Assembly: GCF_005298075.1 (NCBI RefSeq)
Contig: NZ_SZZH01000005.1
Coordinates: forward strand, 124,001-188,000
Direction: 5' to 3'
Origin: Nakamurella flava
GTDB taxonomy: Bacteria; Actinomycetota; Actinomycetes; Mycobacteriales; Nakamurellaceae
DNA: 64,000 nt
A program made the position numbers and the translations under genes. This document shows, in pieces, positions 1 to 64,000 of this stretch (positions are counted from its first letter, which is position 1; the number at the start of each line of letters is the position of its first letter). The notes under the pieces are model-generated. The model worked only from the letters and a program-made list of their open reading frames with translations. It was not told where the DNA came from and searched no databases.

Positions 1-1300
1 GATCCCCGGAGTCCAGGGTCACGCCGTTACCGACCTCGATGGCCGGCGCCCCCTTCAGGGCGTAGGAGAGCACCACCGGATCCAGAGCCAGGACGCCGTC
101 GACGCTCGTCCCCGTCCGTGCCATATACATGTCGGTGTAGAGCTGCGCCGCGCGCTCGTAGTCGGGGGTCAGGTTGACGTCCTGCGGGAACTGCCCCGGC
201 AGGTCACCGAACAGTCCCTTCTCGGTGGCCGTCAGCTCCGCGATCGGCTGCTGAAACCAACCGATCGATCGGGAAGAGGCGCCTTGGTCGAGGATCTCGA
301 TCTTCCCCTGGTCCGCCCTGATCAGCGCGAACGAGCCGAAGATGCCCCCGGTTGCCCGCGGTTCGGCCGGGTTCTGGAAGACGACCAGCCAGGTCCGCGG
401 CCCGTCCGCGCCCAGCATGGCCGGGGCCAACCGGGCGATCCGCGCCGCCGGGTCGGTGAGATCGGCTGCCTGCACGAGCTTGTCGCCGAGCTTGGTCACG
501 GCGTCGGCCACCGGTTGGGCCAGCGCCGACCGGTCGATACCGCCCACGTCCACCAGTGCCTGGTCGATCGCGGCGTCGGCATTTTGCAGGGTCGGCGAGA
601 TCTGCTGGATGGGAGCCAGCGGAATGACCCCGTCCTTCGGGGCGAGGTTCTCCGGCCGCAGCGTGGTCGCCACGTCCAGCAGCGGCGGCATGACGTCCTG
701 AGCCAGCGAGTTGACGGTGTTGCTGACCGTGCCCACAGCATCGAGATTCGCGCCCACCAGGGGGAGACCGGTGGCCATCCGGTACAGCGGGTCGCTCACC
801 GCCGACCGCGCCGCCGCGGCGTCGGCCTGCAGATCACTGATGGTCTGCCGGGCGGCCGCCTCGTCCAGCGAGTCGACCCCGGCGCCGTCACCACCCAATT
901 GCTCCTGCAGGTCCTGCACCCGGGTCGCTGCGGCATCAAGGTTTGTATAAGCCTGGTACGCCCGGAAGGCCACCCACCCGCCGGCCAGCAGCACCAGGCA
1001 CCCGGCGGCGATCATCGACCAGCCGATCACCCGGCGACGACGACGGCGTTTGCGCCGCGCCTCCTGCTCGGCGGCCTTCTCCTCCGGAGTCAACCGGCGC
1101 CGGTCGGCGAACTGCACCGTCGGCTCCGGCGGCACGTAGGTGGTGACGGTGTAGCGCGACGGACCCGCCGCACCCTCGGCCGGCGCTCCGTCACCTGAGG
1201 TCCCGGATCCCGCCGGCGGGTCGCCCGCTGCCCGCGCGCCACCGCCCGGCGACTCCGCCGCCGATCCCCCAGTACCTACTGAATGCTGATCCCCCGTCAC
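1..1300 (-). CDS. DUF4012 domain membrane protein (3' end beyond window)
   Basis: Membrane-anchored protein of the DUF4012 family, whose members often sit near cell-envelope polysaccharide genes in actinobacteria; the biochemical role is unknown. About 433 residues are visible from a GTG start at 1300, and the frame stays open to the window edge. Residues 1-80 are Gly/Ala/Ser-rich and probably disordered, followed by a basic stretch (RRKRRRRRR) and one membrane helix near 84-106, so most of the protein should lie outside the membrane. A family-typical segment reads NPAEPRATGGIFGSF, the strongest evidence for DUF4012. The upstream ATG at 1306 meets a stop at once, which makes the GTG the better start. 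It is transcribed away from the sensor kinase genes and shares a promoter region with them. Confidence 0.82.
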   Translation of the reverse strand, partial: MTGDQHSVGTGGSAAESPGGGARAAGDPPAGSGTSGDGAPAEGAAGPSRYTVTTYVPPEPTVQFADRRRLTPEEKAAEQEARRKRRRRRRVIGWSMIAAGCLVLLAGGWVAFRAYQAYTNLDAAATRVQDLQEQLGGDGAGVDSLDEAAARQTISDLQADAAAARSAVSDPLYRMATGLPLVGANLDAVGTVSNTVNSLAQDVMPPLLDVATTLRPENLAPKDGVIPLAPIQQISPTLQNADAAIDQALVDVGGIDRSALAQPVADAVTKLGDKLVQAADLTDPAARIARLAPAMLGADGPRTWLVVFQNPAEPRATGGIFGSFALIRADQGKIEILDQGASSRSIGWFQQPIAELTATEKGLFGDLPGQFPQDVNLTPDYERAAQLYTDMYMARTGTSVDGVLALDPVVLSYALKGAPAIEVGNGVTLDSGD

Positions 1301-1597
1301 TCCATGTGACAGTAGACCTGGCCACGTCGTCCCGCCGGGCCTTCACAGGCCGGCCGCAGTATTCCCCCGCTCGGACCCAGAGCTGCTCAGCGGCGAGCCA
1401 CGACGGGCCCCACCTTCGAGTGAACGACGGCCGCCTCCGCCACCAGGACGGCCCCGCCCTGTGATCACTCGTCGGCGTGCCCTTCACAGGGTCTGCTGAC
1501 GTCACTGGACGGATGCAACTCGGCCATCACAACGGGTGCCTGCGCTGCTACGCTCTGCCGCAGGAGCGCCGGGACTCGTCGGGAGGGCGAAGCCCAG
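1301..1597. other. Divergent promoter region, no gene seen
   Basis: This gap lies between the DUF4012 gene (minus) and the first sensor kinase (plus) and must contain both promoters. I see no convincing coding frame, tRNA, repeat or known operator in it. A GGAGGG stretch near 1582 is placed correctly for the kinase GTG at 1598. Confidence 0.5.
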
Positions 1598-2992
1598 GTG
1601 CGGTCGGACCGGGGGGTCACCGCATCGTCATCGCGCCCGCCAGAACGAGGCACGGGGGGTGTCGCGGTCGTGAGCAGCACCGGAACGGTGGCCGGCGGTC
1701 TCGCTGTCCCCGACACCACGCCCGACCCCGCCGAACTGGTCCGACGATCCGAGACCGCCGCCGCGCGAACTGCGCTGCTCCGCCGCATCGGCGACATCAT
1801 GAGCGCCGAACAGGGCCTTCCCAGCGCTCTTCTCCGCAGCATCGTCAACGTCATGGCCGAAACCCTGGGCGGGATCGTCGCCGTCCGCGTCTTCTCGACC
1901 GACCGCCAGCGCGTCACCACCGAAGTCGTGTCCGAACCGCTGCGTGAGGCCGACACCAACGATCCGGACCTCGTCCAGGCCGCCCTGCTGTGGGACCCGG
2001 GCTGGCCGCCCAGCGTCCTGGACCGCCTCGGCAACCGCGCCTGGTCCAGCGCCCGCGCCCCGGGCTGGCGCGAGGACCTCGCGCATTCCTCAGCGCTCCC
2101 GCTGCCGGACAGCCTGCTGCACGTCGTCTCCGCGCCGATCCGCGCCGACCAAATCGTCGTCGGATACCTGCGCTGCATCCGGACGACCACGACCCCGGTC
2201 ACCACCGAGTTCCAGCCGGCCGACGACGACCTCACACAGATCGTCGCCGACCGCATCGGCTCGGCCCTGACGGTGAAGCGGCTGCGCACCCGCCTGGAAC
2301 GCGCCGAACTGGACGGCCGCGCCGCCGCCGACCGGTTGTCCCGGTTGCGCCTGGAATACGCCTCCGTCATCGAGCAGCTCAGCACCGTGGAGGAACGCGA
2401 ACGCGTCCTGCTCGCCGAGGCGATCCACGACGAACCGATGCAACTCATCGTCGCCGTCATGATGCTGATGGACAGCACTCCCGACCATCAGCGACCGGCC
2501 GGCATGGACCGGTGGATCGACGTGCTGGAACGCGCCGTCGGCAAATTGCGGTCCCTCATCATCTCCATGACGCCCGCCGATCTCACCGACGGTCTCGGGA
2601 TCGCGCTGCGGCGGCTGGCCGAAGGCATCTTCGTCGGCTGGCCGATGAGCATCGAAGTCACGGGCCTGGAGCAGGTGCCATTGAGCCCGGCCCGAGCCAG
2701 CACCGCGTGGAAGATCGCCCGCGAATCCCTGGTCAACGTGCGGAAGCACGCCCAGGCGTCGGCCGTGCGGGTGGATCTCCAGCTGATCGACGGTCAGGTA
2801 CGCCTCCGGGTGGCCGACGACGGCGTCGGGGCCTCCGATCTCAGCTCCGGCCCCGGCCATCTCGGCGTCGCCACCATGCGCGCGCGGGCCGTCGCCGACG
2901 GCGGCACCCTGGACATCGTCGCCGCTCCGGGCGGGGGAACCACGGTGACCTTCCGCATCCCCGCGTCGTCCGCGCCGCCCGGGGATCCCTGA
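1598..2992 (+). CDS. GAF-type sensor histidine kinase, HisKA_3-like
   Basis: Cytoplasmic sensor kinase of the NarX/DesK-like class; no membrane helix is evident. An N-terminal GAF-like sensory region (about 60-225) is followed by a coiled segment and the dimerisation helix with phospho-acceptor His277 in AEAIHDEP. The ATP-binding domain shows Asn380 (ESLVNVRKH) and the ADDGVG box (407-411), then a GGGTTV lid. All catalytic motifs look intact. The GTG at 1598 is preceded by GGAGGG at good spacing; an in-frame GTG at 1670 is an alternative. A second, related kinase-receiver gene follows after 87 bases, and no DNA-binding response regulator lies next to the pair. The partner and signal are unknown. 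Confidence 0.85.
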   Translation: MRSDRGVTASSSRPPERGTGGVAVVSSTGTVAGGLAVPDTTPDPAELVRRSETAAARTALLRRIGDIMSAEQGLPSALLRSIVNVMAETLGGIVAVRVFSTDRQRVTTEVVSEPLREADTNDPDLVQAALLWDPGWPPSVLDRLGNRAWSSARAPGWREDLAHSSALPLPDSLLHVVSAPIRADQIVVGYLRCIRTTTTPVTTEFQPADDDLTQIVADRIGSALTVKRLRTRLERAELDGRAAADRLSRLRLEYASVIEQLSTVEERERVLLAEAIHDEPMQLIVAVMMLMDSTPDHQRPAGMDRWIDVLERAVGKLRSLIISMTPADLTDGLGIALRRLAEGIFVGWPMSIEVTGLEQVPLSPARASTAWKIARESLVNVRKHAQASAVRVDLQLIDGQVRLRVADDGVGASDLSSGPGHLGVATMRARAVADGGTLDIVAAPGGGTTVTFRIPASSAPPGDP

Positions 2993-3079
2993 CCCGGTCG
3001 GGGCGGCCTCCGCCGCGCCGCGCACACCCCCACACCATCACCGGCTGCAGCAGACCGGCTGTCGAAAACCTGGTGCACC

Positions 3080-4795
3080 TTGTCGAACCACGATGCGCGA
3101 CATCCCGCCACACCCCCCGAACGCCATGCCGGGCGGACCCCTGCGTCACCCGACGGCCCCGGCGCGACGACCCTGCTGGCCCGGACCACGGCGGCCGACC
3201 TCGGCCCGCCACCGGACGTCACCGCCGACAGCCGCATCCTGCGCAAGGTCCTCGACGAGATGGCCACCCGGCTACCCGCCGAGGAACTGCTCGACTCCCT
3301 GGCCGCATTCGTCGCCGCGGCCATCGGCGAGGGGGCGGTCATCTGGCCCGCGGTCGGCGATCCTCGCCTCGACGGACGACCGGTCGTCTCCCACCCCGAT
3401 CCCGACGTCCGGCGGGCGGTGCGCCGAGCCCTGGCCGGCAGTCACCCCCGTCCCGGCACCACGAGACCCGACACGGTCCACCGCCTGCGGGACGACCTCG
3501 GTGCGGCCACCGGGGCGGCCATCGTGACCGCCGTCCACCGCGCCGGTCACCTGCTCGGGCACATCGCCGCGTTCTCCACCGGCGCGGGCGACTTCGGCCG
3601 CGGTGAACAACGACTGCTGGAAAGACTGGCCCGAGCCGCCGCGGCCGCCCTCGACCAGATCGCGCACGAGACCACCGCGCCACCCGCCGGCCCACTGCCC
3701 CGGCAGCGCACCGGGGAACGGTCAGTCGGTCGACAGCTCCCCCGGCAACCCGGGCCCGCATGGTCCCCGGCCGAGCAACTGGCCCACATCGAGGACGAGG
3801 AACGACGGTCACTGGCCGACGCCCTGACCGAAGAACCGATCCAACGCATCGTCAGCGGGCTGCTCACCCTCGAACACCTCCGCGGACGGCTGGACCCCAA
3901 CGCGCGCCGCGTCGTCGACGAGGTCACCGGCCAGCTCGAGGAGTCGCTGGCCTGGCTGCGCAACCTCATCGTCATCGCCCTCACCCCGCCCGACCTGGCC
4001 GGCGGACTCGGGCGGGCCCTCGGGGCACTGGCCCGCAGCATCTTCGCCGGCACCGGGACCCGGGTGACCGTGACCGGGCCCAACCACGTCCCGCTGGACC
4101 CCGGGACCATGGAGACGACGTACCGGATCTTGCGGGAGGCGTTGACGAACGTCCGCCGGCACGCCGCCGCCGGATCAGTCACCCTGCAGATCGACACCCA
4201 CCACGACGAAGTCGTGCTCCGACTGATCGACGACGGCAGAGGGACAACGGGCCTCACCGAAGCCACCCTCAGCCGCGGAGTGACGTCCATGCGCGCCCGC
4301 GCCGAGAACGTCGGCGCCCGGCTGCGCATCCACAGCGCACCCGGACGCGGCACCACCGTCACCCTCGCCCTGACCGCCCGGCGGCGGACCACCCACACCC
4401 GGCCCCCGTTCACGACGGCCCCGACCACCGGCCAACGGACCAAACGCATCGTTGTGTGCGACGACCAACGCGACCTCCGCGAAGCCATCCGGCTCGTCCT
4501 CACCGACGTTCCCCGCTTCCGGATCGTCGCCGAAGCCGAGAACGGACCGTCCGGGCTGCACGAGATCCGTCTGCACCGACCCGATCTCATCCTGCTCGAC
4601 GTCAGCATGCCCGGCGGCGGACCGGATCTGGCCCGCGCCGCCAAGGACGCCAGCCCCACCTCGCACATCGTCGTCTTCTCCGGACGGGACGACGCCGCCA
4701 CCCGCGACGCGATGCTCGCCGCCGGCGCCGACCAGTACGTCCTGAAGTCCGGACGTCTGCGCCTGCTCCTGGAAGCACTCGACAACGCGGGCTGA
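3080..4795 (+). CDS. Degenerate sensor kinase fused to a receiver domain
   Basis: Paralogue of the preceding kinase with a receiver at its C-terminus. A GAF-like region (about 50-200), helix region, ATPase domain and receiver (about 455-571) are seen. Where the upstream kinase has the phospho-acceptor His, this one has Thr250 (ADALTEEPIQ, DNA codon ACC), so it probably cannot autophosphorylate in the usual way. The ATPase domain keeps Asn357 (EALTNVRRH) and the DDGRG box at 384. The receiver looks functional, with acidic pair Asp461/462, phospho-site Asp507, Ser534 and Lys556, but no output domain follows. It may be phosphorylated by the upstream kinase in a heteromer. The TTG start is the only upstream candidate in frame, so the first residues are uncertain. 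Confidence 0.8.
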   Translation: MSNHDARHPATPPERHAGRTPASPDGPGATTLLARTTAADLGPPPDVTADSRILRKVLDEMATRLPAEELLDSLAAFVAAAIGEGAVIWPAVGDPRLDGRPVVSHPDPDVRRAVRRALAGSHPRPGTTRPDTVHRLRDDLGAATGAAIVTAVHRAGHLLGHIAAFSTGAGDFGRGEQRLLERLARAAAAALDQIAHETTAPPAGPLPRQRTGERSVGRQLPRQPGPAWSPAEQLAHIEDEERRSLADALTEEPIQRIVSGLLTLEHLRGRLDPNARRVVDEVTGQLEESLAWLRNLIVIALTPPDLAGGLGRALGALARSIFAGTGTRVTVTGPNHVPLDPGTMETTYRILREALTNVRRHAAAGSVTLQIDTHHDEVVLRLIDDGRGTTGLTEATLSRGVTSMRARAENVGARLRIHSAPGRGTTVTLALTARRRTTHTRPPFTTAPTTGQRTKRIVVCDDQRDLREAIRLVLTDVPRFRIVAEAENGPSGLHEIRLHRPDLILLDVSMPGGGPDLARAAKDASPTSHIVVFSGRDDAATRDAMLAAGADQYVLKSGRLRLLLEALDNAG

Positions 4796-4887
4796 GCTAC
4801 AGCCAGCCGGCCTCACGGCCCGGGGACAAATCAACCCACTGCCTGTCACAACTACCGACGGCGAATGTCACAGAACGGACGCAAGTC

Positions 4888-5865
4888 ATGACCGTACTGC
4901 CGAACAGACAGCCTGACCCAGTACACGGCTCGCCTCAACCGGAAATCGTCATTCCGCTCCATGTGCGGGACATCGGAACGGCTGCTCGCACTTTCGATAC
5001 TCTCCGGCGCTACGTCAGACCGGCTGAGATCACCGTGATTACTGGATCGGAGTCATCATCTGATCCGCGCCTGGCCGGTTGCCGCGTTCTGGACGAGGAC
5101 AAGTTGGTGCCGGGGATGACCCTCGACGCAGTGCGACGCAAGATGGAAGAATACGACATTCCGAAACTCCGGTCACCGGGCTGGCTGTTGCAGCAGTTCC
5201 TCAAGCTGGGCTACGCGAGGACGACGCCTCACACCGGCTACATCATCTGGGATTCTGACACCATTCCGACAAAGCGGTTCGACTTCTTCTCAGAACGCGA
5301 CGGCCGCCCTTTCTTATTCGGAAAAACGGAAAACTTCCCCCCCTATTACGAATTGAACAGAAGGGTATTGGGTCTCGAGAACCGTCGACTGGCTACGCAG
5401 CTAGGACCGGCTCTCCCTTCGTTCGTCGCTGAAGTGATGTACATGCGGACCGATCTCGTCAACGAGATGCTTGATGAGGTCGAGACCCGAACTGGACTTC
5501 CCTTCTGGGAGGGGATCATCAGCGTCATGGACGCCAACTCCATTCCGGCTGAATTCGAGATGTATGGCAACTTCGTTTGCCAGAGGTACCCCGACCAGTA
5601 CATCATTACCGAAGCGAATTTCTTTCGATTCGCTGCGAAGCTGGTGGGAGTCGAACCGACCAGCGAGCAGATGGCCTGGCTTTCACAAGACTTCGACGTC
5701 ATATCGCTGGAGTCTTATCACGAAAGAAAATTCTTCTCGAAGCTCACCCGGTCCCCCATCGTGCGGCGAATCGCGTCCGCTCGACGTATATGCACCACAT
5801 TCAATGCGGTGGCGACACCGCTGGTGAAGACGAAGTGGACCGGGTCGAAATACTTCTACTTCTGA
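4888..5865 (+). CDS. DUF6492-family glycosyltransferase-like protein
   Basis: A 325-residue soluble protein that resembles DUF6492 proteins, which are commonly annotated as putative glycosyltransferases. It has a DxD-type motif in IIWDSDTIPTKR (about residue 120), the usual place for metal and nucleotide-sugar binding in GT-A folds, and a C-terminus ending in YFYF. Substrate and product are unknown. Codon use is visibly less GC-biased than in the neighbours (many TTC/AAA/ATT-rich stretches), which suggests recent transfer. The frame remains open far upstream through the kinase gene, but only as an antisense/out-of-frame artefact; the ATG at 4888 begins recognisable protein. No other polysaccharide gene is nearby apart from the DUF4012 gene. 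Confidence 0.7.
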   Translation: MTVLPNRQPDPVHGSPQPEIVIPLHVRDIGTAARTFDTLRRYVRPAEITVITGSESSSDPRLAGCRVLDEDKLVPGMTLDAVRRKMEEYDIPKLRSPGWLLQQFLKLGYARTTPHTGYIIWDSDTIPTKRFDFFSERDGRPFLFGKTENFPPYYELNRRVLGLENRRLATQLGPALPSFVAEVMYMRTDLVNEMLDEVETRTGLPFWEGIISVMDANSIPAEFEMYGNFVCQRYPDQYIITEANFFRFAAKLVGVEPTSEQMAWLSQDFDVISLESYHERKFFSKLTRSPIVRRIASARRICTTFNAVATPLVKTKWTGSKYFYF

Positions 5866-5943
5866 GCGAAGCCCAACGTACGCTCTCACTGGCCTGCAGT
5901 CCGGGAGAGTATCCACCAGGACTTCACGACTATCGGCGGACGC

Positions 5944-5969
5944 ACCTGGGCCCCTAACGGCACCCAGGT
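5944..5969. terminator. Short hairpin between convergent genes
   Basis: ACCTGGG and CCCAGGT form a 7-bp inverted repeat with a 12-base spacer between the stops of the converging DUF6492 and carotenoid oxygenase genes. There is no T-tract; a terminator role is only suggested by position. Confidence 0.3.
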
Positions 5970-5977
5970 TCGTCACC

Positions 5978-7390
5978 TCACTCCTGCGTGGGCAACCAGT
6001 TCCCGTGCAGGCCCAGCGGGACCCGGGCAGGCAACTGGACGGTGGCCACCGGGCCCGCCGCGATGTCGGCGGCATCGAGCACCACCAGCCGGCTGTGGGC
6101 GACGCCGGCCGGATCGGCGACGATGGTGAGCCACCAGCCGTCGTCCGGAGCGCTTGCCCCCGGCCGTGGCGCGAACGAGGGCTCCCCGACCAGACCGTCC
6201 TCGGCGGTCCACATCGACGCCCGACCGGTCGCGGTGTCGAAGACCCGGACGGCGTCGAACGCGCCCGGCACCGGCGGGGCCGCGGCCGTGCGGTGACCCA
6301 TCGCCACCTGACGGTGCGCGGAACCCAGCAACCGATCGTCGATCCGCGGGAACTCCAGCCGTCCGGCCTCGATCTCCTCGTGCTCGATGGAGCCGGCGAC
6401 GGGATCGATGGTGGTGCGCACGAAGGCCGACGTGTGCGGGCCGGACCGCAGCCCCATGCCCGGGTTGTTGTGCTGCACCATGTCCACCACGATCGGAGAG
6501 TCCGCGGTACCCGGAGCCCCGCCCGGACCGGTCCGGTGGAAGGCGTTGGCCATGTGCCACGTCCAGAACGTGTCACCGTGCGCCCACTTCACCGCACCGC
6601 CGTCCCGCGGGACGCTCGCCACCCGGGTGCCCTCGTCCGGTTCCCAGGACAGCAGCGAGCCACCGCGCATCGCCGCCATCACGTCGAAGAACAAGGGGGA
6701 CAGGACCAGCACGACACTGTGCTCGGTCAGGGCCATGTCGTGGATCATCACCGGGCGCAGCACCCCGGGGACCGGCGTGTCGGACCGGGTCACCCGCCCG
6801 TCCCGGTCGATGACCGACCACGTCAGGAACGGGGCTTCGAGCATGTAGCAGAAGACGACCATCTCGCCGGTGACCGGGTCGATCTTGGGGTGGGCCGTCA
6901 TGCCGACGGGCAGGGCACCGTCGAAGGTCTCCCGTTTGACGGTGGCCAGATCGGGACCGAGACAGAACGGCGGCGTGCCCTCGGCCATCGCCATCAGACG
7001 GCCGGAGTGCCGGACGATGTTGATGTCCGGCATCTCCCGGAACGAACCGGCCAGTTCCGGTCCGACCTCGTCCGCGGTGGGCGTGCGGCCGGACATCAGA
7101 CCGGGCCACAGGACGTGCCCGGCCTGTTCCTCGAGCTGCACCATCGGCGTGCGCACGAAGCGGTTGCGGTAGTGCGCCGTGCCGTCCCGCAGCGTGACGG
7201 CGTGCACCATGCCGTCGCCCTCCAACGGGTACAGGTAGGAACCGACCGGGGTGAACCGCGGGTTGGGGCCGTTGCGCAGGTACTCCCCGTCCAGCTCCGG
7301 CGGCAGCGCACCCGAGATGACGGTGGCCGGTTGGTCGATCTCGTCGAGGGTCGGCCGGAACGGACCACTGAGGTGCACGTCCCCGGACAT
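5978..7390 (-). CDS. Carotenoid cleavage oxygenase family protein
   Basis: Non-heme iron dioxygenase of the carotenoid/stilbene cleavage family, 470 residues, normal length. It opens with the family's early block (NGPNPRF near 41-46), and four His residues are placed as iron ligands: His167 (TAHPK), His217 (MIHD), His279 (WHMANAF) and His462 (GLHGNW) at the extreme C-terminus. The substrate could be a carotenoid, apocarotenoid or stilbene-like phenylpropanoid; nothing nearby makes carotenoids, so it cannot be assigned. The ATG at 7390 gives the usual short N-terminus. A small membrane protein gene lies 92 bases upstream in the same direction and may be co-transcribed. Confidence 0.9.
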   Translation of the reverse strand: MSGDVHLSGPFRPTLDEIDQPATVISGALPPELDGEYLRNGPNPRFTPVGSYLYPLEGDGMVHAVTLRDGTAHYRNRFVRTPMVQLEEQAGHVLWPGLMSGRTPTADEVGPELAGSFREMPDINIVRHSGRLMAMAEGTPPFCLGPDLATVKRETFDGALPVGMTAHPKIDPVTGEMVVFCYMLEAPFLTWSVIDRDGRVTRSDTPVPGVLRPVMIHDMALTEHSVVLVLSPLFFDVMAAMRGGSLLSWEPDEGTRVASVPRDGGAVKWAHGDTFWTWHMANAFHRTGPGGAPGTADSPIVVDMVQHNNPGMGLRSGPHTSAFVRTTIDPVAGSIEHEEIEAGRLEFPRIDDRLLGSAHRQVAMGHRTAAAPPVPGAFDAVRVFDTATGRASMWTAEDGLVGEPSFAPRPGASAPDDGWWLTIVADPAGVAHSRLVVLDAADIAAGPVATVQLPARVPLGLHGNWLPTQE

Positions 7391-7482
7391 GTCGGCCAAC
7401 CCGGGATGGCCGTGCCGGGTGGGCGTCGCGGGATGGACGGCCGGAGCGCCCGCAGGACCCTCGGACGCGCCTGGCGGGCGCG

Positions 7483-8145
7483 TCACGCCGAGGTCCGGGT
7501 GTCGGCCGGTTCGCCCTGCGCATGACCGCGGACCCGGTCCGGGTAGCTGACCGTGAACTTGACCATGAACCAGACGATCGCGATGGGCAGGATCCAGTTC
7601 AGCAACAGGTCGAGGAACTGGTTGTCGTCCGCCTGCCCGGTCTTGCCGCCGAGCGCGGCGACCGCCACCGACAGCAGACCCATGGCCAGGATTGCCACCC
7701 CCCAGGCGGTGCTCAGCACGCGGTTGATCTTGACGAACGTCGGTGAACCCCAGTACTGGCGGGGGACGCCCTGCCGGGCGTACTCGGCGGTGAACGGCAG
7801 CACGGGAACGGTGGCCAGCACGTAGATCCCGAGCACGACACCGACCAGCGGAACGCCCCACCGGTAGAGCCAGGCGTCGACGTCCGGGCCGCCGACGAAG
7901 CCGGCGACGGCGATGGCCCCGAACAGGACCAGCGTCCCCAGGTTCAGGATCTTCGGTCCGTGCTTGCGGGCGTTGGTGACGACCGAGAACAAGGTCAGGG
8001 CGACAGCGATGACGGCCGCCCAGGCCACCCGGTTGGGCCCGAACTGCTGCGAGACGAGAGTGAACACGATCCACGGGACGAAGCCCATCAGGATCACGAG
8101 ATTCTTCATGCCCGGGAAACTAGGAGGCGGGTGCGGTCGAGACAT
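7483..8145 (-). CDS. Multi-pass membrane protein of unknown function
   Basis: Small integral membrane protein with about five hydrophobic helices and a hydrophilic C-terminal tail rich in Arg, Asp and Thr. I do not recognise a named family or any catalytic motif; similar proteins are usually annotated only as putative integral membrane proteins. Two starts are possible: the ATG at 8145 gives 220 residues, and the ATG at 8109 (MKNLVILMG) gives 208 residues and begins right at the first helix. The second is attractive because the extra residues are Pro-rich and unlike a signal, but no strong ribosome site separates them. It precedes the carotenoid oxygenase on the same strand. Confidence 0.65.
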   Translation of the reverse strand: MSRPHPPPSFPGMKNLVILMGFVPWIVFTLVSQQFGPNRVAWAAVIAVALTLFSVVTNARKHGPKILNLGTLVLFGAIAVAGFVGGPDVDAWLYRWGVPLVGVVLGIYVLATVPVLPFTAEYARQGVPRQYWGSPTFVKINRVLSTAWGVAILAMGLLSVAVAALGGKTGQADDNQFLDLLLNWILPIAIVWFMVKFTVSYPDRVRGHAQGEPADTRTSA

Positions 8146-8193
8146 CCGCCGACCGGCGGAGGCGCTTCGTTCCCCGACCGGGCCCGCTTCGCG

Positions 8194-11004
8194 TCAGACG
8201 TCCTCGGGCAGGTCGATCCGGGCCACCTCGACCCGGGACCGGACGCCGAGCTTGGCCAGGATGTGCGAGACGTGTGTCTGCACGGTGCGGGGCGAGACGA
8301 ACAGCCGGGCCGCGATCTCCGGGTTGGTCAGCCCGTCGCGGACCAGCGCCATCACGCGGCGCTCCGTCTCGGTGAGACTGGCGGGCCCGCCCGTCTGGAC
8401 CCGGCGGGCCGCACGGGAACCGCGGCGGACCCCCAGGGCGCGCAGCCGCGCCGCGGCGCGGTCGACGTCGGTGCAGGCGCCCATCGCCCGATAGGCCGTC
8501 ACCGCGAGATCCAATGCCGTGCGGGCGATGTCGGAGGCGCCCACGGCGCCGGCCGCGACGGCGACCTCCTCGTGGGCGGCGGCCGCGAGCGGGGCGTTCC
8601 GTACGGCCTCGGCCGCCGCGGCGGCGGCCTGGAGCCGGTCGACCGACCCGTCCGCCATCCCCCCGACCAGATCGACGACCGGAGCCAGGATCGGTGTCTG
8701 GTCGACCGACAGGCGGGCCACATCGTCGGCCACCCGTTGCGCGAGTTCCGGGTCCCATCCGGTCAAGGCGACCCGGGCGACGTCCGGGGCCGCCCGCAGC
8801 ATCCACAACGGTCCGGCCACCCCGGCCGTCGACCACAGCTCCCGGGCCGCCGCACCGGCTTCGGCGCTCGCCCCGCCCGCTTCGAGGATCAGCAGCTGGG
8901 CCAGCGCGGGATCGGGACTGCCGAACTGCCAGGGGAACCCGGCCGCGCCCAGGTCGGTCAACCTGCGCGCAGCCTGTTCGCGGTGTCCGCGGCGGACGTC
9001 GAGAACGGCCCGCTCCCCCACGGCCAACGAGATCCACCCCGTTCCGATCTCCTCCGCCCGCTCGAGCCCGATGTCGCCCTCGACGGTGGCGTCGTCCCAG
9101 TCGCCGGCCGTGGTGGAGATACCGGCGGCCACGAAACTGTGGAACGGCTCCAACCATCTCGCGCCGAGCGCCGCCCCGGCGCGCCGGGCCTCCAGCGACC
9201 CCCGCGTCGCGGTGTCCACCCCATCGGCGTAGAGCTGGAACAGGGGCGGCCAGATCAGTGCCGTCATCCGGCTCTCGACGGCCGGATCGGACAGCGTCAG
9301 CCCGCTCTGGCGGGCCACGAGCTGGAGCGCATCCCGAGGGCGGGCGTCGAGGTACTCCAGAATGGCCAGGCTGGTCAGCAGGCCGAACTCGACATCGACG
9401 TCGCCGGTCGCCACAGCCTGCTCCAGCAGCGGGCCGAGCTCGGCGCGTGCCCGGGTCCGCTCGCCGGCCAGGACCCGGACCCAACAGCGGAGCTGCCCGA
9501 GCTGACGACGGACACCATCGGGCAGCCCGGCCACCGTGAGGGTCCGATCGATGGCCCGGCCGGCCGCTGCCGTGTCGGCCCGGTTGACCAGAGCACGCAG
9601 CACCACGGTCTGCAGCGTGGCCGCCGTGCCCCGGTCCGTCGTCACCGCCAGGTGCCGGGCCGCCACTTCAACGGCCCGCTCCTGCTGCCCGCTCGCATAC
9701 AGGGCGTGCGCCTGATCGACCGCGACCTCGTCGCCGGTGGCGACCGACTGCAGGTCGCCGAGCAACTCGGCCCGGACCGCCGGCGCCCACTCGCCGGCCT
9801 GCACCACCGCGGCGCGAAGGGCCGTCACCAGACCCTCGTCCGGGTCGCCGGCCAGCATCAGATGGCCGGCCACCACGGCGGGGCCGTACCCCGCCGTCGC
9901 CCGGAGGGTGGCCGCGCGGCGATGGGTGGACCGCAGGACCGTCGGGTCCAGCAGCGCCAGGGCCCGCTCGGCGTACAGGTCATGGACGAACTGCAACCGG
10001 GGATCCGTTCCGGCACTGACGTTGTCGTTCACACCGACGTCCGACCACTGCACGACACCGGAGGCCAGGGCTGCCTCCACCGCGGTGTGGATGGCGGGCG
10101 GGGTGACGTAGAGCAGATCGGCGAGCTCCTGCGTGGACGCCGGGGTGCCCCACGCGGCCAGGGCCGCCAGCAGCTCCCGGGGGGTCTCGCCCACCTGACG
10201 AAGGTGATCGTCGAGCTGGGTCTGCAGACCCGCCCCGGCCGATGGCGGCGGACCGATCAGGTCCACCCGGTCACGGCCGACGGACCCGACCCGCCCCGAC
10301 GTGGTCAGACCGGCGAGCACGTCGGTGACGAAGAGTGGATTGCCGCGGCACCGCTGCAGGTGTCGGCGCAGACGCGGTCCCGGCCAGCCGCCCAGCTGAT
10401 CCCGGGCCAGCGCCTCCACCGCCATGTCCGTCATGGGCGGCAGGTCGACCCGGTGGTCGACCGAGCGGGTGACCAGGCTGACCGCCTCCCGGCTCGGCGC
10501 CGCACGCCCGGTGAGCAGCAACACCAGGGGCAGGTCACGGCCCGCCCAGGCCAGCCGACGGAGAACGGTCAGCGAGGCGGAGTCGGCCCAGTGCAGATCG
10601 TCGACCCAACACAACACCGGGCCCTGCGCGGTCCAGGCATCGATCTGTTCGAAGGCGCCGTCCCCCGGATCCCGGGCCGCGGCCGTTCCGCCCACCAACT
10701 CGTCGACGACCCCGAAACTACTGCGGGACAACCGCTCCCGTCCCCGAGCGGTGACGACGCGGGCCCCGAGGTCCCGGGCCCGCTCGGCCACCGACCACGC
10801 CAGATGCGACTTGCCCATGCCGGGGGGAGCCTCGATCGACACGGACACACCCCGCCGCAGCGGACGGTCGCCCGGGCGCGGCACCGCGGGCGGCGGGCCC
10901 GCCACGACACCGTCGACCCAGCCCTGCACCATCTCCGCGATCCGGTCCCGGGAGAGCCCACCCGCCGCGGCGTCGAAACCCCGGGGCGGCGGGCGGTCGC
11001 TCAT
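8194..11004 (-). CDS. Large ATP-binding LuxR-family regulator (LAL/MalT-like)
   Basis: Transcription factor of the large LuxR (LAL/STAND) class, 936 residues. The N-terminal ATPase has a P-loop APPGMGKS (59-66) and a Walker B segment with Asp135/Asp136 (CWVDDLHW). A long alpha-helical, TPR-like middle region (about 330-850) is probably the signal or partner-binding scaffold. The C-terminus is a LuxR/NarL-type HTH (TETERRVMALVRDGLTNPEI, then RTVQTHVSHI). Family members are switched on by a small molecule or protein with ATP bound. The ATG at 11004 is preferred over an upstream GTG whose extra residues look non-coding. Its targets are unknown; the adjacent membrane protein and oxygenase genes are plausible. 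Confidence 0.88.
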   Translation of the reverse strand: MSDRPPPRGFDAAAGGLSRDRIAEMVQGWVDGVVAGPPPAVPRPGDRPLRRGVSVSIEAPPGMGKSHLAWSVAERARDLGARVVTARGRERLSRSSFGVVDELVGGTAAARDPGDGAFEQIDAWTAQGPVLCWVDDLHWADSASLTVLRRLAWAGRDLPLVLLLTGRAAPSREAVSLVTRSVDHRVDLPPMTDMAVEALARDQLGGWPGPRLRRHLQRCRGNPLFVTDVLAGLTTSGRVGSVGRDRVDLIGPPPSAGAGLQTQLDDHLRQVGETPRELLAALAAWGTPASTQELADLLYVTPPAIHTAVEAALASGVVQWSDVGVNDNVSAGTDPRLQFVHDLYAERALALLDPTVLRSTHRRAATLRATAGYGPAVVAGHLMLAGDPDEGLVTALRAAVVQAGEWAPAVRAELLGDLQSVATGDEVAVDQAHALYASGQQERAVEVAARHLAVTTDRGTAATLQTVVLRALVNRADTAAAGRAIDRTLTVAGLPDGVRRQLGQLRCWVRVLAGERTRARAELGPLLEQAVATGDVDVEFGLLTSLAILEYLDARPRDALQLVARQSGLTLSDPAVESRMTALIWPPLFQLYADGVDTATRGSLEARRAGAALGARWLEPFHSFVAAGISTTAGDWDDATVEGDIGLERAEEIGTGWISLAVGERAVLDVRRGHREQAARRLTDLGAAGFPWQFGSPDPALAQLLILEAGGASAEAGAAARELWSTAGVAGPLWMLRAAPDVARVALTGWDPELAQRVADDVARLSVDQTPILAPVVDLVGGMADGSVDRLQAAAAAAEAVRNAPLAAAAHEEVAVAAGAVGASDIARTALDLAVTAYRAMGACTDVDRAAARLRALGVRRGSRAARRVQTGGPASLTETERRVMALVRDGLTNPEIAARLFVSPRTVQTHVSHILAKLGVRSRVEVARIDLPEDV

Positions 11005-11108
11005 GACCACACCGTAAAGGCCCGACCCCGCGGTTCCTCCAGGTCCGGACACCACACGCAGGCGGCGAAGAGCTCGGCGTCCCCACGTTCGGGGCTACTC
11101 CGCCCCGC

Positions 11109-12050
11109 TCACCCGTGGTGCCGCCGGTACGTCTCGACGGCCCCCGGGTGCAGGGGGATGCCGAACGTGTACGGAAGGGCGCTCGGCGAGAGGTACTGGG
11201 TACCCAGCGCCGCCGGCGGCACCAGCTCCTGCGGGCGGGTCACCATGAGATCGACCAGCGCGCCGGCCACCTCGTCCGGTAGCGACGGCGAGGCCAGCAC
11301 CAAGCTGGTCACTCCGACGGTCTGCACGTCGCGATCCGATCCGTAGACCCCGGCCGGCACGGTGACCGTCTGGTACACCGATCCGTACTGCGCCTGCAGC
11401 CGGACCAGGGGTTCGGACAGATTCAGGATGCGGATGCCGGACGACGGTCCCCGACCGGCCGACGTGTCCATGACGGGGTTTGGCACCCCTCCGCCGAAGA
11501 ACCCCGCCTCGACGCGGCCGTCCCCCAACGCGTCCAGCAGATCGACCAGCGGCGTGGGCACCGCGGTGATGCGATCGACGGGGACGTCCGCCGCCTGAAG
11601 GATGCGCTCGGCACTGTTCGCCAACCCCGACCCCACCGGGCCGAGACTCACCCGACGGCCGGGTAGGTCGGCCACCGTGGCGATCGGGCCGTCCGCGACC
11701 ACCGCCACCTGGAGGTAGTTCTCGTAGATCCGGGACAGGGCGACCACACCCGACGGGTCCGCGACAGCGGCGTCCGCGAAGGCGATGGCCAGGGGGAGCG
11801 TGCCGTCCCGCACGAAGGTCAGGTTCTGCAACGACCCCGAGGTGACCAGGCGCTCCAGCCGGAAGTCGAGATCGGCCCGCGCCACCGCGTCCACCAACGA
11901 CTGCGTGAACTCGTAGAAGAACCCGCCCTTCTCGGCCGCCCCCACCTGGTATGTCGGTGTCGGACCGGAACTGCACGCCGCCGTCAGCGGGGCCAGGGCT
12001 GCCGCCGCGGACCATCGCAGCACCGTCCGGCGACTGGGCCGCAGCGTCAT
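11109..12050 (-). CDS. TAXI-family substrate-binding lipoprotein
   Basis: Extracytoplasmic binding protein of the TAXI family, normally the receptor of TRAP-type transporters for dicarboxylates or amino acids. It has an RR-containing signal peptide and a lipobox ending in TAAC, then the typical core (about residues 35-310). No TRAP membrane subunit lies in the window. Its ATG overlaps the stop of the sensor kinase gene upstream (ATGA), so it is translationally coupled to a two-component system. This suggests that it serves as a ligand-sensing partner of the kinase rather than as a transport receptor. A transport role with a distant TRAP permease remains possible. Confidence 0.85.
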   Translation of the reverse strand: MTLRPSRRTVLRWSAAAALAPLTAACSSGPTPTYQVGAAEKGGFFYEFTQSLVDAVARADLDFRLERLVTSGSLQNLTFVRDGTLPLAIAFADAAVADPSGVVALSRIYENYLQVAVVADGPIATVADLPGRRVSLGPVGSGLANSAERILQAADVPVDRITAVPTPLVDLLDALGDGRVEAGFFGGGVPNPVMDTSAGRGPSSGIRILNLSEPLVRLQAQYGSVYQTVTVPAGVYGSDRDVQTVGVTSLVLASPSLPDEVAGALVDLMVTRPQELVPPAALGTQYLSPSALPYTFGIPLHPGAVETYRRHHG

Positions 12051-13531
12051 GGTGCCCCTGCCACCGTGGCCGGCGAATCGACCTCCACCTCTGCCGACCG
12101 GTCACCCGCCGGGTCGACCGCGGCCGGGATGCGCACGCCGATGGTCAGTCCACCCCCAGGGGTCGGCCCGATCGACATCCGCGCCCCGGCCGAGGTGACC
12201 AGCGCTTCGACGATCGCCAGTCCCAGACCGGTTCCCCGCGAACGGGTCCCGTCGGACTGCGCCGACGTCGAGCCGCGGTAGAAGCGGGTGGTCAGCCGGT
12301 CCAATTCGGTGGGCGGTACCCCGCGACCGGTGTCGGCCACGCTGACCGTCACGAAACGGCCGTCCGGCGCATCGGTCTCGACCGACACCTGCACGGACGC
12401 CCCGGCCCCCGCGTACCGACAGGCGTTGTCCAGCAGCACGTCCAGGATCTGGCCGAGCTCCACCTGACCCATCGACACGTCGGGTTCCCCAGCGGCCGCG
12501 GGCGGGACGACGTCCAGCCGCACCCCGGCGGCGTCCGCGGTGGACGACCAGAACTCGACCCGATCGACCACGACCATGCGCGGCAGGCAGGTCCGCACCG
12601 TCGACCGCGCGGCCTCGGCCGACGACAGGGCCAGCAGGTCGTCCAGTACCTCGGCGAGCCGTTCGGACTCGGCCACCGCCTTCGCGTAGCCGGGCTGCGC
12701 TCCGGGGGCGAGCAGGCCGTCCAGTGCGTCGAGTCGCAACTGCAACGCGGCCAACGGGTTTCGTAGCTGATGTGCGGCATCGGCGACCAGCTGCCGCTGG
12801 GAGGTCACCGACCCGCGCACTGTCCGGGCCATCCGCTCGAACGTGCCGGACAGCGCCCGCAGCTCCGGCGGACCTCCTCCCAGCGGCTCCACGGGAGCCT
12901 GACCAGGCCCGGCCCGGAACGGCAACCCGGCGGCCAGCTCGGTGAGCTCGACGGTCAACCGCCGCAGCGGCCGCAGCACCCAGGCACTCACCGCCACGGC
13001 GAACGCCACCAGCGCGAGCAGGGCGACGACCCCGCCCGCAGCCACGATCGCCCAGACGCGGGTGATGTCGGCGCGGGCCGCCGCGGTGGACGCGGCCACC
13101 ACCACCGCACCGCTGATGTCGGTGTCCGCGCCGATGGTCCGCGCGAACACCCGACGGTCCGGTCCGGTGGGGGTGATCCGGTCGTCCGGGGTCTGCGGCT
13201 GGTTGCGGACGGCCCCGGCGATCGCCCCGGCCACATCCGGATCGTTCAGGTCCAGTCCCACCGAGAACGGCGCCACCCCGCGGGTGGACACGACCGCAAT
13301 CGGCTCGCCGTACAACTGCTCGTAGGCACGGAGCTCGTCGAAGAGCGATCCGGACGGGCCACCGGTGGCCCACGATCCGGCCAGCGCCGCGAACCGCTGC
13401 AGATCGCTCTCCCGCGTCAGGACCAGCTGCCGGGTCCGCGACTCGGCCTGCGTCAGCATCAACGGAACGGCGAACGCGATCACGGTCAACGCACCGAGGA
13501 TCGTCAGCACCAGCACGATCCGCGCCCTCAT
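12047..13531 (-). CDS. Membrane sensor histidine kinase (HAMP, HisKA, HATPase)
   Basis: Classical two-component sensor of 494 residues. Two membrane helices (about 5-26 and 157-184) enclose an external domain of about 130 residues, followed by a HAMP linker, the HisKA helix with His254 in DAAHQLRNPL, and an HATPase domain with the N box (LLDNACRYA), the ADTGRG box and the GTGLGL lid. It begins three bases after the response regulator stop and overlaps the TAXI lipoprotein start downstream. The order regulator-kinase-binding protein in one coupled operon resembles the TctD/TctE-type arrangement for organic acid uptake; by analogy it may sense a carboxylate through the lipoprotein. Confidence 0.9.
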   Translation of the reverse strand: MRARIVLVLTILGALTVIAFAVPLMLTQAESRTRQLVLTRESDLQRFAALAGSWATGGPSGSLFDELRAYEQLYGEPIAVVSTRGVAPFSVGLDLNDPDVAGAIAGAVRNQPQTPDDRITPTGPDRRVFARTIGADTDISGAVVVAASTAAARADITRVWAIVAAGGVVALLALVAFAVAVSAWVLRPLRRLTVELTELAAGLPFRAGPGQAPVEPLGGGPPELRALSGTFERMARTVRGSVTSQRQLVADAAHQLRNPLAALQLRLDALDGLLAPGAQPGYAKAVAESERLAEVLDDLLALSSAEAARSTVRTCLPRMVVVDRVEFWSSTADAAGVRLDVVPPAAAGEPDVSMGQVELGQILDVLLDNACRYAGAGASVQVSVETDAPDGRFVTVSVADTGRGVPPTELDRLTTRFYRGSTSAQSDGTRSRGTGLGLAIVEALVTSAGARMSIGPTPGGGLTIGVRIPAAVDPAGDRSAEVEVDSPATVAGAP

Positions 13532-13534
13532 CGG

Positions 13535-14194
13535 TCAGCCCGTCCAGCGATAGCCGAAACCACGGATCGTCTCGATCAGACCGCGGCGACCGAGCTTGGC
13601 CCGCAGGCCGGCCATGTGGACGTCCAGCGAGCGGGACACCGCCACGAACGCATCCCCCCACACCCGATCCATCAGCTGTTCCCGGCTCACCGCCGCCCCC
13701 GGCTCGTCGACCAGGACCGCCAGCAGATCGAACTCTTTGGTGGTCAGGGCGATGTCGACCCCGTCGACGCTCACCGTCCGCTCGTCGAGATCGACCACCA
13801 CCGCGTCGAAGTGGCGTTTGCTGGTGGTCCGTGGCGCGGCCGCCGCCGCCCGTCGGCGGACCGCCTCGATGCGAGCCAGCAGCTCGGCCATCCGCACCGG
13901 CTTGACCAGGTAGTCGTCGGCCCCCAGCCGTAGCCCCCGCACCACCGAGCGTTCATCGTCCCGCGCGGTCTGGATCACCACCGGCACCGCACTCACCTTC
14001 CGCAGATCCCGCAGCACGTCGATACCGTCCATGTCCGGCAGACCAAGATCGAGCAGCACGACGTCGAACTCGCCGTGTCGGCGGAGCAGGTCCTGACCGC
14101 GGGTCAGCCGTACCGCCTCGACCCGGTGCAGGGCGAGGCCGTCGACCAGGGCGCCGGCCACCCCGTCGTCGTCCTCGACCACTGCGATCCGCAT
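13535..14194 (-). CDS. OmpR/PhoB-type response regulator
   Basis: Response regulator of 219 residues with an N-terminal receiver (acidic residues in VVEDDDG, phospho-site Asp49 in LLDLGLPD, Thr76, Lys98 in DYLVKP) and a C-terminal winged-helix DNA-binding domain (about 125-219, ending in RGFGYRW, typical of the OmpR family). The ATG at 14194 opens directly on the receiver; an upstream in-frame start would add a Pro/Gly-rich, non-conserved tail. It is the first gene of the regulator-kinase-TAXI operon. A likely target is the MHS transporter immediately upstream or its own operon; a 13-bp inverted repeat lies in the intervening gap. Confidence 0.92.
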   Translation of the reverse strand: MRIAVVEDDDGVAGALVDGLALHRVEAVRLTRGQDLLRRHGEFDVVLLDLGLPDMDGIDVLRDLRKVSAVPVVIQTARDDERSVVRGLRLGADDYLVKPVRMAELLARIEAVRRRAAAAAPRTTSKRHFDAVVVDLDERTVSVDGVDIALTTKEFDLLAVLVDEPGAAVSREQLMDRVWGDAFVAVSRSLDVHMAGLRAKLGRRGLIETIRGFGYRWTG

Positions 14195-14266
14195 CGATCT
14201 CCATCCGACGGCCCTGGCTGCGCCTACCGCGCCCGGTGACCGGCCAAGCCTAGGACCGAACGGCAG

Positions 14267-14304
14267 CGGTCGTACCGGGCCTTCGACCGGCCCCGGTACG
14301 ACCG
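14267..14304. terminator. 13-bp perfect inverted repeat, terminator or operator
   Basis: CGGTCGTACCGGG at 14267-14279 pairs exactly with CCCGGTACGACCG at 14292-14304, leaving a 12-base loop. It lies 20 bases past the MHS transporter stop and about 70 bases before the response regulator start. No T-tract follows. It could end transporter transcription or bind a regulator. Confidence 0.5.
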
Positions 14305-14323
14305 TCACCGTCGAGGACGCCGG

Positions 14324-15712
14324 CTACCGACCCGCGCCCACCGGCTCCGTCCAGGCGTTGCCCTGCTCCCGGTCCAGGGCGGTGACCGACCGGTTCTTCA
14401 TGAAGAACACGTAGACGACCAGGCTGACCGCGATGACCGCGGTGACGTAGACGATGAACATGGTGGTCTGACCGGCCGACGAGAACGCCTGGTAGATCAC
14501 CGGTGCCGTCCCGCCGAAGATCGAGTTGGCCAGGGCGTACCCGAGACCGACGCCCAGCGCCCGGATGTGGGCCGGGAAGACCTCGGCCTTCACAATCGCG
14601 TTCACCGAGGTGTAGCCGGTCAGCATGATGTAGCCGATGGCGGTCAGCGCGAAGGCCGTCACGGGCGAAGTGGTCTGTGGCAGGTAGGTGATGAGCACCC
14701 AGGTGTAGAGAACACCGCCGACCCCGAAAAACACGAGCATCGGCTTGCGGCCGATCCGGTCGCTGATCAGGCCGCCGACCGGCTGCAGCACCATCAGCAG
14801 GATCAGGCTCAGCAGGTTGACCCAGGTGGCCGCGGTCGCCCCGTCCTCGCCGAACGCCTTCTTGACGATCGCCGGCGCGTTGACGCTGTACGTGTAGAAG
14901 GCGATGGTGCCGCCGGCGGTCACCAGGAAGACCCAGAGCAGCTTGCGCCAGTAGGTGGTGAACAGCTCCTTCAGTGACCCCGAGCCGGTGTCCCGACCCT
15001 CCTTGACCGCGGCGATGTGCTCAGCCGACAGCGACTCGTCCATCGTGCGGCGCAGCCACAGCACCACCAACGCGGCGATGCCGCCGATGAAGAAGCCGAT
15101 CCGCCAGCCCCAGTCCTTGATGTCCTGAACGGGCATCACGCTGATCATGATCAGCAGGGTGAACTGGGCGAGCACATGGCCGCCGACGAGGGTGACGTAC
15201 TGGAACGACGAGAAGAAGCCCCGCCGATTGGCGGTGGCTGCCTCCGACATGTACGTCGCCGACGTGCCGTACTCGCCGCCGGTGGCGAAGCCCTGCAGCA
15301 GCCGGACCGCGATGAGGATGATGGCCGCCCAGATGCCGATCGACTCCCGCGTCGGCATCAGCGCCACGATCATCGAGCAGGCCGACATCAGGGTGATGCT
15401 GACGGTCAGCGCCGCCTTGCGGCCGCGGCGGTCGGCGAACCGGCCGAAGAACCAGGACCCGATCGGGCGCATGACGAATGTGACGGCGAAGATGCCGTAG
15501 ACGTAGATCGTCGAGTTCTTGTCGTTGGAGTCGAAGAACTGGTTCTCGAAGTACGCGGCGAAGACCGTGTAGATGTACACGTCGTACCACTCGACCAGGT
15601 TGCCGGACGAGCCCTTGATCGTGTTGAGGATCGCCCGCTGGGTGCTGATCGGCTTCACGGTGGCGTCGAGTGTCCCGCCCTCCGCGAGGGCCGGCCTTCC
15701 GAGATCGGACAT
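14324..15712 (-). CDS. MFS transporter, metabolite:H+ symporter (MHS) family
   Basis: Twelve-helix secondary transporter of the MHS branch of the MFS, which includes alpha-ketoglutarate, shikimate, proline/betaine and dicarboxylate symporters; 462 residues. Family signatures are visible: GSSGNLVEWYDVYIYT near the first helix, the loop 2-3 motif GRFADRRGRKAA, and RLLQGFATGGEYG in helix 5. Substrate cannot be read from sequence, but a carboxylate is favoured by the two-component/TAXI operon that follows 130 bases downstream on the same strand. It is probably a separate transcript, because a hairpin lies between them. Confidence 0.88.
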   Translation of the reverse strand: MSDLGRPALAEGGTLDATVKPISTQRAILNTIKGSSGNLVEWYDVYIYTVFAAYFENQFFDSNDKNSTIYVYGIFAVTFVMRPIGSWFFGRFADRRGRKAALTVSITLMSACSMIVALMPTRESIGIWAAIILIAVRLLQGFATGGEYGTSATYMSEAATANRRGFFSSFQYVTLVGGHVLAQFTLLIMISVMPVQDIKDWGWRIGFFIGGIAALVVLWLRRTMDESLSAEHIAAVKEGRDTGSGSLKELFTTYWRKLLWVFLVTAGGTIAFYTYSVNAPAIVKKAFGEDGATAATWVNLLSLILLMVLQPVGGLISDRIGRKPMLVFFGVGGVLYTWVLITYLPQTTSPVTAFALTAIGYIMLTGYTSVNAIVKAEVFPAHIRALGVGLGYALANSIFGGTAPVIYQAFSSAGQTTMFIVYVTAVIAVSLVVYVFFMKNRSVTALDREQGNAWTEPVGAGR

Positions 15713-15807
15713 GCGACGAAGCTCCTTTGCTTCCGGGCCCCGGACCGAGGCGGTGCCGCCGAACCGGCGGCGACGACCGTCACTATGCGCAGGTGACCAG
15801 GTACCCG

Positions 15808-15827
15808 GAAAGCGCGGCCCCGCTTTC
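15808..15827 (-). terminator. Hairpin after cinA-like gene
   Basis: GAAAGCG and CGCTTTC form a 7-bp stem with a 6-base loop, 12 bases past the cinA-like stop. It could terminate the glucosidase-cinA transcript before the MHS transporter gene. There is no long T-tract. Confidence 0.4.
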
Positions 15828-15838
15828 TTAGCGGCGCC

Positions 15839-16327
15839 TTAAGGTGGGCCGCCGGCCGCCCCGGCCCGCAGCACGTCGCGCAGCTCCCGCAGCGCCTCGG
15901 CCGCGGCCTGCTCGACGACATCCGGCGGCTCGCCGGTGAAGTGGTGCCGGCGCACCGAGCAGCCGTCTGCGGTCGCCACGGCCAGAAACACCGTCCCCGG
16001 CGGTTGCGACTCCTCCGCGTCGGGGCCGCCGGCGCCGGTCGAGCTGACGGCGACATCCGCCCCGAGCAGGCTGCGGACCCGGGTCGCCATCCGGCGGGCG
16101 GTGTCCCCGGTGATCACCGGCCCCTCCGGCACCTCGAGCAGGGAGAACTTCACCTCGGAGTGGTAGGCGACCAGCGAACCCCGAAACCAGGCGGCCGACG
16201 AGGGGGCCGCCGCCAGCGCGGTCGCGACCCGCCCGGCGGTCACCGACTCGGCCGCCGCCACGCTGAGGCCCCGCTCATCGACGAGATCGGCGACGGCGCC
16301 GGCCAGCTCGGCCAGGACATCAGCCAT
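15839..16327 (-). CDS. CinA-family nicotinamide-nucleotide amidohydrolase
   Basis: Stand-alone CinA C-terminal domain protein (PncC-like), 162 residues, which in characterised relatives deamidates nicotinamide mononucleotide to nicotinic acid mononucleotide for NAD recycling. Family motifs are present: AAESVTAGRVA near the N-terminus, GSLVAYHSEVK, and VSSTGAGGPD. The MocF-like N-terminal domain of full CinA is absent, as is common for short forms. The ATG lies inside the last codons of the glucosidase gene (8-base overlap), so the two are translated from one message, although no metabolic link is obvious. Confidence 0.9.
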   Translation of the reverse strand: MADVLAELAGAVADLVDERGLSVAAAESVTAGRVATALAAAPSSAAWFRGSLVAYHSEVKFSLLEVPEGPVITGDTARRMATRVRSLLGADVAVSSTGAGGPDAEESQPPGTVFLAVATADGCSVRRHHFTGEPPDVVEQAAAEALRELRDVLRAGAAGGPP

Positions 16328-18050
16328 CGGTCCGTCGCCGGTACACCCGCGCTTCCCACGGCTGCAGGGACAGCCGCGGCTGCGACGGCTCGGGCGACGG
16401 GGCGTTGGTCAGCAGCACCTCGGCGCGTTCCCATTCGGCGGCGTCCGGGATCTGATCGGCCACCGCCGTCTCATTCGACATGTTGGCGAGCACGAGCAGA
16501 GCAGTACCCGGTTCGGACCGGACGAACGCGTAGATCTGGTCGTGATCGGCCAGCAACATGGTGAAATCGCCGGTGGCCACCACCTTTTCGGTATGCCGGA
16601 GTTCGATGACCCGCCGGTAGTGGGCGAAGACCGAATCCTCGTCGTCGATCTGGGCGGATGCGTTGATCTCGGTGTGGTTCGGGTTCACCGCGATCCACGG
16701 CGTACCGGTGGTGAACCCGGCGTTGGCCGAATCGTCCCACTGCACCGGGGTTCTCGCGTTGTCCCGGCCCATGTACCGCAGCGCCTTCAGGACGTCCTCG
16801 GGGTCCTCACCGTGTCCGGTCGCCTCGGCGTAATGGTTGAGCGACTCGATGTCCCGGAAGTCGCCGATCCCGCCGAACGGGAAGTTGGTCATGCCCAGCT
16901 CTTCGCCCTGATAGACGTACGGCGTCCCGCGGTGCAGGTGCAGCACGGTGGCCAGGCACTTGGCCGACCGCACCCGGTGCTCCGGTGCGTCACTGCCGTA
17001 GCGGGAGACCGCCCGCGGCTGGTCGTGGTTGTTCCAGTACAGGCTGTTCCAGCCGACCTCAGCCAGACCGGCCTGCCAGCGACCCAGCGACGCCTTGACG
17101 TCGGTGAGCCGCAGCGGCTGGACGTCCCACTTTCCGCCCGGGCCCTGATCGAGCGTGACGTGCTCGAACTGGAAGACCATGTCGACCTCGGCCCGCGCGG
17201 GATCGGTGTACCTGATCGCCTCGTCGATCGTCACACCCGGCATCTCCCCGACCGTCAGGAACTGGCCGTCCCGTCCGGCGAACACCTCGCGGTTCATCTC
17301 GGCCAGGTACTCGTGGATCCGCGGGCCATCGGTGAACAGCGGCGTTCCATCGCCGTACAGGCCGTGCGACACGACCCCGTCCGGCAGGCTGCCGTCCGGC
17401 TGCACGGCCTTGGAGATCATGTTGATGACGTCCATCCGGAAGCCGTCGACCCCGCGGTCCAGCCACCAGCGCATCATCGCGTAGACCGCCTCGCGGACCT
17501 CCCGGTTCTCCCAATTGAGGTCGGGCTGCTTTTTCGAGAACAGGTGCAGGTAGTACTCGCCGGTCGACTCGTCCCATTCCCAGGCCGAGCCGGAGAAGAA
17601 CGACCCCCAGTTCGTCGGCTCCGCCCCCGGGTCGCCACCGGTCATCCCTTCCCGCGGCGGGCGCCACCAGTACCAGTCGCGCTTCGGGTCGTCCTTGCTC
17701 CGACGGGCCTGCTGAAACCAGGCGTGCTCGTCCGAGGTGTGGTTGACCACCAGGTCCATCACCAGCTTGATGCCCCGCTCGTGCAGCGCCGCGAGCAACT
17801 GATCGAAGATCTCCAGCGAGCCGAAGACCGGCTCGATGTCCTGGAAGTCGCTGATGTCATACCCCGCGTCGTCCTGCGGGGACGGATACACCGGCGACAG
17901 CCAGACCACGTCCACCCCCAACCGGGCCAGGTGGTCGACCTTGGCCAGGATGCCCCCCAGGTCACCGATGCCATCCCCGTCGGAGTCCGCGAAGCTCCGC
18001 GGGTAGATCTGGTAGACGACGGCCGATTGCCACCACTGGGGTTCAGTCAC
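16320..18050 (-). CDS. GH13 oligo-1,6-glucosidase / alpha-glucosidase
   Basis: Cytoplasmic glycoside hydrolase of family 13, 576 residues, with a TIM barrel and a C-terminal beta domain. The catalytic triad is visible: nucleophile Asp207 in FRMDVIN, acid/base Glu269 in TVGEMPG and Asp343 in NNHDQPR; the N-terminal block VVYQIYPRSF is typical. The Val directly after the nucleophile Asp is associated with alpha-1,6 (isomaltose-type) specificity in this subfamily, so oligo-1,6-glucosidase is favoured over maltase; trehalose-6-phosphate hydrolase is possible. The GTG at 18050 starts just before the conserved block. It overlaps the cinA-like gene downstream. No sugar transporter is adjacent. Confidence 0.9.
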   Translation of the reverse strand: MTEPQWWQSAVVYQIYPRSFADSDGDGIGDLGGILAKVDHLARLGVDVVWLSPVYPSPQDDAGYDISDFQDIEPVFGSLEIFDQLLAALHERGIKLVMDLVVNHTSDEHAWFQQARRSKDDPKRDWYWWRPPREGMTGGDPGAEPTNWGSFFSGSAWEWDESTGEYYLHLFSKKQPDLNWENREVREAVYAMMRWWLDRGVDGFRMDVINMISKAVQPDGSLPDGVVSHGLYGDGTPLFTDGPRIHEYLAEMNREVFAGRDGQFLTVGEMPGVTIDEAIRYTDPARAEVDMVFQFEHVTLDQGPGGKWDVQPLRLTDVKASLGRWQAGLAEVGWNSLYWNNHDQPRAVSRYGSDAPEHRVRSAKCLATVLHLHRGTPYVYQGEELGMTNFPFGGIGDFRDIESLNHYAEATGHGEDPEDVLKALRYMGRDNARTPVQWDDSANAGFTTGTPWIAVNPNHTEINASAQIDDEDSVFAHYRRVIELRHTEKVVATGDFTMLLADHDQIYAFVRSEPGTALLVLANMSNETAVADQIPDAAEWERAEVLLTNAPSPEPSQPRLSLQPWEARVYRRRTDG

Positions 18051-18087
18051 GCGCCCGAACCTAGGGTGTCGCCCCACCTGATGCACG

Positions 18088-18146
18088 CCGACTTGTCATA
18101 CCCGCATGACGATCCGCGGCCCGGAGATGCGGGTATGACAAGTCGG
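18088..18146. repeat. Palindrome family 1, copy A (20-bp arms)
   Basis: CCGACTTGTCATACCCGCAT at 18088-18107 and its exact reverse complement at 18127-18146, with a 19-base loop. The same 16-base arm core recurs at 19200-19252 and 32249-32301. This copy lies between the glucosidase start and the DUF559 gene and marks the left end of a cassette. Confidence 0.9.
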
Positions 18147-18234
18147 CCGGCGGGCCTGGGGACAGCTCGCTCGAAATGCCCCGAAATGTGAACACCTGAC
18201 GGGCGGGACGACCGGACGGCTGCACCCTGCCGTC

Positions 18235-19182
18235 ATGCCTGCTCGACAGCCACTCCCCGACCATCTGCACTCGACCCTGTTCGGGCCGGGCTCGGTGGGT
18301 CTCGGTCGAGGTCGGCTCGCCGGACCCGACCTGCTCCGCCCCCACCATGGGGTGCGGGTCAGCCGGGGCGGGCCGCTCGACCCCGCCACGCTCGAGCCCA
18401 CCGAGGCGCTGCGCCTGCGGTGCCGACTCGCTCTGCACGTCCTGGGCACCGGCGCGTTCGTCGACGGCATCACGGCCGCACGGATCTGGCCGCTGCCCCT
18501 CCCGGATCAGCCCCGACCTGGCGAAGCACTGCACCTGAGCGTCTGGATCCCCGAGCGGGCGACCCGCCGGCCGGGGATCTTCGGTCGACAGATCAGCGAA
18601 GAACATGCGCGCACCGTCATCCGCCACGGGCTCCTGACGATCGACGCCGCGGCGCTCTTCTGCCACCTCGGACTGTTCCTGTCCGTCCCGGATCTGACCG
18701 CGGTGGGGGATGCCCTCGTGCTGGACCCGCGCGTCCCCGAACCCGGACGTCCGTACATCTCCCTCCCCGCGTTGACCGAACGGGTCGGCTGGTACCGCGG
18801 CCGGGGGAAACGCGCCGCCGCGACGGCACTGGAACTCATCCGACCGGGCGCCGAGTCACGTCCGGAGACGCTCCTGCGTCTGCACCTCGTCGCCGCCGGA
18901 CTCCCGGAGCCGACCGTCAACCGGGACATCACGACCGGCGACGGACGCTTCGTCGCCCGGGGAGACCTCGTCTATCAGCCGTGGCGCGTGATCGTCGAGT
19001 ACGACGGCGACCACCACCGGGTGGACCGAGGCCAATGGGAATCCGACATCGTCCGCCAGGAGCGCCTGGTCGCTGCCGGCTGGACGGTGATCCGGGTGAC
19101 CGCGCGATCATTCTTCGGTGACCCGACCGGGGTCACGGGGCGCGTGCGTCAGGCGCTACTCGCATCCGGATGGACGCCGTGA
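18235..19182 (+). CDS. DUF559 / Vsr-like endonuclease domain protein (cassette 1)
   Basis: Protein of 315 residues with an AbiEi-like N-terminal/middle region and a C-terminal PD-(D/E)XK nuclease fold of the DUF559/Vsr type. Probable active-site residues are Glu211 (RPETLLR), Asp244 (ARGDLVY) and Glu255 in the VEYDGDHH motif. Such proteins are frequent in actinobacteria and have no established function; nicking or cleaving DNA is the inferred activity. A clear paralogue lies at 23205-24173. The gene is enclosed by two palindromes (18088-18146 and 19200-19252), the second only 17 bases past the stop. The ATG at 18235 has no strong ribosome site. Confidence 0.75.
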   Translation: MPARQPLPDHLHSTLFGPGSVGLGRGRLAGPDLLRPHHGVRVSRGGPLDPATLEPTEALRLRCRLALHVLGTGAFVDGITAARIWPLPLPDQPRPGEALHLSVWIPERATRRPGIFGRQISEEHARTVIRHGLLTIDAAALFCHLGLFLSVPDLTAVGDALVLDPRVPEPGRPYISLPALTERVGWYRGRGKRAAATALELIRPGAESRPETLLRLHLVAAGLPEPTVNRDITTGDGRFVARGDLVYQPWRVIVEYDGDHHRVDRGQWESDIVRQERLVAAGWTVIRVTARSFFGDPTGVTGRVRQALLASGWTP

Positions 19183-19199
19183 CCCGACGGGTGCAGCCC

Positions 19200-19252
19200 A
19201 CTTGTCATACCCGCACCTTCCGGCGGATCGGGAGCATGCGGGTATGACAAGT
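19200..19252. repeat. Palindrome family 1, copy B (16-bp arms)
   Basis: ACTTGTCATACCCGCA at 19200-19215 and its exact complement at 19237-19252, loop of 21 bases. It begins 17 bases after the DUF559 stop and precedes the DAG-kinase-like gene by 59 bases. The loop differs from copies A and C while the arm core is conserved. Confidence 0.9.
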
Positions 19253-19311
19253 CGGCCGCATGCGAATGCCGCGGCCGGACCGACGCCGCCGATGACCTAG
19301 CGTCACCGGAT

Positions 19312-20634
19312 ATGAGCGACAAGACGCCGGTGACGACGTCCGCACGGGTGTTGGCGATCACGGCGCTGGTCTGTTTCGCGGCCGCCGCCGTTGTCCTGAT
19401 CCAGGCCTCCGGGGTGCTCGGGCTGTGGTTGCTGGTGGTCGGGGCGCTCAGCGCGACGCTGCTGGTCGTCGGCGGGTACTACGTCCTCACCTGCCGGGGC
19501 GTCGCCCGGGTTGTCGGGCTCGTCCTGATGGTGGCTGCCCTCGTCGGCACCGTCGCCCTGTTCGTCGGCCGCGAATCACTGATCACTGCAGTCCTGGTGA
19601 TCGTGCTGGTGCTGGCCGGGGGCACGGCGGCCCGGGCCGCGCTGCGCAAACCGGACTTCCGCTGGATGCCGGAGACCGCCGTCTCCCCACCGAGCCGGCC
19701 CTACCTGGTCATGAACCCGCGGTCGGGTGGCGGGAAGGTCGGCAAATTCGACATGGTCGCCAAGGCCAAGGCCCTGGGCGCCGACGTCGCCCTGCTCGAC
19801 GGTCCCGACGAGATCGACGTCGGTGAACTCGCCCGCCAGGCTGTACGGGACGGCGCCGACCTGCTCGGCGTGGCCGGCGGCGACGGTACCCAGGCCCTCG
19901 TCGCCGCGGTCGCCGTCGAGCACGACCTGCCGTTCGTCGTGTTGCCCGCCGGCACCCGCAACCACCTGGCCATGGATCTCGGGCTGGACCGCAACGACCC
20001 CAGTACCGCCCTCGCCGCGCTCACCGACGCGGTGGAGATCCGAATCGACATGGGCTATCTCGGGGACGAGCGCCGCCCGTTCGTCAACACGGCCTCATTC
20101 GGTGCGTACGCCGAGATCGTCCAGAACCCGGAGTACCGGGACCGCAAGGGCAGCACCATCCTGACGATGCTGCCCGACCTGCTGCAGGACAAGGAGGTGC
20201 AGCCGCAGGTGTCCGTCCGACGGGGCAACCGCTGGGTCGTGCTGCACCACCGGCAGGTCGTCCTCGTCAGCAACAACCCGTACAGCGGCGTCGGCCGTCG
20301 CGACCGGCTCGACCGGGGCGTGCTGGGGGTCGTGGCCGGAGCGATCGGGGGTCCGGCCGACGCGATACGCCTGCCCTGGCAGTGGCTGCTCGGCCGGCGC
20401 ACCGCGCCGGTGCAGACCGTCGTGACGCAGCAGGTGCGGGTCGACTCGGATCGGGACGAGATGCCTGTCGGCCTGGACGGTGAAGCGATCATGCTTCCCG
20501 CCCCGGTCGTCTGCACCATCGAGCCGCGCGCGTTGCGGATCCGGCTGCCGAAGGACCGGCCCGGCGTCCCGCCACCCCCACCGGTGATCCGCTGGCGGAG
20601 GCTCTGGAACCTCGCCCTCGGACGGACGCCCTGA
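19312..20634 (+). CDS. Diacylglycerol kinase catalytic-domain membrane protein
   Basis: Lipid kinase-like protein of 440 residues. Three to four N-terminal membrane helices (about 12-105) are followed by a DAG kinase/sphingosine kinase catalytic domain with the nucleotide-binding signatures MNPRSGGGK (about 134-142), VAGGDGT and LPAGTRNHLAMDLGL. It would phosphorylate a lipid or isoprenoid alcohol at the inner face of the membrane; the substrate is not evident. The fusion of several membrane helices to the catalytic domain is seen in actinobacterial relatives. The gene is single, with palindrome B upstream and an iron-regulated gene downstream. Confidence 0.85.
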   Translation: MSDKTPVTTSARVLAITALVCFAAAAVVLIQASGVLGLWLLVVGALSATLLVVGGYYVLTCRGVARVVGLVLMVAALVGTVALFVGRESLITAVLVIVLVLAGGTAARAALRKPDFRWMPETAVSPPSRPYLVMNPRSGGGKVGKFDMVAKAKALGADVALLDGPDEIDVGELARQAVRDGADLLGVAGGDGTQALVAAVAVEHDLPFVVLPAGTRNHLAMDLGLDRNDPSTALAALTDAVEIRIDMGYLGDERRPFVNTASFGAYAEIVQNPEYRDRKGSTILTMLPDLLQDKEVQPQVSVRRGNRWVVLHHRQVVLVSNNPYSGVGRRDRLDRGVLGVVAGAIGGPADAIRLPWQWLLGRRTAPVQTVVTQQVRVDSDRDEMPVGLDGEAIMLPAPVVCTIEPRALRIRLPKDRPGVPPPPPVIRWRRLWNLALGRTP

Positions 20635-20673
20635 CGTGACCGGACCGTGATCGGCCCATGGATCGCATGGGAG

Positions 20674-20692
20674 GAAGGTTAGGTTAACCTCA
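20674..20692. promoter_or_regulatory. IdeR/DtxR-type iron box
   Basis: GAAGGTTAGGTTAACCTCA matches about 15 of 19 positions of the DtxR/IdeR consensus and ends 5 bases before the ATG at 20698. Iron-loaded IdeR would block initiation of the siderophore-binding lipoprotein gene. The closeness to the ATG suggests a short or absent leader. Confidence 0.75.
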
Positions 20693-20697
20693 CCCGT

Positions 20698-21771
20698 ATG
20701 CCGTCCTCCTACCGCTTCCCTCGACTCCGCACCGCGGTCGCCGTGGCTGCCGCCGGGGCCATCGCCCTGGCCCTGTCCGCCTGTGGCGGTGGCTCGACCA
20801 CCGCCTCCAGCACGACCTCCAGCGCGGCGGCCTCGAGCGCCGCCTCCGGCTCGAACACGCCGGCCGCCAGCGGCTTCCCGGTCACCATCACCCACGCGTT
20901 CGGTGAGACCACCATCGACTCAGCCCCCGAGCGGGTCGCGTCCTGGGGCTGGGGATCCGCCGACGCGGCCCTCGCTCTGGACGTCGTCCCGGTCGCCATC
21001 GCGCAGCAGACCTACGGCGGCAACGCCGACGGCGTGCTCCCCTGGGTCGCCGACAAGCTGACCGCGCTCGGCGCCGCGACGCCGGCGCTGCTGCCGAATA
21101 ACGGCACCGACGCCCCCATCGAGCAGATCCTGGCGGCCAAGCCGGACGTTCTGCTCGCCCAGTACTCCGGGCTCACCCAGGTCGAGTACGACCGATTGAC
21201 GCAGGCCAGGGTCAAGGTCGTCGCCTACCCGGACAAGCCGTGGTCGACGCCGTGGCGGGACGTCGTCACCATCACCGGGCAGGTCCTGGGCAAGACCGCC
21301 GAGGCCGAGACGGTGTTGAAGAACATCGACTCCGAGATCGCCCAGCGCGCCTCGGCCAACCCGGAGTTCGCCGGCAAGTCGATGGCCGCCGCCCTGTACT
21401 CGGGTGGCTCGCTGTACGTGTACACGCCGGCCGACCCGCGGGTGCAGTTCACCCAGGACCTCGGGTTCACCACCCCGGACAGCGTGACCAGCCTCGACAC
21501 CAAGGAGGCCAGCTTCTACTTCACCCTGGCCCCCGAGCAGTTCGGCTCGCTGGACGCCGACGTGCTGCTGATGTACGGGGCCACCGACGACGAGGTCAAC
21601 ACCTTCCTCGCCTCCCCCGAGGCCAAGCTGTTGCCGCAGGTCAACGGCGGCAAGATCGCCAAGGTCACCGGCGAGTCCGAGGTCTCCTCCGTCTCGCCGC
21701 CGACCGCCCTGTCCCTCACGTGGGGCATGGACAAGTTCGTCGACGACATCAAGGCCGGCCTGGCCTCCTGA
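20698..21771 (+). CDS. Fe(III)-siderophore ABC transporter binding lipoprotein
   Basis: Substrate-binding lipoprotein of the FepB/FhuD/BtuF class, 357 residues. A signal peptide ends in a lipobox (LSACGGG), followed by a low-complexity Ala/Ser/Thr linker (about 30-60) and the helical-backbone binding fold (PERVASWGWG, IEQILAAKPDVLL). It would capture ferric siderophore outside the membrane for an ABC importer. No permease or ATPase gene accompanies it here. An IdeR-like box directly upstream indicates repression by iron. A strong palindromic terminator follows the stop. Confidence 0.92.
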   Translation: MPSSYRFPRLRTAVAVAAAGAIALALSACGGGSTTASSTTSSAAASSAASGSNTPAASGFPVTITHAFGETTIDSAPERVASWGWGSADAALALDVVPVAIAQQTYGGNADGVLPWVADKLTALGAATPALLPNNGTDAPIEQILAAKPDVLLAQYSGLTQVEYDRLTQARVKVVAYPDKPWSTPWRDVVTITGQVLGKTAEAETVLKNIDSEIAQRASANPEFAGKSMAAALYSGGSLYVYTPADPRVQFTQDLGFTTPDSVTSLDTKEASFYFTLAPEQFGSLDADVLLMYGATDDEVNTFLASPEAKLLPQVNGGKIAKVTGESEVSSVSPPTALSLTWGMDKFVDDIKAGLAS

Positions 21772-21784
21772 CCCCCACCCGGAG

Positions 21785-21830
21785 AACGCAGAACGCCGTC
21801 ACGGAGCTCTCCGTGACGGCGTTCTGCGTT
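21785..21830. terminator. Strong bidirectional terminator, 22-bp perfect stem
   Basis: The segment 21785-21806 (AACGCAGAACGCCGTC then ACGGAG) pairs exactly with 21809-21830, followed by TTTTCC. It lies between the convergent siderophore-binding and MscS genes, 13 bases past the former's stop and 18 before the latter's, and should end both transcripts. Confidence 0.9.
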
Positions 21831-21848
21831 TTCCGTTCGGTGGGCCGG

Positions 21849-23090
21849 TCAGGGGCGGGAGAACTCCTTGGCCCGCTCCTCGGCCTGCCGGCTGCCGGTG
21901 AACAGCCCCATCGTCTGGGTGGACTCGGATTCCCCGGTGCCGCGGCGCCGGCTGCTCGGGTCGGAAGCGGTCTTCTCGAAACGGCCCATCGGCTCGGCCG
22001 AACCGTTCGTCTGCGCCTGGTCCTCGGCGGTGACGACCTGGGTGCGGAGCCGCGGCAGCGCCTCCGGGTGATTGCGCTGGATGAACTCGACCAGCGCCTC
22101 CCGCACCTCACAGCGCAGGTCCCACACCGTCGGTCCGTCCTTGGCCGACACCAGGATGCGCAGTCGCACGAACGAGCCGACGGCGTCGGTGACCTGCAGG
22201 ACACCGGTCCGGCCGTCCCAGATCTGCGACGCCTGCAGCGTGCGGTCCAGGTGCACCCGCAACTCGTCCACCGGCACCCGCCAGTCGACGTCCATCTCGA
22301 CGGCCCCCAGCACCGCGGACTCCTTGCGGGTCCAGTTCTGGAACGGCGTGGACGTGAAGTACGTCGACGGCAGGATCAGCCGACGGTCGTCCCAGACCTT
22401 CACCACGACGTACGTCAGGGTGATCTCCTCGATGCGGCCCCACTCCTTCTCGACGACCACCACGTCGTCGACGCGGATGGCGTCGGTGAACGCCAGTTGC
22501 AGGCCGGCGAACAGGTTCGACAGGGACGACTGGGCGGCCAGACCGGCCACGATGCCCAGCACACCGGCCGAAGCCAGGATCGTCGCCCCGGCCTGACGGG
22601 CGCCCGGCAGGGTCAGCAGCATGGTGGCCAGGACGAGCACCACGATCACCGCGACCACGACCCGGCGCAGCAGGATCACCTGCGTCTGCACCCGGCGGGC
22701 CTTCCGGTTGTCGACGACGTCGACCGGGAAGCGGGCCAGGGTGAGGTCCTGGGCCACGAACGCGACCACGGCGAGCAGCCAGCCGCAGACGGCCAGGACG
22801 GCCAGACCGGTGATGGTCAGGATCGTGTCCTGCCAGCCGGCCAGGGCGGTCGTCGCGGCGATCAGCTGTCGAGCGGCGATCAGCGCGAACAGCAGCCGGA
22901 ACGGGACCCGGGCGCGGCGGGTCGCCTCGACCGCGATGTCCCAGCGGCGCGCGATGCGCCGGATGATCAGGCCCAGGATCCAGGCGGCGGCGAAGCCGCC
23001 CACCACGGCGGCGAGCAGGAACAGGGAGAACCACGCGAGCGGAGCGTCACCGGTGTCGGTCGGCAAGGTGGCCAGAAGGTCGACGGACAT
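21849..23090 (-). CDS. MscS-family mechanosensitive ion channel
   Basis: Small-conductance mechanosensitive channel family protein of 413 residues. About four hydrophobic helices occupy the first 200 residues; the pore-lining helix is Gly/Ala-rich (ASAGVLGIVAGLAAQ) and leads into the beta domain (VDDVVVVEKEWGRIEEITL, WDDRRLILPSTYF). The last 60 residues are polar and variable. The family releases solutes on hypo-osmotic shock. It is a single gene on the minus strand, convergent with the siderophore-binding gene. Confidence 0.92.
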   Translation of the reverse strand: MSVDLLATLPTDTGDAPLAWFSLFLLAAVVGGFAAAWILGLIIRRIARRWDIAVEATRRARVPFRLLFALIAARQLIAATTALAGWQDTILTITGLAVLAVCGWLLAVVAFVAQDLTLARFPVDVVDNRKARRVQTQVILLRRVVVAVIVVLVLATMLLTLPGARQAGATILASAGVLGIVAGLAAQSSLSNLFAGLQLAFTDAIRVDDVVVVEKEWGRIEEITLTYVVVKVWDDRRLILPSTYFTSTPFQNWTRKESAVLGAVEMDVDWRVPVDELRVHLDRTLQASQIWDGRTGVLQVTDAVGSFVRLRILVSAKDGPTVWDLRCEVREALVEFIQRNHPEALPRLRTQVVTAEDQAQTNGSAEPMGRFEKTASDPSSRRRGTGESESTQTMGLFTGSRQAEERAKEFSRP

Positions 23091-23170
23091 GACTCCACCG
23101 TGCCCATTCGGGCGGGGGAGCTGAACCCGAACGGGGCGTGAGATGTCTCATCGCAACCCCTCCCCCCCCG

Positions 23171-23235
23171 CCATCGAGAAGACGCTTGTGTCGCGCTGAT
23201 CGCGTCACCGGGCAGCACAAGCGTCCTCTCGATGG
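23171..23235. repeat. Palindrome family 2, copy D
   Basis: CCATCGAGAAGACGCTTGTG at 23171-23190 faces CACAAGCGTCCTCTCGATGG at 23216-23235 (19 of 20 paired), loop 25 bases. It contains the stop codon of the second DUF559 gene and part of its last ten codons. Confidence 0.88.
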
Positions 23236-24173
23236 GAGCCTGGTGGCCAACCGCCCTGGCGAAGCGCAGTCGCCACGCGGAGAACCGTGAGATCCGGCGT
23301 CACGAACAAGTCCCGCGACAGCACGCGAACCACCCGCCAGCCCAACGCGGCGAGTTCCTCCAACCGCCGGACGTCCTTCTCGAACTGCGCTCGCGACGTG
23401 CGGTGCTGGTCGCCGTCGTACTCCACGACGACCCGCCACTGCCGGTCGAGCAGATCGCAGCGCGCGACGAACCGCCCGACCCCGTCGCGGACCACGCCGT
23501 TGACCTCCGGTTCCGGCAGGGACGCGTCGCCCAACCGCAGGCGAAGCAACGTCTCCGGCCGGGACTCGGCACCAGGCCGCAGCAAGGTGAGCGCGGCGAC
23601 AGCGCGGCGCTTCCCTCGTCCCCGGAAGCCGTGGACCCGGTCCGCCAGCTCCTCGACAGTCAGCCAGGGGCGATCGTCGTCCCAGGACCGCACCGCAGGC
23701 GTCAACGCCATCGCATCTCCCACGGCAACGAGGTCTGGCACCAACAGCACCGCGCTCAGCTGGCAAAACAGCGTTCCGGCGTCGACCATAGGCATGCCCT
23801 GCCGCATCACGACGCGAGCCCGCGGATCGTGCAGGACGTGGCCGCGGATCCCCGTCGCACGGCTGGCGCGGCCCGGGAGACGCACCGCGACGTCGACGGG
23901 CCCACCATCGAGCGGCGTCGGAATCGGCACGGGCCACCAGTGGGCCGCGCTCAGGTGACTGAGCACGGCGTCCCCGTTCCCGGTGGCGGACACCGAGGCG
24001 AGCGCGGCCAGGCAACGAGCCCGAAAGGTGTCGGCGCTCTCGTCCCGTACGAAGCGCACCCCTCGAAAAGGCCGCTGCAGGTGCGGATGCTCGAGCTCGA
24101 AGCGGGTCAGCCCCGCCGCACGGCCTTGAGCCACCGTGAAGGCGCTGGCCTGCAGGTCCTGCCGGATCGGCAC
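23205..24173 (-). CDS. DUF559 / Vsr-like endonuclease domain protein (cassette 2)
   Basis: Paralogue of the 18235-19182 protein, 322 residues from the GTG at 24173. The N-terminus resembles AbiEi-type winged-helix regions (RQDLQASAFTVAQGRAAGL). The C-terminal DUF559 nuclease core has Glu207 (RPETLLR), Asp240 (ARCDLL) and Glu251 in VEYDGDQH. The last ten residues (SHREDACAAR) and the stop are encoded by palindrome D, so the protein runs into the repeat. Other in-frame starts are a GTG at 24191 and an ATG at 24260; the last lies inside palindrome E, so the frame could span exactly from repeat to repeat. Function is not known; DNA cleavage is inferred. Confidence 0.72.
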   Translation of the reverse strand: MPIRQDLQASAFTVAQGRAAGLTRFELEHPHLQRPFRGVRFVRDESADTFRARCLAALASVSATGNGDAVLSHLSAAHWWPVPIPTPLDGGPVDVAVRLPGRASRATGIRGHVLHDPRARVVMRQGMPMVDAGTLFCQLSAVLLVPDLVAVGDAMALTPAVRSWDDDRPWLTVEELADRVHGFRGRGKRRAVAALTLLRPGAESRPETLLRLRLGDASLPEPEVNGVVRDGVGRFVARCDLLDRQWRVVVEYDGDQHRTSRAQFEKDVRRLEELAALGWRVVRVLSRDLFVTPDLTVLRVATALRQGGWPPGSHREDACAAR

Positions 24174-24257
24174 GGGCTGGCAGGGCGGCACACATCGCAG
24201 CGTCGCAGTTCCGGAAGACGCCGCCGCAGTTGTCCACACCACGCGGGTTCTCACCCT

Positions 24258-24320
24258 CATCGAGAGGACGCTTGTGCTGCGGTGAGGGCCTGCCAGAGCA
24301 GCACGAGCGTCCTCTCGATG
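24258..24320. repeat. Palindrome family 2, copy E (23-bp arms)
   Basis: The arm starting CATCGAGAGGACGCTTGTGC at 24258-24280 pairs with 24298-24320 with one G-T wobble, loop 17 bases. It lies between the DUF559 gene and the FGGY kinase gene; an in-frame ATG of the former is within its left arm. Confidence 0.88.
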
Positions 24321-24390
24321 CGGGGTTCGACGCGTCGGAAACGAACGACCCCGCTCAGCGGCGACCGGGCCGGCACGATCCAATGGGGCC

Positions 24391-25896
24391 ATGACCGCAG
24401 ATCCCCCGGAGGCATGGGTCGGCATCGACCTCGGCACCCAGAGCGTGCGGACGCTCGTCGTGGACGGCCGGGGCACGGTCCTGGGCGCGGCGGGTCGGAA
24501 GCTGACCAGTCGGCGGGACGGCAACCGGCACGAGCAGGACCCGCAGGACTGGTGGGAGGCCGTCACGGCGGCCACCGCCGAGGCGGTCCGCGACACCCGC
24601 AGAACAGCACCCGGGGTCACCTTCGGCGGGGTGGCGGTCGACGCGACGTCGGGCACGGTGCTGCTGGTCGACCGGAGGGATGGCACGCCGCTGACCCCGG
24701 CCCTGATGTACGACGACGGCCGGGCCGCCGATCTGGTCGACCGGGTCAACGAGGCGGGCGGCGCGGTGTGGCGGCGGCTCGGCTACCAGCGGATGCAGCG
24801 CAGCTGGGGGCTTCCGAAGCTGCTGTGGCTGGTGGCCGAACACCCGGATCTGGTCGGACGGGCCCGGCTGGCCCACCAGAGCGACGTCATCACCGAACGG
24901 CTGGTCGGGCGTCCGGTGGCCACCGACCTGTCCAACGCCCTGAAGTCCGGCGCGGATCTCGTCGGGGGCGTCTGGCCGTCGACGGTGCTGGACACCCTCG
25001 GCGCGTCCGAGACCCTCCTGCCTCCACTGGCCCGGCCCGGGGAACGCCTGGGCACGGTGGGCGCCGCGGCCGCCACCGCGACCGGATTGCCGGAGGGCAC
25101 CCCGGTGATCGCCGGGATGACCGACGGCTGCGCCGCCCAACTCGGTGCCGGCGCCCTGGAGGTCGGAAGCTGGAACTCGGTCCTGGGGACGACGTTGGTG
25201 GTCAAGGGGGTGGCCGCCGAACTGGTGACCGACCCGACGGGCGCCGTGTACTGCCATCGCGGGCCGGGTGACACGTGGTTGCCGGGCGGCGCGTCGAGCA
25301 CCGGGGCCGGGGCGATCTCCCGGGACTTCCCCGACGCCGACCTGGACGCCCTCAACCGCGCCGCCGCCGCGTACGAGCCGGCGGGGATGCTGACCTACCC
25401 GCTGGTGTCGTCGGGGGAACGGTTCCCGTTCGTCGCCCCCGAGGCGACCGGGTTCACCACCGGCCCGGCCCGCGACGACGGGGAACGGTTCGCCGCCGTG
25501 CTGCAGGGGGTGGCCTTCCTGGAACGCCTGGGCTTCGACCACCTCGACCGCATCGGCGCTCCCACCGACGGCGCCCTGGTGCTGACCGGCGGCGCCACCC
25601 GCAGCGCGTACTGGAACCAGCTCCGCGCCGACGTTCTCGGCCGGCCGGTGACCCTGCCGGACACGGCGGAACCTGCCCTCGGGATGGCCCTGCTGGCCGC
25701 CGCCCAGGACCGGCCGGTCACCGAGCGCGCGGCGGACATGGTCCACGTCCGAACGGTTCTCGACCCCGACCCGAACGCCGGCGAACGGTACGGGGAGCGG
25801 TTCGCCGATTTCGTGACGGCCCTGGACGAGCGGGGGTGGCTGCCGGACGGGCTGGCCGCGCACGCCCGGGACCGTCTGAGAGGGTGGTCGGCATGA
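24391..25896 (+). CDS. FGGY-family carbohydrate kinase
   Basis: Sugar or polyol kinase of the FGGY family, 501 residues, related to xylulokinases. N-terminal phosphate loop GIDLGTQSVRTLVVD, substrate-site residues in a DATSGTVL block, the second-domain nucleotide site (GMTDGCAAQLGAG, GTTLVVKG) and the C-terminal LTGGATRSAYWNQLRADVLGRPV motif are all visible. The substrate is unclear. The stop overlaps the start of a histidine phosphatase gene (ATGA), and a 2-hydroxyacid dehydrogenase follows, so the three probably act on one pathway. No sugar transporter is linked. It starts 71 bases past palindrome E. Confidence 0.88.
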   Translation: MTADPPEAWVGIDLGTQSVRTLVVDGRGTVLGAAGRKLTSRRDGNRHEQDPQDWWEAVTAATAEAVRDTRRTAPGVTFGGVAVDATSGTVLLVDRRDGTPLTPALMYDDGRAADLVDRVNEAGGAVWRRLGYQRMQRSWGLPKLLWLVAEHPDLVGRARLAHQSDVITERLVGRPVATDLSNALKSGADLVGGVWPSTVLDTLGASETLLPPLARPGERLGTVGAAAATATGLPEGTPVIAGMTDGCAAQLGAGALEVGSWNSVLGTTLVVKGVAAELVTDPTGAVYCHRGPGDTWLPGGASSTGAGAISRDFPDADLDALNRAAAAYEPAGMLTYPLVSSGERFPFVAPEATGFTTGPARDDGERFAAVLQGVAFLERLGFDHLDRIGAPTDGALVLTGGATRSAYWNQLRADVLGRPVTLPDTAEPALGMALLAAAQDRPVTERAADMVHVRTVLDPDPNAGERYGERFADFVTALDERGWLPDGLAAHARDRLRGWSA

Positions 25897-26510
25897 CCCG
25901 ACTCGTCCTCGTCCGGCACGGCGAAACCGTCTGGCACGCCGAGAACCGGTACGCCGGTTCCAGCGACATCGAACTGACCGACAAGGGCCGCGCACAGGCC
26001 GACGCCCTGGCGACGTGGGCCGCCGGCGCCGGTCTGGCCGCCGTCTACTGCTCCGATCTGAGCCGGGCGCAGGTGACCGCCGCCCCGTCGGCGGAGGCGC
26101 TGGGGACGGGGCCGATCATCGATCCGCGGTTCCGTGAACTGCACTTCGGGCGGGCCGAGGGCCTGACCATCGCCGAGATGGGCGAGCAGTTCCCCGACGC
26201 CCTGACCGCCTTCCGGGACGACCCGGTCGCCAGTCACCTGCCCGATGGTGAGGACCCGGTCGCGTGCGCCGAGCGGTACGTGGCCGGCCTGGAGGACATC
26301 GCGGCCGCCCATCCCGACGGCCGGGTCCTGGTCGTCGCCCACAGCACCGCCACCCGACTGGCGCTGTGCCGGCTGCTCGGCATCCAACTTCGCGAGTACC
26401 GACGCCTGATGCCCGTTCTGCGCAACGGGGCCCTCAACGAGATCGAGCTCTTCACCGACGGGGCCGCCCCCTCGGCCGCGTTGCTGTCGTTCAACGCCCC
26501 GGCCGTCTGA
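25893..26510 (+). CDS. Histidine phosphatase (phosphoglycerate mutase-like)
   Basis: Branch-1 histidine phosphatase superfamily enzyme of 205 residues. The catalytic RHG motif is at the N-terminus (LVRHGETVWHAENRYAG), with a further Arg in SDLSRAQ, Glu in FRELHFGRAEG and the second His in VVAHSTATR. It is likely to be a broad or sugar-phosphate phosphatase rather than a glycolytic mutase. Translation is coupled to the FGGY kinase by a 4-base overlap, which is curious because one adds and the other removes phosphate; it may act on a downstream intermediate. Confidence 0.88.
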   Translation: MTRLVLVRHGETVWHAENRYAGSSDIELTDKGRAQADALATWAAGAGLAAVYCSDLSRAQVTAAPSAEALGTGPIIDPRFRELHFGRAEGLTIAEMGEQFPDALTAFRDDPVASHLPDGEDPVACAERYVAGLEDIAAAHPDGRVLVVAHSTATRLALCRLLGIQLREYRRLMPVLRNGALNEIELFTDGAAPSAALLSFNAPAV

Positions 26511-26566
26511 CCGAAGACGGTTCCCTCACAGCCCCACCACTGACGCGGACCAAGGAGGCTCCTGTC

Positions 26567-27604
26567 ATGACCCGTGTGCTCGCCGCCGGCGACCACTTCG
26601 TCCTGCCCCACCTGTTCACCGATGCCCTGGAAGGCCAGGGGGTGGCCCGCAGTGACATCCGCGAGCTGCAGTTGCCGTGGCCGATGACCCCGATGGGCAA
26701 GGTCGCCGAGGTCGACGAGGCGTCCGGGTCGGAGGACGAGATCATCGCCGCACTGGAGGGCGCGCAGATCTGCGTCACCCAACTCGCGCCGCTGACCGAA
26801 CGGATCCTGAAGGCCTGCCCGGATCTGCGCCTGTTCTCGATCTGCCGAGGCGGTCCGGTGAACGCCAACGTCGAGGCGGCGACGAAAGCCGGGGTGGGCG
26901 TCACCTTCGCCCCCGGGCGGAACGCCACCGCGACGGCCGAGCACACCGTCGCGATGATCATGGCTGCGGTGCGGCGGATCCCGCAGACCAACGCGGACCT
27001 GAACGCCGGCACCTGGCGGGGCGACTACTACGCCTGGGACAACGTCGGGCCCGAGATCGAGGGCAGCACGATCGGTCTCGTCGGCTACGGCGCGATCGGC
27101 AGTCGAGTCACCCGGATCCTGCGGGGATTCGGCGCCGACGTGCTGGTCTACGACCCGTACGTCGACCCGACCACGCTGGACGGGGTGGCCGAGCGGGTCG
27201 AGCTGGACGAACTGCTGCGGCGCTCGTCGATCATCACCCTGCACGCGCGGGTGACCCCGGAGAACAAGGGCATGATCGGCGCCGAACAGATCGCGGCGAT
27301 GCCCCGGGGGTCCATCATCGTGAACTGCGCACGGGGGGCTCTGCTCGACTACGACGCCCTGTGCGACGGTCTGGACAGCGGGCAGCTGTGGGCGGCCGCG
27401 TTCGACGTGTTCCCGGTCGAGCCGATCCCGGAGGACTCCCGGCTGCTGACCACACCGGGCATCGTGATGACGCCGCACCTGGCCGGGGCCTCCAAGCAGA
27501 CGGCCATCAAGGCAGCTCAGATCGTCGCCGGCGATGTCGGCCGCTACCTGCGGGGTGAGCCACTGGAGTACTGCGTCAACCCGGAGGCGCTCCGCCGCAT
27601 CTGA
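26567..27604 (+). CDS. NAD-dependent D-2-hydroxyacid dehydrogenase family protein
   Basis: D-isomer-specific 2-hydroxyacid dehydrogenase of 345 residues. The Rossmann motif is GLVGYGAIGSRV (about 167-178), with catalytic Arg in VNCARGALLD, Glu in the VFPVEPIPE segment and His in MTPHLAGAS. It would interconvert a 2-keto acid and a D-2-hydroxy acid with NAD(H). An AAGGAGG ribosome site lies 9 bases before the ATG. Third gene of the FGGY kinase operon (56-base gap). A hairpin follows the stop. Substrate not predictable. Confidence 0.88.
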   Translation: MTRVLAAGDHFVLPHLFTDALEGQGVARSDIRELQLPWPMTPMGKVAEVDEASGSEDEIIAALEGAQICVTQLAPLTERILKACPDLRLFSICRGGPVNANVEAATKAGVGVTFAPGRNATATAEHTVAMIMAAVRRIPQTNADLNAGTWRGDYYAWDNVGPEIEGSTIGLVGYGAIGSRVTRILRGFGADVLVYDPYVDPTTLDGVAERVELDELLRRSSIITLHARVTPENKGMIGAEQIAAMPRGSIIVNCARGALLDYDALCDGLDSGQLWAAAFDVFPVEPIPEDSRLLTTPGIVMTPHLAGASKQTAIKAAQIVAGDVGRYLRGEPLEYCVNPEALRRI

Positions 27605-27613
27605 GCACCTCCA

Positions 27614-27629
27614 GTCACCCTTCGGTGAC
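27614..27629 (+). terminator. Hairpin after hydroxyacid dehydrogenase
   Basis: GTCACC-CTTC-GGTGAC, a 6-bp stem with a tetraloop, starts 9 bases past the stop codon. No T-tract follows; a weak terminator at best. Confidence 0.4.
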
Positions 27630-27681
27630 GCCAGGTGACACCCCGGACGGGACCTGAACGGAACGCTCACGCCACTCCCAT

Positions 27682-27705
27682 GTTGGGTTCCCAGGATCGG
27701 GGCAT
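27682..27705 (+). promoter_or_regulatory. Possible SigB/SigF-type stress promoter
   Basis: GTTG and GGGCAT separated by 14 bases roughly fit the GTTT/GGGTAT pattern of actinobacterial general-stress sigma factors, 50 bases before the csbD-like gene. Spacing is shorter than typical, so this is a weak call supported mainly by the gene's usual stress control. Confidence 0.3.
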
Positions 27706-27755
27706 TGAGCGGTGCGACGACCGACCGGTCGACGACACGACGGAAGGGAACTGCC

Positions 27756-27941
27756 ATGAGCCTGGGCGACAAGATCAAGAACGCCGCTGAGGAAGCCGTC
27801 GGCAAGGCCAAGGAAGGCATCGGCAACCTGACCAACAACGAGAGCCTCAAGGCGGAGGGCCAGGCCGATCAGGCCGAGGCCAACGCCAAGCAGGCCGGCG
27901 AGAAGGTCAAGGACACCGCGAAGGACGTCTTCGGTTCCTGA
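27756..27941 (+). CDS. CsbD family stress-response protein
   Basis: Small, highly charged, hydrophilic protein of 61 residues with CsbD features: an amphipathic helical start (GDKIKNAAEEAVGKAKEGIGNLTNN), AEGQADQAEA, and a Lys/Asp-rich end. Members accumulate under general stress (SigB control in Bacillus), and their molecular role is unknown. GGAAGGGA is placed 5 bases before the ATG. Single gene, with a likely promoter upstream and a strong terminator 90 bases downstream. Confidence 0.93.
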   Translation: MSLGDKIKNAAEEAVGKAKEGIGNLTNNESLKAEGQADQAEANAKQAGEKVKDTAKDVFGS

Positions 27942-28031
27942 GCCCCACCAGACCGCCCGGCGGGGACACCCCCCTTTCCCCGCCAGGTCGACCGGTCTCG
28001 CACCCCCCGCGCTGACCGGTTCGTTCCACCC

Positions 28032-28066
28032 GGAGAGGCCCGAGCGCTCAGCGTTCGGGCCTCTCC
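28032..28066. terminator. Bidirectional terminator between csbD-like and RT genes
   Basis: GGAGAGGCCCGAGCGCT at 28032-28048 pairs with 28050-28066 with one G-T wobble, giving a long GC-rich hairpin. It lies between the convergent csbD-like and reverse transcriptase genes and probably ends both. Confidence 0.8.
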
Positions 28067-28100
28067 TGTGTCCCGGGGGGGTGTCGAGCGCAGCCGCGAC

Positions 28101-29630
28101 TCAGGCGGTCCAGTCGATCCCGTCGAACTGCTCACGCAGCCGAGCCCCACGCGCCGGGTGCACCGAGGCGACCCAACTGATCCGGCCGAGCAGGTGGGCG
28201 CGGAAATCGGGGTGGCCGTGCCGGTTCGCGGCGGCCGGTCCGGAGCGTCGACAGTCGTGCAGCACGGCTCGCAGCCGGTCGACCTCATCCCGGGCGATGG
28301 CCGGGTGCTCGTTCACGACGACGCCGGTGACGGTCTGCCGTTCGTGCCGGCCCCGCCACCGGGTCTTGGCCTCGTTGATCCGGAAGCGTTCGTCGGCGAC
28401 GATGCGCCCGACGGCCCGGGCGAACGACCGCACGTGTGCTCTCTGGCGGAACGGGCCGGAGAACGTGAGGTCGTCGGCGTAGCGGGTGTACTTCAGGCCG
28501 ACCGCGGCGGCGTAGGCGGCCAGCCGCCGGTCGAGGGTGAAGGCGACGAGGTTGGCCAGCGCCGGTGACGTGGGCGCGCCCTGCGGCAGGTGCGGGACGG
28601 CGAGCCGGCGACGCAGCCGGAACTGCCGCCCCGGGTCGGGTCCGGGCGGCATCGCGGTCAGCACTCGCACCGGGGTCGCCGTCGTGGTCAGTCCGGCCAG
28701 CAGATGGGCGACCGGCTCGGGATAACCGGCCGACCGCAGGACCCCCCAGATTCGGCCCGCGGTGACGGCGGCGAAGAAGTGTTCGAGGTCGAGGGTCAGC
28801 ACTGTTTCCGCGCCGACATGCTCCCGTGCGCCGGTGACCACCGACCGCCCGGACACGAACCCGTGCACCGCCGGGTGGGTGGGGATCAGGTCGAGCAACT
28901 CGTGCAGCACGACCCTCTGGGCGGACAGCAGCCGCGGCCGGGGCGCTTCCAGCAGCCGCGGACCGGATGGGCGGTCCAGCCACTGGTAGCGGTAGTTCGC
29001 GATCTGCTCACTGCGGGCCCGGCGGCCCCGGAGCCGCGTGTCGGCCAGCGCGGTCAGCTGGACGAGATCGACGCCGAGCAGCGCGGCCAAGTCGCCGGCG
29101 TCGTCGAGCGGGGGCGTGGCGAACGGCCGGCGGACCGTCCTCGTCGACGCGACGGGCCAGTGGACCGGACGGGGCACGGGCCGGATCTCCGTCGTCGGCT
29201 CGTCACCGTCGTCGTCGGGGGCGGGGTCGAGCAGGTCGTTGAGCAGGACGCCGACGACCGCCTGCAGCTCGCGCGGCCGGTCCGCCGGGGGACGCGGGTA
29301 GAGCTCGAGGACCTGCTCCACGAGGCGCGGCACCCAGTCGTGCGGCCCGGCGAAGACCACTGCCACCCGGCCGATCAGTCCCGACGCCGTCCAGTCGTCC
29401 GCGTCGGCCAGCAGTGCGCCGGCGATCGCATCGACCAACGCATCGGGACGACCGGGGCGGTCCTCCCGAAACGGGGACGGCCGACCACGGGGACGCTTGC
29501 GCCGCGGCCGGATCGGCGGGGCGGGAGGTCCGCCCGACGGGGGACGCGGCGGACCACCCCGACGGACGAGGCCACCGGGATCGTCACCGGATCGGCGGGG
29601 CGGCGGCCCGGGATCGGGGGTGTCGCTCAT
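28101..29630 (-). CDS. Retron-type reverse transcriptase with N-terminal extension
   Basis: RNA-directed DNA polymerase of 509 residues. Fingers and palm motifs run in order: RT2-like block GFVSGRSVVTGA (257-268), motif A Asp281 (LDLEHFF), QGAPTSP (350-356), catalytic YADD (384-387), INEAKTR (418-424), and the retron-typical VTG box (434-436, VTGVVVN). No maturase X domain or HNH follows, arguing against a group II intron. The first 60 residues are Pro/Arg-rich; residues about 62-135 form a separate helical region of unknown function, and the palm starts near 190. Myxobacterial Mx162-type retron enzymes have a comparable extension, as I recall. The ATG at 29630 is 7 bases after the a2 repeat of the putative msr-msd RNA. 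No separate effector gene adjoins; neighbours are csbD-like and etfD-like. Confidence 0.9.
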   Translation of the reverse strand: MSDTPDPGPPPRRSGDDPGGLVRRGGPPRPPSGGPPAPPIRPRRKRPRGRPSPFREDRPGRPDALVDAIAGALLADADDWTASGLIGRVAVVFAGPHDWVPRLVEQVLELYPRPPADRPRELQAVVGVLLNDLLDPAPDDDGDEPTTEIRPVPRPVHWPVASTRTVRRPFATPPLDDAGDLAALLGVDLVQLTALADTRLRGRRARSEQIANYRYQWLDRPSGPRLLEAPRPRLLSAQRVVLHELLDLIPTHPAVHGFVSGRSVVTGAREHVGAETVLTLDLEHFFAAVTAGRIWGVLRSAGYPEPVAHLLAGLTTTATPVRVLTAMPPGPDPGRQFRLRRRLAVPHLPQGAPTSPALANLVAFTLDRRLAAYAAAVGLKYTRYADDLTFSGPFRQRAHVRSFARAVGRIVADERFRINEAKTRWRGRHERQTVTGVVVNEHPAIARDEVDRLRAVLHDCRRSGPAAANRHGHPDFRAHLLGRISWVASVHPARGARLREQFDGIDWTA

Positions 29631-29637
29631 GAACTGA

Positions 29638-29809
29638 CGGCGGTGGACGACGACCTGTGCTGCTGGGCGGGCCCGCTCCTTCGCGGAGCGCAGCGCCGGG
29701 CCTGCTCGGTCGTGCCTGGTGCGACATGCTCACCCCGGGGGTACCCCGGAGCGTCCGGGACAGGGACGGACGAGCCGTTCCCGATCGGAGTTCTCGTCGT
29801 CCACCGCCG
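29638..29809 (-). ncRNA. Putative retron msr-msd RNA with a1/a2 inverted repeats
   Basis: Immediately upstream of the reverse transcriptase start, CGGCGGTGGACGACGA (minus strand, 29809-29794) and its exact reverse complement (29653-29638) bracket 140 bases. This is the arrangement of the a1 and a2 arms that pair in retron RNAs. Inside, the 5' half can form two short stems (CGTCCG/CGGACG; CCGGGG/CCCCGG), as in msr, and the 3' half a long hairpin around CGCTCC-GCGAA-GGAGCG extended by GGCG/CGCC after an internal loop, as in msd. The a2 arm ends 7 bases before the ATG, and a1 begins 34 bases after the etfD-like stop, so the RNA probably shares a transcript with the RT gene. The branching G and msDNA ends cannot be fixed from sequence alone. 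Confidence 0.75.
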
Positions 29810-29843
29810 CATGCCGACAGTGTGCCGTAACGCACCGACAGCC

Positions 29844-32072
29844 TCAGCTCGTCGGCGAGCCCTTCACCCCGGCGAGCAGCATCTGGGCGACGTCGACGAC
29901 CTCGACGTCGGCGCCCCGGCCCTGCTCCTGGCGGGCGGTCAGCCCGTCGGTGAGCATCACGCGGCAGAACGGGCAACCGGTGGCGATCTGCCCGGCCCCG
30001 GATTCGGGCAGTACCGACAGCGCCTCGTCGGTGCGCTCCAGGTTGATCCGCTTGCCGATCTTCTCCTCCATCCACATCCGCGCGCCACCGGCGCCGCAGC
30101 ACAGGGCGCGGGCCGAGTTGCGCGGCATCTCCGACAGCTGCAGGCCGGAGGCGGCGACCAGCTCGCGGGGCGGGGAGTAGACCTTGTTGTGCCGACCGAG
30201 GTAGCAGGGGTCGTGGTAGGTCACCGCGGGCCCCTGGGAAGCGGAGACGGGCTTCTTGACGACCAGCCGCTTCTCACGGACCAGCCGGTTGAGCAACTGG
30301 GTGTGGTGCACGACCTCGAACGTGCCGCCGAGCTCGCCGTACTCGTTGGCCAGCGTGTTGAAGCAGTGCGGGCAGGTGACGACGATCTTGCGACGCTCCC
30401 GGTCACCGAACGCGGCGTTCAGCGTCTCGACCGTCTCGGAGGCCATCTGCTGGAACAGGAACTCGTTGCCGGCCCGGCGGGCCGGGTCGCCGGTGCAGGT
30501 CTCCCCCGTGCCCAGCACGGCGAACCCGACGGCCGCCATGTCCAGCAGCTCGGCGACGGCCCGGGTGGTCTTCTTCGCGCGGTCGTCGAAGGCGCCGGCG
30601 CAGCCGACGAAGAACAGGTACTCGTGGTCGGAGTCCAGGACGTCCTCGACCACAGGGACCTCGAACGGCAGGTCCTTGGCCCAGGCCATCCGGTCGCGCT
30701 GCTGCGCACCCCACGGGTTGCCCTTGTTCTCCAGGTTCTTGAACAGCCCGGCCAGCTCGGACGGGAACTCCGACTCGATCATGACCTGGTTCCGGCGCAT
30801 GTCGATGATGTGGTCGACGTGCTCGATGTCGACCGGGCACTGCTCCACGCAGGCGCCGCACGTGGTGCAGTCCCACAGCACCTCGGGGTCGATGATGCCG
30901 CCGATCTCGCGGCCCTGGTCGTCGGTCTCGGCCGGGCCGACCAGCGGGCGCTGGGCCTCCAGCATGGCCAACGGATCCGCGTGCGCGAACGCGGCCAGGT
31001 CCGCCTCGCTCAACTTCTCGTCCCCGTCAGGAGTGGTGCCACCGCCGGTGGCCAGGTACGGCGCCTTGGCGTAGGCATGGTCGCGCAAACCCAGGATCAG
31101 CAGCTTCGGCGACAGCGGCTTGGCGGTGTTCCAGGCCGGACACTGCGACTGGCAGCGTCCGCACTCGGTGCAGGTGTTGAAGTCAAGCCAGCCCTTCCAG
31201 CTGAAGTCCTCGACCTTGCCGACACCGAAGGTGTCGGTCTCCGGGTCGGCTTCCTCCAGGTTCAGCACGTCGCCGTTCGACATCATCGGCTTCAGCCCGC
31301 CGTTGGCCGTGCGCTCGGGCTTGCGCTTGAAGTAGATGTTGAAGAAGGCCAGGAACCGGTGCCAGGCGACGCCCATCGTCAGGTTGCGGGCGATCACGAT
31401 GGCCCAGGCCATCGACACCGCGACCTTGACGAGAGCGACGAGTTGAATGGCGATCTCGGCGGTGGTGCCGCCGGGCGGCCAGCTGCCCAGCCAGGTCGAC
31501 AGCGGCGCCGCCCACGTCGGGAACGGCAGGAACCCGGCGGCGGATTCGAAGCCGCGGATCAGCAGGATGCAGACGGCGATGACGGCGATGACCGCTTCGA
31601 CGAAGTACGCCTGGGCGAAGTTGGACCCGGCGAACCGGGACCGCAGACCGGCGCGGCGCGGGTGGGCCCGTTGCCGGACGGCGATGAGGTAGCCGATGCC
31701 GACCAGGGTCAGGACCGCGACCAGCTCGACGAGCAGCCCGTACCAGGCCTGATGACCGAGCCAGGGGATCTCGAACCGGGGGTCGAAGCACTGGCCGACC
31801 GCCTGTACGAGCGTGAGCACGAGGGCGCCGAAGCCGACCATCACCAGCCAGTGCGCGGCCCCGACGATGCCCCACTTGAACATCCGGGTGTGTCCGCCGA
31901 CCTCGACGGCCAACGCCTTCACCCGGGCCTTCACAGCGCCGCCGCGGGTGTGGTCGGGGGCGCCGAGCCGCACCAATCGGTAGATCTTCAGGCTCGCCTG
32001 CGCGAGCATCCCGAAACCGACGACGATGAGGATCACGGCCAGTGGGCCGGTCACCCAGGACAGTGCGGTCAT
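29844..32072 (-). CDS. etfD: EtfD-like membrane Fe-S oxidoreductase (Rv0338c type)
   Basis: Membrane-bound iron-sulfur reductase of 742 residues resembling mycobacterial Rv0338c/EtfD, which passes electrons from electron-transfer flavoprotein (fatty-acid beta-oxidation) to the quinone pool. The first 250 residues hold about five to six membrane helices (NarI-like). Two 4Fe-4S ferredoxin motifs follow (CTECGRCQSQCP; CTTCGACVEQCP), then two CCG cysteine-rich domains (FFVGCAGAFDD; ALCCGAGGARMW) typical of HdrD/GlpC-like subunits. It is a single gene; the retron module starts 34 bases after its stop. The ATG at 32072 leads directly into the first helix. The assignment to EtfD rests on domain order and family memory. 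Confidence 0.85.
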   Translation of the reverse strand: MTALSWVTGPLAVILIVVGFGMLAQASLKIYRLVRLGAPDHTRGGAVKARVKALAVEVGGHTRMFKWGIVGAAHWLVMVGFGALVLTLVQAVGQCFDPRFEIPWLGHQAWYGLLVELVAVLTLVGIGYLIAVRQRAHPRRAGLRSRFAGSNFAQAYFVEAVIAVIAVCILLIRGFESAAGFLPFPTWAAPLSTWLGSWPPGGTTAEIAIQLVALVKVAVSMAWAIVIARNLTMGVAWHRFLAFFNIYFKRKPERTANGGLKPMMSNGDVLNLEEADPETDTFGVGKVEDFSWKGWLDFNTCTECGRCQSQCPAWNTAKPLSPKLLILGLRDHAYAKAPYLATGGGTTPDGDEKLSEADLAAFAHADPLAMLEAQRPLVGPAETDDQGREIGGIIDPEVLWDCTTCGACVEQCPVDIEHVDHIIDMRRNQVMIESEFPSELAGLFKNLENKGNPWGAQQRDRMAWAKDLPFEVPVVEDVLDSDHEYLFFVGCAGAFDDRAKKTTRAVAELLDMAAVGFAVLGTGETCTGDPARRAGNEFLFQQMASETVETLNAAFGDRERRKIVVTCPHCFNTLANEYGELGGTFEVVHHTQLLNRLVREKRLVVKKPVSASQGPAVTYHDPCYLGRHNKVYSPPRELVAASGLQLSEMPRNSARALCCGAGGARMWMEEKIGKRINLERTDEALSVLPESGAGQIATGCPFCRVMLTDGLTARQEQGRGADVEVVDVAQMLLAGVKGSPTS

Positions 32073-32248
32073 GGCGTGGGCCGCTCGGCTGTCGTACTGC
32101 TCATCTGGTGTGTGCTCCCGTCCTGAACCGGTCGCCCCGGTCCGATCAGGACGGCGGCGGTTCCGGTAGTACCCGGTTCCCGACTCTAGAAGTTACTCGC
32201 GGGTAACTTGTCGCGTCGAGGCCCATGCCGGGGGTCCCGGCTGCATCG

Positions 32249-32301
32249 ACTTGTCATACCCGCACGTTCCCGGGTGCCGGCAAGGTGCGGGTATGACAAG
32301 T
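32249..32301. repeat. Palindrome family 1, copy C (solo, 17-bp arms)
   Basis: ACTTGTCATACCCGCAC at 32249-32265 and its exact complement at 32285-32301, loop 19 bases. The arm core is identical to copies A and B at 18-19 kb, but there is no DUF559 gene here. It lies 22 bases past the stop of the last gene of the large catabolic operon and may also work as its terminator. Confidence 0.9.
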
Positions 32302-32323
32302 GGAGCGGCGCCGCGGACGGGCT

Positions 32324-35176
32324 TCAGGAAGACGGCTCGCCGCTCGGGGAGCGATGGTCGGCCAGCACCTCGGCCAGGTGACGTCCGCGCCGCCCGGCCA
32401 GCTGGTCCAGTTGCAACCGGCAGGAGAACCCGTCGGCCAGCACGGCGGCCTCCTCCCCCGCGTCGCGCACTGCCGGCAGCAGCGCCGTCTCCGCCACCGC
32501 GACCGACACCTCGTAGTGCCCGCGTTCGACGCCGAAGTTCCCGGCCAGCCCGCAACAGCCGCCGACCGCCCGCACCTGCGCCCCGGCCCGCTCCAGCAGG
32601 GCCCGGTCGGCGTCCCACCCCATGACCGCGTGGTGGTGGCAGTGCGGCTGGGCGACGCCGGTGACCCCGCGTAGGTCGGGCGGCTCCCACCCCGGCAGCG
32701 AGCCGAGCAGTTCGGCGAGGGTGCGCGTGCGACCGGCGACGCGTTCAGCCGCCGCGACGGCGCCCGCGGCGAGCAGCTCGACCGCGTCCGCCCGCAGCAC
32801 CGCCGTACAGGACGGCTCCAGCCCCACGATCGGGACGTCGCCGATGGCGTCGAGCGCCCGGACGGTGCGACGCAGCTGCCGCCGGGCCCCGTCGAGCTGC
32901 CCGGTCGAGATCCAGGTCAGACCGCAGCACACCGGTTCATCGGTGACGCGCACGCTGAACCCGGCGCCCTCCAGGACGGCGACCGCCGCCCGCCCCACCT
33001 CCGGTGAGAAGTGGTCGGTGAAGGTGTCGACGAACAGCACGACGGGCGTCCCGGGGGCGACGGGTCGACGCATGAACCAGAACCGGAACGTCCGGTCGGC
33101 GAACCGCGGTAACGGTCGGCGGCGATCGATGCCGCCGGCGGCCTTGATCAGTCGGGCCAGCGCCGGAACGCCGAGCAGGCCGTTGACGAGCCGCGGTGCG
33201 CGGGCCGCCAGCCGCGCGGTCCGCGGAAGCCAGCCCAGCGCGTAGTGGGACGCCGGCCGCAGCCGCCCCCGGTATCGCTGGTGCAGCGCCTCGGCCTTGT
33301 ACGTGGCCATGTCGACCCCGGCCGGGCAGTCGACCGAACACCCCTTGCAGGACAGGCAGAGGTCGAGCGAGTCGAGGACCTCGGGTGCACCCAGGCCGTG
33401 GACCAGACGGCCGTTGGCCGCCTCCTGCAGGACGCGGGCCCGGGCCCGGGTCGAGTCCTTCTCGTCCCGGGTGGCCAGGTACGAGGGGCACATGACCCCA
33501 CCGGTGGGGGTCGCGTCGGCCAGGCATTTGCCGACGCCGACGCAGCGGTGCGCGGCGACGCCCACGTCGCCCTGATCCAGCGGCAGGGCGAACCGGCGGC
33601 TGGGCAGCGGTCCGGCCTGCGGCACCCGCAGGTCGACGTCCAGCGGGGCGGGCGCGACGAGGACGCCGGGGTTGAGCAGGCCGGCCGGGTCGAAGAGGTG
33701 CTTGACCGCTCCGAACAGCTCGATGGCCCGCGCCGAGTACATCCGTGGCAGCAGTTCACTGCGGGCCCGGCCGTCGCCGTGCTCGCCGGACAGCGAACCG
33801 CCGTGGGCGACGACGGTGTCGGCCGCCGCCTCGACGAACCGCCGGAACACTGAAGGGGCGGTGGCGAACGGGAAATCGATACGGGCGTGGACGCAGCCGT
33901 CTCCGAAGTGGCCGTAGACCAGCGCGTCCAGCCGATGCTCGGCCAGCAGCGCCTCGAACGCGCGCAGGTAGTCCCCCAGGCGCTCGGGCGGGACGGCCGC
34001 GTCCTCCCAGCCCGGCCACGCGGGTTCTCCGGCCGGAGTGCGACCACCGAGACCGGCGCCGTCCTCCCGGATCCGCCACAGCGCCGCGGCGGCGGGACCG
34101 CCGACGGTGACGTGGTCGATGGCCTGCGCGTGCCGGGCCAGCTCCTGCCCGGCGGCGACGGCGGCGGCGGGCGTCTGTCCCTGGACCTCGACGAACATCC
34201 AGCCGGCCCCGCGGGGCAGGACCGGGACGGCCGAGTCGCCCCGTCGCCGGCGGACCACGTCGACCATGCGGGCGTCGATGCCCTCGATGGCCAGCGGCGC
34301 GAACGGCAGCAGGGCGGGGACCGCGTCGGCGGCGGCGGGCATGTCCTCGTAGCCGAGGACGACGAGCGCGGTGGCCGGCGGCACGGGGACCAGCGACACC
34401 GTGGCCCCCAGGACGACGGCGAGGGTCCCTTCGGTTCCGGCCAGGAAACGGCCCACGTCGAAACGGTTCTCGGGCAGCAGGTGTTCGAGGGAATAGCCGG
34501 AGACCTGTCGGCGGAAGCGCCCGAACTCGGTGCGGATGACGCCCAGGTTGTGCGCGGTGAGCGCCCGCAGCGGCTCGGTGAACGGGCCGGCACTGCCCGG
34601 ACCGGCGGTGAACCGTTCGCCGTTCATCGCGACGACGTCGAGGGCGACGACCTGGTCGGCGGTCCGCCCGACGGACATGGCGTGGGCCCCGCAGGCGTTG
34701 TTGCCGATCGAGCCGGCGATGGTGGCCCGGGAATGCGTCGACGGGTCGGGACCGAACTTCAGACCGTGGGGCCGGGCGGCCGCCGTGATCCGGTCGAGCA
34801 CCGCGCCGGGTTCGACCATGGCGGTCCGGGCGGCGGAATCGATGTCGAGCACCCGGTTCAGATGCCGGGACAGATCCAGCACCAGACCCGTACCGATCGC
34901 GTTGCCGGCGATCGAGGTGCCGACTCCGCGGACGGTCAACGGGGTACGGGTCCGACGGCACGCCGCCACCGCGGCCAGCACCTCGTCGACGTGCCGGGGG
35001 TAGGCGACGGCCTGCGGCGGGACCCGGTAGTTCCCGGCGTCCGAGCTGTACTCGGCCCGGCGGCGACTAGCCGTGTCGACCGGGACCCCGGCGCGGCGCA
35101 ACTCGCCGACGACATCGTCCACGCCCAGACGGGTCTCACCAGAGGATCGGCGCTCGAACAGCTTTCGCACGGTCAC
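32324..35176 (-). CDS. FAD-linked oxidase / Fe-S dehydrogenase (D-lactate or D-2-hydroxyacid type)
   Basis: Two-part redox enzyme of 950 residues. The N-terminal half is a VAO-type FAD-binding domain (TVRGVGTSIAGNAIGTG; GSIGNNACGAHA) with an FAD-oxidase C domain (GHFGDGCVHARIDF; GSLSGEHGDGR). The C-terminal half has a ferredoxin motif (CLSCKGCSVDCPAG) and CCG-domain cysteines (VCCGLTW; GGCCGLAGNFG). This fusion is known for YdiJ-like D-2-hydroxyacid dehydrogenases that feed electrons to the chain. The GTG start overlaps the preceding dehydrogenase stop (GTGA), making it the last gene of the LacI-controlled operon; palindrome C follows. The substrate is presumably the hydroxy acid handled by its neighbour. 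Confidence 0.88.
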   Translation of the reverse strand: MTVRKLFERRSSGETRLGVDDVVGELRRAGVPVDTASRRRAEYSSDAGNYRVPPQAVAYPRHVDEVLAAVAACRRTRTPLTVRGVGTSIAGNAIGTGLVLDLSRHLNRVLDIDSAARTAMVEPGAVLDRITAAARPHGLKFGPDPSTHSRATIAGSIGNNACGAHAMSVGRTADQVVALDVVAMNGERFTAGPGSAGPFTEPLRALTAHNLGVIRTEFGRFRRQVSGYSLEHLLPENRFDVGRFLAGTEGTLAVVLGATVSLVPVPPATALVVLGYEDMPAAADAVPALLPFAPLAIEGIDARMVDVVRRRRGDSAVPVLPRGAGWMFVEVQGQTPAAAVAAGQELARHAQAIDHVTVGGPAAAALWRIREDGAGLGGRTPAGEPAWPGWEDAAVPPERLGDYLRAFEALLAEHRLDALVYGHFGDGCVHARIDFPFATAPSVFRRFVEAAADTVVAHGGSLSGEHGDGRARSELLPRMYSARAIELFGAVKHLFDPAGLLNPGVLVAPAPLDVDLRVPQAGPLPSRRFALPLDQGDVGVAAHRCVGVGKCLADATPTGGVMCPSYLATRDEKDSTRARARVLQEAANGRLVHGLGAPEVLDSLDLCLSCKGCSVDCPAGVDMATYKAEALHQRYRGRLRPASHYALGWLPRTARLAARAPRLVNGLLGVPALARLIKAAGGIDRRRPLPRFADRTFRFWFMRRPVAPGTPVVLFVDTFTDHFSPEVGRAAVAVLEGAGFSVRVTDEPVCCGLTWISTGQLDGARRQLRRTVRALDAIGDVPIVGLEPSCTAVLRADAVELLAAGAVAAAERVAGRTRTLAELLGSLPGWEPPDLRGVTGVAQPHCHHHAVMGWDADRALLERAGAQVRAVGGCCGLAGNFGVERGHYEVSVAVAETALLPAVRDAGEEAAVLADGFSCRLQLDQLAGRRGRHLAEVLADHRSPSGEPSS

Positions 35177-36126
35177 CCGATCACCGCATTCACCCGGCCG
35201 GTCCCGTCCCGCTCCGACCGGAGGTTGGCGGCCAGCACCTTCGTCCATTCCGTCCCCCAGCGTGGGCTCAGCACTGCGCTGTGGCCCGTGAGCAGGATGC
35301 GGGGCTCGTTCCATAGTCCACTGTCCGCCGGGGGCGGCTCCGGGTCGACGACGTCCAGCGCCGCGCCACGCAGGGCCCCCCGACGGAGCGCGTGGAGCAG
35401 CGCGGACTCGTCGACCGCGGAGCCGCGCCCGACGTTGATCAGCCACCCGTCTCCGAGCGCGGCCAGTTCGGCCGCCCCGATCAGGCCGCGGGTGCTGGCC
35501 GTCTCCGGCAGGCACAGCACGAGCGCGTCGGCTCGTTCGCACACCTGCAGCAACCGGTCCGGGCCGAGAACCTCGGCCACGGACCCGACCGGGCCGGGGG
35601 TGCGGCGCACGCCGAGCACGGTCATGCCCACTGCCGCGCCGAGCCGGGCGACCTGCTGCCCGACGGCTCCGAGTCCGACGACCGCGAGGGTGGCGCCCAC
35701 CAGCTCGTGACCCACCCGCGGCGTCCACCGGCCGGCGCGCTGGTCGTCACGGTGCTGCGGCAGGTTCCGGGTCAACGCGAACAGGCAGGCCAGGGCGTGT
35801 TCGGCGATGCAGTCGGCCAGTACTCCGGACGCGTTGCACAGGCCGATGCCACGTCGGCGGAACTCGTCGAGCGGGAACTGGTCGACACCGGTGCTCATCG
35901 CCTGCACCCAGGACAGGCCCGGTTGCAGGAAACGCGGCGACCACCGATAGGTGGCCAGTACTGCGCCGGGTTCCTGCAGGGCGTCGACCACGTCCTGCTC
36001 GTCGGCCGCGTCGACGAGCGTCATCGGTTCCTGCTCGGCCAGGGCGCGCAAGGCCTCCCACACGCCGTCCGGCCGCTCGGGATGGACGACGACCCGCGGC
36101 ACCGGCGAGGACGTCTCGGTGGGCAC
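35173..36126 (-). CDS. NAD-dependent D-2-hydroxyacid dehydrogenase
   Basis: D-isomer-specific 2-hydroxyacid dehydrogenase of 317 residues, with NAD fold (VVGLGAVGQQVARLG) and catalytic Arg (INVGRGSAVDE), Glu (DVVDPEPPP) and His (LTGHSAVLS). It would reduce a 2-keto acid or oxidise the D-hydroxy acid. The GTG at 36126 lies 2 bases after the upstream stop, and its own stop overlaps the FAD/Fe-S enzyme gene, so the two dehydrogenases are coupled and may act in sequence or on the same metabolite with different acceptors. Confidence 0.88.
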   Translation of the reverse strand: MPTETSSPVPRVVVHPERPDGVWEALRALAEQEPMTLVDAADEQDVVDALQEPGAVLATYRWSPRFLQPGLSWVQAMSTGVDQFPLDEFRRRGIGLCNASGVLADCIAEHALACLFALTRNLPQHRDDQRAGRWTPRVGHELVGATLAVVGLGAVGQQVARLGAAVGMTVLGVRRTPGPVGSVAEVLGPDRLLQVCERADALVLCLPETASTRGLIGAAELAALGDGWLINVGRGSAVDESALLHALRRGALRGAALDVVDPEPPPADSGLWNEPRILLTGHSAVLSPRWGTEWTKVLAANLRSERDGTGRVNAVIG

Positions 36127-36128
36127 CG

Positions 36129-36887
36129 TCAGCGCGCTCCCGTCCCGGCGGCCCAGATGATCATCTGGGACCACAGGCGCTCGTAGTGCTCCCAGTCCAT
36201 GAACGCCGGCGGCGCCCAGTGCGGCGAACAGTCGGAGGCGAAGGCGACGCTGCGCCCCTGACCGGCCGACCCGACGACGAGCAGCGGGTCGTCGCCGACG
36301 GTGGCCAGCACCTGTGACGTCGGGCGAGCGGTCAACCGGTTGTAGCCGAGCAACGCCGGCCACTCGCCGTGGACCTGGTCGGTGACCGCGTGCGACCCGG
36401 TCACCTGGGCCACGACACCGTCCGGCCGCTCGCAACGATCGTCGAACGGTTCCAACGTGACCGGCAGGACCTCCTCCACCGGGGTGCCCCGCCAGCAGCC
36501 CTTGGCCTCGATGCCCTGGAACGTCAGGTAGCCGCCGACCATCACCACGCCGCCGCCCTCCCGCACGTAGGTGGCCAGGGCCTCCAACCGATTGGGGCGG
36601 GGCACGGACCGGTTGAACGTGTCGGGATGCAGCAGCAGGCTGTTGGCCCCGATGTCGCTGATGACGATGCAGTCCCATGCCCGGAGCGCCTCGGCGGTGT
36701 CCGGGAAGTCGCGCATCGCGACATGGGCCGGCATGTAGTCCACCTCGACGTCACCGGCCTGCAGGGCGGCGATCAGCCGACCCCCGCCCTCGACGTACTC
36801 GGTCGTGGTGAAGGAGTCGAACCCCTTCTGATGGATGCTGTGGGTCACCCACGACTCGCCCACCACCAGGGCGCGGCACAGTGTCAT
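36129..36887 (-). CDS. Glutamine amidotransferase-like (DUF1355/ThuA-related) protein
   Basis: Protein of 252 residues with a class-I glutamine amidotransferase-like flavodoxin fold, similar to the PF07090 group and more distantly to ThuA. Features include VVGESWVTH near the N-terminus, a conserved DYMPAHVAMRDFP segment, SDIGANSLLLHP and a late SDCSPHWAP block. A nucleophilic-elbow Cys as in true amidotransferases is not obvious, so amide transfer should not be assumed. Relatives often occur in sugar-related catabolic operons. The ATG at 36887 follows the amidase stop by 58 bases. Confidence 0.75.
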   Translation of the reverse strand: MTLCRALVVGESWVTHSIHQKGFDSFTTTEYVEGGGRLIAALQAGDVEVDYMPAHVAMRDFPDTAEALRAWDCIVISDIGANSLLLHPDTFNRSVPRPNRLEALATYVREGGGVVMVGGYLTFQGIEAKGCWRGTPVEEVLPVTLEPFDDRCERPDGVVAQVTGSHAVTDQVHGEWPALLGYNRLTARPTSQVLATVGDDPLLVVGSAGQGRSVAFASDCSPHWAPPAFMDWEHYERLWSQMIIWAAGTGAR

Positions 36888-36945
36888 CGGACGGGTCTTC
36901 CTCTCGGGTCGGGCGGTCCGGGCGGACCTTCCCTGGGGTCTCGGG

Positions 36946-37959
36946 TCAGGGGCGGGCGGGTAGATCGGTCGCCCGCAGCCGCTGGTGCAGGCCGTCGGCG
37001 GCCTCGTCCAGGCCGGGCAGGTATTTCTTGTCGACCACGGCGGTGACCGTGAAGTTCGGGTCGACGACATTGCCGATGGGCGACCGGCCCACCTGGGAGA
37101 CGAGCTGGTAGGCGTCCATCGGTGAGAGTCCGGTGCGGTCGGCGACCCACCTCACGAGGTCGAGGTGGGCGATGCGCCAGGCCGCGTCCAGCGGCCGCGC
37201 GGAACCGACGGCGATGAGGCTGTCGTCGGTCTCCAGCCGCGGCCCAGCGGTCGGAACGCCCGGCAGCAGGTCGACCACCAGGTCGACCCACAACGCGCCC
37301 TCCACCCCGGAGCCGCAGAGCTCGCCCTCGCCCTGGCGGTAGTGACCGTCGCCGACGGAGAACAACGCGCCCTCGACGTTCACCCCCAGGTAGACGGTGG
37401 TCCCGGGTCGCACGGCCGGGACGTCGAGATTGCCGCCGTGCCGATCGGGGACGAGCGACGACCGCACCTCGCCGCGGGCCGGGGCCACCCCGATGGTGCC
37501 AAGCATGGGTTCCAGCGGCAGCGCCATCTGGTGGTCGCTGTCCAGGGCCCGATAGGTCACCGTGCCGGCCTCGGCGTCCACGTCGTACATCCAGACCCGT
37601 TCCGGCAGCAGGTCCTGCAGGGACGGGTCGAGGTCGGTGCTGGTCAGGCCGCCGAAGCCGGGAAAGGCGCAGGAGGCACCCCACGTGCGGGCGGGGCGCA
37701 GGTCGAGCACGTGCAGGACGAGGGTGTCGCCCGGCCGGGCACCCTCGACGTGGAACGGCCCGGTCTGCGGGTTCGTCAGCAACCCGGGCACATCCGTGCT
37801 GAGCCGGGAACTGGTGGAGCGCAGGTGACCGCCGAAGGCGTCCTCGGTCCACAGCCTCAGCACATCGCCCGGGGCCACCCGGCGCACCGGTTCCAGGCCG
37901 CCGAACGTCCAGCCGAATTCCTCGGGTTCCGGGCGGTATTCGATGATGGCCACGGTCAC
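36946..37959 (-). CDS. Acetamidase/formamidase family protein
   Basis: FmdA/AmdA-family hydrolase of 337 residues, related to enzymes that release ammonia from formamide or acetamide. The N-terminal beta-rich block (GPFHVEGARPGDTLVLHVLDL), the central GVAPARGEV and GNLDVPAVRPGTTVYLGVNVEGALFSVGDGHYRQGEGE region (family hallmark) are well kept. The true substrate here is probably another small amide or an amide intermediate. The GTG start at 37959 overlaps the phosphotriesterase stop (GTGA), consistent with tight coupling in the operon. Confidence 0.88.
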   Translation of the reverse strand: MTVAIIEYRPEPEEFGWTFGGLEPVRRVAPGDVLRLWTEDAFGGHLRSTSSRLSTDVPGLLTNPQTGPFHVEGARPGDTLVLHVLDLRPARTWGASCAFPGFGGLTSTDLDPSLQDLLPERVWMYDVDAEAGTVTYRALDSDHQMALPLEPMLGTIGVAPARGEVRSSLVPDRHGGNLDVPAVRPGTTVYLGVNVEGALFSVGDGHYRQGEGELCGSGVEGALWVDLVVDLLPGVPTAGPRLETDDSLIAVGSARPLDAAWRIAHLDLVRWVADRTGLSPMDAYQLVSQVGRSPIGNVVDPNFTVTAVVDKKYLPGLDEAADGLHQRLRATDLPARP

Positions 37960-39041
37960 GCTCCGTTCCGGCTGAGCCATCGGGCGGGGTTGGTCCGGGT
38001 CAGGCGGTCGACGTCCGCCGGGCTCCAGCCGCGGCGTCGCAGCAGGGGCACGACCTCGCGCAGGATGTGCGCGTATCCGGTGCCGCCCCAGCGGGGCAGC
38101 AGGGACCGGTAGCCGGTGTCCTGCGAGATGAGCAGCTGACCCAGCAGGTCCCGTTCGACCAGCGCCTCCAGCAGCCGGACGCGGGCGCCGTCGTTGGGCA
38201 CCTCGAACCAGCCGTAGGGGTAGTACGTCGACTCCTGGCCGAACATGTCGAACTCGAGATAGCAACCGGTCCGGGCGATCTCGACGAGGTCGGCCGGGTC
38301 GGTCAGGGTCCGGTCGAGGTGCGAGACGGAGACCTTGGTCAGGTCGGCGCCGGCCTCGTCGAGGACCCGCAGGACCGCCGCCGGGGCCTCGGGATGCCGT
38401 CCGGGGTGGATCTGCATCGCCGCCCCCGAGGCCCGTTGCGCCTGCGCGGCGGCCTGCAGCACCAGCCGTTCGGCCGGGTGGAGGGGCCAGCCGGTGCCGA
38501 TCTCGCCGATGATCCCGGACCGCACCCCGGTGTCGTCGACACCGACGGTGAGGTCGCGCAGGATCTCCTCACGCAACCGGCCGGTGTCGGCGGCGTCGAG
38601 TTCGGCCGGGTGGAAGTCGGCGAGGTACCACCCGCTGCCCATCACGACCAGGACGCCCGATGCCTGCGACAGCTCGCGCAGCGCCAGCGGATCGCGGCCC
38701 AGTCCGATGGGCGTGCACTCGACGATGGCGGTGCCACCGAGTCCACGGAAGTCGGCCAACGCCTCGAGGGTCGCCTCGCGGTCGTCGAGTCGGAGGTTGT
38801 CGACGTTCATCGCGTGTCGACGGATCCAGCCCAGGTTGCGGATGTCCATCGGCGCCATCAGCAACTCGCGGTCGGCCTCGTCGATACCCAGCGCGGCGCG
38901 ACGCTCCGCCGGCCCCTCGTAGAGGGCCACGACCTGGGCCGACGAGTCGGACACCAGATGCTCGTGCGGGGCGACGTGTCCGAGCGACGCGGCCTCGACC
39001 GGCCCCGTCACGGTCGTCACCCACCCGTCGACGACGGTCAC
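37956..39041 (-). CDS. Phosphotriesterase-family metal hydrolase
   Basis: Amidohydrolase-superfamily enzyme of 361 residues in the phosphotriesterase/Php family, which includes lactonases. Metal ligands are visible in order: His pair in HEHLV (about 26-30), Glu in TAIVECTPIG in place of the carboxylated Lys of some relatives, His in QIHPGRH, His in VSHLDR and Asp in SQDTGYRS. In a catabolic operon with a CUT2 importer and hydroxyacid dehydrogenases, lactone or ester hydrolysis is more likely than organophosphate cleavage. The GTG start overlaps the permease stop (GTGA). Confidence 0.88.
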   Translation of the reverse strand: MTVVDGWVTTVTGPVEAASLGHVAPHEHLVSDSSAQVVALYEGPAERRAALGIDEADRELLMAPMDIRNLGWIRRHAMNVDNLRLDDREATLEALADFRGLGGTAIVECTPIGLGRDPLALRELSQASGVLVVMGSGWYLADFHPAELDAADTGRLREEILRDLTVGVDDTGVRSGIIGEIGTGWPLHPAERLVLQAAAQAQRASGAAMQIHPGRHPEAPAAVLRVLDEAGADLTKVSVSHLDRTLTDPADLVEIARTGCYLEFDMFGQESTYYPYGWFEVPNDGARVRLLEALVERDLLGQLLISQDTGYRSLLPRWGGTGYAHILREVVPLLRRRGWSPADVDRLTRTNPARWLSRNGA

Positions 39042-40138
39042 GCGGTACTCCCGTCCCCCGGGCCGCCGGCGACGGCGACGCGTGAACGGTTCCGCGCGAC
39101 GGCGCGGGCTTGGTTGGTGGCCCGGACGCGTCGGCTCACCCGCACGGCGATCAGCGGGACGGCCACCGCCAGGACGACGACGGCGCCCTTGACGGCCTGC
39201 TGGTAGAAGCTGGAGACGTTGGCGAAGTTCAGCACGTTCGAGAGCAGGCCCAGCGAGAGCGCCCCGGCGGCCGACCCGATGATCGACGCCCGCCCGCCGG
39301 TGATCAGGGTGCCACCCAGGACGACCGCGGCGATCGAGTCGAGCGTGAAGGTGGCCCCCGCCAGCGGATCCCCGCCGAGCGTCCGGGCGTTCACGTACAA
39401 CCCGGCCAGACCGCCCAGCAGACCCGACAGCCCGTAGGCCCACAGGTGGGCCCGGGTGGTGCGGATCCCGCACAGTTCGGCCACGTCGGCGTTGCTGCCG
39501 GTGGCCAGGATGTCGAACCCGACCTGGGTCCGGCGCAGCACGACGGTGGCCACGATGATGGCCACGACGGCGATCGGCAGCGCGAACGGCACGATGCCGC
39601 CCTTGAAGTAGCCGGCCACCTCGCCCCAGGACTCGGGCACGCCGCCGCCGGGCGATTCGCGGATGAGGAAGGCGGCGCCCTGAATCACCGACAGGGTGGC
39701 CAGGGTGACCAGGAACGGCTCGAGTCCGCGGCTGACCAGCAGGCCGTTGACGACACCGCACAGCACACTCACCGCGATGGTCATCGCGATCGTGGCCGGA
39801 ATGCCCCAGGGGGCGAACAGGCTGACCGACACCACCGAGGCCAGGCTGACGATGGACCCCACGGACAGGTCGATGCCGCCGGTCGCGACCACGAAGGTCT
39901 GCCCGGCGGCCACCAGGAGCAGCGGCACGATCTGGGTGAGGACGTTGCCGATGTTGAAGGTGCCGAAGAAGTTGGAGTTGCGCGCACCGATGAGACACAG
40001 CAGCACGATGAACAGCACCGCGGGCAGGATCGACGGATCGAACCGTGACCCCCACCCGGACGACCGGGTCGTCGTCCCAGCGTCGTTCACGGCGCCCTTG
40101 ATGCTGGTGTCCATGCTGCCCTTCCCGATGTCGTTCAC
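39038..40138 (-). CDS. CUT2-type ABC transporter permease (RbsC-like), first of two
   Basis: Inner-membrane permease of the BPD_transp_2 family, 366 residues, about eight to ten helices. Family motifs include VVATGGIDLSVGSIVSL near helix 3 and the ATPase-contact region with GSNADVAELCGI and GGTLITGGRASI. It would form the translocation pore with the second permease (42878-43894) and the adjacent ATPase for a sugar-like substrate. The GTG start overlaps the ATPase stop. A hydrophilic N-terminal 30 residues precede the first helix. Confidence 0.92.
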   Translation of the reverse strand: MNDIGKGSMDTSIKGAVNDAGTTTRSSGWGSRFDPSILPAVLFIVLLCLIGARNSNFFGTFNIGNVLTQIVPLLLVAAGQTFVVATGGIDLSVGSIVSLASVVSVSLFAPWGIPATIAMTIAVSVLCGVVNGLLVSRGLEPFLVTLATLSVIQGAAFLIRESPGGGVPESWGEVAGYFKGGIVPFALPIAVVAIIVATVVLRRTQVGFDILATGSNADVAELCGIRTTRAHLWAYGLSGLLGGLAGLYVNARTLGGDPLAGATFTLDSIAAVVLGGTLITGGRASIIGSAAGALSLGLLSNVLNFANVSSFYQQAVKGAVVVLAVAVPLIAVRVSRRVRATNQARAVARNRSRVAVAGGPGDGSTA

Positions 40139-41622
40139 GACGCCACCGCCAGCGCCAGCACCTGTTCCTCGGTCGCCGAGCCGGCGTCGACCTCACCGCG
40201 GATGCTGCCCGCGCCGATGACCACGATCCGGTCGCACAGTCCGAGCAGTTCGGTGATCTCCGGGCTGACGACCAGCGCCGTCCGACCGCTGTCGCAGACC
40301 GACCGGATCAGCCGGTAGATCTCCGCCTTGGCGCCGACGTCGACGCCGCGGGTCGGCTGGTTCAGCAGCAGGACGTCGGCCCGGGCCAGCAGCAACCGGG
40401 ACAGCAGCACCTTCTGCTGGTTGCCGCCGGACAGGGTGACGACCGGACGGTCCAGGTTGCCGCGGACACCCGCCTCGGCGGCCGCGGCGGCGGCATCCCG
40501 GTGCTCGGCCCGGGACCGCACCCACCAGCCCGAGCTGAATCGGCGCCGGACCACGGGGAGCGAGATGTTCTGGATGCCTGACGCTTCGAGCAGCAGGCCG
40601 TCGTGCTTGCGGTCGGGCGGGACGAACCCCACCCCGGCCCGCAGCGCCCGACCGACCCGGCCGGTCCGGAGCCGTCGGCCGCGCAGGCTGACGCGCCCGC
40701 CGGCCACCGGGAGGTCACCGGCCAGGCAGCGGAGCACCTCGTCCTGGCCCGACCCCTCCAGGCCGTACAGGCCGACGATCTCCCCTTCGTGGAGCTCGAC
40801 GTCCACGCCGCGGACCAACGGCGGAGCGACCAGTCCCTGCACCGAGAGCACGGCCGGCCGGCCGGTCTCGGCCGCCTTCGGCGGGAAGAGATCGGCGAGC
40901 TCGCGGCCCACCATGAGCGAGACGATCCGCTCCGGCGACAACTGCTCGGTCGGCGCGGAGCTGTTCACCGCGCCGTCCTTGAGCACGGTCACCTCGTCGG
41001 TCACCGCCATCACCTCGTCGAGCCGGTGACTGACGAAGGCGATGCCCATCCCGCCGGCGGCCAGTTCCCGCAACACGGCCAGCAACCGCCGCGCGTCTTC
41101 GGGCGGCAGCGCCGCCGTCGGTTCGTCGAGGATCAGGACGTTCGACGAACGAACCAGACCGCGGGCCAGCTCGACGAACTGCTGATCGGCGGTCGGCAGT
41201 CCCTCGACCCGGCGTCGGACATCAATGTCGGCGCCGAGCCGGGCCAGGGCGGCCCGGGCTCGGCGTTCCATCTCCGACACGCTGACCCACCCCTGCTTGC
41301 GGGGTGCCCGGCCGGCGCAGATGTTCTGCGCCACCGTCAGGTGCGGGAACAGCGCCAGTTCCTGATGCACGATCTGGATCCCGGCAGCCTCGGCCGCCGT
41401 CATCGAACCCGGCGTCACCGCCGTCCCGTCGACGGCCACCGTGCCGGAATCGGCCCGGTAGACCCCGCTGATGATCTTCAGCAGTGTCGACTTCCCGGCG
41501 CCGTTCTCCCCGACCAGGCCATGGACGGCGCCCGCTCGGAGGGTGAAGCTGACGTCGGACAGCGCACGGGTCGCCCCGAACGCCTTGGAGACGTGATCGA
41601 CGGTGAGGCTGCGGAAAGTCAC
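40135..41622 (-). CDS. CUT2-type ABC transporter ATPase (RbsA-like), altered second Walker B
   Basis: Double-domain ATPase of 495 residues powering the sugar importer. Domain 1 has Walker A GENGAGKST (38-46) and Walker B Asp166/Glu167 (LILDEPTAAL). Domain 2 has the usual degenerate P-loop (YGLEGSGQD) and an intact signature LSGGNQQK (397-404), but its Walker B reads LLLNQPTRG: Asn421 and Gln422 (codons AAC, CAG) replace the normal Asp-Glu. Hydrolysis at that site should be impaired, leaving the other composite site active. The GTG start overlaps the binding-protein stop. Confidence 0.9.
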   Translation of the reverse strand: MTFRSLTVDHVSKAFGATRALSDVSFTLRAGAVHGLVGENGAGKSTLLKIISGVYRADSGTVAVDGTAVTPGSMTAAEAAGIQIVHQELALFPHLTVAQNICAGRAPRKQGWVSVSEMERRARAALARLGADIDVRRRVEGLPTADQQFVELARGLVRSSNVLILDEPTAALPPEDARRLLAVLRELAAGGMGIAFVSHRLDEVMAVTDEVTVLKDGAVNSSAPTEQLSPERIVSLMVGRELADLFPPKAAETGRPAVLSVQGLVAPPLVRGVDVELHEGEIVGLYGLEGSGQDEVLRCLAGDLPVAGGRVSLRGRRLRTGRVGRALRAGVGFVPPDRKHDGLLLEASGIQNISLPVVRRRFSSGWWVRSRAEHRDAAAAAAEAGVRGNLDRPVVTLSGGNQQKVLLSRLLLARADVLLLNQPTRGVDVGAKAEIYRLIRSVCDSGRTALVVSPEITELLGLCDRIVVIGAGSIRGEVDAGSATEEQVLALAVAS

Positions 41623-42797
41623 GAGAAGATCGTCTTGACCTGGTCGGGCGTCAGGTAGTTCTCCAGCTTGCCGTCGCTGCCGACGACACCGTCCGACCAC
41701 CAGTCCTTGGGCAGCGAGGCGTTGGCGAACTGGTCGACGTTCTCATCGGTGATGGCCGGCAGCTCCAGGCTGTAGGAGGCCTTGATCGTCTCGCCGCGCA
41801 ACGCCTTCAGCGCCAGCTTGACCGCTTCCGGGGTCTGCCAGGTCGGGAAGATCGGCGCCACGGCCTTGAGCCCCTTGTCCTGCCAGATGTGCAGGAAACC
41901 GTTCTCGCACTCGCCGGTCATCGGCACCAGCGGCCGCCCCTTGGCCTCGAACACGTCGATCGCCGCCCGCGTCATCTCCGAACCGCTGGACCACACGCCG
42001 TCGATCTCGGGGAACTGGGCGACCAGCGTCTCCGCCGCGGTCTGACCGCCGGCGTAGTTCCAGTCGCCGTAGGCCTCACCCTCGACCTCGAGTCCGCACT
42101 TCTCCATCTCGGCCTTGCCCGCGTCGTACCGCTCGGTCTCGGCCTGCACGCCGGCTATCCCGCGCAGCATCACGACCTTGCCCTTCCCGGACATCAGGTC
42201 GCAGAGTCCCTTGGCCGCGGTGGCACCGAAGGTGTCGTTGGTCGAGAACACCCGGCTGAGCACGTCAGAGGACTGGACGTCCGTCCCCTCGACGATGACC
42301 GGGATGTTGGCCTGCGCCGCGCGGCGCAGCACCGGGGTCAGGGAGTCGCTGTTGACCGGCGAGACGACGAGGGCGTTGACGCCCTGCGCGAGCAGGTCCT
42401 CGATGTTGCTGACCTGGGTGTTGGCGTCGTTGTTGGCGTTGGTGGTGATGAGCTCGGCGCCGTACTCCTTGGCCACCAGTTCGGCGGCCTTGGAGCGCTG
42501 CACCTGGAAGCTGTTGACCAGGTTGAGGCTGGCGTACCCGATCTTGGGGTTGCTGACGTCGCTCTTGTACTTCGAGGTGTCGACATCGGAGCTGGCGGCG
42601 GACAGCGCCATCCCCGAGTAGAGCGGGATGCTGCCGCCGGCGTCCGCGCCGGCGCTGCCGGACGCCGCAGCGGACGACGAGCCACCGTCGGCCGAGCTGG
42701 AGGACGTGCTGCTGGAACTCCCGCAGCCGGTCAGGGCGGTCAGGGTCACGGCCGACACGGCCGCGGCGACCATGAAATGCCGGAGGGGGGTACGCAT
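41619..42797 (-). CDS. Sugar-type ABC substrate-binding lipoprotein
   Basis: Periplasmic-binding-protein-like lipoprotein of the RbsB type, 392 residues. The signal peptide ends in LTGCGSS, followed by a Ser/Ala/Gly linker (about 28-60) and a two-lobe type-1 fold (IGYASLNLVNSFQVQRSKAAE; NIEDLLAQGVNALVVSP; GVWSSGSEMTRAAI). It delivers substrate to the CUT2 importer. The ligand cannot be read from sequence. The ATG at 42797 has GGAG upstream. The binding protein sits between the two permease genes, an unusual order for CUT2 operons. Confidence 0.92.
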   Translation of the reverse strand: MRTPLRHFMVAAAVSAVTLTALTGCGSSSSTSSSSADGGSSSAAASGSAGADAGGSIPLYSGMALSAASSDVDTSKYKSDVSNPKIGYASLNLVNSFQVQRSKAAELVAKEYGAELITTNANNDANTQVSNIEDLLAQGVNALVVSPVNSDSLTPVLRRAAQANIPVIVEGTDVQSSDVLSRVFSTNDTFGATAAKGLCDLMSGKGKVVMLRGIAGVQAETERYDAGKAEMEKCGLEVEGEAYGDWNYAGGQTAAETLVAQFPEIDGVWSSGSEMTRAAIDVFEAKGRPLVPMTGECENGFLHIWQDKGLKAVAPIFPTWQTPEAVKLALKALRGETIKASYSLELPAITDENVDQFANASLPKDWWSDGVVGSDGKLENYLTPDQVKTIFS

Positions 42798-42877
42798 CTG
42801 AGGAGCTCCGATCTGAGGGTGCTGGGGGTGGGGCGGCGGACGAGAAAGGCGACAGGGACGCAGTGGTGGGTGGTTGG

Positions 42878-43894
42878 TCAGGTGCTGCGGGTTCGCCGGA
42901 ACAGAGCGGCCGCGGCGAGCAGGACGACACCGCTGGCGATCGACAGCCCGCCGGCGCCGAGACCGGCGGCTGTCAGTACGGCGGCCAGGACGGTGAACAA
43001 CAATGCCCCGCCGAGGGTCCCGCCGACGCCGCCCTTGCCGCCGACGAAGGTGGTGCCGCCGACGACGACGGCGGCCAGCGAGTTCAGCAGCAGGTCTTCG
43101 CCGGCTCCGAGACTGCCCTGACCGACGGCGCCGGCCAGGAACAGGCCGCCGACGGCGGCGCAGAGCCCCGAGAACACGTAGGAGACGACGTCGACACGGG
43201 CGAGGGAGACGCCGCTGAGCCGCGCGGCGGAGGGATTGATGCCGCGGGCGTAGAGCGTGCGGCCCACCCAGGTGAACTTCAGCACGATGGCCACCCCCAC
43301 GAACAGGGCCGCGGTGAGCCACACCGCGGGAGCCAGGCCGAGCCAACTGCCGAGGGACAGCGCGCGGATCGACGGTGGAAGTTGACCGGACGGGGCTCCA
43401 CCCGAGATCACGAGGGCCGCGCCGGTCAGCATGAAACTCGTGCCCAGGGTCATGATGAACGGCGAAACCCCTACCAGGGCAACGCCGACGCCGTTGATCA
43501 GGCCCACGGCCAGCCCCATGCCCAGGCACAGCAGGATCACCACGACGGGGTTGCTCTGCTGCGCCAGGACGCCGGCGGCGATCACGTTGACCAGTCCGAC
43601 GACCCCGCCGACGGAGAGGTCGAGGTTGCGGCCGATGACCAGGATCGTCTGACCAAGGGCCAGGCACGCCAACGGCGTGGCCAACCGCAGCAGGTCGGCC
43701 CAGCGACTCGGCGCGACGACGTTCGCGGACACGGCCAGCCCGACGAGATAGGTCGCGGCCAGCACGACCCAGACCGCCTTGTGTCGCCAGAACGACGGCG
43801 TCACCAGTCGACGGATCGGGTGCGATGACCGTCCCGTCGACGGGTCCCGGAAGAGCCGCCCGCCCGTGTGCGTCGGCGTACCGCTCGTCGTCAT
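42878..43894 (-). CDS. CUT2-type ABC transporter permease (RbsC-like), second of two
   Basis: Second BPD_transp_2 permease of the locus, 338 residues, with VIGRNLDLSVGGVVGL and GGTTFVGGKGGVGGTLGGALLF as family landmarks. Having two distinct permeases suggests a heterodimeric pore. The ATG overlaps the LacI regulator stop (ATGA), so regulator and transporter are co-transcribed. Helices begin near residue 40 after a polar N-terminus. Confidence 0.92.
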   Translation of the reverse strand: MTTSGTPTHTGGRLFRDPSTGRSSHPIRRLVTPSFWRHKAVWVVLAATYLVGLAVSANVVAPSRWADLLRLATPLACLALGQTILVIGRNLDLSVGGVVGLVNVIAAGVLAQQSNPVVVILLCLGMGLAVGLINGVGVALVGVSPFIMTLGTSFMLTGAALVISGGAPSGQLPPSIRALSLGSWLGLAPAVWLTAALFVGVAIVLKFTWVGRTLYARGINPSAARLSGVSLARVDVVSYVFSGLCAAVGGLFLAGAVGQGSLGAGEDLLLNSLAAVVVGGTTFVGGKGGVGGTLGGALLFTVLAAVLTAAGLGAGGLSIASGVVLLAAAALFRRTRST

Positions 43895-44931
43895 GCGTGG
43901 CCCCTCATCGTGGACTGCCGGGGAGTCAGGTGCGCGCGGACCGTGCGGGAGCGCACCCGTTGGCCGGCGATCAGGCCGGTGATCATCGACGCGGCGTTGG
44001 CGCCCAGCGCGGCGATCGGTTGCTCGATCGCCGTGATGCTCGGAGTCATCAGGGAGAACCAGGGCACGTCGTCGAAACTGACGAAGCCCATGTCGGTCCC
44101 GACCGCGACGCCCTGTTCGTGCAGCACCTGCAGAGCGCCCAGGGCCATCAGGTTGTTGGTCGCGAAGACAACCTGCGGGGGCGACGGGGTGTCGAGGATC
44201 AGGCTCATCGCGGCGCGCCCACCGTCGACCTCGAAATTGCCGGTGTGGCGGTGCTCGGGAGCGACGGCGATACCCCGGTTCCCGGCTTCGGTGGCGAAGT
44301 CGAGCAGCCGCTGGTGGCCGTTGGACACCTCGACCGGACCGCCGATGACACCGGCGCTCCGATACCCCTGCTCGGCCAGGTGCTCGGCGAGATCGGCGAT
44401 GGCACTGCGGCCGTCGACGCCCGCGCAGGGCAGGCCGGAACCCCGGAGGTTGCGGTCGAGCAGCACGATCGGCGTTCCGAACTCGCGCATCCGCCTGATC
44501 TGCGGCGTCATCGCGCGGGCCGGGGACAGCAGCAGACCGTCGATCCGCTGGTCGTGCAGGACGTCGAGGTAGTGGCCCTCCTTGGCCGGGTCCTCGTCGG
44601 AGTTGCACAGGATGAGCGAGAAGCCGAGCTTGGCCGCCTCGTCCTCGATCGTCCGGGCGAGCTCCACGAAAAAGGAGTTGGTGACGTCGCTGATCACCAG
44701 GCCGAGCGCGCGGGAGGCTTCCGTCCGCAGCGAGCGGGCCACCGCGTTGGGACGGTAGTGCAGCTCGTCGGCCGCCTCCTTGACCCGCCGGACGACGCTC
44801 TCGCTCACGCCCGGAAGCCCGTTGAGCGCGCGTGACACGCTCGCGACGGACACTCCCGCTCGCTGAGCGACGTCCTTGACGGTGACGATAACGTCCTCCT
44901 CGTAATCGATTACGGGGAGACTCTGCCGCAT
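43891..44931 (-). CDS. LacI-family transcriptional regulator
   Basis: LacI/GalR regulator: N-terminal HTH and hinge (TVKDVAQRAGVSVASVSRALNG), then a type-1 periplasmic-binding-like effector domain (LGLVISDVTNSFFVELARTIEDEA; VVFATNNLMALGALQVL). It should repress the downstream operon and perhaps the divergent dehydrogenase until an inducer binds. The only canonical start (ATG 44931) puts the palindromic operator at 44901-44914 inside the coding region and adds 14 residues before the usual HTH start. A strong GAGGAGG at 44901-44895 is followed 5 bases later by ATC (44889), in frame, immediately before the normal family N-terminus, so the real start is open. Confidence 0.88.
   Translation of the reverse strand: MRQSLPVIDYEEDVIVTVKDVAQRAGVSVASVSRALNGLPGVSESVVRRVKEAADELHYRPNAVARSLRTEASRALGLVISDVTNSFFVELARTIEDEAAKLGFSLILCNSDEDPAKEGHYLDVLHDQRIDGLLLSPARAMTPQIRRMREFGTPIVLLDRNLRGSGLPCAGVDGRSAIADLAEHLAEQGYRSAGVIGGPVEVSNGHQRLLDFATEAGNRGIAVAPEHRHTGNFEVDGGRAAMSLILDTPSPPQVVFATNNLMALGALQVLHEQGVAVGTDMGFVSFDDVPWFSLMTPSITAIEQPIAALGANAASMITGLIAGQRVRSRTVRAHLTPRQSTMRGHA
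44901..44914. promoter_or_regulatory. LacI-type operator palindrome
   Basis: CGTAATCGATTACG is a perfect 14-bp palindrome with the central CG and AA..TT pattern of LacI/GalR operators. It lies at the 5' end of the lacI-like gene in the divergent region with the aldehyde dehydrogenase gene, suited to autoregulation and control of both directions. Confidence 0.75.
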
Positions 44932-45085
44932 TGCCGAACTTGTCAAGAGCGTTCTGGCCGAACAGGTCTGCGCGCACATCGATCGTTACGCGGGCGTCAT
45001 ACGGCGCAATGCCCCGACAGGCTTTTCCAGGACCACCCATCGACATTCGTGTCGTTTCATCGCTTTCCAGCCGACAGGAGCACTG

Positions 45086-46603
45086 ATGTCCCCTCATGAC
45101 CGGTCGGACCCGTCCGCCGCGCCCGCCCGTCACACCTCGACCGCAGAACTGGACGCGGCGCTCGACGCGGCGGTCGCGGCCTTCGCCGCGCTCTCCTCCC
45201 TCGGCCGGTCGGGCCGCGCTCGACTGCTCAGAGCGGTGTCGACCGCACTCGAGGCCGACCGTGACGATCTGGTCACTACTTGTGAGCAGGAGACCGGACT
45301 GCCGACATCACGCCTGCAACAGGAACTCTCGCGGGCCAGATTCCAGTTCGAGCATTTCGCCGACGTGCTGGACGACGGCGCCTACCTCGAGGCGACGGTG
45401 GACCACCGCGGCGACTCGCCGGCCGGGCCCCGTCCCGACCTGCGCAGGATGCTCCTCCCGCTGGGCCCGGTCGGTGTGTTCGGGGCCAGCAACTTCCCGT
45501 TCGCCTTCTCGGTGGCCGGCGGCGACACCGCCTCGGCCCTGGCCGCTGGCTGTCCCGTCGTCGCCAAGGTCCACGAGGCCCACCCGCTGACCTCCGCATC
45601 GTCCTTCCGCGCGATCCGGCGGGCGGCGGAATCGATCGGCGTCGACACCGGCATCCTCTCGCTCGTCCACGGGCAACAGGCCGGGACGGAGCTGGTGCGC
45701 CACCCCGCCGTCCGCGCCGTGGGTTTCACCGGATCGCTGCCGGTCGGCCGTCTGCTGGCCGACGTCGCAGCGGCCCGCCCGGACCCGATCCCGTTCTACG
45801 GCGAGCTCGGGGCCCTGAATGTCGTGGCCGTCTGCCCGGCCGCGGCCCGGGCCCGCGGCGTCGACATCGCCCGCGGTCTCGCCGGTTCCTTCACCCTGGG
45901 GGTGGGGCAGTACTGCACCAAACCGGGTCTCGTCCTGATCCCCGCCGGCCCGGACGGCCGGGCCCTGCGCAAGGCGCTGATCACGGCGGTCGGCGAAGTG
46001 CCGAGCGGCGTGATGCTCAGCGAGCGCATCGCCGGCGCCTACGCCACCCGCAGCACGGCACTGGCCGGGCACGCCGGAGTCACTGTCCTGGCGGGTCATT
46101 CCGATCGTCGTCCGGTCGATGCCGGCGGCCGCCATGGCGCCCCAGTGCTCCTGGAGGTCGACCCCGACCAGCTGACCGGCGACCTGCTGGAGGAGTGTTT
46201 CGGGCCGATCCTGCTGGTGGCGACGTACACGGACGTCGACCAGCTGCGGTCCATCGTGTCCCGGACCGGACCGGCGCTGACCGGGACGATCCACGCCGAC
46301 GGGACGGATTCCGAGGTGTCGCGGATCGTCCTGGACATCCTGGTCGGACGGGTGGGGCGCATCGTCTGGAACGCGTTCCCGACCGGACTGGCCGTGGCCT
46401 GGGCCACCCACCACGGTGGTCCCTACCCGGCATCCACGTCGGTGCTGCACACCAGCGTCGGGGCGACGGCCATCCGCCGCTGGCTCCGACCGGTCTGCTT
46501 CCAGGACGTGCCGGCCGACCTGCTGCCCGACGAACTACGGGACGAGCCGGTGGACCACTCACTGGCGCGTCGCGTGGACGGCACTCTCCGCGTGACCTCG
46601 TGA
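45086..46603 (+). CDS. Ketoglutarate-semialdehyde-type aldehyde dehydrogenase
   Basis: NAD(P)-dependent aldehyde dehydrogenase of 505 residues, closest in motifs to alpha-ketoglutaric semialdehyde (2,5-dioxovalerate) dehydrogenases of sugar-acid pathways. Oxyanion Asn136 (FGASNFPFAF), general base Glu240 (FYGELGALN) and catalytic Cys277 (GQYCTKPG) are present. It may finish the pathway started by the divergent operon by oxidising a semialdehyde. AGGAG lies 5 bases before the ATG. Divergent from lacI with one operator between; a GC-rich hairpin follows. Confidence 0.88.
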   Translation: MSPHDRSDPSAAPARHTSTAELDAALDAAVAAFAALSSLGRSGRARLLRAVSTALEADRDDLVTTCEQETGLPTSRLQQELSRARFQFEHFADVLDDGAYLEATVDHRGDSPAGPRPDLRRMLLPLGPVGVFGASNFPFAFSVAGGDTASALAAGCPVVAKVHEAHPLTSASSFRAIRRAAESIGVDTGILSLVHGQQAGTELVRHPAVRAVGFTGSLPVGRLLADVAAARPDPIPFYGELGALNVVAVCPAAARARGVDIARGLAGSFTLGVGQYCTKPGLVLIPAGPDGRALRKALITAVGEVPSGVMLSERIAGAYATRSTALAGHAGVTVLAGHSDRRPVDAGGRHGAPVLLEVDPDQLTGDLLEECFGPILLVATYTDVDQLRSIVSRTGPALTGTIHADGTDSEVSRIVLDILVGRVGRIVWNAFPTGLAVAWATHHGGPYPASTSVLHTSVGATAIRRWLRPVCFQDVPADLLPDELRDEPVDHSLARRVDGTLRVTS

Positions 46604-46617
46604 CCTCCACCCGCTCC

Positions 46618-46634
46618 GCCGCCCATCGGGCGGC
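46618..46634. terminator. Hairpin between aldehyde dehydrogenase and dcd
   Basis: GCCGCCC-ATC-GGGCGGC, 15 bases past the dehydrogenase stop; a second stem CCGCCGCT/AGCGGCGG runs into the dcd 3' end. Likely bidirectional terminator for the convergent genes, without a T-tract. Confidence 0.55.
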
Positions 46635-46649
46635 GAAGCGACCGCCGCT

Positions 46650-47231
46650 TCAGCGGCGGGTGTCGTCCTGCCGGAAGTTTAGGTACGCCCGCGACGGGGT
46701 CGGCCCGCGCTGCCCCTGGTAGCGGGAGCCGTACTGGGCCGAGCCGTAGGGGTGCAGCGCCGGGGTGGTCAGCCGGAACAGGCAGAGCTGTCCGATCTTC
46801 ATGCCCGGCCACAGGGTGATCGGGAGGTTGGCCACGTTGGACAGTTCGAGGGTGATGTGACCGGTGAAACCGGGGTCGATGAACCCGGCGGTCGAATGGG
46901 TGAGCAGACCGAGCCGGCCGAGTGACGACTTGCCCTCCAGCCGACCGGCCAGGGAGTCGGACAGCGTGACCGCCTCGAACGTCGAGCCGAGGACGAACTC
47001 GCCCGGGTGCAGGACGAACGGTCCGTCCCCCTCGACCTCCACCTGGGTGGTCAGGTCGTCCTGCTGCACCTTGGGATCGATGTGGGTGTACTTCGTGTTG
47101 TTGAAGACCCGGAAGAACCGGTCGAGCCGGACGTCGATGCTGGACGGCTGGATCAGCGTGGCGTCGAAGGGGTCCAGGCCGAGATTCCCGGCCTCGATCT
47201 CGGCGAGCAGGTCGCGATCCGAAAGCAGCAT
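46650..47231 (-). CDS. dcd: dCTP deaminase (Dcd), probably bifunctional
   Basis: Deoxycytidine triphosphate deaminase of 193 residues supplying dUTP/dUMP for thymidylate synthesis. Family landmarks: [10 protein letters not shown] near the N-terminus, [23 protein letters not shown] with the catalytic Glu and substrate residues, and a C-terminal lid ending [15 protein letters not shown]. Actinobacterial enzymes of this size (as in M. tuberculosis) carry out both deamination and diphosphohydrolysis to dUMP; this is inferred by relationship. Single gene near a tRNA. Confidence 0.96.
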
Positions 47232-47315
47232 GAGGGCAGCCTAGAGGGCCGATCGGCGTCGGGTCGTGAGGCCCCGACCAGCGGGAATCGCAACGTCACC
47301 CCCACCGGCGGAACG

Positions 47316-47351
47316 GCGAAGGCCCGGACGGAAATCCGTCCGGGCCTTCGC
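47316..47351 (-). terminator. Terminator of tRNA-Gly, 17-bp perfect stem
   Basis: GCGAAGGCCCGGACGGA at 47316-47332 pairs exactly with 47335-47351. It starts 5 bases past the CCA end of the minus-strand tRNA gene and precedes dcd by 84 bases. GC-rich, no T-tract. Confidence 0.8.
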
Positions 47352-47356
47352 ACTGC

Positions 47357-47430
47357 TGGAGCGGGCGACGAGAATCGAACTCGCGCTATCAGCTTGGGAA
47401 GCTGAAGTTCTACCACTGAACTACGCCCGC
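47357..47430 (-). tRNA. tRNA-Gly (anticodon CCC)
   Basis: Full cloverleaf on the minus strand: acceptor stem GCGGGCG (47430-47424) with CGCCCGC, D arm GTTCAGTGGTAGAAC, anticodon stem TCAGC/GCTGA around loop TTCCCAA (anticodon CCC, reading GGG), T arm with GTTCGATTC, discriminator T and encoded CCA (47359-47357). A terminator hairpin follows. Confidence 0.95.
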
Positions 47431-47547
47431 AGGTGCCCGACCACTATAGCCCGTCCCACGGTGGTGACGGTCCTTCGCGGTCGGGGCGCCCCTGTCGATG
47501 CAGCCGGGCGGGTCGGCCCCCCGACGGAACCGACCACGCCCGCGGCC

Positions 47548-49200
47548 TCAGGCGACCGCGGCCAACGCGCCCGGCGCCACCTGGGCCAGCGCCGCGCGGA
47601 GCGCCGTCCCGTCCTCGTCGGCCAGCGCGGCCTCCCGGAGACGCTGGATCTCCGCGGCCGCCCGGGCCCGCCCGGGCCCGGAGGCCAGGGTGTCGACGGC
47701 GGCCATCAGCAGCGCGAAGCTCTCCCGGCCGTGCTCGTGGGTGGCGCCGTAGCCCTTGAGCACCCGCTGGCACTCGATGACCTCGCGGGCCAGTTCGGGA
47801 TCGTCGCGACCGACCCGGACGGCCCGGTCGATCCACGTGTCCAGCGCCTCCTGCTCGCGGGCGAACCGGTACGACCGGGGCCGCATGGGCCGGAACCTGG
47901 CCATCACCCACAGCATCGAGAAACCGATGGTGCCGGTGGTGTTGACGACGATGCCGTTCCGGGTGGCCCTGGTGACGATGCGGCGGAACATCTTCGACCG
48001 GGACAGCCGGCGGCCCATCGCCGTCGGCAGAGTGTCGGTGATCTCCTCGACCTGCGGGTGCAGGTACTCGCGGACGTCGACGATCTGCCCCTTCTTGGCC
48101 CCGGCCTCGTCGCGGACTCCGGCGATCCGCTTGCTGCGGATCTTCTGGTGGGCGACATGGATGGTGTCCTGGTAGGTCATCCAAAGCGCGACGTGCCGGG
48201 CGGCTTCGACGGTGAGCCGGGCCTCCCCGGCCGGATCGAGTTCGATCGCGGCCAACCGGGAGACCCGCTGCAGGTAGCGATCGGTGTAGTCGATGTCCTG
48301 GTAGACGGCGGTGCGGACGCACCCGTGCAGCAGCATGTCCCGCGCCGGGACGGGGAAGTGGTCCGCTACGCGACGGGCGTGGGCCTGCAACCCGGGCCCG
48401 ACCAGGCTGCCCGGGTCGGTGGCCGCGATCTGCCGCCGTCGCCGTTCCTCGGCCTGGGCGGCGGCCTCGACCGGGTCGACCGGTCGGCGCGGCTGCAGGG
48501 TCAGGGCGACCGGGCCGTTGCCGCGCGAGGCCGGGGCCGGTGGCGGCGCGGTCGCGGCGTCGTAGCCGGCGGCGAACGCCCGCAGCGACGCGTCGACGCC
48601 CTTGCCGGACGCCCTGATGGCGGCCTCGAACTCCGGCCGCGGAAACGGCAGCGCGGCCGACCCGGCCAGCGCCCCGAACAGCGACGCGCTGATGACACTG
48701 CCGGCCGTGGTCGCCAGGGCCATGAAGTCGGCGGACACCAGCCGCTTGGCGCCGGCCTCGGCCGCGGACAGCAGGGCGGCACTGTCGGCCCGGCCGTCGC
48801 CGAGGGCGAGTCGTTCGTCCATCGAGTAGACCCGGTTGGTCGACGCGATCAACGTGGTGCGGTCGGGGGTGGCGAACCCGCGCTGCACGGCCCGGCCGGC
48901 CTCCATCAGCTCGGAGGCGATGACGACGTCGACCTCCCCCGGCGTCGGGAACAGGCTGAGAACCGGCTGCTGCCGGGCACTCTCACCGGCCGGGGCCAAC
49001 GACGGCGGGTACAGCTCGACGTAGTAGACGGTCGCACCGGTGCGCTGGGCGACCCCGGCGACGGACGTGTTCTGTGCGTACCAGCCGGCCTTCTGCCCGA
49101 CGGCGACGATCCAGTCGGCGAGCACCCCGCCGCCCTCGCCGCCCATGGCCAGGATGGCGATGGTGATCGGGCGACGCCCACTGCTCCAGCTGCTGCTCAT
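47548..49200 (-). CDS. iorB: Indolepyruvate:ferredoxin oxidoreductase beta subunit, extended
   Basis: Beta/gamma-domain subunit that, with IorA, oxidatively decarboxylates aryl pyruvates to aryl-acetyl-CoA using ferredoxin. The first 200 residues are the pyruvate:ferredoxin oxidoreductase gamma-type domain (AMGGEGGGVLADWI; SVAGVAQRTGATVYYVELYP; LMEAGRAVQRGF). The remaining 300 or more residues are a C-terminal extension similar to the tail of fused, single-chain enzymes (DUF6537-like), so at 550 residues it is much longer than archaeal IorB (about 200). Its ATG overlaps the iorA stop (ATGA). Confidence 0.85.
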   Translation of the reverse strand: MSSSWSSGRRPITIAILAMGGEGGGVLADWIVAVGQKAGWYAQNTSVAGVAQRTGATVYYVELYPPSLAPAGESARQQPVLSLFPTPGEVDVVIASELMEAGRAVQRGFATPDRTTLIASTNRVYSMDERLALGDGRADSAALLSAAEAGAKRLVSADFMALATTAGSVISASLFGALAGSAALPFPRPEFEAAIRASGKGVDASLRAFAAGYDAATAPPPAPASRGNGPVALTLQPRRPVDPVEAAAQAEERRRRQIAATDPGSLVGPGLQAHARRVADHFPVPARDMLLHGCVRTAVYQDIDYTDRYLQRVSRLAAIELDPAGEARLTVEAARHVALWMTYQDTIHVAHQKIRSKRIAGVRDEAGAKKGQIVDVREYLHPQVEEITDTLPTAMGRRLSRSKMFRRIVTRATRNGIVVNTTGTIGFSMLWVMARFRPMRPRSYRFAREQEALDTWIDRAVRVGRDDPELAREVIECQRVLKGYGATHEHGRESFALLMAAVDTLASGPGRARAAAEIQRLREAALADEDGTALRAALAQVAPGALAAVA

Positions 49201-51365
49201 TGCGCGACCTCGTACTGTGCGGCCCGGGACTCGACCCCGGAGGACAGGGCCTTCGTCCAGCCCTTGCGGATGACGGACCGGGCGCGGTCGACGGCGGTCG
49301 GGTTGATGACCATGTCGGTCCGGTAGAACGACGGGCACAGCGACGCGGCGTGCGCGTTGGCCCCGCACACCCCGCAGCCGACGCAGGAGTCGAGCACGGT
49401 GGCGACCGGGTCGGTGCGCATCGGGTCCGGGTTGGGGGCGATGGTCAGCGAGGGGCAGCCGGAGACGCGGATGCAGGCGTGGTCGCCGGTGCAGGTCTCG
49501 GCGTCGACGCCGAACCGTTCCTTGACGACCCGCTTGCCCTCCTTGATGGCCTTCTGCCGCTGCGGCTTCTCTCGGCGCTGCTTGTTCAGCTGGCACTCGG
49601 ACTGGGCGACGATGACCTTCGGGCCCTTGGTCTTAGTGGTGAGCGCGGTGACCAGCAGATCGCGCAGCTCGCCGATCCTGTACGTGTCGGTGACGGTCTT
49701 GGTCCACTTCACCCCGACGCCGCGGACGGCCTTCTCGATCGGATGCTGGGTGGAACGCAGCGGGCTGTCGGCCTGGGACGAGAGCACGTCCTGGCCGCCG
49801 GTGGCGGCGCTGTAGGCGTTGTCCACGACCAGCAGGAGCTGATCGTTCTCGTTGAAGACGGCGTTACCGACCCCGCTGGTCAGGCCGTTGTGCCAGAACC
49901 CGCCGTCGCCCATGATCGCCACGGTCCGCCGGTCGGCGGACTTGGAGTTCAGTGCGGCCGCCCCGGCCGAGCCGAGCCCGTACCCCATCGTGGTCGCGCC
50001 GAGGTTGAAGGGCTCGTTGATGGCGAACAGGTGGCAGCCGATGTCCGCGCTGACGTGGTGCTTCTTGCCGGTCTCCTTCTCCGCCAGCTTGAGTGCGCTG
50101 AAGATGGGGCGCTCCGGGCAGCCGGTGCACAGGCCCGGCGGGCGGGCCTTGATGGCCTTGGCGTCGACGCGGGTGGCGAACGGGCTGGCCGGGTCGTCGG
50201 CCGGGCGCAGCAGCGCCGGTCGGGTCCGTTCGCGGTCGGGCAGGTGGCGGGCCAGGAAGTCGTCGACACCGCGGGTGACGGCGGCGGTGGTGTACTCGCC
50301 GGCGACGGGCAGCAGGTCCTTGCCGTGCAGTGCGACGGTCGACCCGGCCCGCCGGAGAATCGCGTTGAGGTTCTGCTCGATGTAGTCGGGCTGCCCCTCC
50401 TCGACCAGCAGCACGGCCTTCTTGTCGGCGCAGAAGTCGAGAACCTCGGAGTCGACCACCGGGTAGGTCACGTTCATGACGTAGATCGGGACCTGGGTGT
50501 TGCCGAACGCGTCCGACTGGCCGAGCAGTTCGAGCGCCCGGTTCAGGGTGTTGTAGACGCCGCCCTGCACGATGATCCCGACGTCGGCGGTGCCGGCGCC
50601 GAGCACCTCGTTCAGGCCGCGCCGCGTGATGAACTCGACGGCCGCCGGCCAGCGGTTCTCGATCTTCTCCTTCTCGTGCAGGAAGCTCGCCGGCGGCAGC
50701 ACGATGCGGTCCAGCTGCCGGACCGGGTTCTCGATGGCCTCGGTGACCGTCATCGGCGGCCGCTGGTTGTCCTTGGCCTCGAAGCTGCCGGTCAGATGGC
50801 AGGCCCGCAGGCGCAGCTGCAGCATGACGGGGGTGGAGCTGGCCTCGGACAGTTCGAACCCGGCCTCGACGGCGTTGACGATCGCCTCGATGTTCGTGCG
50901 TGGGTCGAGCAGCCACATCTGCGACTTCATGGCGAACGCGTGCGAGCGTTCCTGCATGATGCTGGAGCCCTCGCCGTAGTCCTCCCCGACGATGATCAAC
51001 GCGCCACCGGTGACGCCGCCGCTGGACAGGTTGGCCAGGGCGTCGGAGGCGACGTTGGTGCCGACGGTCGACTTGAAGGTGATCGCGCCCCGGAGCGGAT
51101 AGTTCACCGATGCGGCCAGCATGGCGGCCGCGGTGGCCTCGGAGGCGCTGTTCTCGAAGTAGACGCCGAGTTCCTCCAGCACCTCGTGGGCGTCGCCGAG
51201 GACGTCCATCAGGTGCGAGATCGGCGCGCCCTGGTAGCCGCCGACGTAGGCGACGCCGGACTGCAGCAGGGCCTTGGTGACGGCGAGGATGCCCTCGCCG
51301 GAGAACGTGGTGCCCGCTCCGTCGCGGAGCTTGCGTACTTCGTGGGCGAAAGACCGTTCGGCCAT
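49197..51365 (-). CDS. iorA: Indolepyruvate:ferredoxin oxidoreductase alpha subunit
   Basis: Large subunit of 722 residues with the pyrimidine-binding domain, the thiamine diphosphate domain (GDGGFWHNGLTSGVGNAV followed by NN-type VVDNAYS) and a C-terminal Fe-S region (TCTGDHACIRVSGCP; DSCVGCGVCGANAHA). A CTGCPERP motif lies near residue 410. It converts indolepyruvate and other aryl pyruvates from transamination of aromatic amino acids. GGAG lies before the ATG at 51365. Upstream, 65 bases away, is a kynurenine-formamidase-like gene, making an aromatic amino acid breakdown operon likely. Confidence 0.9.
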   Translation of the reverse strand: MAERSFAHEVRKLRDGAGTTFSGEGILAVTKALLQSGVAYVGGYQGAPISHLMDVLGDAHEVLEELGVYFENSASEATAAAMLAASVNYPLRGAITFKSTVGTNVASDALANLSSGGVTGGALIIVGEDYGEGSSIMQERSHAFAMKSQMWLLDPRTNIEAIVNAVEAGFELSEASSTPVMLQLRLRACHLTGSFEAKDNQRPPMTVTEAIENPVRQLDRIVLPPASFLHEKEKIENRWPAAVEFITRRGLNEVLGAGTADVGIIVQGGVYNTLNRALELLGQSDAFGNTQVPIYVMNVTYPVVDSEVLDFCADKKAVLLVEEGQPDYIEQNLNAILRRAGSTVALHGKDLLPVAGEYTTAAVTRGVDDFLARHLPDRERTRPALLRPADDPASPFATRVDAKAIKARPPGLCTGCPERPIFSALKLAEKETGKKHHVSADIGCHLFAINEPFNLGATTMGYGLGSAGAAALNSKSADRRTVAIMGDGGFWHNGLTSGVGNAVFNENDQLLLVVDNAYSAATGGQDVLSSQADSPLRSTQHPIEKAVRGVGVKWTKTVTDTYRIGELRDLLVTALTTKTKGPKVIVAQSECQLNKQRREKPQRQKAIKEGKRVVKERFGVDAETCTGDHACIRVSGCPSLTIAPNPDPMRTDPVATVLDSCVGCGVCGANAHAASLCPSFYRTDMVINPTAVDRARSVIRKGWTKALSSGVESRAAQYEVAQ

Positions 51366-51430
51366 GGCGGCGGCTCCTTCTCCGTTCGGTCGATGGTCGG
51401 CTGGTCAGCGGGGGCGGCGACCCGAGCGGA

Positions 51431-52189
51431 TCAGGACGGGACGATGGCGTACGCGCGGGCCGGCGACCCGGTGCCGCCGACGATCGGCAGCGGCGAGACC
51501 ACCAGCATGGCCCCGGTGGCCGGCAGCCGGTCGAGGTTCTGCAGCTGGGTCAGGCCGTACTTGTCGGCGCCCAGCAGGTAGTGGTGCACCGGGAACGGCG
51601 GCTGCAGTCCGCCGGCCTGACCGGCGTCGATACCGACCGTCTCCACCCCGTAGCCGGTGATGGGCGACTCGGCGAGCCACTGCGCCCCCTCGGCCGAGAC
51701 GCCCGGGGTGTGCGGGCCGGCGTCGTCGGCATTAGCGAAGGCCTGGGCGTCCCGGCTGTACCGGCTCCAGCCGGTGCGCAGCAGCAGCCAGGCACCCTCC
51801 GGCAACGGACCGAGAGCCTCGAAGTCCGCTGGGCCGACCAGCAGATCGGGGTTCTCCTGCGCGCGCTCGGTGACGTCCAGGACGACGGCCGGTCCGACGA
51901 GCCGACGCGGCGGGATGGTGTCGACGGAGTTGCCGTCCCGGCCGGTCGCCCAGTGCACGGGGGCGTCGAGGTGGGTGCCGGTGTGCTCGCCGAGGTGGAT
52001 GTTGTTCCAGCCCCAGAACGGCCCGTCGTCGTCGAAGTCGCTGACCTTCTCCAGCGACAGCGGGATCGTGTTCGCGAACGGCGGCGGCAGCTGCAGGACG
52101 GGGGTGTCCGGCGAGAGCGGGGCGGTGAGGTCGAGGATCTCCACCCCGCCGGTCGCCAGGGAATCGAGCAGGTCGTCGACGACGGTCAT
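51431..52189 (-). CDS. Cyclase family protein (kynurenine formamidase-like)
   Basis: Metal-dependent hydrolase of the cyclase/KynB superfamily, 252 residues. The signature HTGTHLDAPVHW supplies zinc ligands, and an early DLTAPLSPDTPV block is typical. Relatives hydrolyse N-formylkynurenine, isatin or cyclic amides. Next to iorAB, a role in tryptophan/indole breakdown is reasonable but unproven. Among clustered starts (GTG 52198, ATG 52195, ATG 52189), the last has GAGAGG at 8-base spacing and is chosen. Confidence 0.85.
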   Translation of the reverse strand: MTVVDDLLDSLATGGVEILDLTAPLSPDTPVLQLPPPFANTIPLSLEKVSDFDDDGPFWGWNNIHLGEHTGTHLDAPVHWATGRDGNSVDTIPPRRLVGPAVVLDVTERAQENPDLLVGPADFEALGPLPEGAWLLLRTGWSRYSRDAQAFANADDAGPHTPGVSAEGAQWLAESPITGYGVETVGIDAGQAGGLQPPFPVHHYLLGADKYGLTQLQNLDRLPATGAMLVVSPLPIVGGTGSPARAYAIVPS

Positions 52190-52345
52190 GGCCATCACCT
52201 CTCGGTCGCAGTACGGGACGCGGATCGCGGTCGCCCGGGGGACGACTGCTGCCGTGACGTCGGACGGTAGGCGGTGGCCCGGGCGGGGCTCTATCCAGTT
52301 CGCGCGTGGGTCAGCCGGAATGCGGGCGGACCGGGCGGCCCGGTC

Positions 52346-53308
52346 TCAGCGGGAGCGTTGCAGGGTCTGGCTGGGCGTCTCGCCGAACGTCGACCGGTAG
52401 TCGCCGGACAACCGGCCGAGGTGGGTGACGCCCCAGCGCAGCGCCGCCTCCGTGACGCTCGCGGCGCGGCCCTGTTGCAGATCGGCGCGCACCCGTTCCA
52501 GCCGGACCCGGCGCAGGTGGGCCATCGGGGTGACGCCCAGGTGCACGCGAAAGCCGGCCTGCAGGGCGCGGACGCTGAGACCGACGGCCTCGGCGATGTC
52601 CGGGGTGCCGAGCGGTTCGGCACAGTGGTCCTCGATGAGCCGGGCGGCGCGGCGGATCGGCCGCTCGTGGGGGGTGACGGCGGCAGCTTCGCCGGGGACG
52701 GCCAGCCCGGCCAGCAACCCGTCGATGAGCGCGATCCGCAACGCCGCGGCCGCAGAGGGCGCCGACGCGAGCCCGTCGGGACGGTCCACGTCGGTGACGA
52801 CCAGGTCGACCAGGGCCCGCCAGCTCCGCCCCGCCCCCCGGGTGAGATCGAGTTCGCCGACCCCGTCGGGGATGTCGAGCCCGGCGGCCCGGGCGACCGC
52901 CACCCGTTGCGTCAGCACCGGACGGCCGATCCGCACCATCAGGCGCGGATTGCCCCTCGAGTAGCGCATCCGCAGCGGGCGCCCCGGCGGGGCGACCACC
53001 GCTGTGCCCGGGTGCGCGGCGACCGTGGCTCGTCCGGCCACGATGGTGCACCGACCGGCCAGCGGGATCTGGACGAGCTGGAAACCCATGCCGTCGACGG
53101 CGATCTCGACCTCGGACGCGTAGTCGATGTAGTGCAGGCTCAGACCGTCGAGATCGACCGCGTTGTGCAGCGCGCGAAAGCCCTCGACACCGGCCGTCGG
53201 CATCAGCCGGTGCGGGGCGAGCTGGGCCGAGACCGAGGCTCGGGCGACATCGAGACTCGTGGTGCGCAGCACCCGGTGGGCGGACAGGGGCGGGGCCGAC
53301 CGGGCCAT
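52346..53308 (-). CDS. AraC-family transcriptional regulator
   Basis: AraC/XylS regulator of 320 residues: N-terminal beta-rich ligand domain of the AraC-binding-like type (FQLVQIPLAGRCTIVAG; HPGTAVVAPPGRPLRMRYS) and a C-terminal double HTH (LGTPDIAEAVGLSVRALQAGFR; GVTHLGRLSGDYRSTFGETP). Homologues activate aromatic or aldehyde catabolic genes. It is divergent from a flavin reductase/monooxygenase pair (gap 160 bases), its probable target; the cyclase-iorAB operon on its other side may also respond. The ATG at 53308 follows a Gly/Arg-rich frame extension that does not look coding. Confidence 0.88.
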   Translation of the reverse strand: MARSAPPLSAHRVLRTTSLDVARASVSAQLAPHRLMPTAGVEGFRALHNAVDLDGLSLHYIDYASEVEIAVDGMGFQLVQIPLAGRCTIVAGRATVAAHPGTAVVAPPGRPLRMRYSRGNPRLMVRIGRPVLTQRVAVARAAGLDIPDGVGELDLTRGAGRSWRALVDLVVTDVDRPDGLASAPSAAAALRIALIDGLLAGLAVPGEAAAVTPHERPIRRAARLIEDHCAEPLGTPDIAEAVGLSVRALQAGFRVHLGVTPMAHLRRVRLERVRADLQQGRAASVTEAALRWGVTHLGRLSGDYRSTFGETPSQTLQRSR

Positions 53309-53468
53309 GGGCCACCTCCCGCACGGGCGCCCCGTCACCGACGCGCCGGCGCGGCTCCGTTGACATTTGACTGACGTTCGTCCGGATCGCAGAACACAAG
53401 CGTTCCCTGGACAGCGGCGACTGTCAATGGATAGCCCGTCCCGGCGCCCTGACCGGACGATCTCCGCC

Positions 53469-53960
53469 ATGCCGCAGCACACCCCGCCCGCCCCGGTCGT
53501 GAACGACCCCGCGACGACTCCGTCCGCGCTGCGCCGCCACCTCGCCCGCTGGCCGACCGGCGTCGCCGTCGTCACGACCGTCGTCGACGGTCGGCCCGTC
53601 GGCAAGACCATCAACAGCTTCCACTCGACCTCGTTGCAACCGCCGCTGGTCGGATGGTGCGTCGACCACGGCTCCAGTCAGCTGGACGACTGGCTGGCCG
53701 CCGACGGCTTCGTCGTGCACGTGTTGAGCGCCGACCAGATACCCCTGGCGACCCACTTCGCGAACCGATCGGCCGACCGGTTCGCCGGGATCGAGTGGAC
53801 GGCCGGCCTGGACGGCATGCCGCTGCTCGTCGCGGACGTACCCCTCCGCCTGGAATGCCGCGTCCGGCATCGACTCCCGGTCGGCGACCACACCTACCTC
53901 GTCGGCCAGGTCGTCGACCTCACCGCCGGCCCGGCCATCCCGCTCGTCCTGCAGCGCTGA
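53469..53960 (+). CDS. Flavin reductase (HpaC/RutF-like)
   Basis: Flavin reductase-like protein of 163 residues supplying reduced FMN or FAD to a partner monooxygenase. It has the FMN-binding split-barrel features LARWPTGVAVVTT, VGKTINSFHSTSLQPPLVGWCV and the late DHTYLVGQVVDL. Starts at 53427 and 53367 are also in frame, but the ATG at 53469 leaves the normal short lead before the fold. The LLM-class monooxygenase gene follows after 28 bases, forming a two-component monooxygenase unit. Confidence 0.85.
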   Translation: MPQHTPPAPVVNDPATTPSALRRHLARWPTGVAVVTTVVDGRPVGKTINSFHSTSLQPPLVGWCVDHGSSQLDDWLAADGFVVHVLSADQIPLATHFANRSADRFAGIEWTAGLDGMPLLVADVPLRLECRVRHRLPVGDHTYLVGQVVDLTAGPAIPLVLQR

Positions 53961-53988
53961 ACCGCCCGCTCATCGAAAGGAACTCACC

Positions 53989-55089
53989 GTGTCCACACCG
54001 CTTCTCGACGCCGACCACTTCCGTCTCGGCCTGTTCTCCTCGAACTGCACCGGCGGCCTGGCCGTCACGACGATCCCGGAGCGCTGGTCGGCGTCCTGGG
54101 CGGACAACCTGCGGTTGGCCCAGCTGGCCGATCGGGTCGGCATCGACTTCATGCTGCCGATCGCCCGGTGGATCGGGTACGGGGGCGTCACCAACTTCCA
54201 CGAGGGCGTCCTGGAACCGGTGCCGTGGGCCACCGCGATCGTCGCCTCGACCGAGCGGGTGACCGCGTTCGCCACGGTGCACACCGCCTTCAATCACCCG
54301 GTGGTGACGGCCAAGCAGCTCGCCACCGTCGACCAGGTCGCGCCCGGTCGGGTCGGCGTGAACGTCGTGGCGGGCTGGAACCAGCCCGAGTACGAGGCCA
54401 TGGGCGTTGATCTCCCCCAGGACCACGACTCCCGGTACGCCCTCGCCCAGGAGTGGATCGACATCGTCACCACGTTGTGGCAGCGCGAGGGCCGGTACGA
54501 CGTGCCCGGTCGGTTCTGGAACCTGACCGGGGTGGAGGCACTGCCCAAGCCGGCCGACGGTCGGCTGCCGATCCTGAACGCCGGGTCGAGCGCCCAGGGC
54601 AAGGCGTATGCGGCCCGCAACGCCGACTTCGTCTTCACGATCGTCAGCGGACCGGAGCAGGGCGCCGAGGTGGTCCGCGGATTGCACGCCGACGCCGCGG
54701 CCCAGGGGCGGACCAGCGGGGTGCTCACGCCGACGCATGTGGTCTGCCGGCCGACCCGCGAGGAAGCCCGCGAGTACCTGCACTACTACGCCGACGAGAA
54801 CGCCGACTGGGATGCGGTCGACAACCTGATGCGGCTGCAGGGTCTGCACGCGCAGTCGTTCAGCCCGGAGATGCTGGCCACGTTCCGCGGCCGGTTCGCC
54901 GCCGGGCACGGCACCTGCCCGCTGGTCGGCTCCCCCGACGATGTGGCCGACGAGATCGAGCGCTTCGCCCGGGCCGGTTTCGGCGGCATCACGATGTCGT
55001 TCGTCGACTACGTCGGCGAGCTGGAGTATTTCGCGCAGGAGGTCATGCCGCGGCTGGTCAAGAAGGGGCTGCGCCCCGAAATGGGCTGA
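53989..55089 (+). CDS. LLM-class FMNH2-dependent monooxygenase
   Basis: Luciferase-like (TIM-barrel) monooxygenase of 366 residues, similar in motifs to RutA/SfnG-type enzymes: FGLFSSN-like start (LGLFSSNCTGG), TAFATVHTAFNHPVVTAKQLATVDQ, GRVGVNVVAGWNQPEYEAMG, and ILNAGSSAQGKAYAA near 190. It would use FMNH2 from the preceding reductase to oxygenate a heterocycle, sulfone or aromatic substrate. AAGGA lies 7 bases before the GTG. Substrate undetermined; the AraC regulator upstream suggests inducible use. Confidence 0.88.
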   Translation: MSTPLLDADHFRLGLFSSNCTGGLAVTTIPERWSASWADNLRLAQLADRVGIDFMLPIARWIGYGGVTNFHEGVLEPVPWATAIVASTERVTAFATVHTAFNHPVVTAKQLATVDQVAPGRVGVNVVAGWNQPEYEAMGVDLPQDHDSRYALAQEWIDIVTTLWQREGRYDVPGRFWNLTGVEALPKPADGRLPILNAGSSAQGKAYAARNADFVFTIVSGPEQGAEVVRGLHADAAAQGRTSGVLTPTHVVCRPTREEAREYLHYYADENADWDAVDNLMRLQGLHAQSFSPEMLATFRGRFAAGHGTCPLVGSPDDVADEIERFARAGFGGITMSFVDYVGELEYFAQEVMPRLVKKGLRPEMG

Positions 55090-55123
55090 TCAGGTCTCAG
55101 ACCGGTCGTCCGCTGGCTGCACG

Positions 55124-55167
55124 GCATGGCGCAATAGTTCACCTAAGCGCATACTATTGCGCCATGC
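55124..55167. promoter_or_regulatory. Palindromic operator over the abiE start codon
   Basis: GCATGGCGCAATAGT at 55124-55138 and its exact complement at 55153-55167 with a 14-base spacer. The right arm contains the ATG of the antitoxin gene (55164). AbiEi antitoxins repress their own operon by binding promoter inverted repeats, so this is the likely autoregulatory site. Confidence 0.7.
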
Positions 55168-55913
55168 GGAGGGACGAGTGGTGGCCCAATCTCCGCCTGC
55201 AGGCGGAGGACCAGCACGGGCTCATCACCGCCGCACAAGGCCGCCTGGCCGGAGCCACCCGTCGGCAGCTGGCCGACCTCATCGAGCAGGGCACCCTGAC
55301 CCGCCTCCAGCACGGCATCTACCAACTGACCGGGACCCCGTCCGATGAGTGGACCGGTGTCCGTACCGCATGGCTCGCCCTGGCCCCGGAACGATCAGCG
55401 CCGGAGCGGCTGGCCGCCCCTGATCCTGAGGGGGTGGTCTCCCATCGCAGCGCGGCACAGCTGCTGGGCCTCGGCGATCTCGACGCCGATCGCATCGAAT
55501 TCGTCGCGTCCACTCGACGGCGGCCCCGCAATCCGGATGTCGTCGTCCACCAAGCCCAAGTCCGGTCCGGAGACTGGATCGTCGAGCACGGCCTGCCGGT
55601 CACCACTCCGGTGGTCACGGTCGCCGCGCTCGCGGACAGCGGAGTCGACCGCGAGCACCTGGCGGTGGTGGCCCGGGATGCGGTCTGGCGGAGGGACGTA
55701 CCCGTCACTTCGCTGGCCGCTGCGCTGGATCGCTGCGCGGCGGGATACGGATTCGACGACGGCACCGCTCTGATCGATGAGCTGATCGCCCTCGCCGGCG
55801 TCCCCCAGTCCAGCATCGACCTGGCCGCCCACGCGACCGGCGGTGACCGTGCTCGTAGTTCTCCTCCAGCGGGGCCTGGACGTTTTCGAGCGATGATTGC
55901 TGACCCTCCATGA
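55164..55913 (+). CDS. abiEi: AbiEi-family antitoxin / autorepressor
   Basis: Antitoxin of a type IV AbiE toxin-antitoxin phage-defence pair, 249 residues. An N-terminal winged-helix (GLITAAQGRLAGATRRQLADLIEQGTL, then RLQHGIYQL) is followed by the AbiEi C-terminal domain (VVSHRSAAQLLGLGDL; HGLPVTTPVVTVAALADSG). It represses its promoter and counteracts the toxin without direct binding in characterised systems. The ATG lies inside a palindrome upstream. The stop overlaps the toxin start by ATGA, fixing equal translation. Confidence 0.88.
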   Translation: MRRDEWWPNLRLQAEDQHGLITAAQGRLAGATRRQLADLIEQGTLTRLQHGIYQLTGTPSDEWTGVRTAWLALAPERSAPERLAAPDPEGVVSHRSAAQLLGLGDLDADRIEFVASTRRRPRNPDVVVHQAQVRSGDWIVEHGLPVTTPVVTVAALADSGVDREHLAVVARDAVWRRDVPVTSLAAALDRCAAGYGFDDGTALIDELIALAGVPQSSIDLAAHATGGDRARSSPPAGPGRFRAMIADPP

Positions 55914-56803
55914 CAGGGAAGGCCTATCCCACTCCCGCTGCCTTTCGCCGAGCCCTGACGGACAGAACCAAGCAGGCCTCAACCGCTAGCGGCCGACCCT
56001 TTCAGGAGCTTCGGCGCCTGTTTGTCCTGCACTGCTTTCTCGCGCGTGTCTTCGACATTCCCGGCGAACGCTGGATCCTCAAAGGTGGAACCAGCCTGGC
56101 GGTCCAGCTTCCCAATGCTCGATTCAGCAGGGATCTCGACCTGCTGAATACGGCCGCCGACCTCACCATCGACGGTTGCATCACCGAACTGAAGGAGGCC
56201 GGCCGTGCGCAAGGGCGAGACCCCTTCATCTTCGATGTCAGCGAACGGGGGCGCCTGACCGGCGCGACTCACGGGGTCACGCTGACCGTGCGGGCCCTGT
56301 TGGGCTCCACCGTTTTCGAGCAGTTCCCGCTCGATCTGACGACCGGTCTGCACTTCACCGGCAAGGTGCGGGTGCTGCACTCGGACTTCCCGGTGTCGAT
56401 CGATGATGTCGGGCCACCTCCACCCATGCGGCTTTACCCCGTGGTTGACCAGGTCGCCGACAAGGTTGCCGCGATGTACGAGCAACACAACGGAAGGACG
56501 TCGGGACGCTACCGCGATCTCGTTGACCTCGTCCTCATCATCGGCGCCGACGACATCACCATCGATCCAGAGCAGCTGGGGGCAGCGCTACGACGGGAAC
56601 AGCGCCGACGCGGGATGACCTTGCCCAGGAAGCTGGTTCCACCCGGACCGGATTGGCAGCAGAAGTACACACTGGAGGCAATGAGGTCACCGGTTCCTAC
56701 CTCCCTTCGCAGTCTGACCCGTTCGCTCGAGTTCGCCGGCCAGACCATCGACCCCGTTCTGGCCCGGTTCCACGATGGCGATCATCGCATCGACGGCCGC
56801 TGA
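55910..56803 (+). CDS. abiEii: AbiEii-family nucleotidyltransferase toxin
   Basis: Toxin of the AbiE pair, 297 residues, DNA-polymerase-beta-like nucleotidyltransferase (AbiEii/DUF1814). Motif I is KGGTSL with RFSRDLDLL (residues about 58-79), and the later helix-rich part has DKVAAMYEQHN and RYRDLVDLVLI, typical of this family. Related MenT toxins modify tRNA acceptor ends; that activity is inferred. Base composition is lower in GC than the neighbours over the first 400 bases, in line with acquisition by transfer. A strong hairpin follows. Confidence 0.9.
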   Translation: MTGKAYPTPAAFRRALTDRTKQASTASGRPFQELRRLFVLHCFLARVFDIPGERWILKGGTSLAVQLPNARFSRDLDLLNTAADLTIDGCITELKEAGRAQGRDPFIFDVSERGRLTGATHGVTLTVRALLGSTVFEQFPLDLTTGLHFTGKVRVLHSDFPVSIDDVGPPPPMRLYPVVDQVADKVAAMYEQHNGRTSGRYRDLVDLVLIIGADDITIDPEQLGAALRREQRRRGMTLPRKLVPPGPDWQQKYTLEAMRSPVPTSLRSLTRSLEFAGQTIDPVLARFHDGDHRIDGR

Positions 56804-56813
56804 GCCCCTGGAC

Positions 56814-56855
56814 GTCCCGCGCCCCGGCCGATGACATCAGGCGGGGGCGCGGGAC
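56814..56855. terminator. Bidirectional hairpin after the abiE operon
   Basis: GTCCCGCGCCCC at 56814-56825 pairs exactly with GGGGCGCGGGAC at 56844-56855, loop 18 bases, between the convergent abiEii and FAD oxidoreductase stops. Confidence 0.6.
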
Positions 56856-56870
56856 CTTCGGGGGCGGCGG

Positions 56871-58481
56871 TCAGCCGCGGTGCAGCACCCGGTTCAGGGC
56901 TCGCTGCGGGGCGGACGGGCGCAGCAGCGCCTGCGCGGCCAGGTGCCCGGAACCGCCGCCGAGGCCGGGGCCGGGGTGGGTGAAAGCGCCGATGTGTAGC
57001 AGTTTCTCGACGCCGGTGCGGTGACCGGTGCCGGTGCCGGGCCGCCACAGCAGCGACTGGTCGAGCTCGGCAGCCCCGCCGTACGGGTCGCCGTGGACGG
57101 CGTTGGCGTTGGCGGCCTGCAGGCCGGTCGGGGAGATGACGTGCCGGCCCACCACCCGGTCACGTAGCCCGGGCGCATACTCGGCCACCCGGTCCAGGAC
57201 CCGGTCGGCGTAGGCGTCGGCCAGTTCCGGGGTCCACCCGCCGCTGACGTCCAGTTGCCCGGCTGCATCGCCGACGGGCGCCCACGGGACCTCCTGCAGT
57301 TGCAGCCACAGGGTGGCCGCGCCGTCCGGGGCGCGGGTCGGGTCGAGGACCGTCTGCTGGCCCACGACGACGGTCGGCGCCGCGGGTAGCAGACCCGCCT
57401 CGGCCTGGGCGCAGGCGACACCCGTGCTGTCGGCGCCGTTGCTGACGTGCACCAGCGGCACCGCGTCGAGACGGTCGTCGGTCCAGCGCAGCGGCCGGTC
57501 CAGGGCCAGGTGGATCTGGGTGGCCGCCCGGCCCGGGCGGTGGCGGGCCACGGCCTGCCGGCCGTGGTCGTCGACATCGCCCGGGGCGAGCAGGGTCTGG
57601 TAGAGCCGGCCAGTCGAGGTGGAGGCCAGCACGGCCCGCTTCGCGGCCAGGCGGGTGCCCGAGACATGTACGGCGACGGCCTTACCGTCCCGGACCTCGA
57701 TGCGGTCGGCCGGGTTGCCCAGGTACGTCTCGACGCCCCGTTCGGCCAGCAGCGCGGCGAAGGCGGCGGTGAAGTTGGCCGCACCCCCCTCGACGATCGG
57801 TAGCCCGATGGCGTGCATGGTGAAGGCCATCACCGGCAGCATCAGCCCGCCGGTGGCCTGGTCCGGCGCGAGACCGGCGTGCAGCAGCCACGGCGACCAC
57901 AGCTGGTCGACCTCCCAGCCGGTGAACCGCTCACGAACCAGGCCACGGCCGGACTGGGTGGCCACCCGGGCCAGCTCGCCGAGACCGGCGCGGCCGAGAC
58001 CACGCAGCGCCCCGAGTCCGAGCCGCGCACTGTCCCCCGCCGTCAGCTCCGAGCCCAGCGCCCCGAAGACGTGCGGCGCCCAGCTCTCGAACTGGGCCAG
58101 CATCCCCGCGTACGCGTCGGCGTCCGCCGGATGCTCGAACAGCTTCGCGGTGAGCGCGGCGTCGCGGTCGGCGACGACGGCGCCCCGCTCCGACACCGAC
58201 GCGGTCACCGGGCCCTCAGCGTGCCGGTAGACCAGCCCGTGCCGGTGCAGGTCGGGGCCGAGCGTCCCGTACCCGGCGCCGCCGACGAACAGCGGATGCC
58301 AGGACGAGAACGTGTCGTGCACGTATCCGGGGGCGGTGAGCTCGCCGGAATCGATGAAACCGCCGATCCGGTCACGCTCGTCGACCAGCGCGACCTTCCA
58401 ACCGGCGCCGGCCAGTTCCGCTGCGGCCACCAGGCCGTTGATGCCGGCTCCGATGACGACGGCGTCGTAGGTCGCGCTCAT
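56871..58481 (-). CDS. CrtI/phytoene-desaturase-like FAD oxidoreductase
   Basis: FAD-dependent oxidoreductase of 536 residues, related to the phytoene desaturase/amine oxidase superfamily. It starts with the dinucleotide motif VVIGAGINGLVAAAELAGAGW and the following acidic ribose-binding VDERDRIGG, and ends with the FAD-contact block LLHIGAFTHPGPGLGGGSGHLAA. Carotenoid work is not implied; many actinobacterial relatives have no known substrate. The ATG overlaps the stop of the monooxygenase gene upstream (ATGA), and an SDR gene precedes that, making a three-enzyme redox operon. Confidence 0.85.
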   Translation of the reverse strand: MSATYDAVVIGAGINGLVAAAELAGAGWKVALVDERDRIGGFIDSGELTAPGYVHDTFSSWHPLFVGGAGYGTLGPDLHRHGLVYRHAEGPVTASVSERGAVVADRDAALTAKLFEHPADADAYAGMLAQFESWAPHVFGALGSELTAGDSARLGLGALRGLGRAGLGELARVATQSGRGLVRERFTGWEVDQLWSPWLLHAGLAPDQATGGLMLPVMAFTMHAIGLPIVEGGAANFTAAFAALLAERGVETYLGNPADRIEVRDGKAVAVHVSGTRLAAKRAVLASTSTGRLYQTLLAPGDVDDHGRQAVARHRPGRAATQIHLALDRPLRWTDDRLDAVPLVHVSNGADSTGVACAQAEAGLLPAAPTVVVGQQTVLDPTRAPDGAATLWLQLQEVPWAPVGDAAGQLDVSGGWTPELADAYADRVLDRVAEYAPGLRDRVVGRHVISPTGLQAANANAVHGDPYGGAAELDQSLLWRPGTGTGHRTGVEKLLHIGAFTHPGPGLGGGSGHLAAQALLRPSAPQRALNRVLHRG

Positions 58482-60010
58482 GCCCGCACAGCCTGCCGCG
58501 GCTCGGCCGCGGTGTCACGTGCCGGCGCGCCGTGGCAGAGGGTTCCGCGGGCCCGGAGCCGCTGGGCCAGCGCCGGGGTGATGCCCCGGTAGTCCTGCGG
58601 GCAGATCGGCAGCAGCCACTGCTTGGCCCGGGTCAGCGCGCCGACGTTGATGCCGACGTCGGAGAGCACCTCGTCGATGTTGTGCACCGAGAACGGGATG
58701 ACGTTGGTGCCGCGGGCGTGCTTGCCGCGGGTGCGTTCCCGCATCCAGGCCAGCCGTTCGGTGACGCGCGCGAGCATCACCTCGCGACTGGGAAGCGTGT
58801 GGTTGCCGCCGAGCAGCGAGCCGATCCAGATGGCGGACACCTCGGCCGACAGCGGCGAGAAGAACGACGAGTTGTACCCGGCGAAGCTGAGGTCCGGCAC
58901 GTTGACCGGGTGGATCTGCCGGTACAGCAGGAAGTCGCCGTTGTCGTCGGTGAGCTGGTCCACGACATCGGCGGGCAGGCAGGGGATGTCCTGCGTCCAG
59001 CCAGTGGCGGCGACGACGACGTCGACCGGGATCTGTTCACCGGAGCCCAGTTCGGCGTAGGCGCGGCCGTCCCGCTCGACGAACCGGCGGATGATGCTCT
59101 CCCGCTTGACGGTGATCGAGCCGTCGGCGACGCCCTCGAAGAATCCTTCGGAGACCAGCGAGACGGTGGACCGGGCGATGTCGGCGAAGCGGCCGTGCGG
59201 CAGCAGCCCGATCTTCTTGAGTCCGAGCTGGCCGGTGGTGACCTTCTCCACGCTGCCCAGCATCTGGTTGGCCATCATCGAGTTCCGCGCGTGCAGCACC
59301 TTCTCCGGCCCGGAGATGACGCGATAGCGGAACAGTCCCTCGCCGAGGCGGGTGAGCATCAGGTACTTGTAGTTGACGATGCCCTTGATCTTGCGGGGCA
59401 TCTTCCAGAGCAGTTCGCGGGCGACCACGGTGGTGGAAGCGGCGACCTTGGAGATCTCGACGGTGACGTCGCAGGCCGACTTGCCGTAGCCGAGCACGAT
59501 GACGTTCTTGCCGCGCACCTGCTCACGGTCGTGCCAGTCGCTGCCGGGAATGATCTGCCCGCCCAGCTTCTCGAACAGGTCGGCGCCCGGGATGGTCGGG
59601 ATGAACGGGCGGGAGAAGATCCCGCTGGCCATCACCAGGTGGTCGACGTGCTCGGTGCCGGCGGCGGTGGTGACGTTCCAGCCGCCGCCCGGTACGGGGG
59701 CGGCGTGGGTGACCTCGGTGCCCAGCCGCAGCAGCGGCCGCAGCCCGAACTTCTGGGCGTAGGACTCCAGGTAGGCCTGCACCTGTTCGCCTGCCGGCCA
59801 TTCCGGGTAGTCGGCCGGCATGGCCAGGTCGGACAACGAGTAGGTGCCCTTGTCGTTCTGCGTCTTCAAGCCCGGGTAACGGCGCGTGGCGCTCCACACG
59901 CCACCGACGTCCGGGGCCTTCTCGTAGACGACGACGTCGTGCCCGAGTTCGGTCAGGACCTTGGCGGACGACAGGCCGGCGAACCCGGCCCCCACGATGG
60001 CGATCTTCAT
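58478..60010 (-). CDS. Flavin-containing monooxygenase-like protein
   Basis: FMO-like NADPH/FAD monooxygenase of 510 residues. FAD motif IVGAGFAGLSSAKVL at the N-terminus, NADPH motif VLGYGKSACDVTVE near 180, and a VVAATGWTQDIP segment near 335. The Baeyer-Villiger fingerprint (FxGxxxHxxxW) is not intact, so N-, S- or C-hydroxylation is more likely. It is between an SDR gene (11 bases upstream) and the CrtI-like gene (overlap). Joint action on one alcohol/ketone-containing compound is an inference from the operon. Confidence 0.85.
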   Translation of the reverse strand: MKIAIVGAGFAGLSSAKVLTELGHDVVVYEKAPDVGGVWSATRRYPGLKTQNDKGTYSLSDLAMPADYPEWPAGEQVQAYLESYAQKFGLRPLLRLGTEVTHAAPVPGGGWNVTTAAGTEHVDHLVMASGIFSRPFIPTIPGADLFEKLGGQIIPGSDWHDREQVRGKNVIVLGYGKSACDVTVEISKVAASTTVVARELLWKMPRKIKGIVNYKYLMLTRLGEGLFRYRVISGPEKVLHARNSMMANQMLGSVEKVTTGQLGLKKIGLLPHGRFADIARSTVSLVSEGFFEGVADGSITVKRESIIRRFVERDGRAYAELGSGEQIPVDVVVAATGWTQDIPCLPADVVDQLTDDNGDFLLYRQIHPVNVPDLSFAGYNSSFFSPLSAEVSAIWIGSLLGGNHTLPSREVMLARVTERLAWMRERTRGKHARGTNVIPFSVHNIDEVLSDVGINVGALTRAKQWLLPICPQDYRGITPALAQRLRARGTLCHGAPARDTAAEPRQAVRA

Positions 60011-60021
60011 GACGGTGCCTC

Positions 60022-60807
60022 TCACTCGCTCAACTGCGGGATGGCGGGGACGGTCCGCTCGGGACCGATCGCGGAGTAGCCGCCGTCGGCGGCCCAGTCG
60101 GCGCCGGTGACCACCGAGGCGTCGTCGGAGACCAGGAACGCGACGACGTGGCCGATCTCGGCGCCGTCCCCGACCCGGCCGGTCAGGTGGAACGGGGCGG
60201 CGACCCGGTCGGTCTTGGCGCGGTCGCCGCCGGAGAGGTCGTCCATGATCTTCGACCAGGTCCAGCCCGGGCTGACCGAGTTGACCCGGATGCCGTCGGC
60301 CGCGAAGTCCAGCGCCATCGACCGGGTCAGCTGGACGATGGCGGCCTTGGACGCCGGATACACCCAGCGGCCGGTCTGGCCGACCTTGCTGGAAATGGAC
60401 GTGAAGTTGACGACCGCCGCGTGCTCGCTGGCCTTCAGGTACGGGTGGGCGTGCCGGACGGTCTCCACCGCGCTGACCAGGTTGACGTTCAACGCGGTCA
60501 GCCAGTCCTGACGGCTGGTCCCGAACCCGTTGTCCAGGTAGGTGGCGGCCAGATTGACCACGATGTCGATGCCCCCGAACCGCTCGGCGGTGGTGGCCAC
60601 CAACGCGGCCAGCGCGGCGTCGTCAGTGATGTCGGTGCGGACGAAGACGACATCGCTACCGAGCTTCTCAGCGGCCACCCCGCCGGCCTCGTCGACGTCG
60701 GCGACCACGACGCGGGCCCCGGCGCGGGCCAGTGCGCCGACGACGCCGTGGGCGAGCAGGGTGGCGCCGCCGGTGACGATGGCGGTGCGACCGGACAGGT
60801 CGGGCAT
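60022..60807 (-). CDS. Short-chain dehydrogenase/reductase
   Basis: Classical SDR of 261 residues. Cofactor site TGGATLLAHGVV (a variant of TGxxxGxG in which one Gly is Leu-Ala), DITDDAA for the adenine site, NLAATYLDNGF for the NxAG position, catalytic Ser in NFTSISSKVG and Tyr-Lys in VYPASKAA. It oxidises or reduces an alcohol/ketone with NAD(P). First gene of the SDR-FMO-CrtI-like operon. The ATG at 60807 leads directly into the fold; the frame further upstream is not protein-like. Confidence 0.88.
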   Translation of the reverse strand: MPDLSGRTAIVTGGATLLAHGVVGALARAGARVVVADVDEAGGVAAEKLGSDVVFVRTDITDDAALAALVATTAERFGGIDIVVNLAATYLDNGFGTSRQDWLTALNVNLVSAVETVRHAHPYLKASEHAAVVNFTSISSKVGQTGRWVYPASKAAIVQLTRSMALDFAADGIRVNSVSPGWTWSKIMDDLSGGDRAKTDRVAAPFHLTGRVGDGAEIGHVVAFLVSDDASVVTGADWAADGGYSAIGPERTVPAIPQLSE

Positions 60808-60931
60808 GGGTGGGCCTCCGTTCCCTCCACGCGGGCGGCGACCGCGCGTGATGGGAGGGGACGCTAGGTCCGGGCACCGGTGACGGACTATCCGTGCGAC
60901 GCGGTGGTCGTCCGCGGAACGCGACCAGGAC

Positions 60932-61630
60932 TCAGGTGATCCGGCGGTGGACGGGCTCGGCGGTCGCCGGAGGTTCACCGACCTCGTCCACGGTGTGACC
61001 GGTGCACGCCCGGGCGGTGACCGTCGCCCGCTCGATCCGGGCGACGGTGAACCACCGCATCGCGTCACGGAGGCGGCACCAGCCGATGAGGTACCACTGG
61101 CCGTGGCGGGCGGCGAAGAGCACCGGCTCGACGTCACGGGTGGTCGTGGTGCCGTCCGGCGCGGTGTAACGGAGACGGACGATCCGCTGGTCGGCCATCG
61201 CCTGCTCGATGGCCGATCGGACGGCCCGGGGAGCGGCCGCCGGGGCGTCGACCCAAACCCTTCCGGCGAGATCATCGGCGCGGGAACGGGTTCCGGGGTC
61301 CAGCACGTCGACGATCTTGCGAACGGCGGCTGCGGCCAGGTCGGCGTACGGTGCATCGGCCGCGGCGGACACCGCCGCCATGAGGGCCACCGCCTGGGCG
61401 GGCGAAAGAGTGACGGGCGGCAGGGAAGCGCCGGCGGCCAGCCCGTAGCCGCCGCCCGGACCCGGTCGGGACCAGATCGGGGCGCCGCTGCTCTCCAGCG
61501 CGGCGAGGTCCCGCTTGACGGTCCGCACGGAGACGCCGAACTCGGCGGCCAGGTACTCCGCCGAACACCCCCGCTGGCCGTGCCGGCGCAGGGTCTCGGA
61601 CAGCGCGAGCAGGCGTTCGGTGCGCTTCAC
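60932..61630 (-). CDS. YafY-type HTH/WYL-domain transcriptional regulator
   Basis: Regulator of 232 residues with an N-terminal HTH_11 (ERLLALSETLRRHGQRGCSAEYLAAEFGVSVRTVKRDL split over residues 4-41) and a WYL ligand-binding domain (RIVRLRYTAPDG; GQWYLIGWCRLRDAMRWF). WYL domains sense nucleic acid or small ligands. It is divergent from an alpha/beta hydrolase gene with a TGACAC-N5-GTGTCA palindrome between, its likely operator. GTG start at 61630. Confidence 0.88.
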   Translation of the reverse strand: MKRTERLLALSETLRRHGQRGCSAEYLAAEFGVSVRTVKRDLAALESSGAPIWSRPGPGGGYGLAAGASLPPVTLSPAQAVALMAAVSAAADAPYADLAAAAVRKIVDVLDPGTRSRADDLAGRVWVDAPAAAPRAVRSAIEQAMADQRIVRLRYTAPDGTTTTRDVEPVLFAARHGQWYLIGWCRLRDAMRWFTVARIERATVTARACTGHTVDEVGEPPATAEPVHRRIT

Positions 61631-61653
61631 CCCTGGACACCTCCCCCGATTAG

Positions 61654-61670
61654 TGACACAGATGGTGTCA
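61654..61670. promoter_or_regulatory. Probable WYL-regulator operator
   Basis: TGACAC-AGATG-GTGTCA, a perfect 6-bp inverted repeat in the 74-base divergent gap between the WYL regulator and the alpha/beta hydrolase, 35 bases before the hydrolase ATG. Its position suits control of both genes. Confidence 0.65.
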
Positions 61671-61704
61671 TACCGCTGTCCTCGTCGGCTGCGAGAGTCG
61701 GGGC

Positions 61705-62442
61705 ATGGCCACCACACCGTTGCGCCCGCCCGTCGTCCTCGTCGCCGGTCACTGGCTGGGCGGCTGGGCCTGGGACCAGGTCGTCGCACACCTCGTCGAC
61801 GGGGGCCGCCCCGTCGTCGCCCTGACCTTGCCCGGGCTGTCGGCCGACGATCCGGAGCGCACGACGCGTACCCTCGACGACCAGGCGGCGGCGATCGTCG
61901 ACACGATCCGCGGGCCCGAGATCGCCGGCCAAGGAGTCGTTCTCGTCGCACACAGCGGCGCGAACGCGCCCGTCAGCATCGTCCTCGACCGGCACCCAGA
62001 GCTGGTCCGGCGAGTCGTGTGGGTCGACTCCGGTCCGGTCGCCGCCGGGACGGTCTTCGCCCCGGACCTGCCCGAGGCGGTCACCGAGCTGCCGCTGCCG
62101 CCCTTTGACGTTCTCGGCCAGCAGGCCAGCCTGGCGGGGCTCAGCGAGGCGGACCTCGAACGGTTCCGCGCCCGCGCCGTGCCCGAACCCGCCGCCGCGC
62201 TCCGGCAGGCGATAGAGCTCACGAACCCGGCCCGCCACCGGGTGCCGACGACCCTGGTCTGCTGCTCGCTAGCCGGAGACCGGATGCTGGAGTTGGCCCG
62301 GGCGGGTCATCCGATGTTCGCGCCCGTCACGGCCCTGGAGGACCTGGAGCTGGTCGATCTGCCGACCGGGCACTGGCCGATGTGGAGCCGGCCCCGGGAC
62401 CTGGCCCGCGTCATCGACGCCGCCGCCCGGCGAGTCAGCTGA
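61705..62442 (+). CDS. Alpha/beta hydrolase
   Basis: Alpha/beta-fold hydrolase of 245 residues. Oxyanion region VLVAGHWLGGWAWDQV, nucleophile elbow VAHSGANAP (Ser about 94), acid residue in the VTALEDLELVDLP segment and catalytic His in TGHWPMWSRP. Esterase or related activity, substrate unknown. Regulation by the divergent WYL repressor is probable. Its stop overlaps the 3' end of the convergent CoA ligase gene by 8 bases. Confidence 0.88.
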   Translation: MATTPLRPPVVLVAGHWLGGWAWDQVVAHLVDGGRPVVALTLPGLSADDPERTTRTLDDQAAAIVDTIRGPEIAGQGVVLVAHSGANAPVSIVLDRHPELVRRVVWVDSGPVAAGTVFAPDLPEAVTELPLPPFDVLGQQASLAGLSEADLERFRARAVPEPAAALRQAIELTNPARHRVPTTLVCCSLAGDRMLELARAGHPMFAPVTALEDLELVDLPTGHWPMWSRPRDLARVIDAAARRVS

Positions 62443-64000
62443 CCGGTCCGGACGCCATCCGACGCAGCTGGAAATGCTGCACCTTCCCGCTGGTGTTGCG
62501 CGGCAGGGCGGCGCAGAACCGGATGTCTCGCGGATATTTGTAGGGCGCCAGCCGCGCCTTCACGTGGTCCTGCAGGGCGCGCACCAGCTCGGGTGACTCG
62601 GGGACCCCGGGGCGCAGCACGACGAACGCGCAGACCACCGATCCGCGGTCGGGGTCGGGGCGGCCGATGACGGCGCATTCCACGACGTCGGGGTGGGTGT
62701 GCAGCGCCGCCTCCACCTCGGGCGCCCCGATGTTGTAGCCGGAGGACACGATCATGTCGTCGGTCCGGGCGCAGTAGTAGAAGTAGCCGTCCTCGTCGCG
62801 GCGGAAGGTGTCACCGGTGACGTTCCACCCGTGCTGGACGTAGGTGGTCTGGCGGGAATCAGCGAGGTAGCGGCAGCCGACCGGGCCGATCACCGCCAGT
62901 CGCCCCTCGACCCCGGGCGGGAGTTCCTGCCTGTCGGGACCGAGGATCGCGGCCCGGTAGCCGGGCAGCGGACGCCCCGTGGCGCCGCGCCGCACCTTGT
63001 CCCCGGCGGCCGAGATGAAGATGTGCAGCAGTTCGGTGCCGCCGATCCCGTCGACCACGTCGATGCCGAGGGCCCGCAGCTCGTCCCACGTCTCGAGGGT
63101 GATGTGCTCACCCGCACTGACCGCCATCCGCAGGCCGCGCAGCTGATCACCCTGACCCGCCTTCAGGATCTGCCGGTATGCGGTCGGGGCGGTGGCCAGC
63201 ACCGTGACCCCCTGCTCCGCCACCACGCCGGCCAGGTCCGCCGGGGCGATCGCATCGGTCAGCAGGGCGCAGGCGCCCGCGCGCAACGGGAACACGACGA
63301 GCATGCCGAGGCCGAAGGTGAAGGCGAAAGGTGCCGTGCAGGCGACGATGTCATCCGGAGTGAGCTGCAGGATCGTCCGGCCGAACGTCGCGTCGATCGA
63401 CAACAGGTCGCGGTGGAAGTGGGTGGTGATCTTGGGGACGCCGGTGGTGCCCGATGTCGGGCAGAACAACGCCACGTCGTCGCCGGCGGTGTCGACCGCG
63501 ACGAAGCCGCCGGTTTTCCCCTCGACCCGACGGAGCAGGTCGTCGTCGCTCGCACCGCCCATCGGCACGATCACCAGCCCCGGGGCCGCCTCGTCCCGCA
63601 CGGTCTCGACGTCGGCCAGGAACCGGTGCTCGACCAGGGCGATCACCGGCCGGGTCGCGGCCATCACCGGCCTCAGCTCACCGGCCCGCAGCGCCGCGAA
63701 CACCGTCGTGGCGATCCCGCCGGCCTTCAGCGTGGCCAACCAGGCCGCCACCATCCACGGTGTGTTGGGCGACCGCAGCAACACCCGGTTGCCCGGCCGG
63801 AGCCCGAGATCCTCGACCAGGACCTCGGCGATCTGGTCGACGCGCTGCTGCAGCTCGCCGTACGTCCACATCTCGCCCTGGGGGGTGCGCAGTGCGGGCC
63901 GGTCGGGGCCGAGCCGGGCGATGGTGGCGTCGAGGATCGCGACGGCCGCGTTCACCCGCTCCGGATGCACCAGCTCCGGGGTGGTGAACTCCAGGACCGG
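62435..64000 (-). CDS. Benzoate/2-aminobenzoate-CoA ligase family protein (5' end beyond window)
   Basis: Acyl-CoA synthetase that activates an aromatic acid with ATP and CoA. Motifs in order: P-loop CPTSGTTGVPK, IGGTELLHIF, the GDTFRRDEDGYFYYCARTDDMIVSSGYNIG block, and the C-terminal catalytic Lys region NTSGKVQ. It resembles the benzoate-CoA/2-aminobenzoate-CoA ligase group. An in-frame GTG at 63970 could be mistaken for the start, but the frame continues to the edge with family-like sequence (LEFTTPELVHPERVNAA), so about 25 or more N-terminal residues lie outside. It fits with iorAB and the cyclase as aromatic catabolism. Confidence 0.85.
   Translation of the reverse strand, partial: PVLEFTTPELVHPERVNAAVAILDATIARLGPDRPALRTPQGEMWTYGELQQRVDQIAEVLVEDLGLRPGNRVLLRSPNTPWMVAAWLATLKAGGIATTVFAALRAGELRPVMAATRPVIALVEHRFLADVETVRDEAAPGLVIVPMGGASDDDLLRRVEGKTGGFVAVDTAGDDVALFCPTSGTTGVPKITTHFHRDLLSIDATFGRTILQLTPDDIVACTAPFAFTFGLGMLVVFPLRAGACALLTDAIAPADLAGVVAEQGVTVLATAPTAYRQILKAGQGDQLRGLRMAVSAGEHITLETWDELRALGIDVVDGIGGTELLHIFISAAGDKVRRGATGRPLPGYRAAILGPDRQELPPGVEGRLAVIGPVGCRYLADSRQTTYVQHGWNVTGDTFRRDEDGYFYYCARTDDMIVSSGYNIGAPEVEAALHTHPDVVECAVIGRPDPDRGSVVCAFVVLRPGVPESPELVRALQDHVKARLAPYKYPRDIRFCAALPRNTSGKVQHFQLRRMASGPVS

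What the first reader, a model, noticed from the sequence alone, without database searches (positions are those of the whole stretch)
28101..29809. A probable retron: RT gene preceded by an msr-msd-like RNA with perfect 16-bp a1/a2 arms
Seen directly: a YADD/VTG reverse transcriptase whose ATG is 7 bases from an inverted repeat arm (CGGCGGTGGACGACGA) that pairs exactly with a second arm 140 bases further upstream. Between them are two short stems and one long hairpin, which is the order of msr then msd. Known: retrons have this a1/a2-bounded RNA just upstream of the RT, and many are phage-defence systems. Inference: this is an intact retron making msDNA in a high-GC actinomycete, a group with few studied examples.
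Basis: partly seen in the sequence, partly recalled or inferred. Interest (0 to 1): 0.92.

Follow-up and report, generated by a model that had tools for sequence, protein, structure and literature searches.

The report
Solitary retron in an actinomycete
This is a genuine-looking retron: a bacterial reverse transcriptase gene with its own folded RNA template just upstream, from a little-studied branch found in several bacterial phyla that probably makes a small DNA-RNA hybrid, possibly for defence against viruses.

Summary
The 16-bp arms (29638-29653, 29794-29809) are the longest perfect inverted repeat of span 120-260 in the window. A covariance model from seven same-genus RNAs finds the same RNA beside related reverse transcriptases (RTs) in Actinomycetota, Planctomycetota, Verrucomicrobiota and Pseudomonadota. 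On 27 RNAs, 48 of 52 pairs show changes on both sides and 92.5% of cells pair; shuffles give 63.6%. In 98 class genomes, RT and RNA occur in the same 4. RTs with the RNA fall in one 30-row clade. The RT fits PADLOC's retron models RT_other and RT_outgroup best, so the protein group is already catalogued; the RNA matches nothing in Rfam. No partner gene recurs; many members carry an N-terminal domain of about 65 residues without known family. Production of msDNA and phage defence are inferred, not shown. A DNA mini-hairpin motif in the msd of actinobacterial members is a weaker, new lead; the window's own copy is predicted to fold otherwise there.

The parts
29794..29810 (-). a1 arm of the msr (16 perfect pairs plus a G-U end pair)
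   Evidence: covarying helices 1 and 2
29793..29793 (-). candidate branching (priming) guanosine directly 3' of a1, in GAGA; other loci have GAGC or AAGC here
   Evidence: position read from the sequence; the rule that the priming G lies at the inner end of a1, in motifs such as CAGA and GAGC, is from PMC6868368 passages. The assignment is inference
29754..29789 (-). msr stem-loop 1 (sequence and length vary between relatives)
   Evidence: helices 3 and 4
29733..29751 (-). msr stem-loop 2, CTCCGGGG-UAC-CCCCGGGG; its GGGG/CCCC core is nearly invariant in the family
   Evidence: inner four pairs are G-C in 27, 26, 27 and 27 of 27
29667..29705 (-). msd long hairpin, the presumed template of the msDNA
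   Evidence: helices 7-9; for the window's own fold. Exact msd ends are not known
29683..29689 (-). GCTCCGC in the upper part of the msd hairpin; its cDNA GCGGAGC is of the GCGNAGC type
   Evidence: in the window itself the minimum-energy fold pairs this stretch differently
29637..29653 (-). a2 arm
28101..29630 (-). retron-type reverse transcriptase, 509 aa
29220..29450 (-). N-terminal extension (residues 61-137): domain of about 65 residues, 19 sequences aligned, no known family
28470..28481 (-). YADD catalytic motif (residues 384-387)

Best explanation
An intact, self-contained retron. One transcript carries the msr-msd RNA and the RT. Paired a1/a2 arms present a guanosine (probably 29793) whose 2'-OH primes the RT; the RT copies the long hairpin from the a2 side, giving a DNA hairpin of some tens of bases branched off the msr RNA (msDNA) and held by the RT. 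No separate effector gene recurs in the group, so the simplest model is that the N-terminal domain fused to the RT, or a host protein encoded elsewhere, gives the output, probably against phage. Shown here: anatomy, covariation, close RT-RNA linkage, clade. Inferred from known retrons: priming, msDNA, RT-msDNA complex. Conjecture: role of the N-terminal domain; defence.
For: Arms exact and not chance. Covariation: 21 of 52 pairs compensatory in 7 same-genus RNAs; 48 of 52 pairs, and 357 double-change cells against a mean of 101 in shuffles and 51-68 in slid controls, in 27 RNAs (that alignment was fitted to the model structure, so it leans towards it). RT and RNA in the same 4 of 98 class genomes; RNA in 9 of 394 class genomes, and 8 of 8 loci other than the window's carry the RT on the same strand just downstream, one of them split over two frames. 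Genus: RT in 11 of 17 genomes; RNA in 10 of 17, all RT-positive, the eleventh found in its locus. PADLOC RT_other 548 bits, RT_outgroup 527. NCBIfam retron models 172, 161 and 152 bits against 36 for the Drt2 and group II models (the retron scores are below those models' own cut-offs). The best PDB match is the Ec86 retron RT. Residues A268, H271, G436, V439 and N440 are invariant in 28 aligned RTs.
Against: No experiment. No sigma-70-like promoter or terminator by consensus scan of 27700-30100, so how the RNA is transcribed is unknown; the upstream gene's stop codon ends 33 nt before a1. No recognisable ribosome-binding site precedes the ATG (by eye), so the true start may lie further in. In one same-genus genome (G008) the RNA lies 3.9 kb from the RT, and in L007 the model found no RNA at E up to 1. 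No known effector, so the defence role has no direct support beyond the family; flanking genes look like metabolism and stress genes (by eye), not a defence island.
Confidence: 0.9

Rival explanations
1. A defence-associated RT (DRT/UG type) with a neighbouring non-coding template RNA, such as DRT2, which makes DNA by another route rather than branched msDNA.
For: RT next to a structured RNA, and weak Drt2 similarity (36.5 bits; two Drt2 chains at E 0.005).
Against: Within NCBIfam the best retron model exceeds Drt2 by over 130 bits; an a1/a2-closed RNA with a guanosine at the arm junction and an RT start right after a2 is retron anatomy.
Confidence: 0.04
2. A regulatory RNA (attenuator or leader) of the RT gene, unrelated to priming.
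For: The RNA sits directly upstream of the start codon.
Against: No terminator-like site; the architecture is kept over four phyla with this RT clade; in G008 it lies 3.9 kb from the RT; long closing arms of free sequence are typical of a1/a2.
Confidence: 0.03
3. A decayed retron: conserved anatomy but no longer active in this genome.
For: A related copy, in genome G094, has its RT split over two frames, so decay happens in the family.
Against: In the window the RT frame is open over 509 aa with its motifs present, and the arms are perfect.
Confidence: 0.05

Closest known systems
PADLOC RT_other (PDLC02949) and RT_outgroup (PDLC03740), retron RT models without a typed effector
   Same: Best-scoring models for the window RT and for 9 of the 20 relatives scanned (L001, L004, L005, L007, L009, L010, L034, L109, L111), all of them in the window's clade. 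The profile matches start at window residues 58 and 70, so they take in most of the N-terminal extension.
   Different: These are protein models; no RNA of this group is in Rfam 15. Whether Mestre et al. 2020 (title recalled) gave an RNA for it could not be checked.
Type XIII retrons (PADLOC RT_XIII), which take in myxobacterial relatives
   Same: Third model for the window (308 bits). Myxobacterial retron RTs also have an N-terminal extension, and CAGC or GAGC at the priming site (PMC6868368 passages).
   Different: Best model for 9 other relatives of the 20 scanned, all outside the window's clade. The myxobacterial N-terminal extension does not look like this one (by eye). In those nine loci the RNA model has no hit at the RT's 5' flank at E up to 0.01. 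The window's genus carries the RT at different loci, unlike the vertical inheritance reported for myxobacteria.
Retron Ec86 (Eco1)
   Same: RT core aligns in two stretches that include the A-x-x-H and VTG regions.
   Different: Ec86 has separate effector parts (recalled); none is seen here.

Membership tests
Retron | RT of the retron class with YADD and retron regions X and Y (VTG) | tested here: met
Retron | Non-coding RNA next to the RT closed by complementary a1/a2 ends | tested here: met
Retron | Order msr stems then msd hairpin, covarying in relatives | tested here: met
Retron | Conserved guanosine at the inner end of a1 | tested here: met
   as a sequence feature only: mostly GAGA/GAGC or GAGG in actinobacterial copies, AAGC/AAGA in most others, by eye; L034 and some alignments are unclear there; its use as primer was not tested
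Retron | Branched msDNA (ssDNA joined 2'-5' to RNA) | not testable with these tools
   needs nucleic-acid extraction
Retron | Third part: effector gene or RT-fused effector domain | tested here: inconclusive
   no recurrent partner among 18 loci compared with a simple gene caller; an N-terminal domain of unknown kind in many members, not recognisable in L004, L006, L007, L009 and L034 (by eye)
Retron type XIII | RT scores best with the type XIII model | tested here: not met
   308 bits against 548 for RT_other
DRT/UG reverse transcriptases | RT scores best with a DRT model | tested here: not met
   Drt2 36.5 bits (cut-off 390), Drt3a 13.9 bits (cut-off 200)
Anti-phage defence system | Protects against phage | not testable with these tools
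   needs a plaque assay

The most novel reading that the evidence does not exclude
A one-gene retron class in which the output is carried by an undescribed N-terminal domain fused to the RT, and whose actinobacterial msDNA carries a selected GNA-loop mini-hairpin (cDNA GCGNAGC), a DNA motif reported as unusually heat- and nuclease-resistant. The ssDNA product itself, rather than its RNA template, would then be what selection keeps at the hairpin tip.
Probability: 0.25. Interest if true: 0.72.

Novelty: new member of a known kind. Interest (0 to 1): 0.52.

Why it matters
It gives a tested RNA model for a retron branch that PADLOC lists only as 'other' or 'outgroup', and shows that the branch spans at least four phyla with close RT-RNA linkage. 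A 2019 review states that the experimentally validated retron RTs came only from Gamma- and Deltaproteobacteria, with putative ones from Actinobacteria among others (PMC6868368 passages), so a compact, single-gene, high-GC retron is a useful candidate for ssDNA production in actinomycetes and a test case for how retrons without a partner gene work.

Tried and rejected
Rfam gave only a tRNA in the window at gathering scores and nothing for 29550-29900 even at E 5. A vertical-inheritance reading, as in myxobacteria, is not supported: in 10 same-genus genomes none of the window's flanking genes tested lies in the 14 kb around the RT, and two genus copies (L090, L091) group with plasmid copies from Tsukamurella and Dietzia. 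An empty-site comparison failed: the upstream iron-sulphur gene is in 17 of 17 genus genomes, but in the 16 relatives neither the RT nor the downstream csbD-like or dehydrogenase gene was found within about 1.5 kb of it, so the insertion boundaries are unknown. In one search the csbD query was translated out of frame; one search repeats it in frame. A shared effector was sought by all-against-all comparison of called neighbours in 18 loci. The RT group held 15 loci (my simple caller picked antisense frames over the RT in the window, L094 and L006). The next groups held 4 loci (one made of antisense frames, one MarR-like by eye), 3 loci (two groups) and 2 loci (12 groups); they were not pursued as effectors, among them a gene after the RT in L102 and L103 and a pentapeptide-repeat gene in the two Prauserella loci. 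Pfam and PDB searches with the N-terminal domain gave nothing credible (best PDB E 0.04). RNA-model hits that I judged unconvincing: L030 at 2147-2281 (E 1.7e-4, about 2 kb from the RT, a plain GC hairpin) and 1710-1856, a second hit in L100, L012, L014, L024, L026, L102 and two more in the window, and minus-strand hits over true RNAs; likewise the hits above E 0.01. In the first arm scan four loci lay on the other strand and some arms picked were spurious (L088, L089, L090 among them); searches corrected this. MAFFT alignment A1 misaligned the arms of the Pseudonocardiaceae, so statistics use A2 and A5; alignment A3 (37 matches, weak ones included) was not used for counts.

Full report
Observation. 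Among perfect inverted repeats of at least 12 bp with a span of 120-260 in the window there are two, this one and one of 12 bp. The minimum-energy fold shows the small stems and the long hairpin, but the energy alone is only modestly better than shuffled sequence (z -1.78; 11 of 200 shuffles as good).

The protein. Pfam RVT_1. PADLOC RT_other 548 bits, RT_outgroup 527 bits, then RT_XIII 308 bits. NCBIfam puts three retron models (172, 161, 152 bits) above Drt2 and group II intron models (36 bits), though all are below the models' own cut-offs. Of 17 solved sequences matched at E up to 0.01, 12 are named as retron RTs, Ec86 first; two are called only RNA-directed DNA polymerase; the three weakest are a group II RT and two Drt2 chains. 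In 28 aligned RTs the YADD and the residues A268, H271, G436, V439 and N440 are invariant.

The RNA. Upstream of relatives the arms have other sequences but still pair. In seven same-genus RNAs RNAalifold predicts 52 pairs, 21 with a compensatory change. A covariance model of these seven was run over 91 sources. At E up to 0.001 it hits the 5' flank of the RT in 11 of the 80 loci fetched (L001-L006, L008, L010, L017, L025, L034), with L009 at E 0.016, and one place about 2 kb from the RT in L030, judged unconvincing. It hits all 10 same-genus loci L094-L103; six of these are training sequences, and in L100 the hit lies 3.9 kb from the RT. L007, close kin of L017, was missed, although its fold shows the same parts. 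In loci fetched later it hits L105, L106, L107/L108 (one genome), L109-L112 and the same-genus L090; it misses L113, an RT-Toprim type I-C RT by PADLOC, and L088, a short locus of G008 that does not reach its RNA. On 27 RNAs, 92.5% of cells pair (shuffles 63.6%), 48 of 52 pairs change on both sides, and every helix has such pairs; slid controls fall to 39-47%. This alignment was fitted to the model, which favours the structure; the same-genus alignment A2 was not. The weakest helix (6, two pairs) pairs in 77.8% of cells.

Linkage. In 98 genomes of the class the RT was found in 4 and the RNA in 4, the same 4, the window's own included. In 394 genomes the RNA was found in 9; in the 8 other than the window's the RT follows on the same strand, split over two frames in one. 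I did not search those 394 for RTs lacking the RNA. In the genus the RT is in 11 of 17 genomes and the RNA in 10 of 17, all RT-positive; the eleventh (G001) was missed by the genome search but found in its locus. The own genome has one RT match and one RNA match.

Phylogeny. In a tree of 98 RTs I labelled 29 rows as RNA-positive, counting L009 (E 0.016) and L088 (RNA 3.9 kb away). These 29 and L007 form one clade of 30 (100/98); because of L007 the tool counts two changes of the label. Loci found later (L116-L121) and the split RT of G094 are not in the tree. The 9 scanned relatives best matched by RT_XIII, the one by RT_III-A and the one by RT-Toprim lie outside the clade. The genus is not one clade: L090 and L091 sit with the Tsukamurella and Dietzia plasmid copies. 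With the different loci in each genome this suggests repeated horizontal gain. The genus is unnamed in the tools; Nakamurella is my guess from the one-genus family and is not tested.

Partner. Comparing called neighbours in 17 loci and the window, the RT is the only group found in more than 4 of the 18. Many members carry, in front of the RT core, a domain of about 65 residues with the pattern LAxALAxAxLAGxW...YPxPPxDRPRELA (19 sequences aligned, 14-45% identical to the window's, so the most distant rows are weak); no Pfam or PDB relative is credible. It is not recognisable in L004, L006, L007, L009 and L034 (by eye), so it is not needed for the RNA-RT pair. In the window, residues 1-60 are rich in Pro and Arg and do not align, so the true start may be later.

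How it probably works. By the rule for known retrons (PMC6868368, passages read), the guanosine at the inner end of a1 primes reverse transcription of the hairpin from the a2 side. Here that is 29793, in GAGA; many relatives have GAGC or AAGC. The product would be a short hairpin DNA on the msr RNA. This step and any defence role are inferred.

Tip motif. GCTNCGC, whose cDNA is GCGNAGC, occurs in 25 of 28 actinobacterial RNAs (2.96 expected from shuffles) and in 1 of 8 others (0.4 expected). That scan looked anywhere in the RNA and reports the first match, which in several sequences is beside or away from the tip. In the DNA folds, 19 of the 28 show a GNA triloop at the tip by my reading and 9 fold otherwise, the window among them (loop TTCGC); of the 8 others only L034 shows one. 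The middle base of the loop in the RNA is nearly always C; L105/L115 has G and L103 U. DNA hairpins with GNA loops are reported as very stable and nuclease-resistant (PMC4686876, passages read). Against this reading: shared descent explains part of the conservation, few loop variants exist, other phyla mostly lack it, and the window's own tip is predicted to be re-paired.

Novelty. The protein group has retron models in PADLOC 2.0.0 (2023). The RNA is absent from Rfam 15. Nine full-text searches on retrons listed no paper whose title or abstract start treats this group; of the listed papers I read passages of PMC12548924, PMC8934634, PMC6868368, PMC12262390 and PMC8867640 only. The main classification paper is not in the library and most subscription journals are missing, so I do not claim that it is unpublished. 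I file it as a new member of a known kind.

Noticed in passing
L100:10339-11982 (genome G008): The retron RNA lies 3.9 kb upstream of its RT; between them are a Gp49-like ORF (Pfam below cut-off), an HTH_3 protein and a SecB-like ORF (below cut-off), which together look like a toxin-antitoxin-chaperone set, plus an ABC transporter (by eye).
   Followed up: partly
L002:6159-6773 and L003:6084-6677: A pentapeptide-repeat protein gene follows the RT directly in both Prauserella genomes (Pfam for L002 only).
   Followed up: partly
L119, L107, L108 (genome G094): The RT of this copy is split over two reading frames, yet its RNA still scores well.
   Followed up: no
L102:7478-8494 and L103:8085-9413: Two divergent same-genus copies have related genes (resembling glutathionyl-hydroquinone reductase, by eye) just after the RT.
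   Followed up: no
window 27756-27941, plus strand: Small CsbD-like stress protein gene (by eye) convergent with the RT; a GC-rich hairpin (28066-28032, by eye) lies between them but was not flagged by the terminator scan.
   Followed up: no
L006:4896-5024: This Amycolatopsis RNA is the shortest seen (129 nt), having lost most of the spacer between stem-loop 2 and the msd hairpin (by eye).
   Followed up: no
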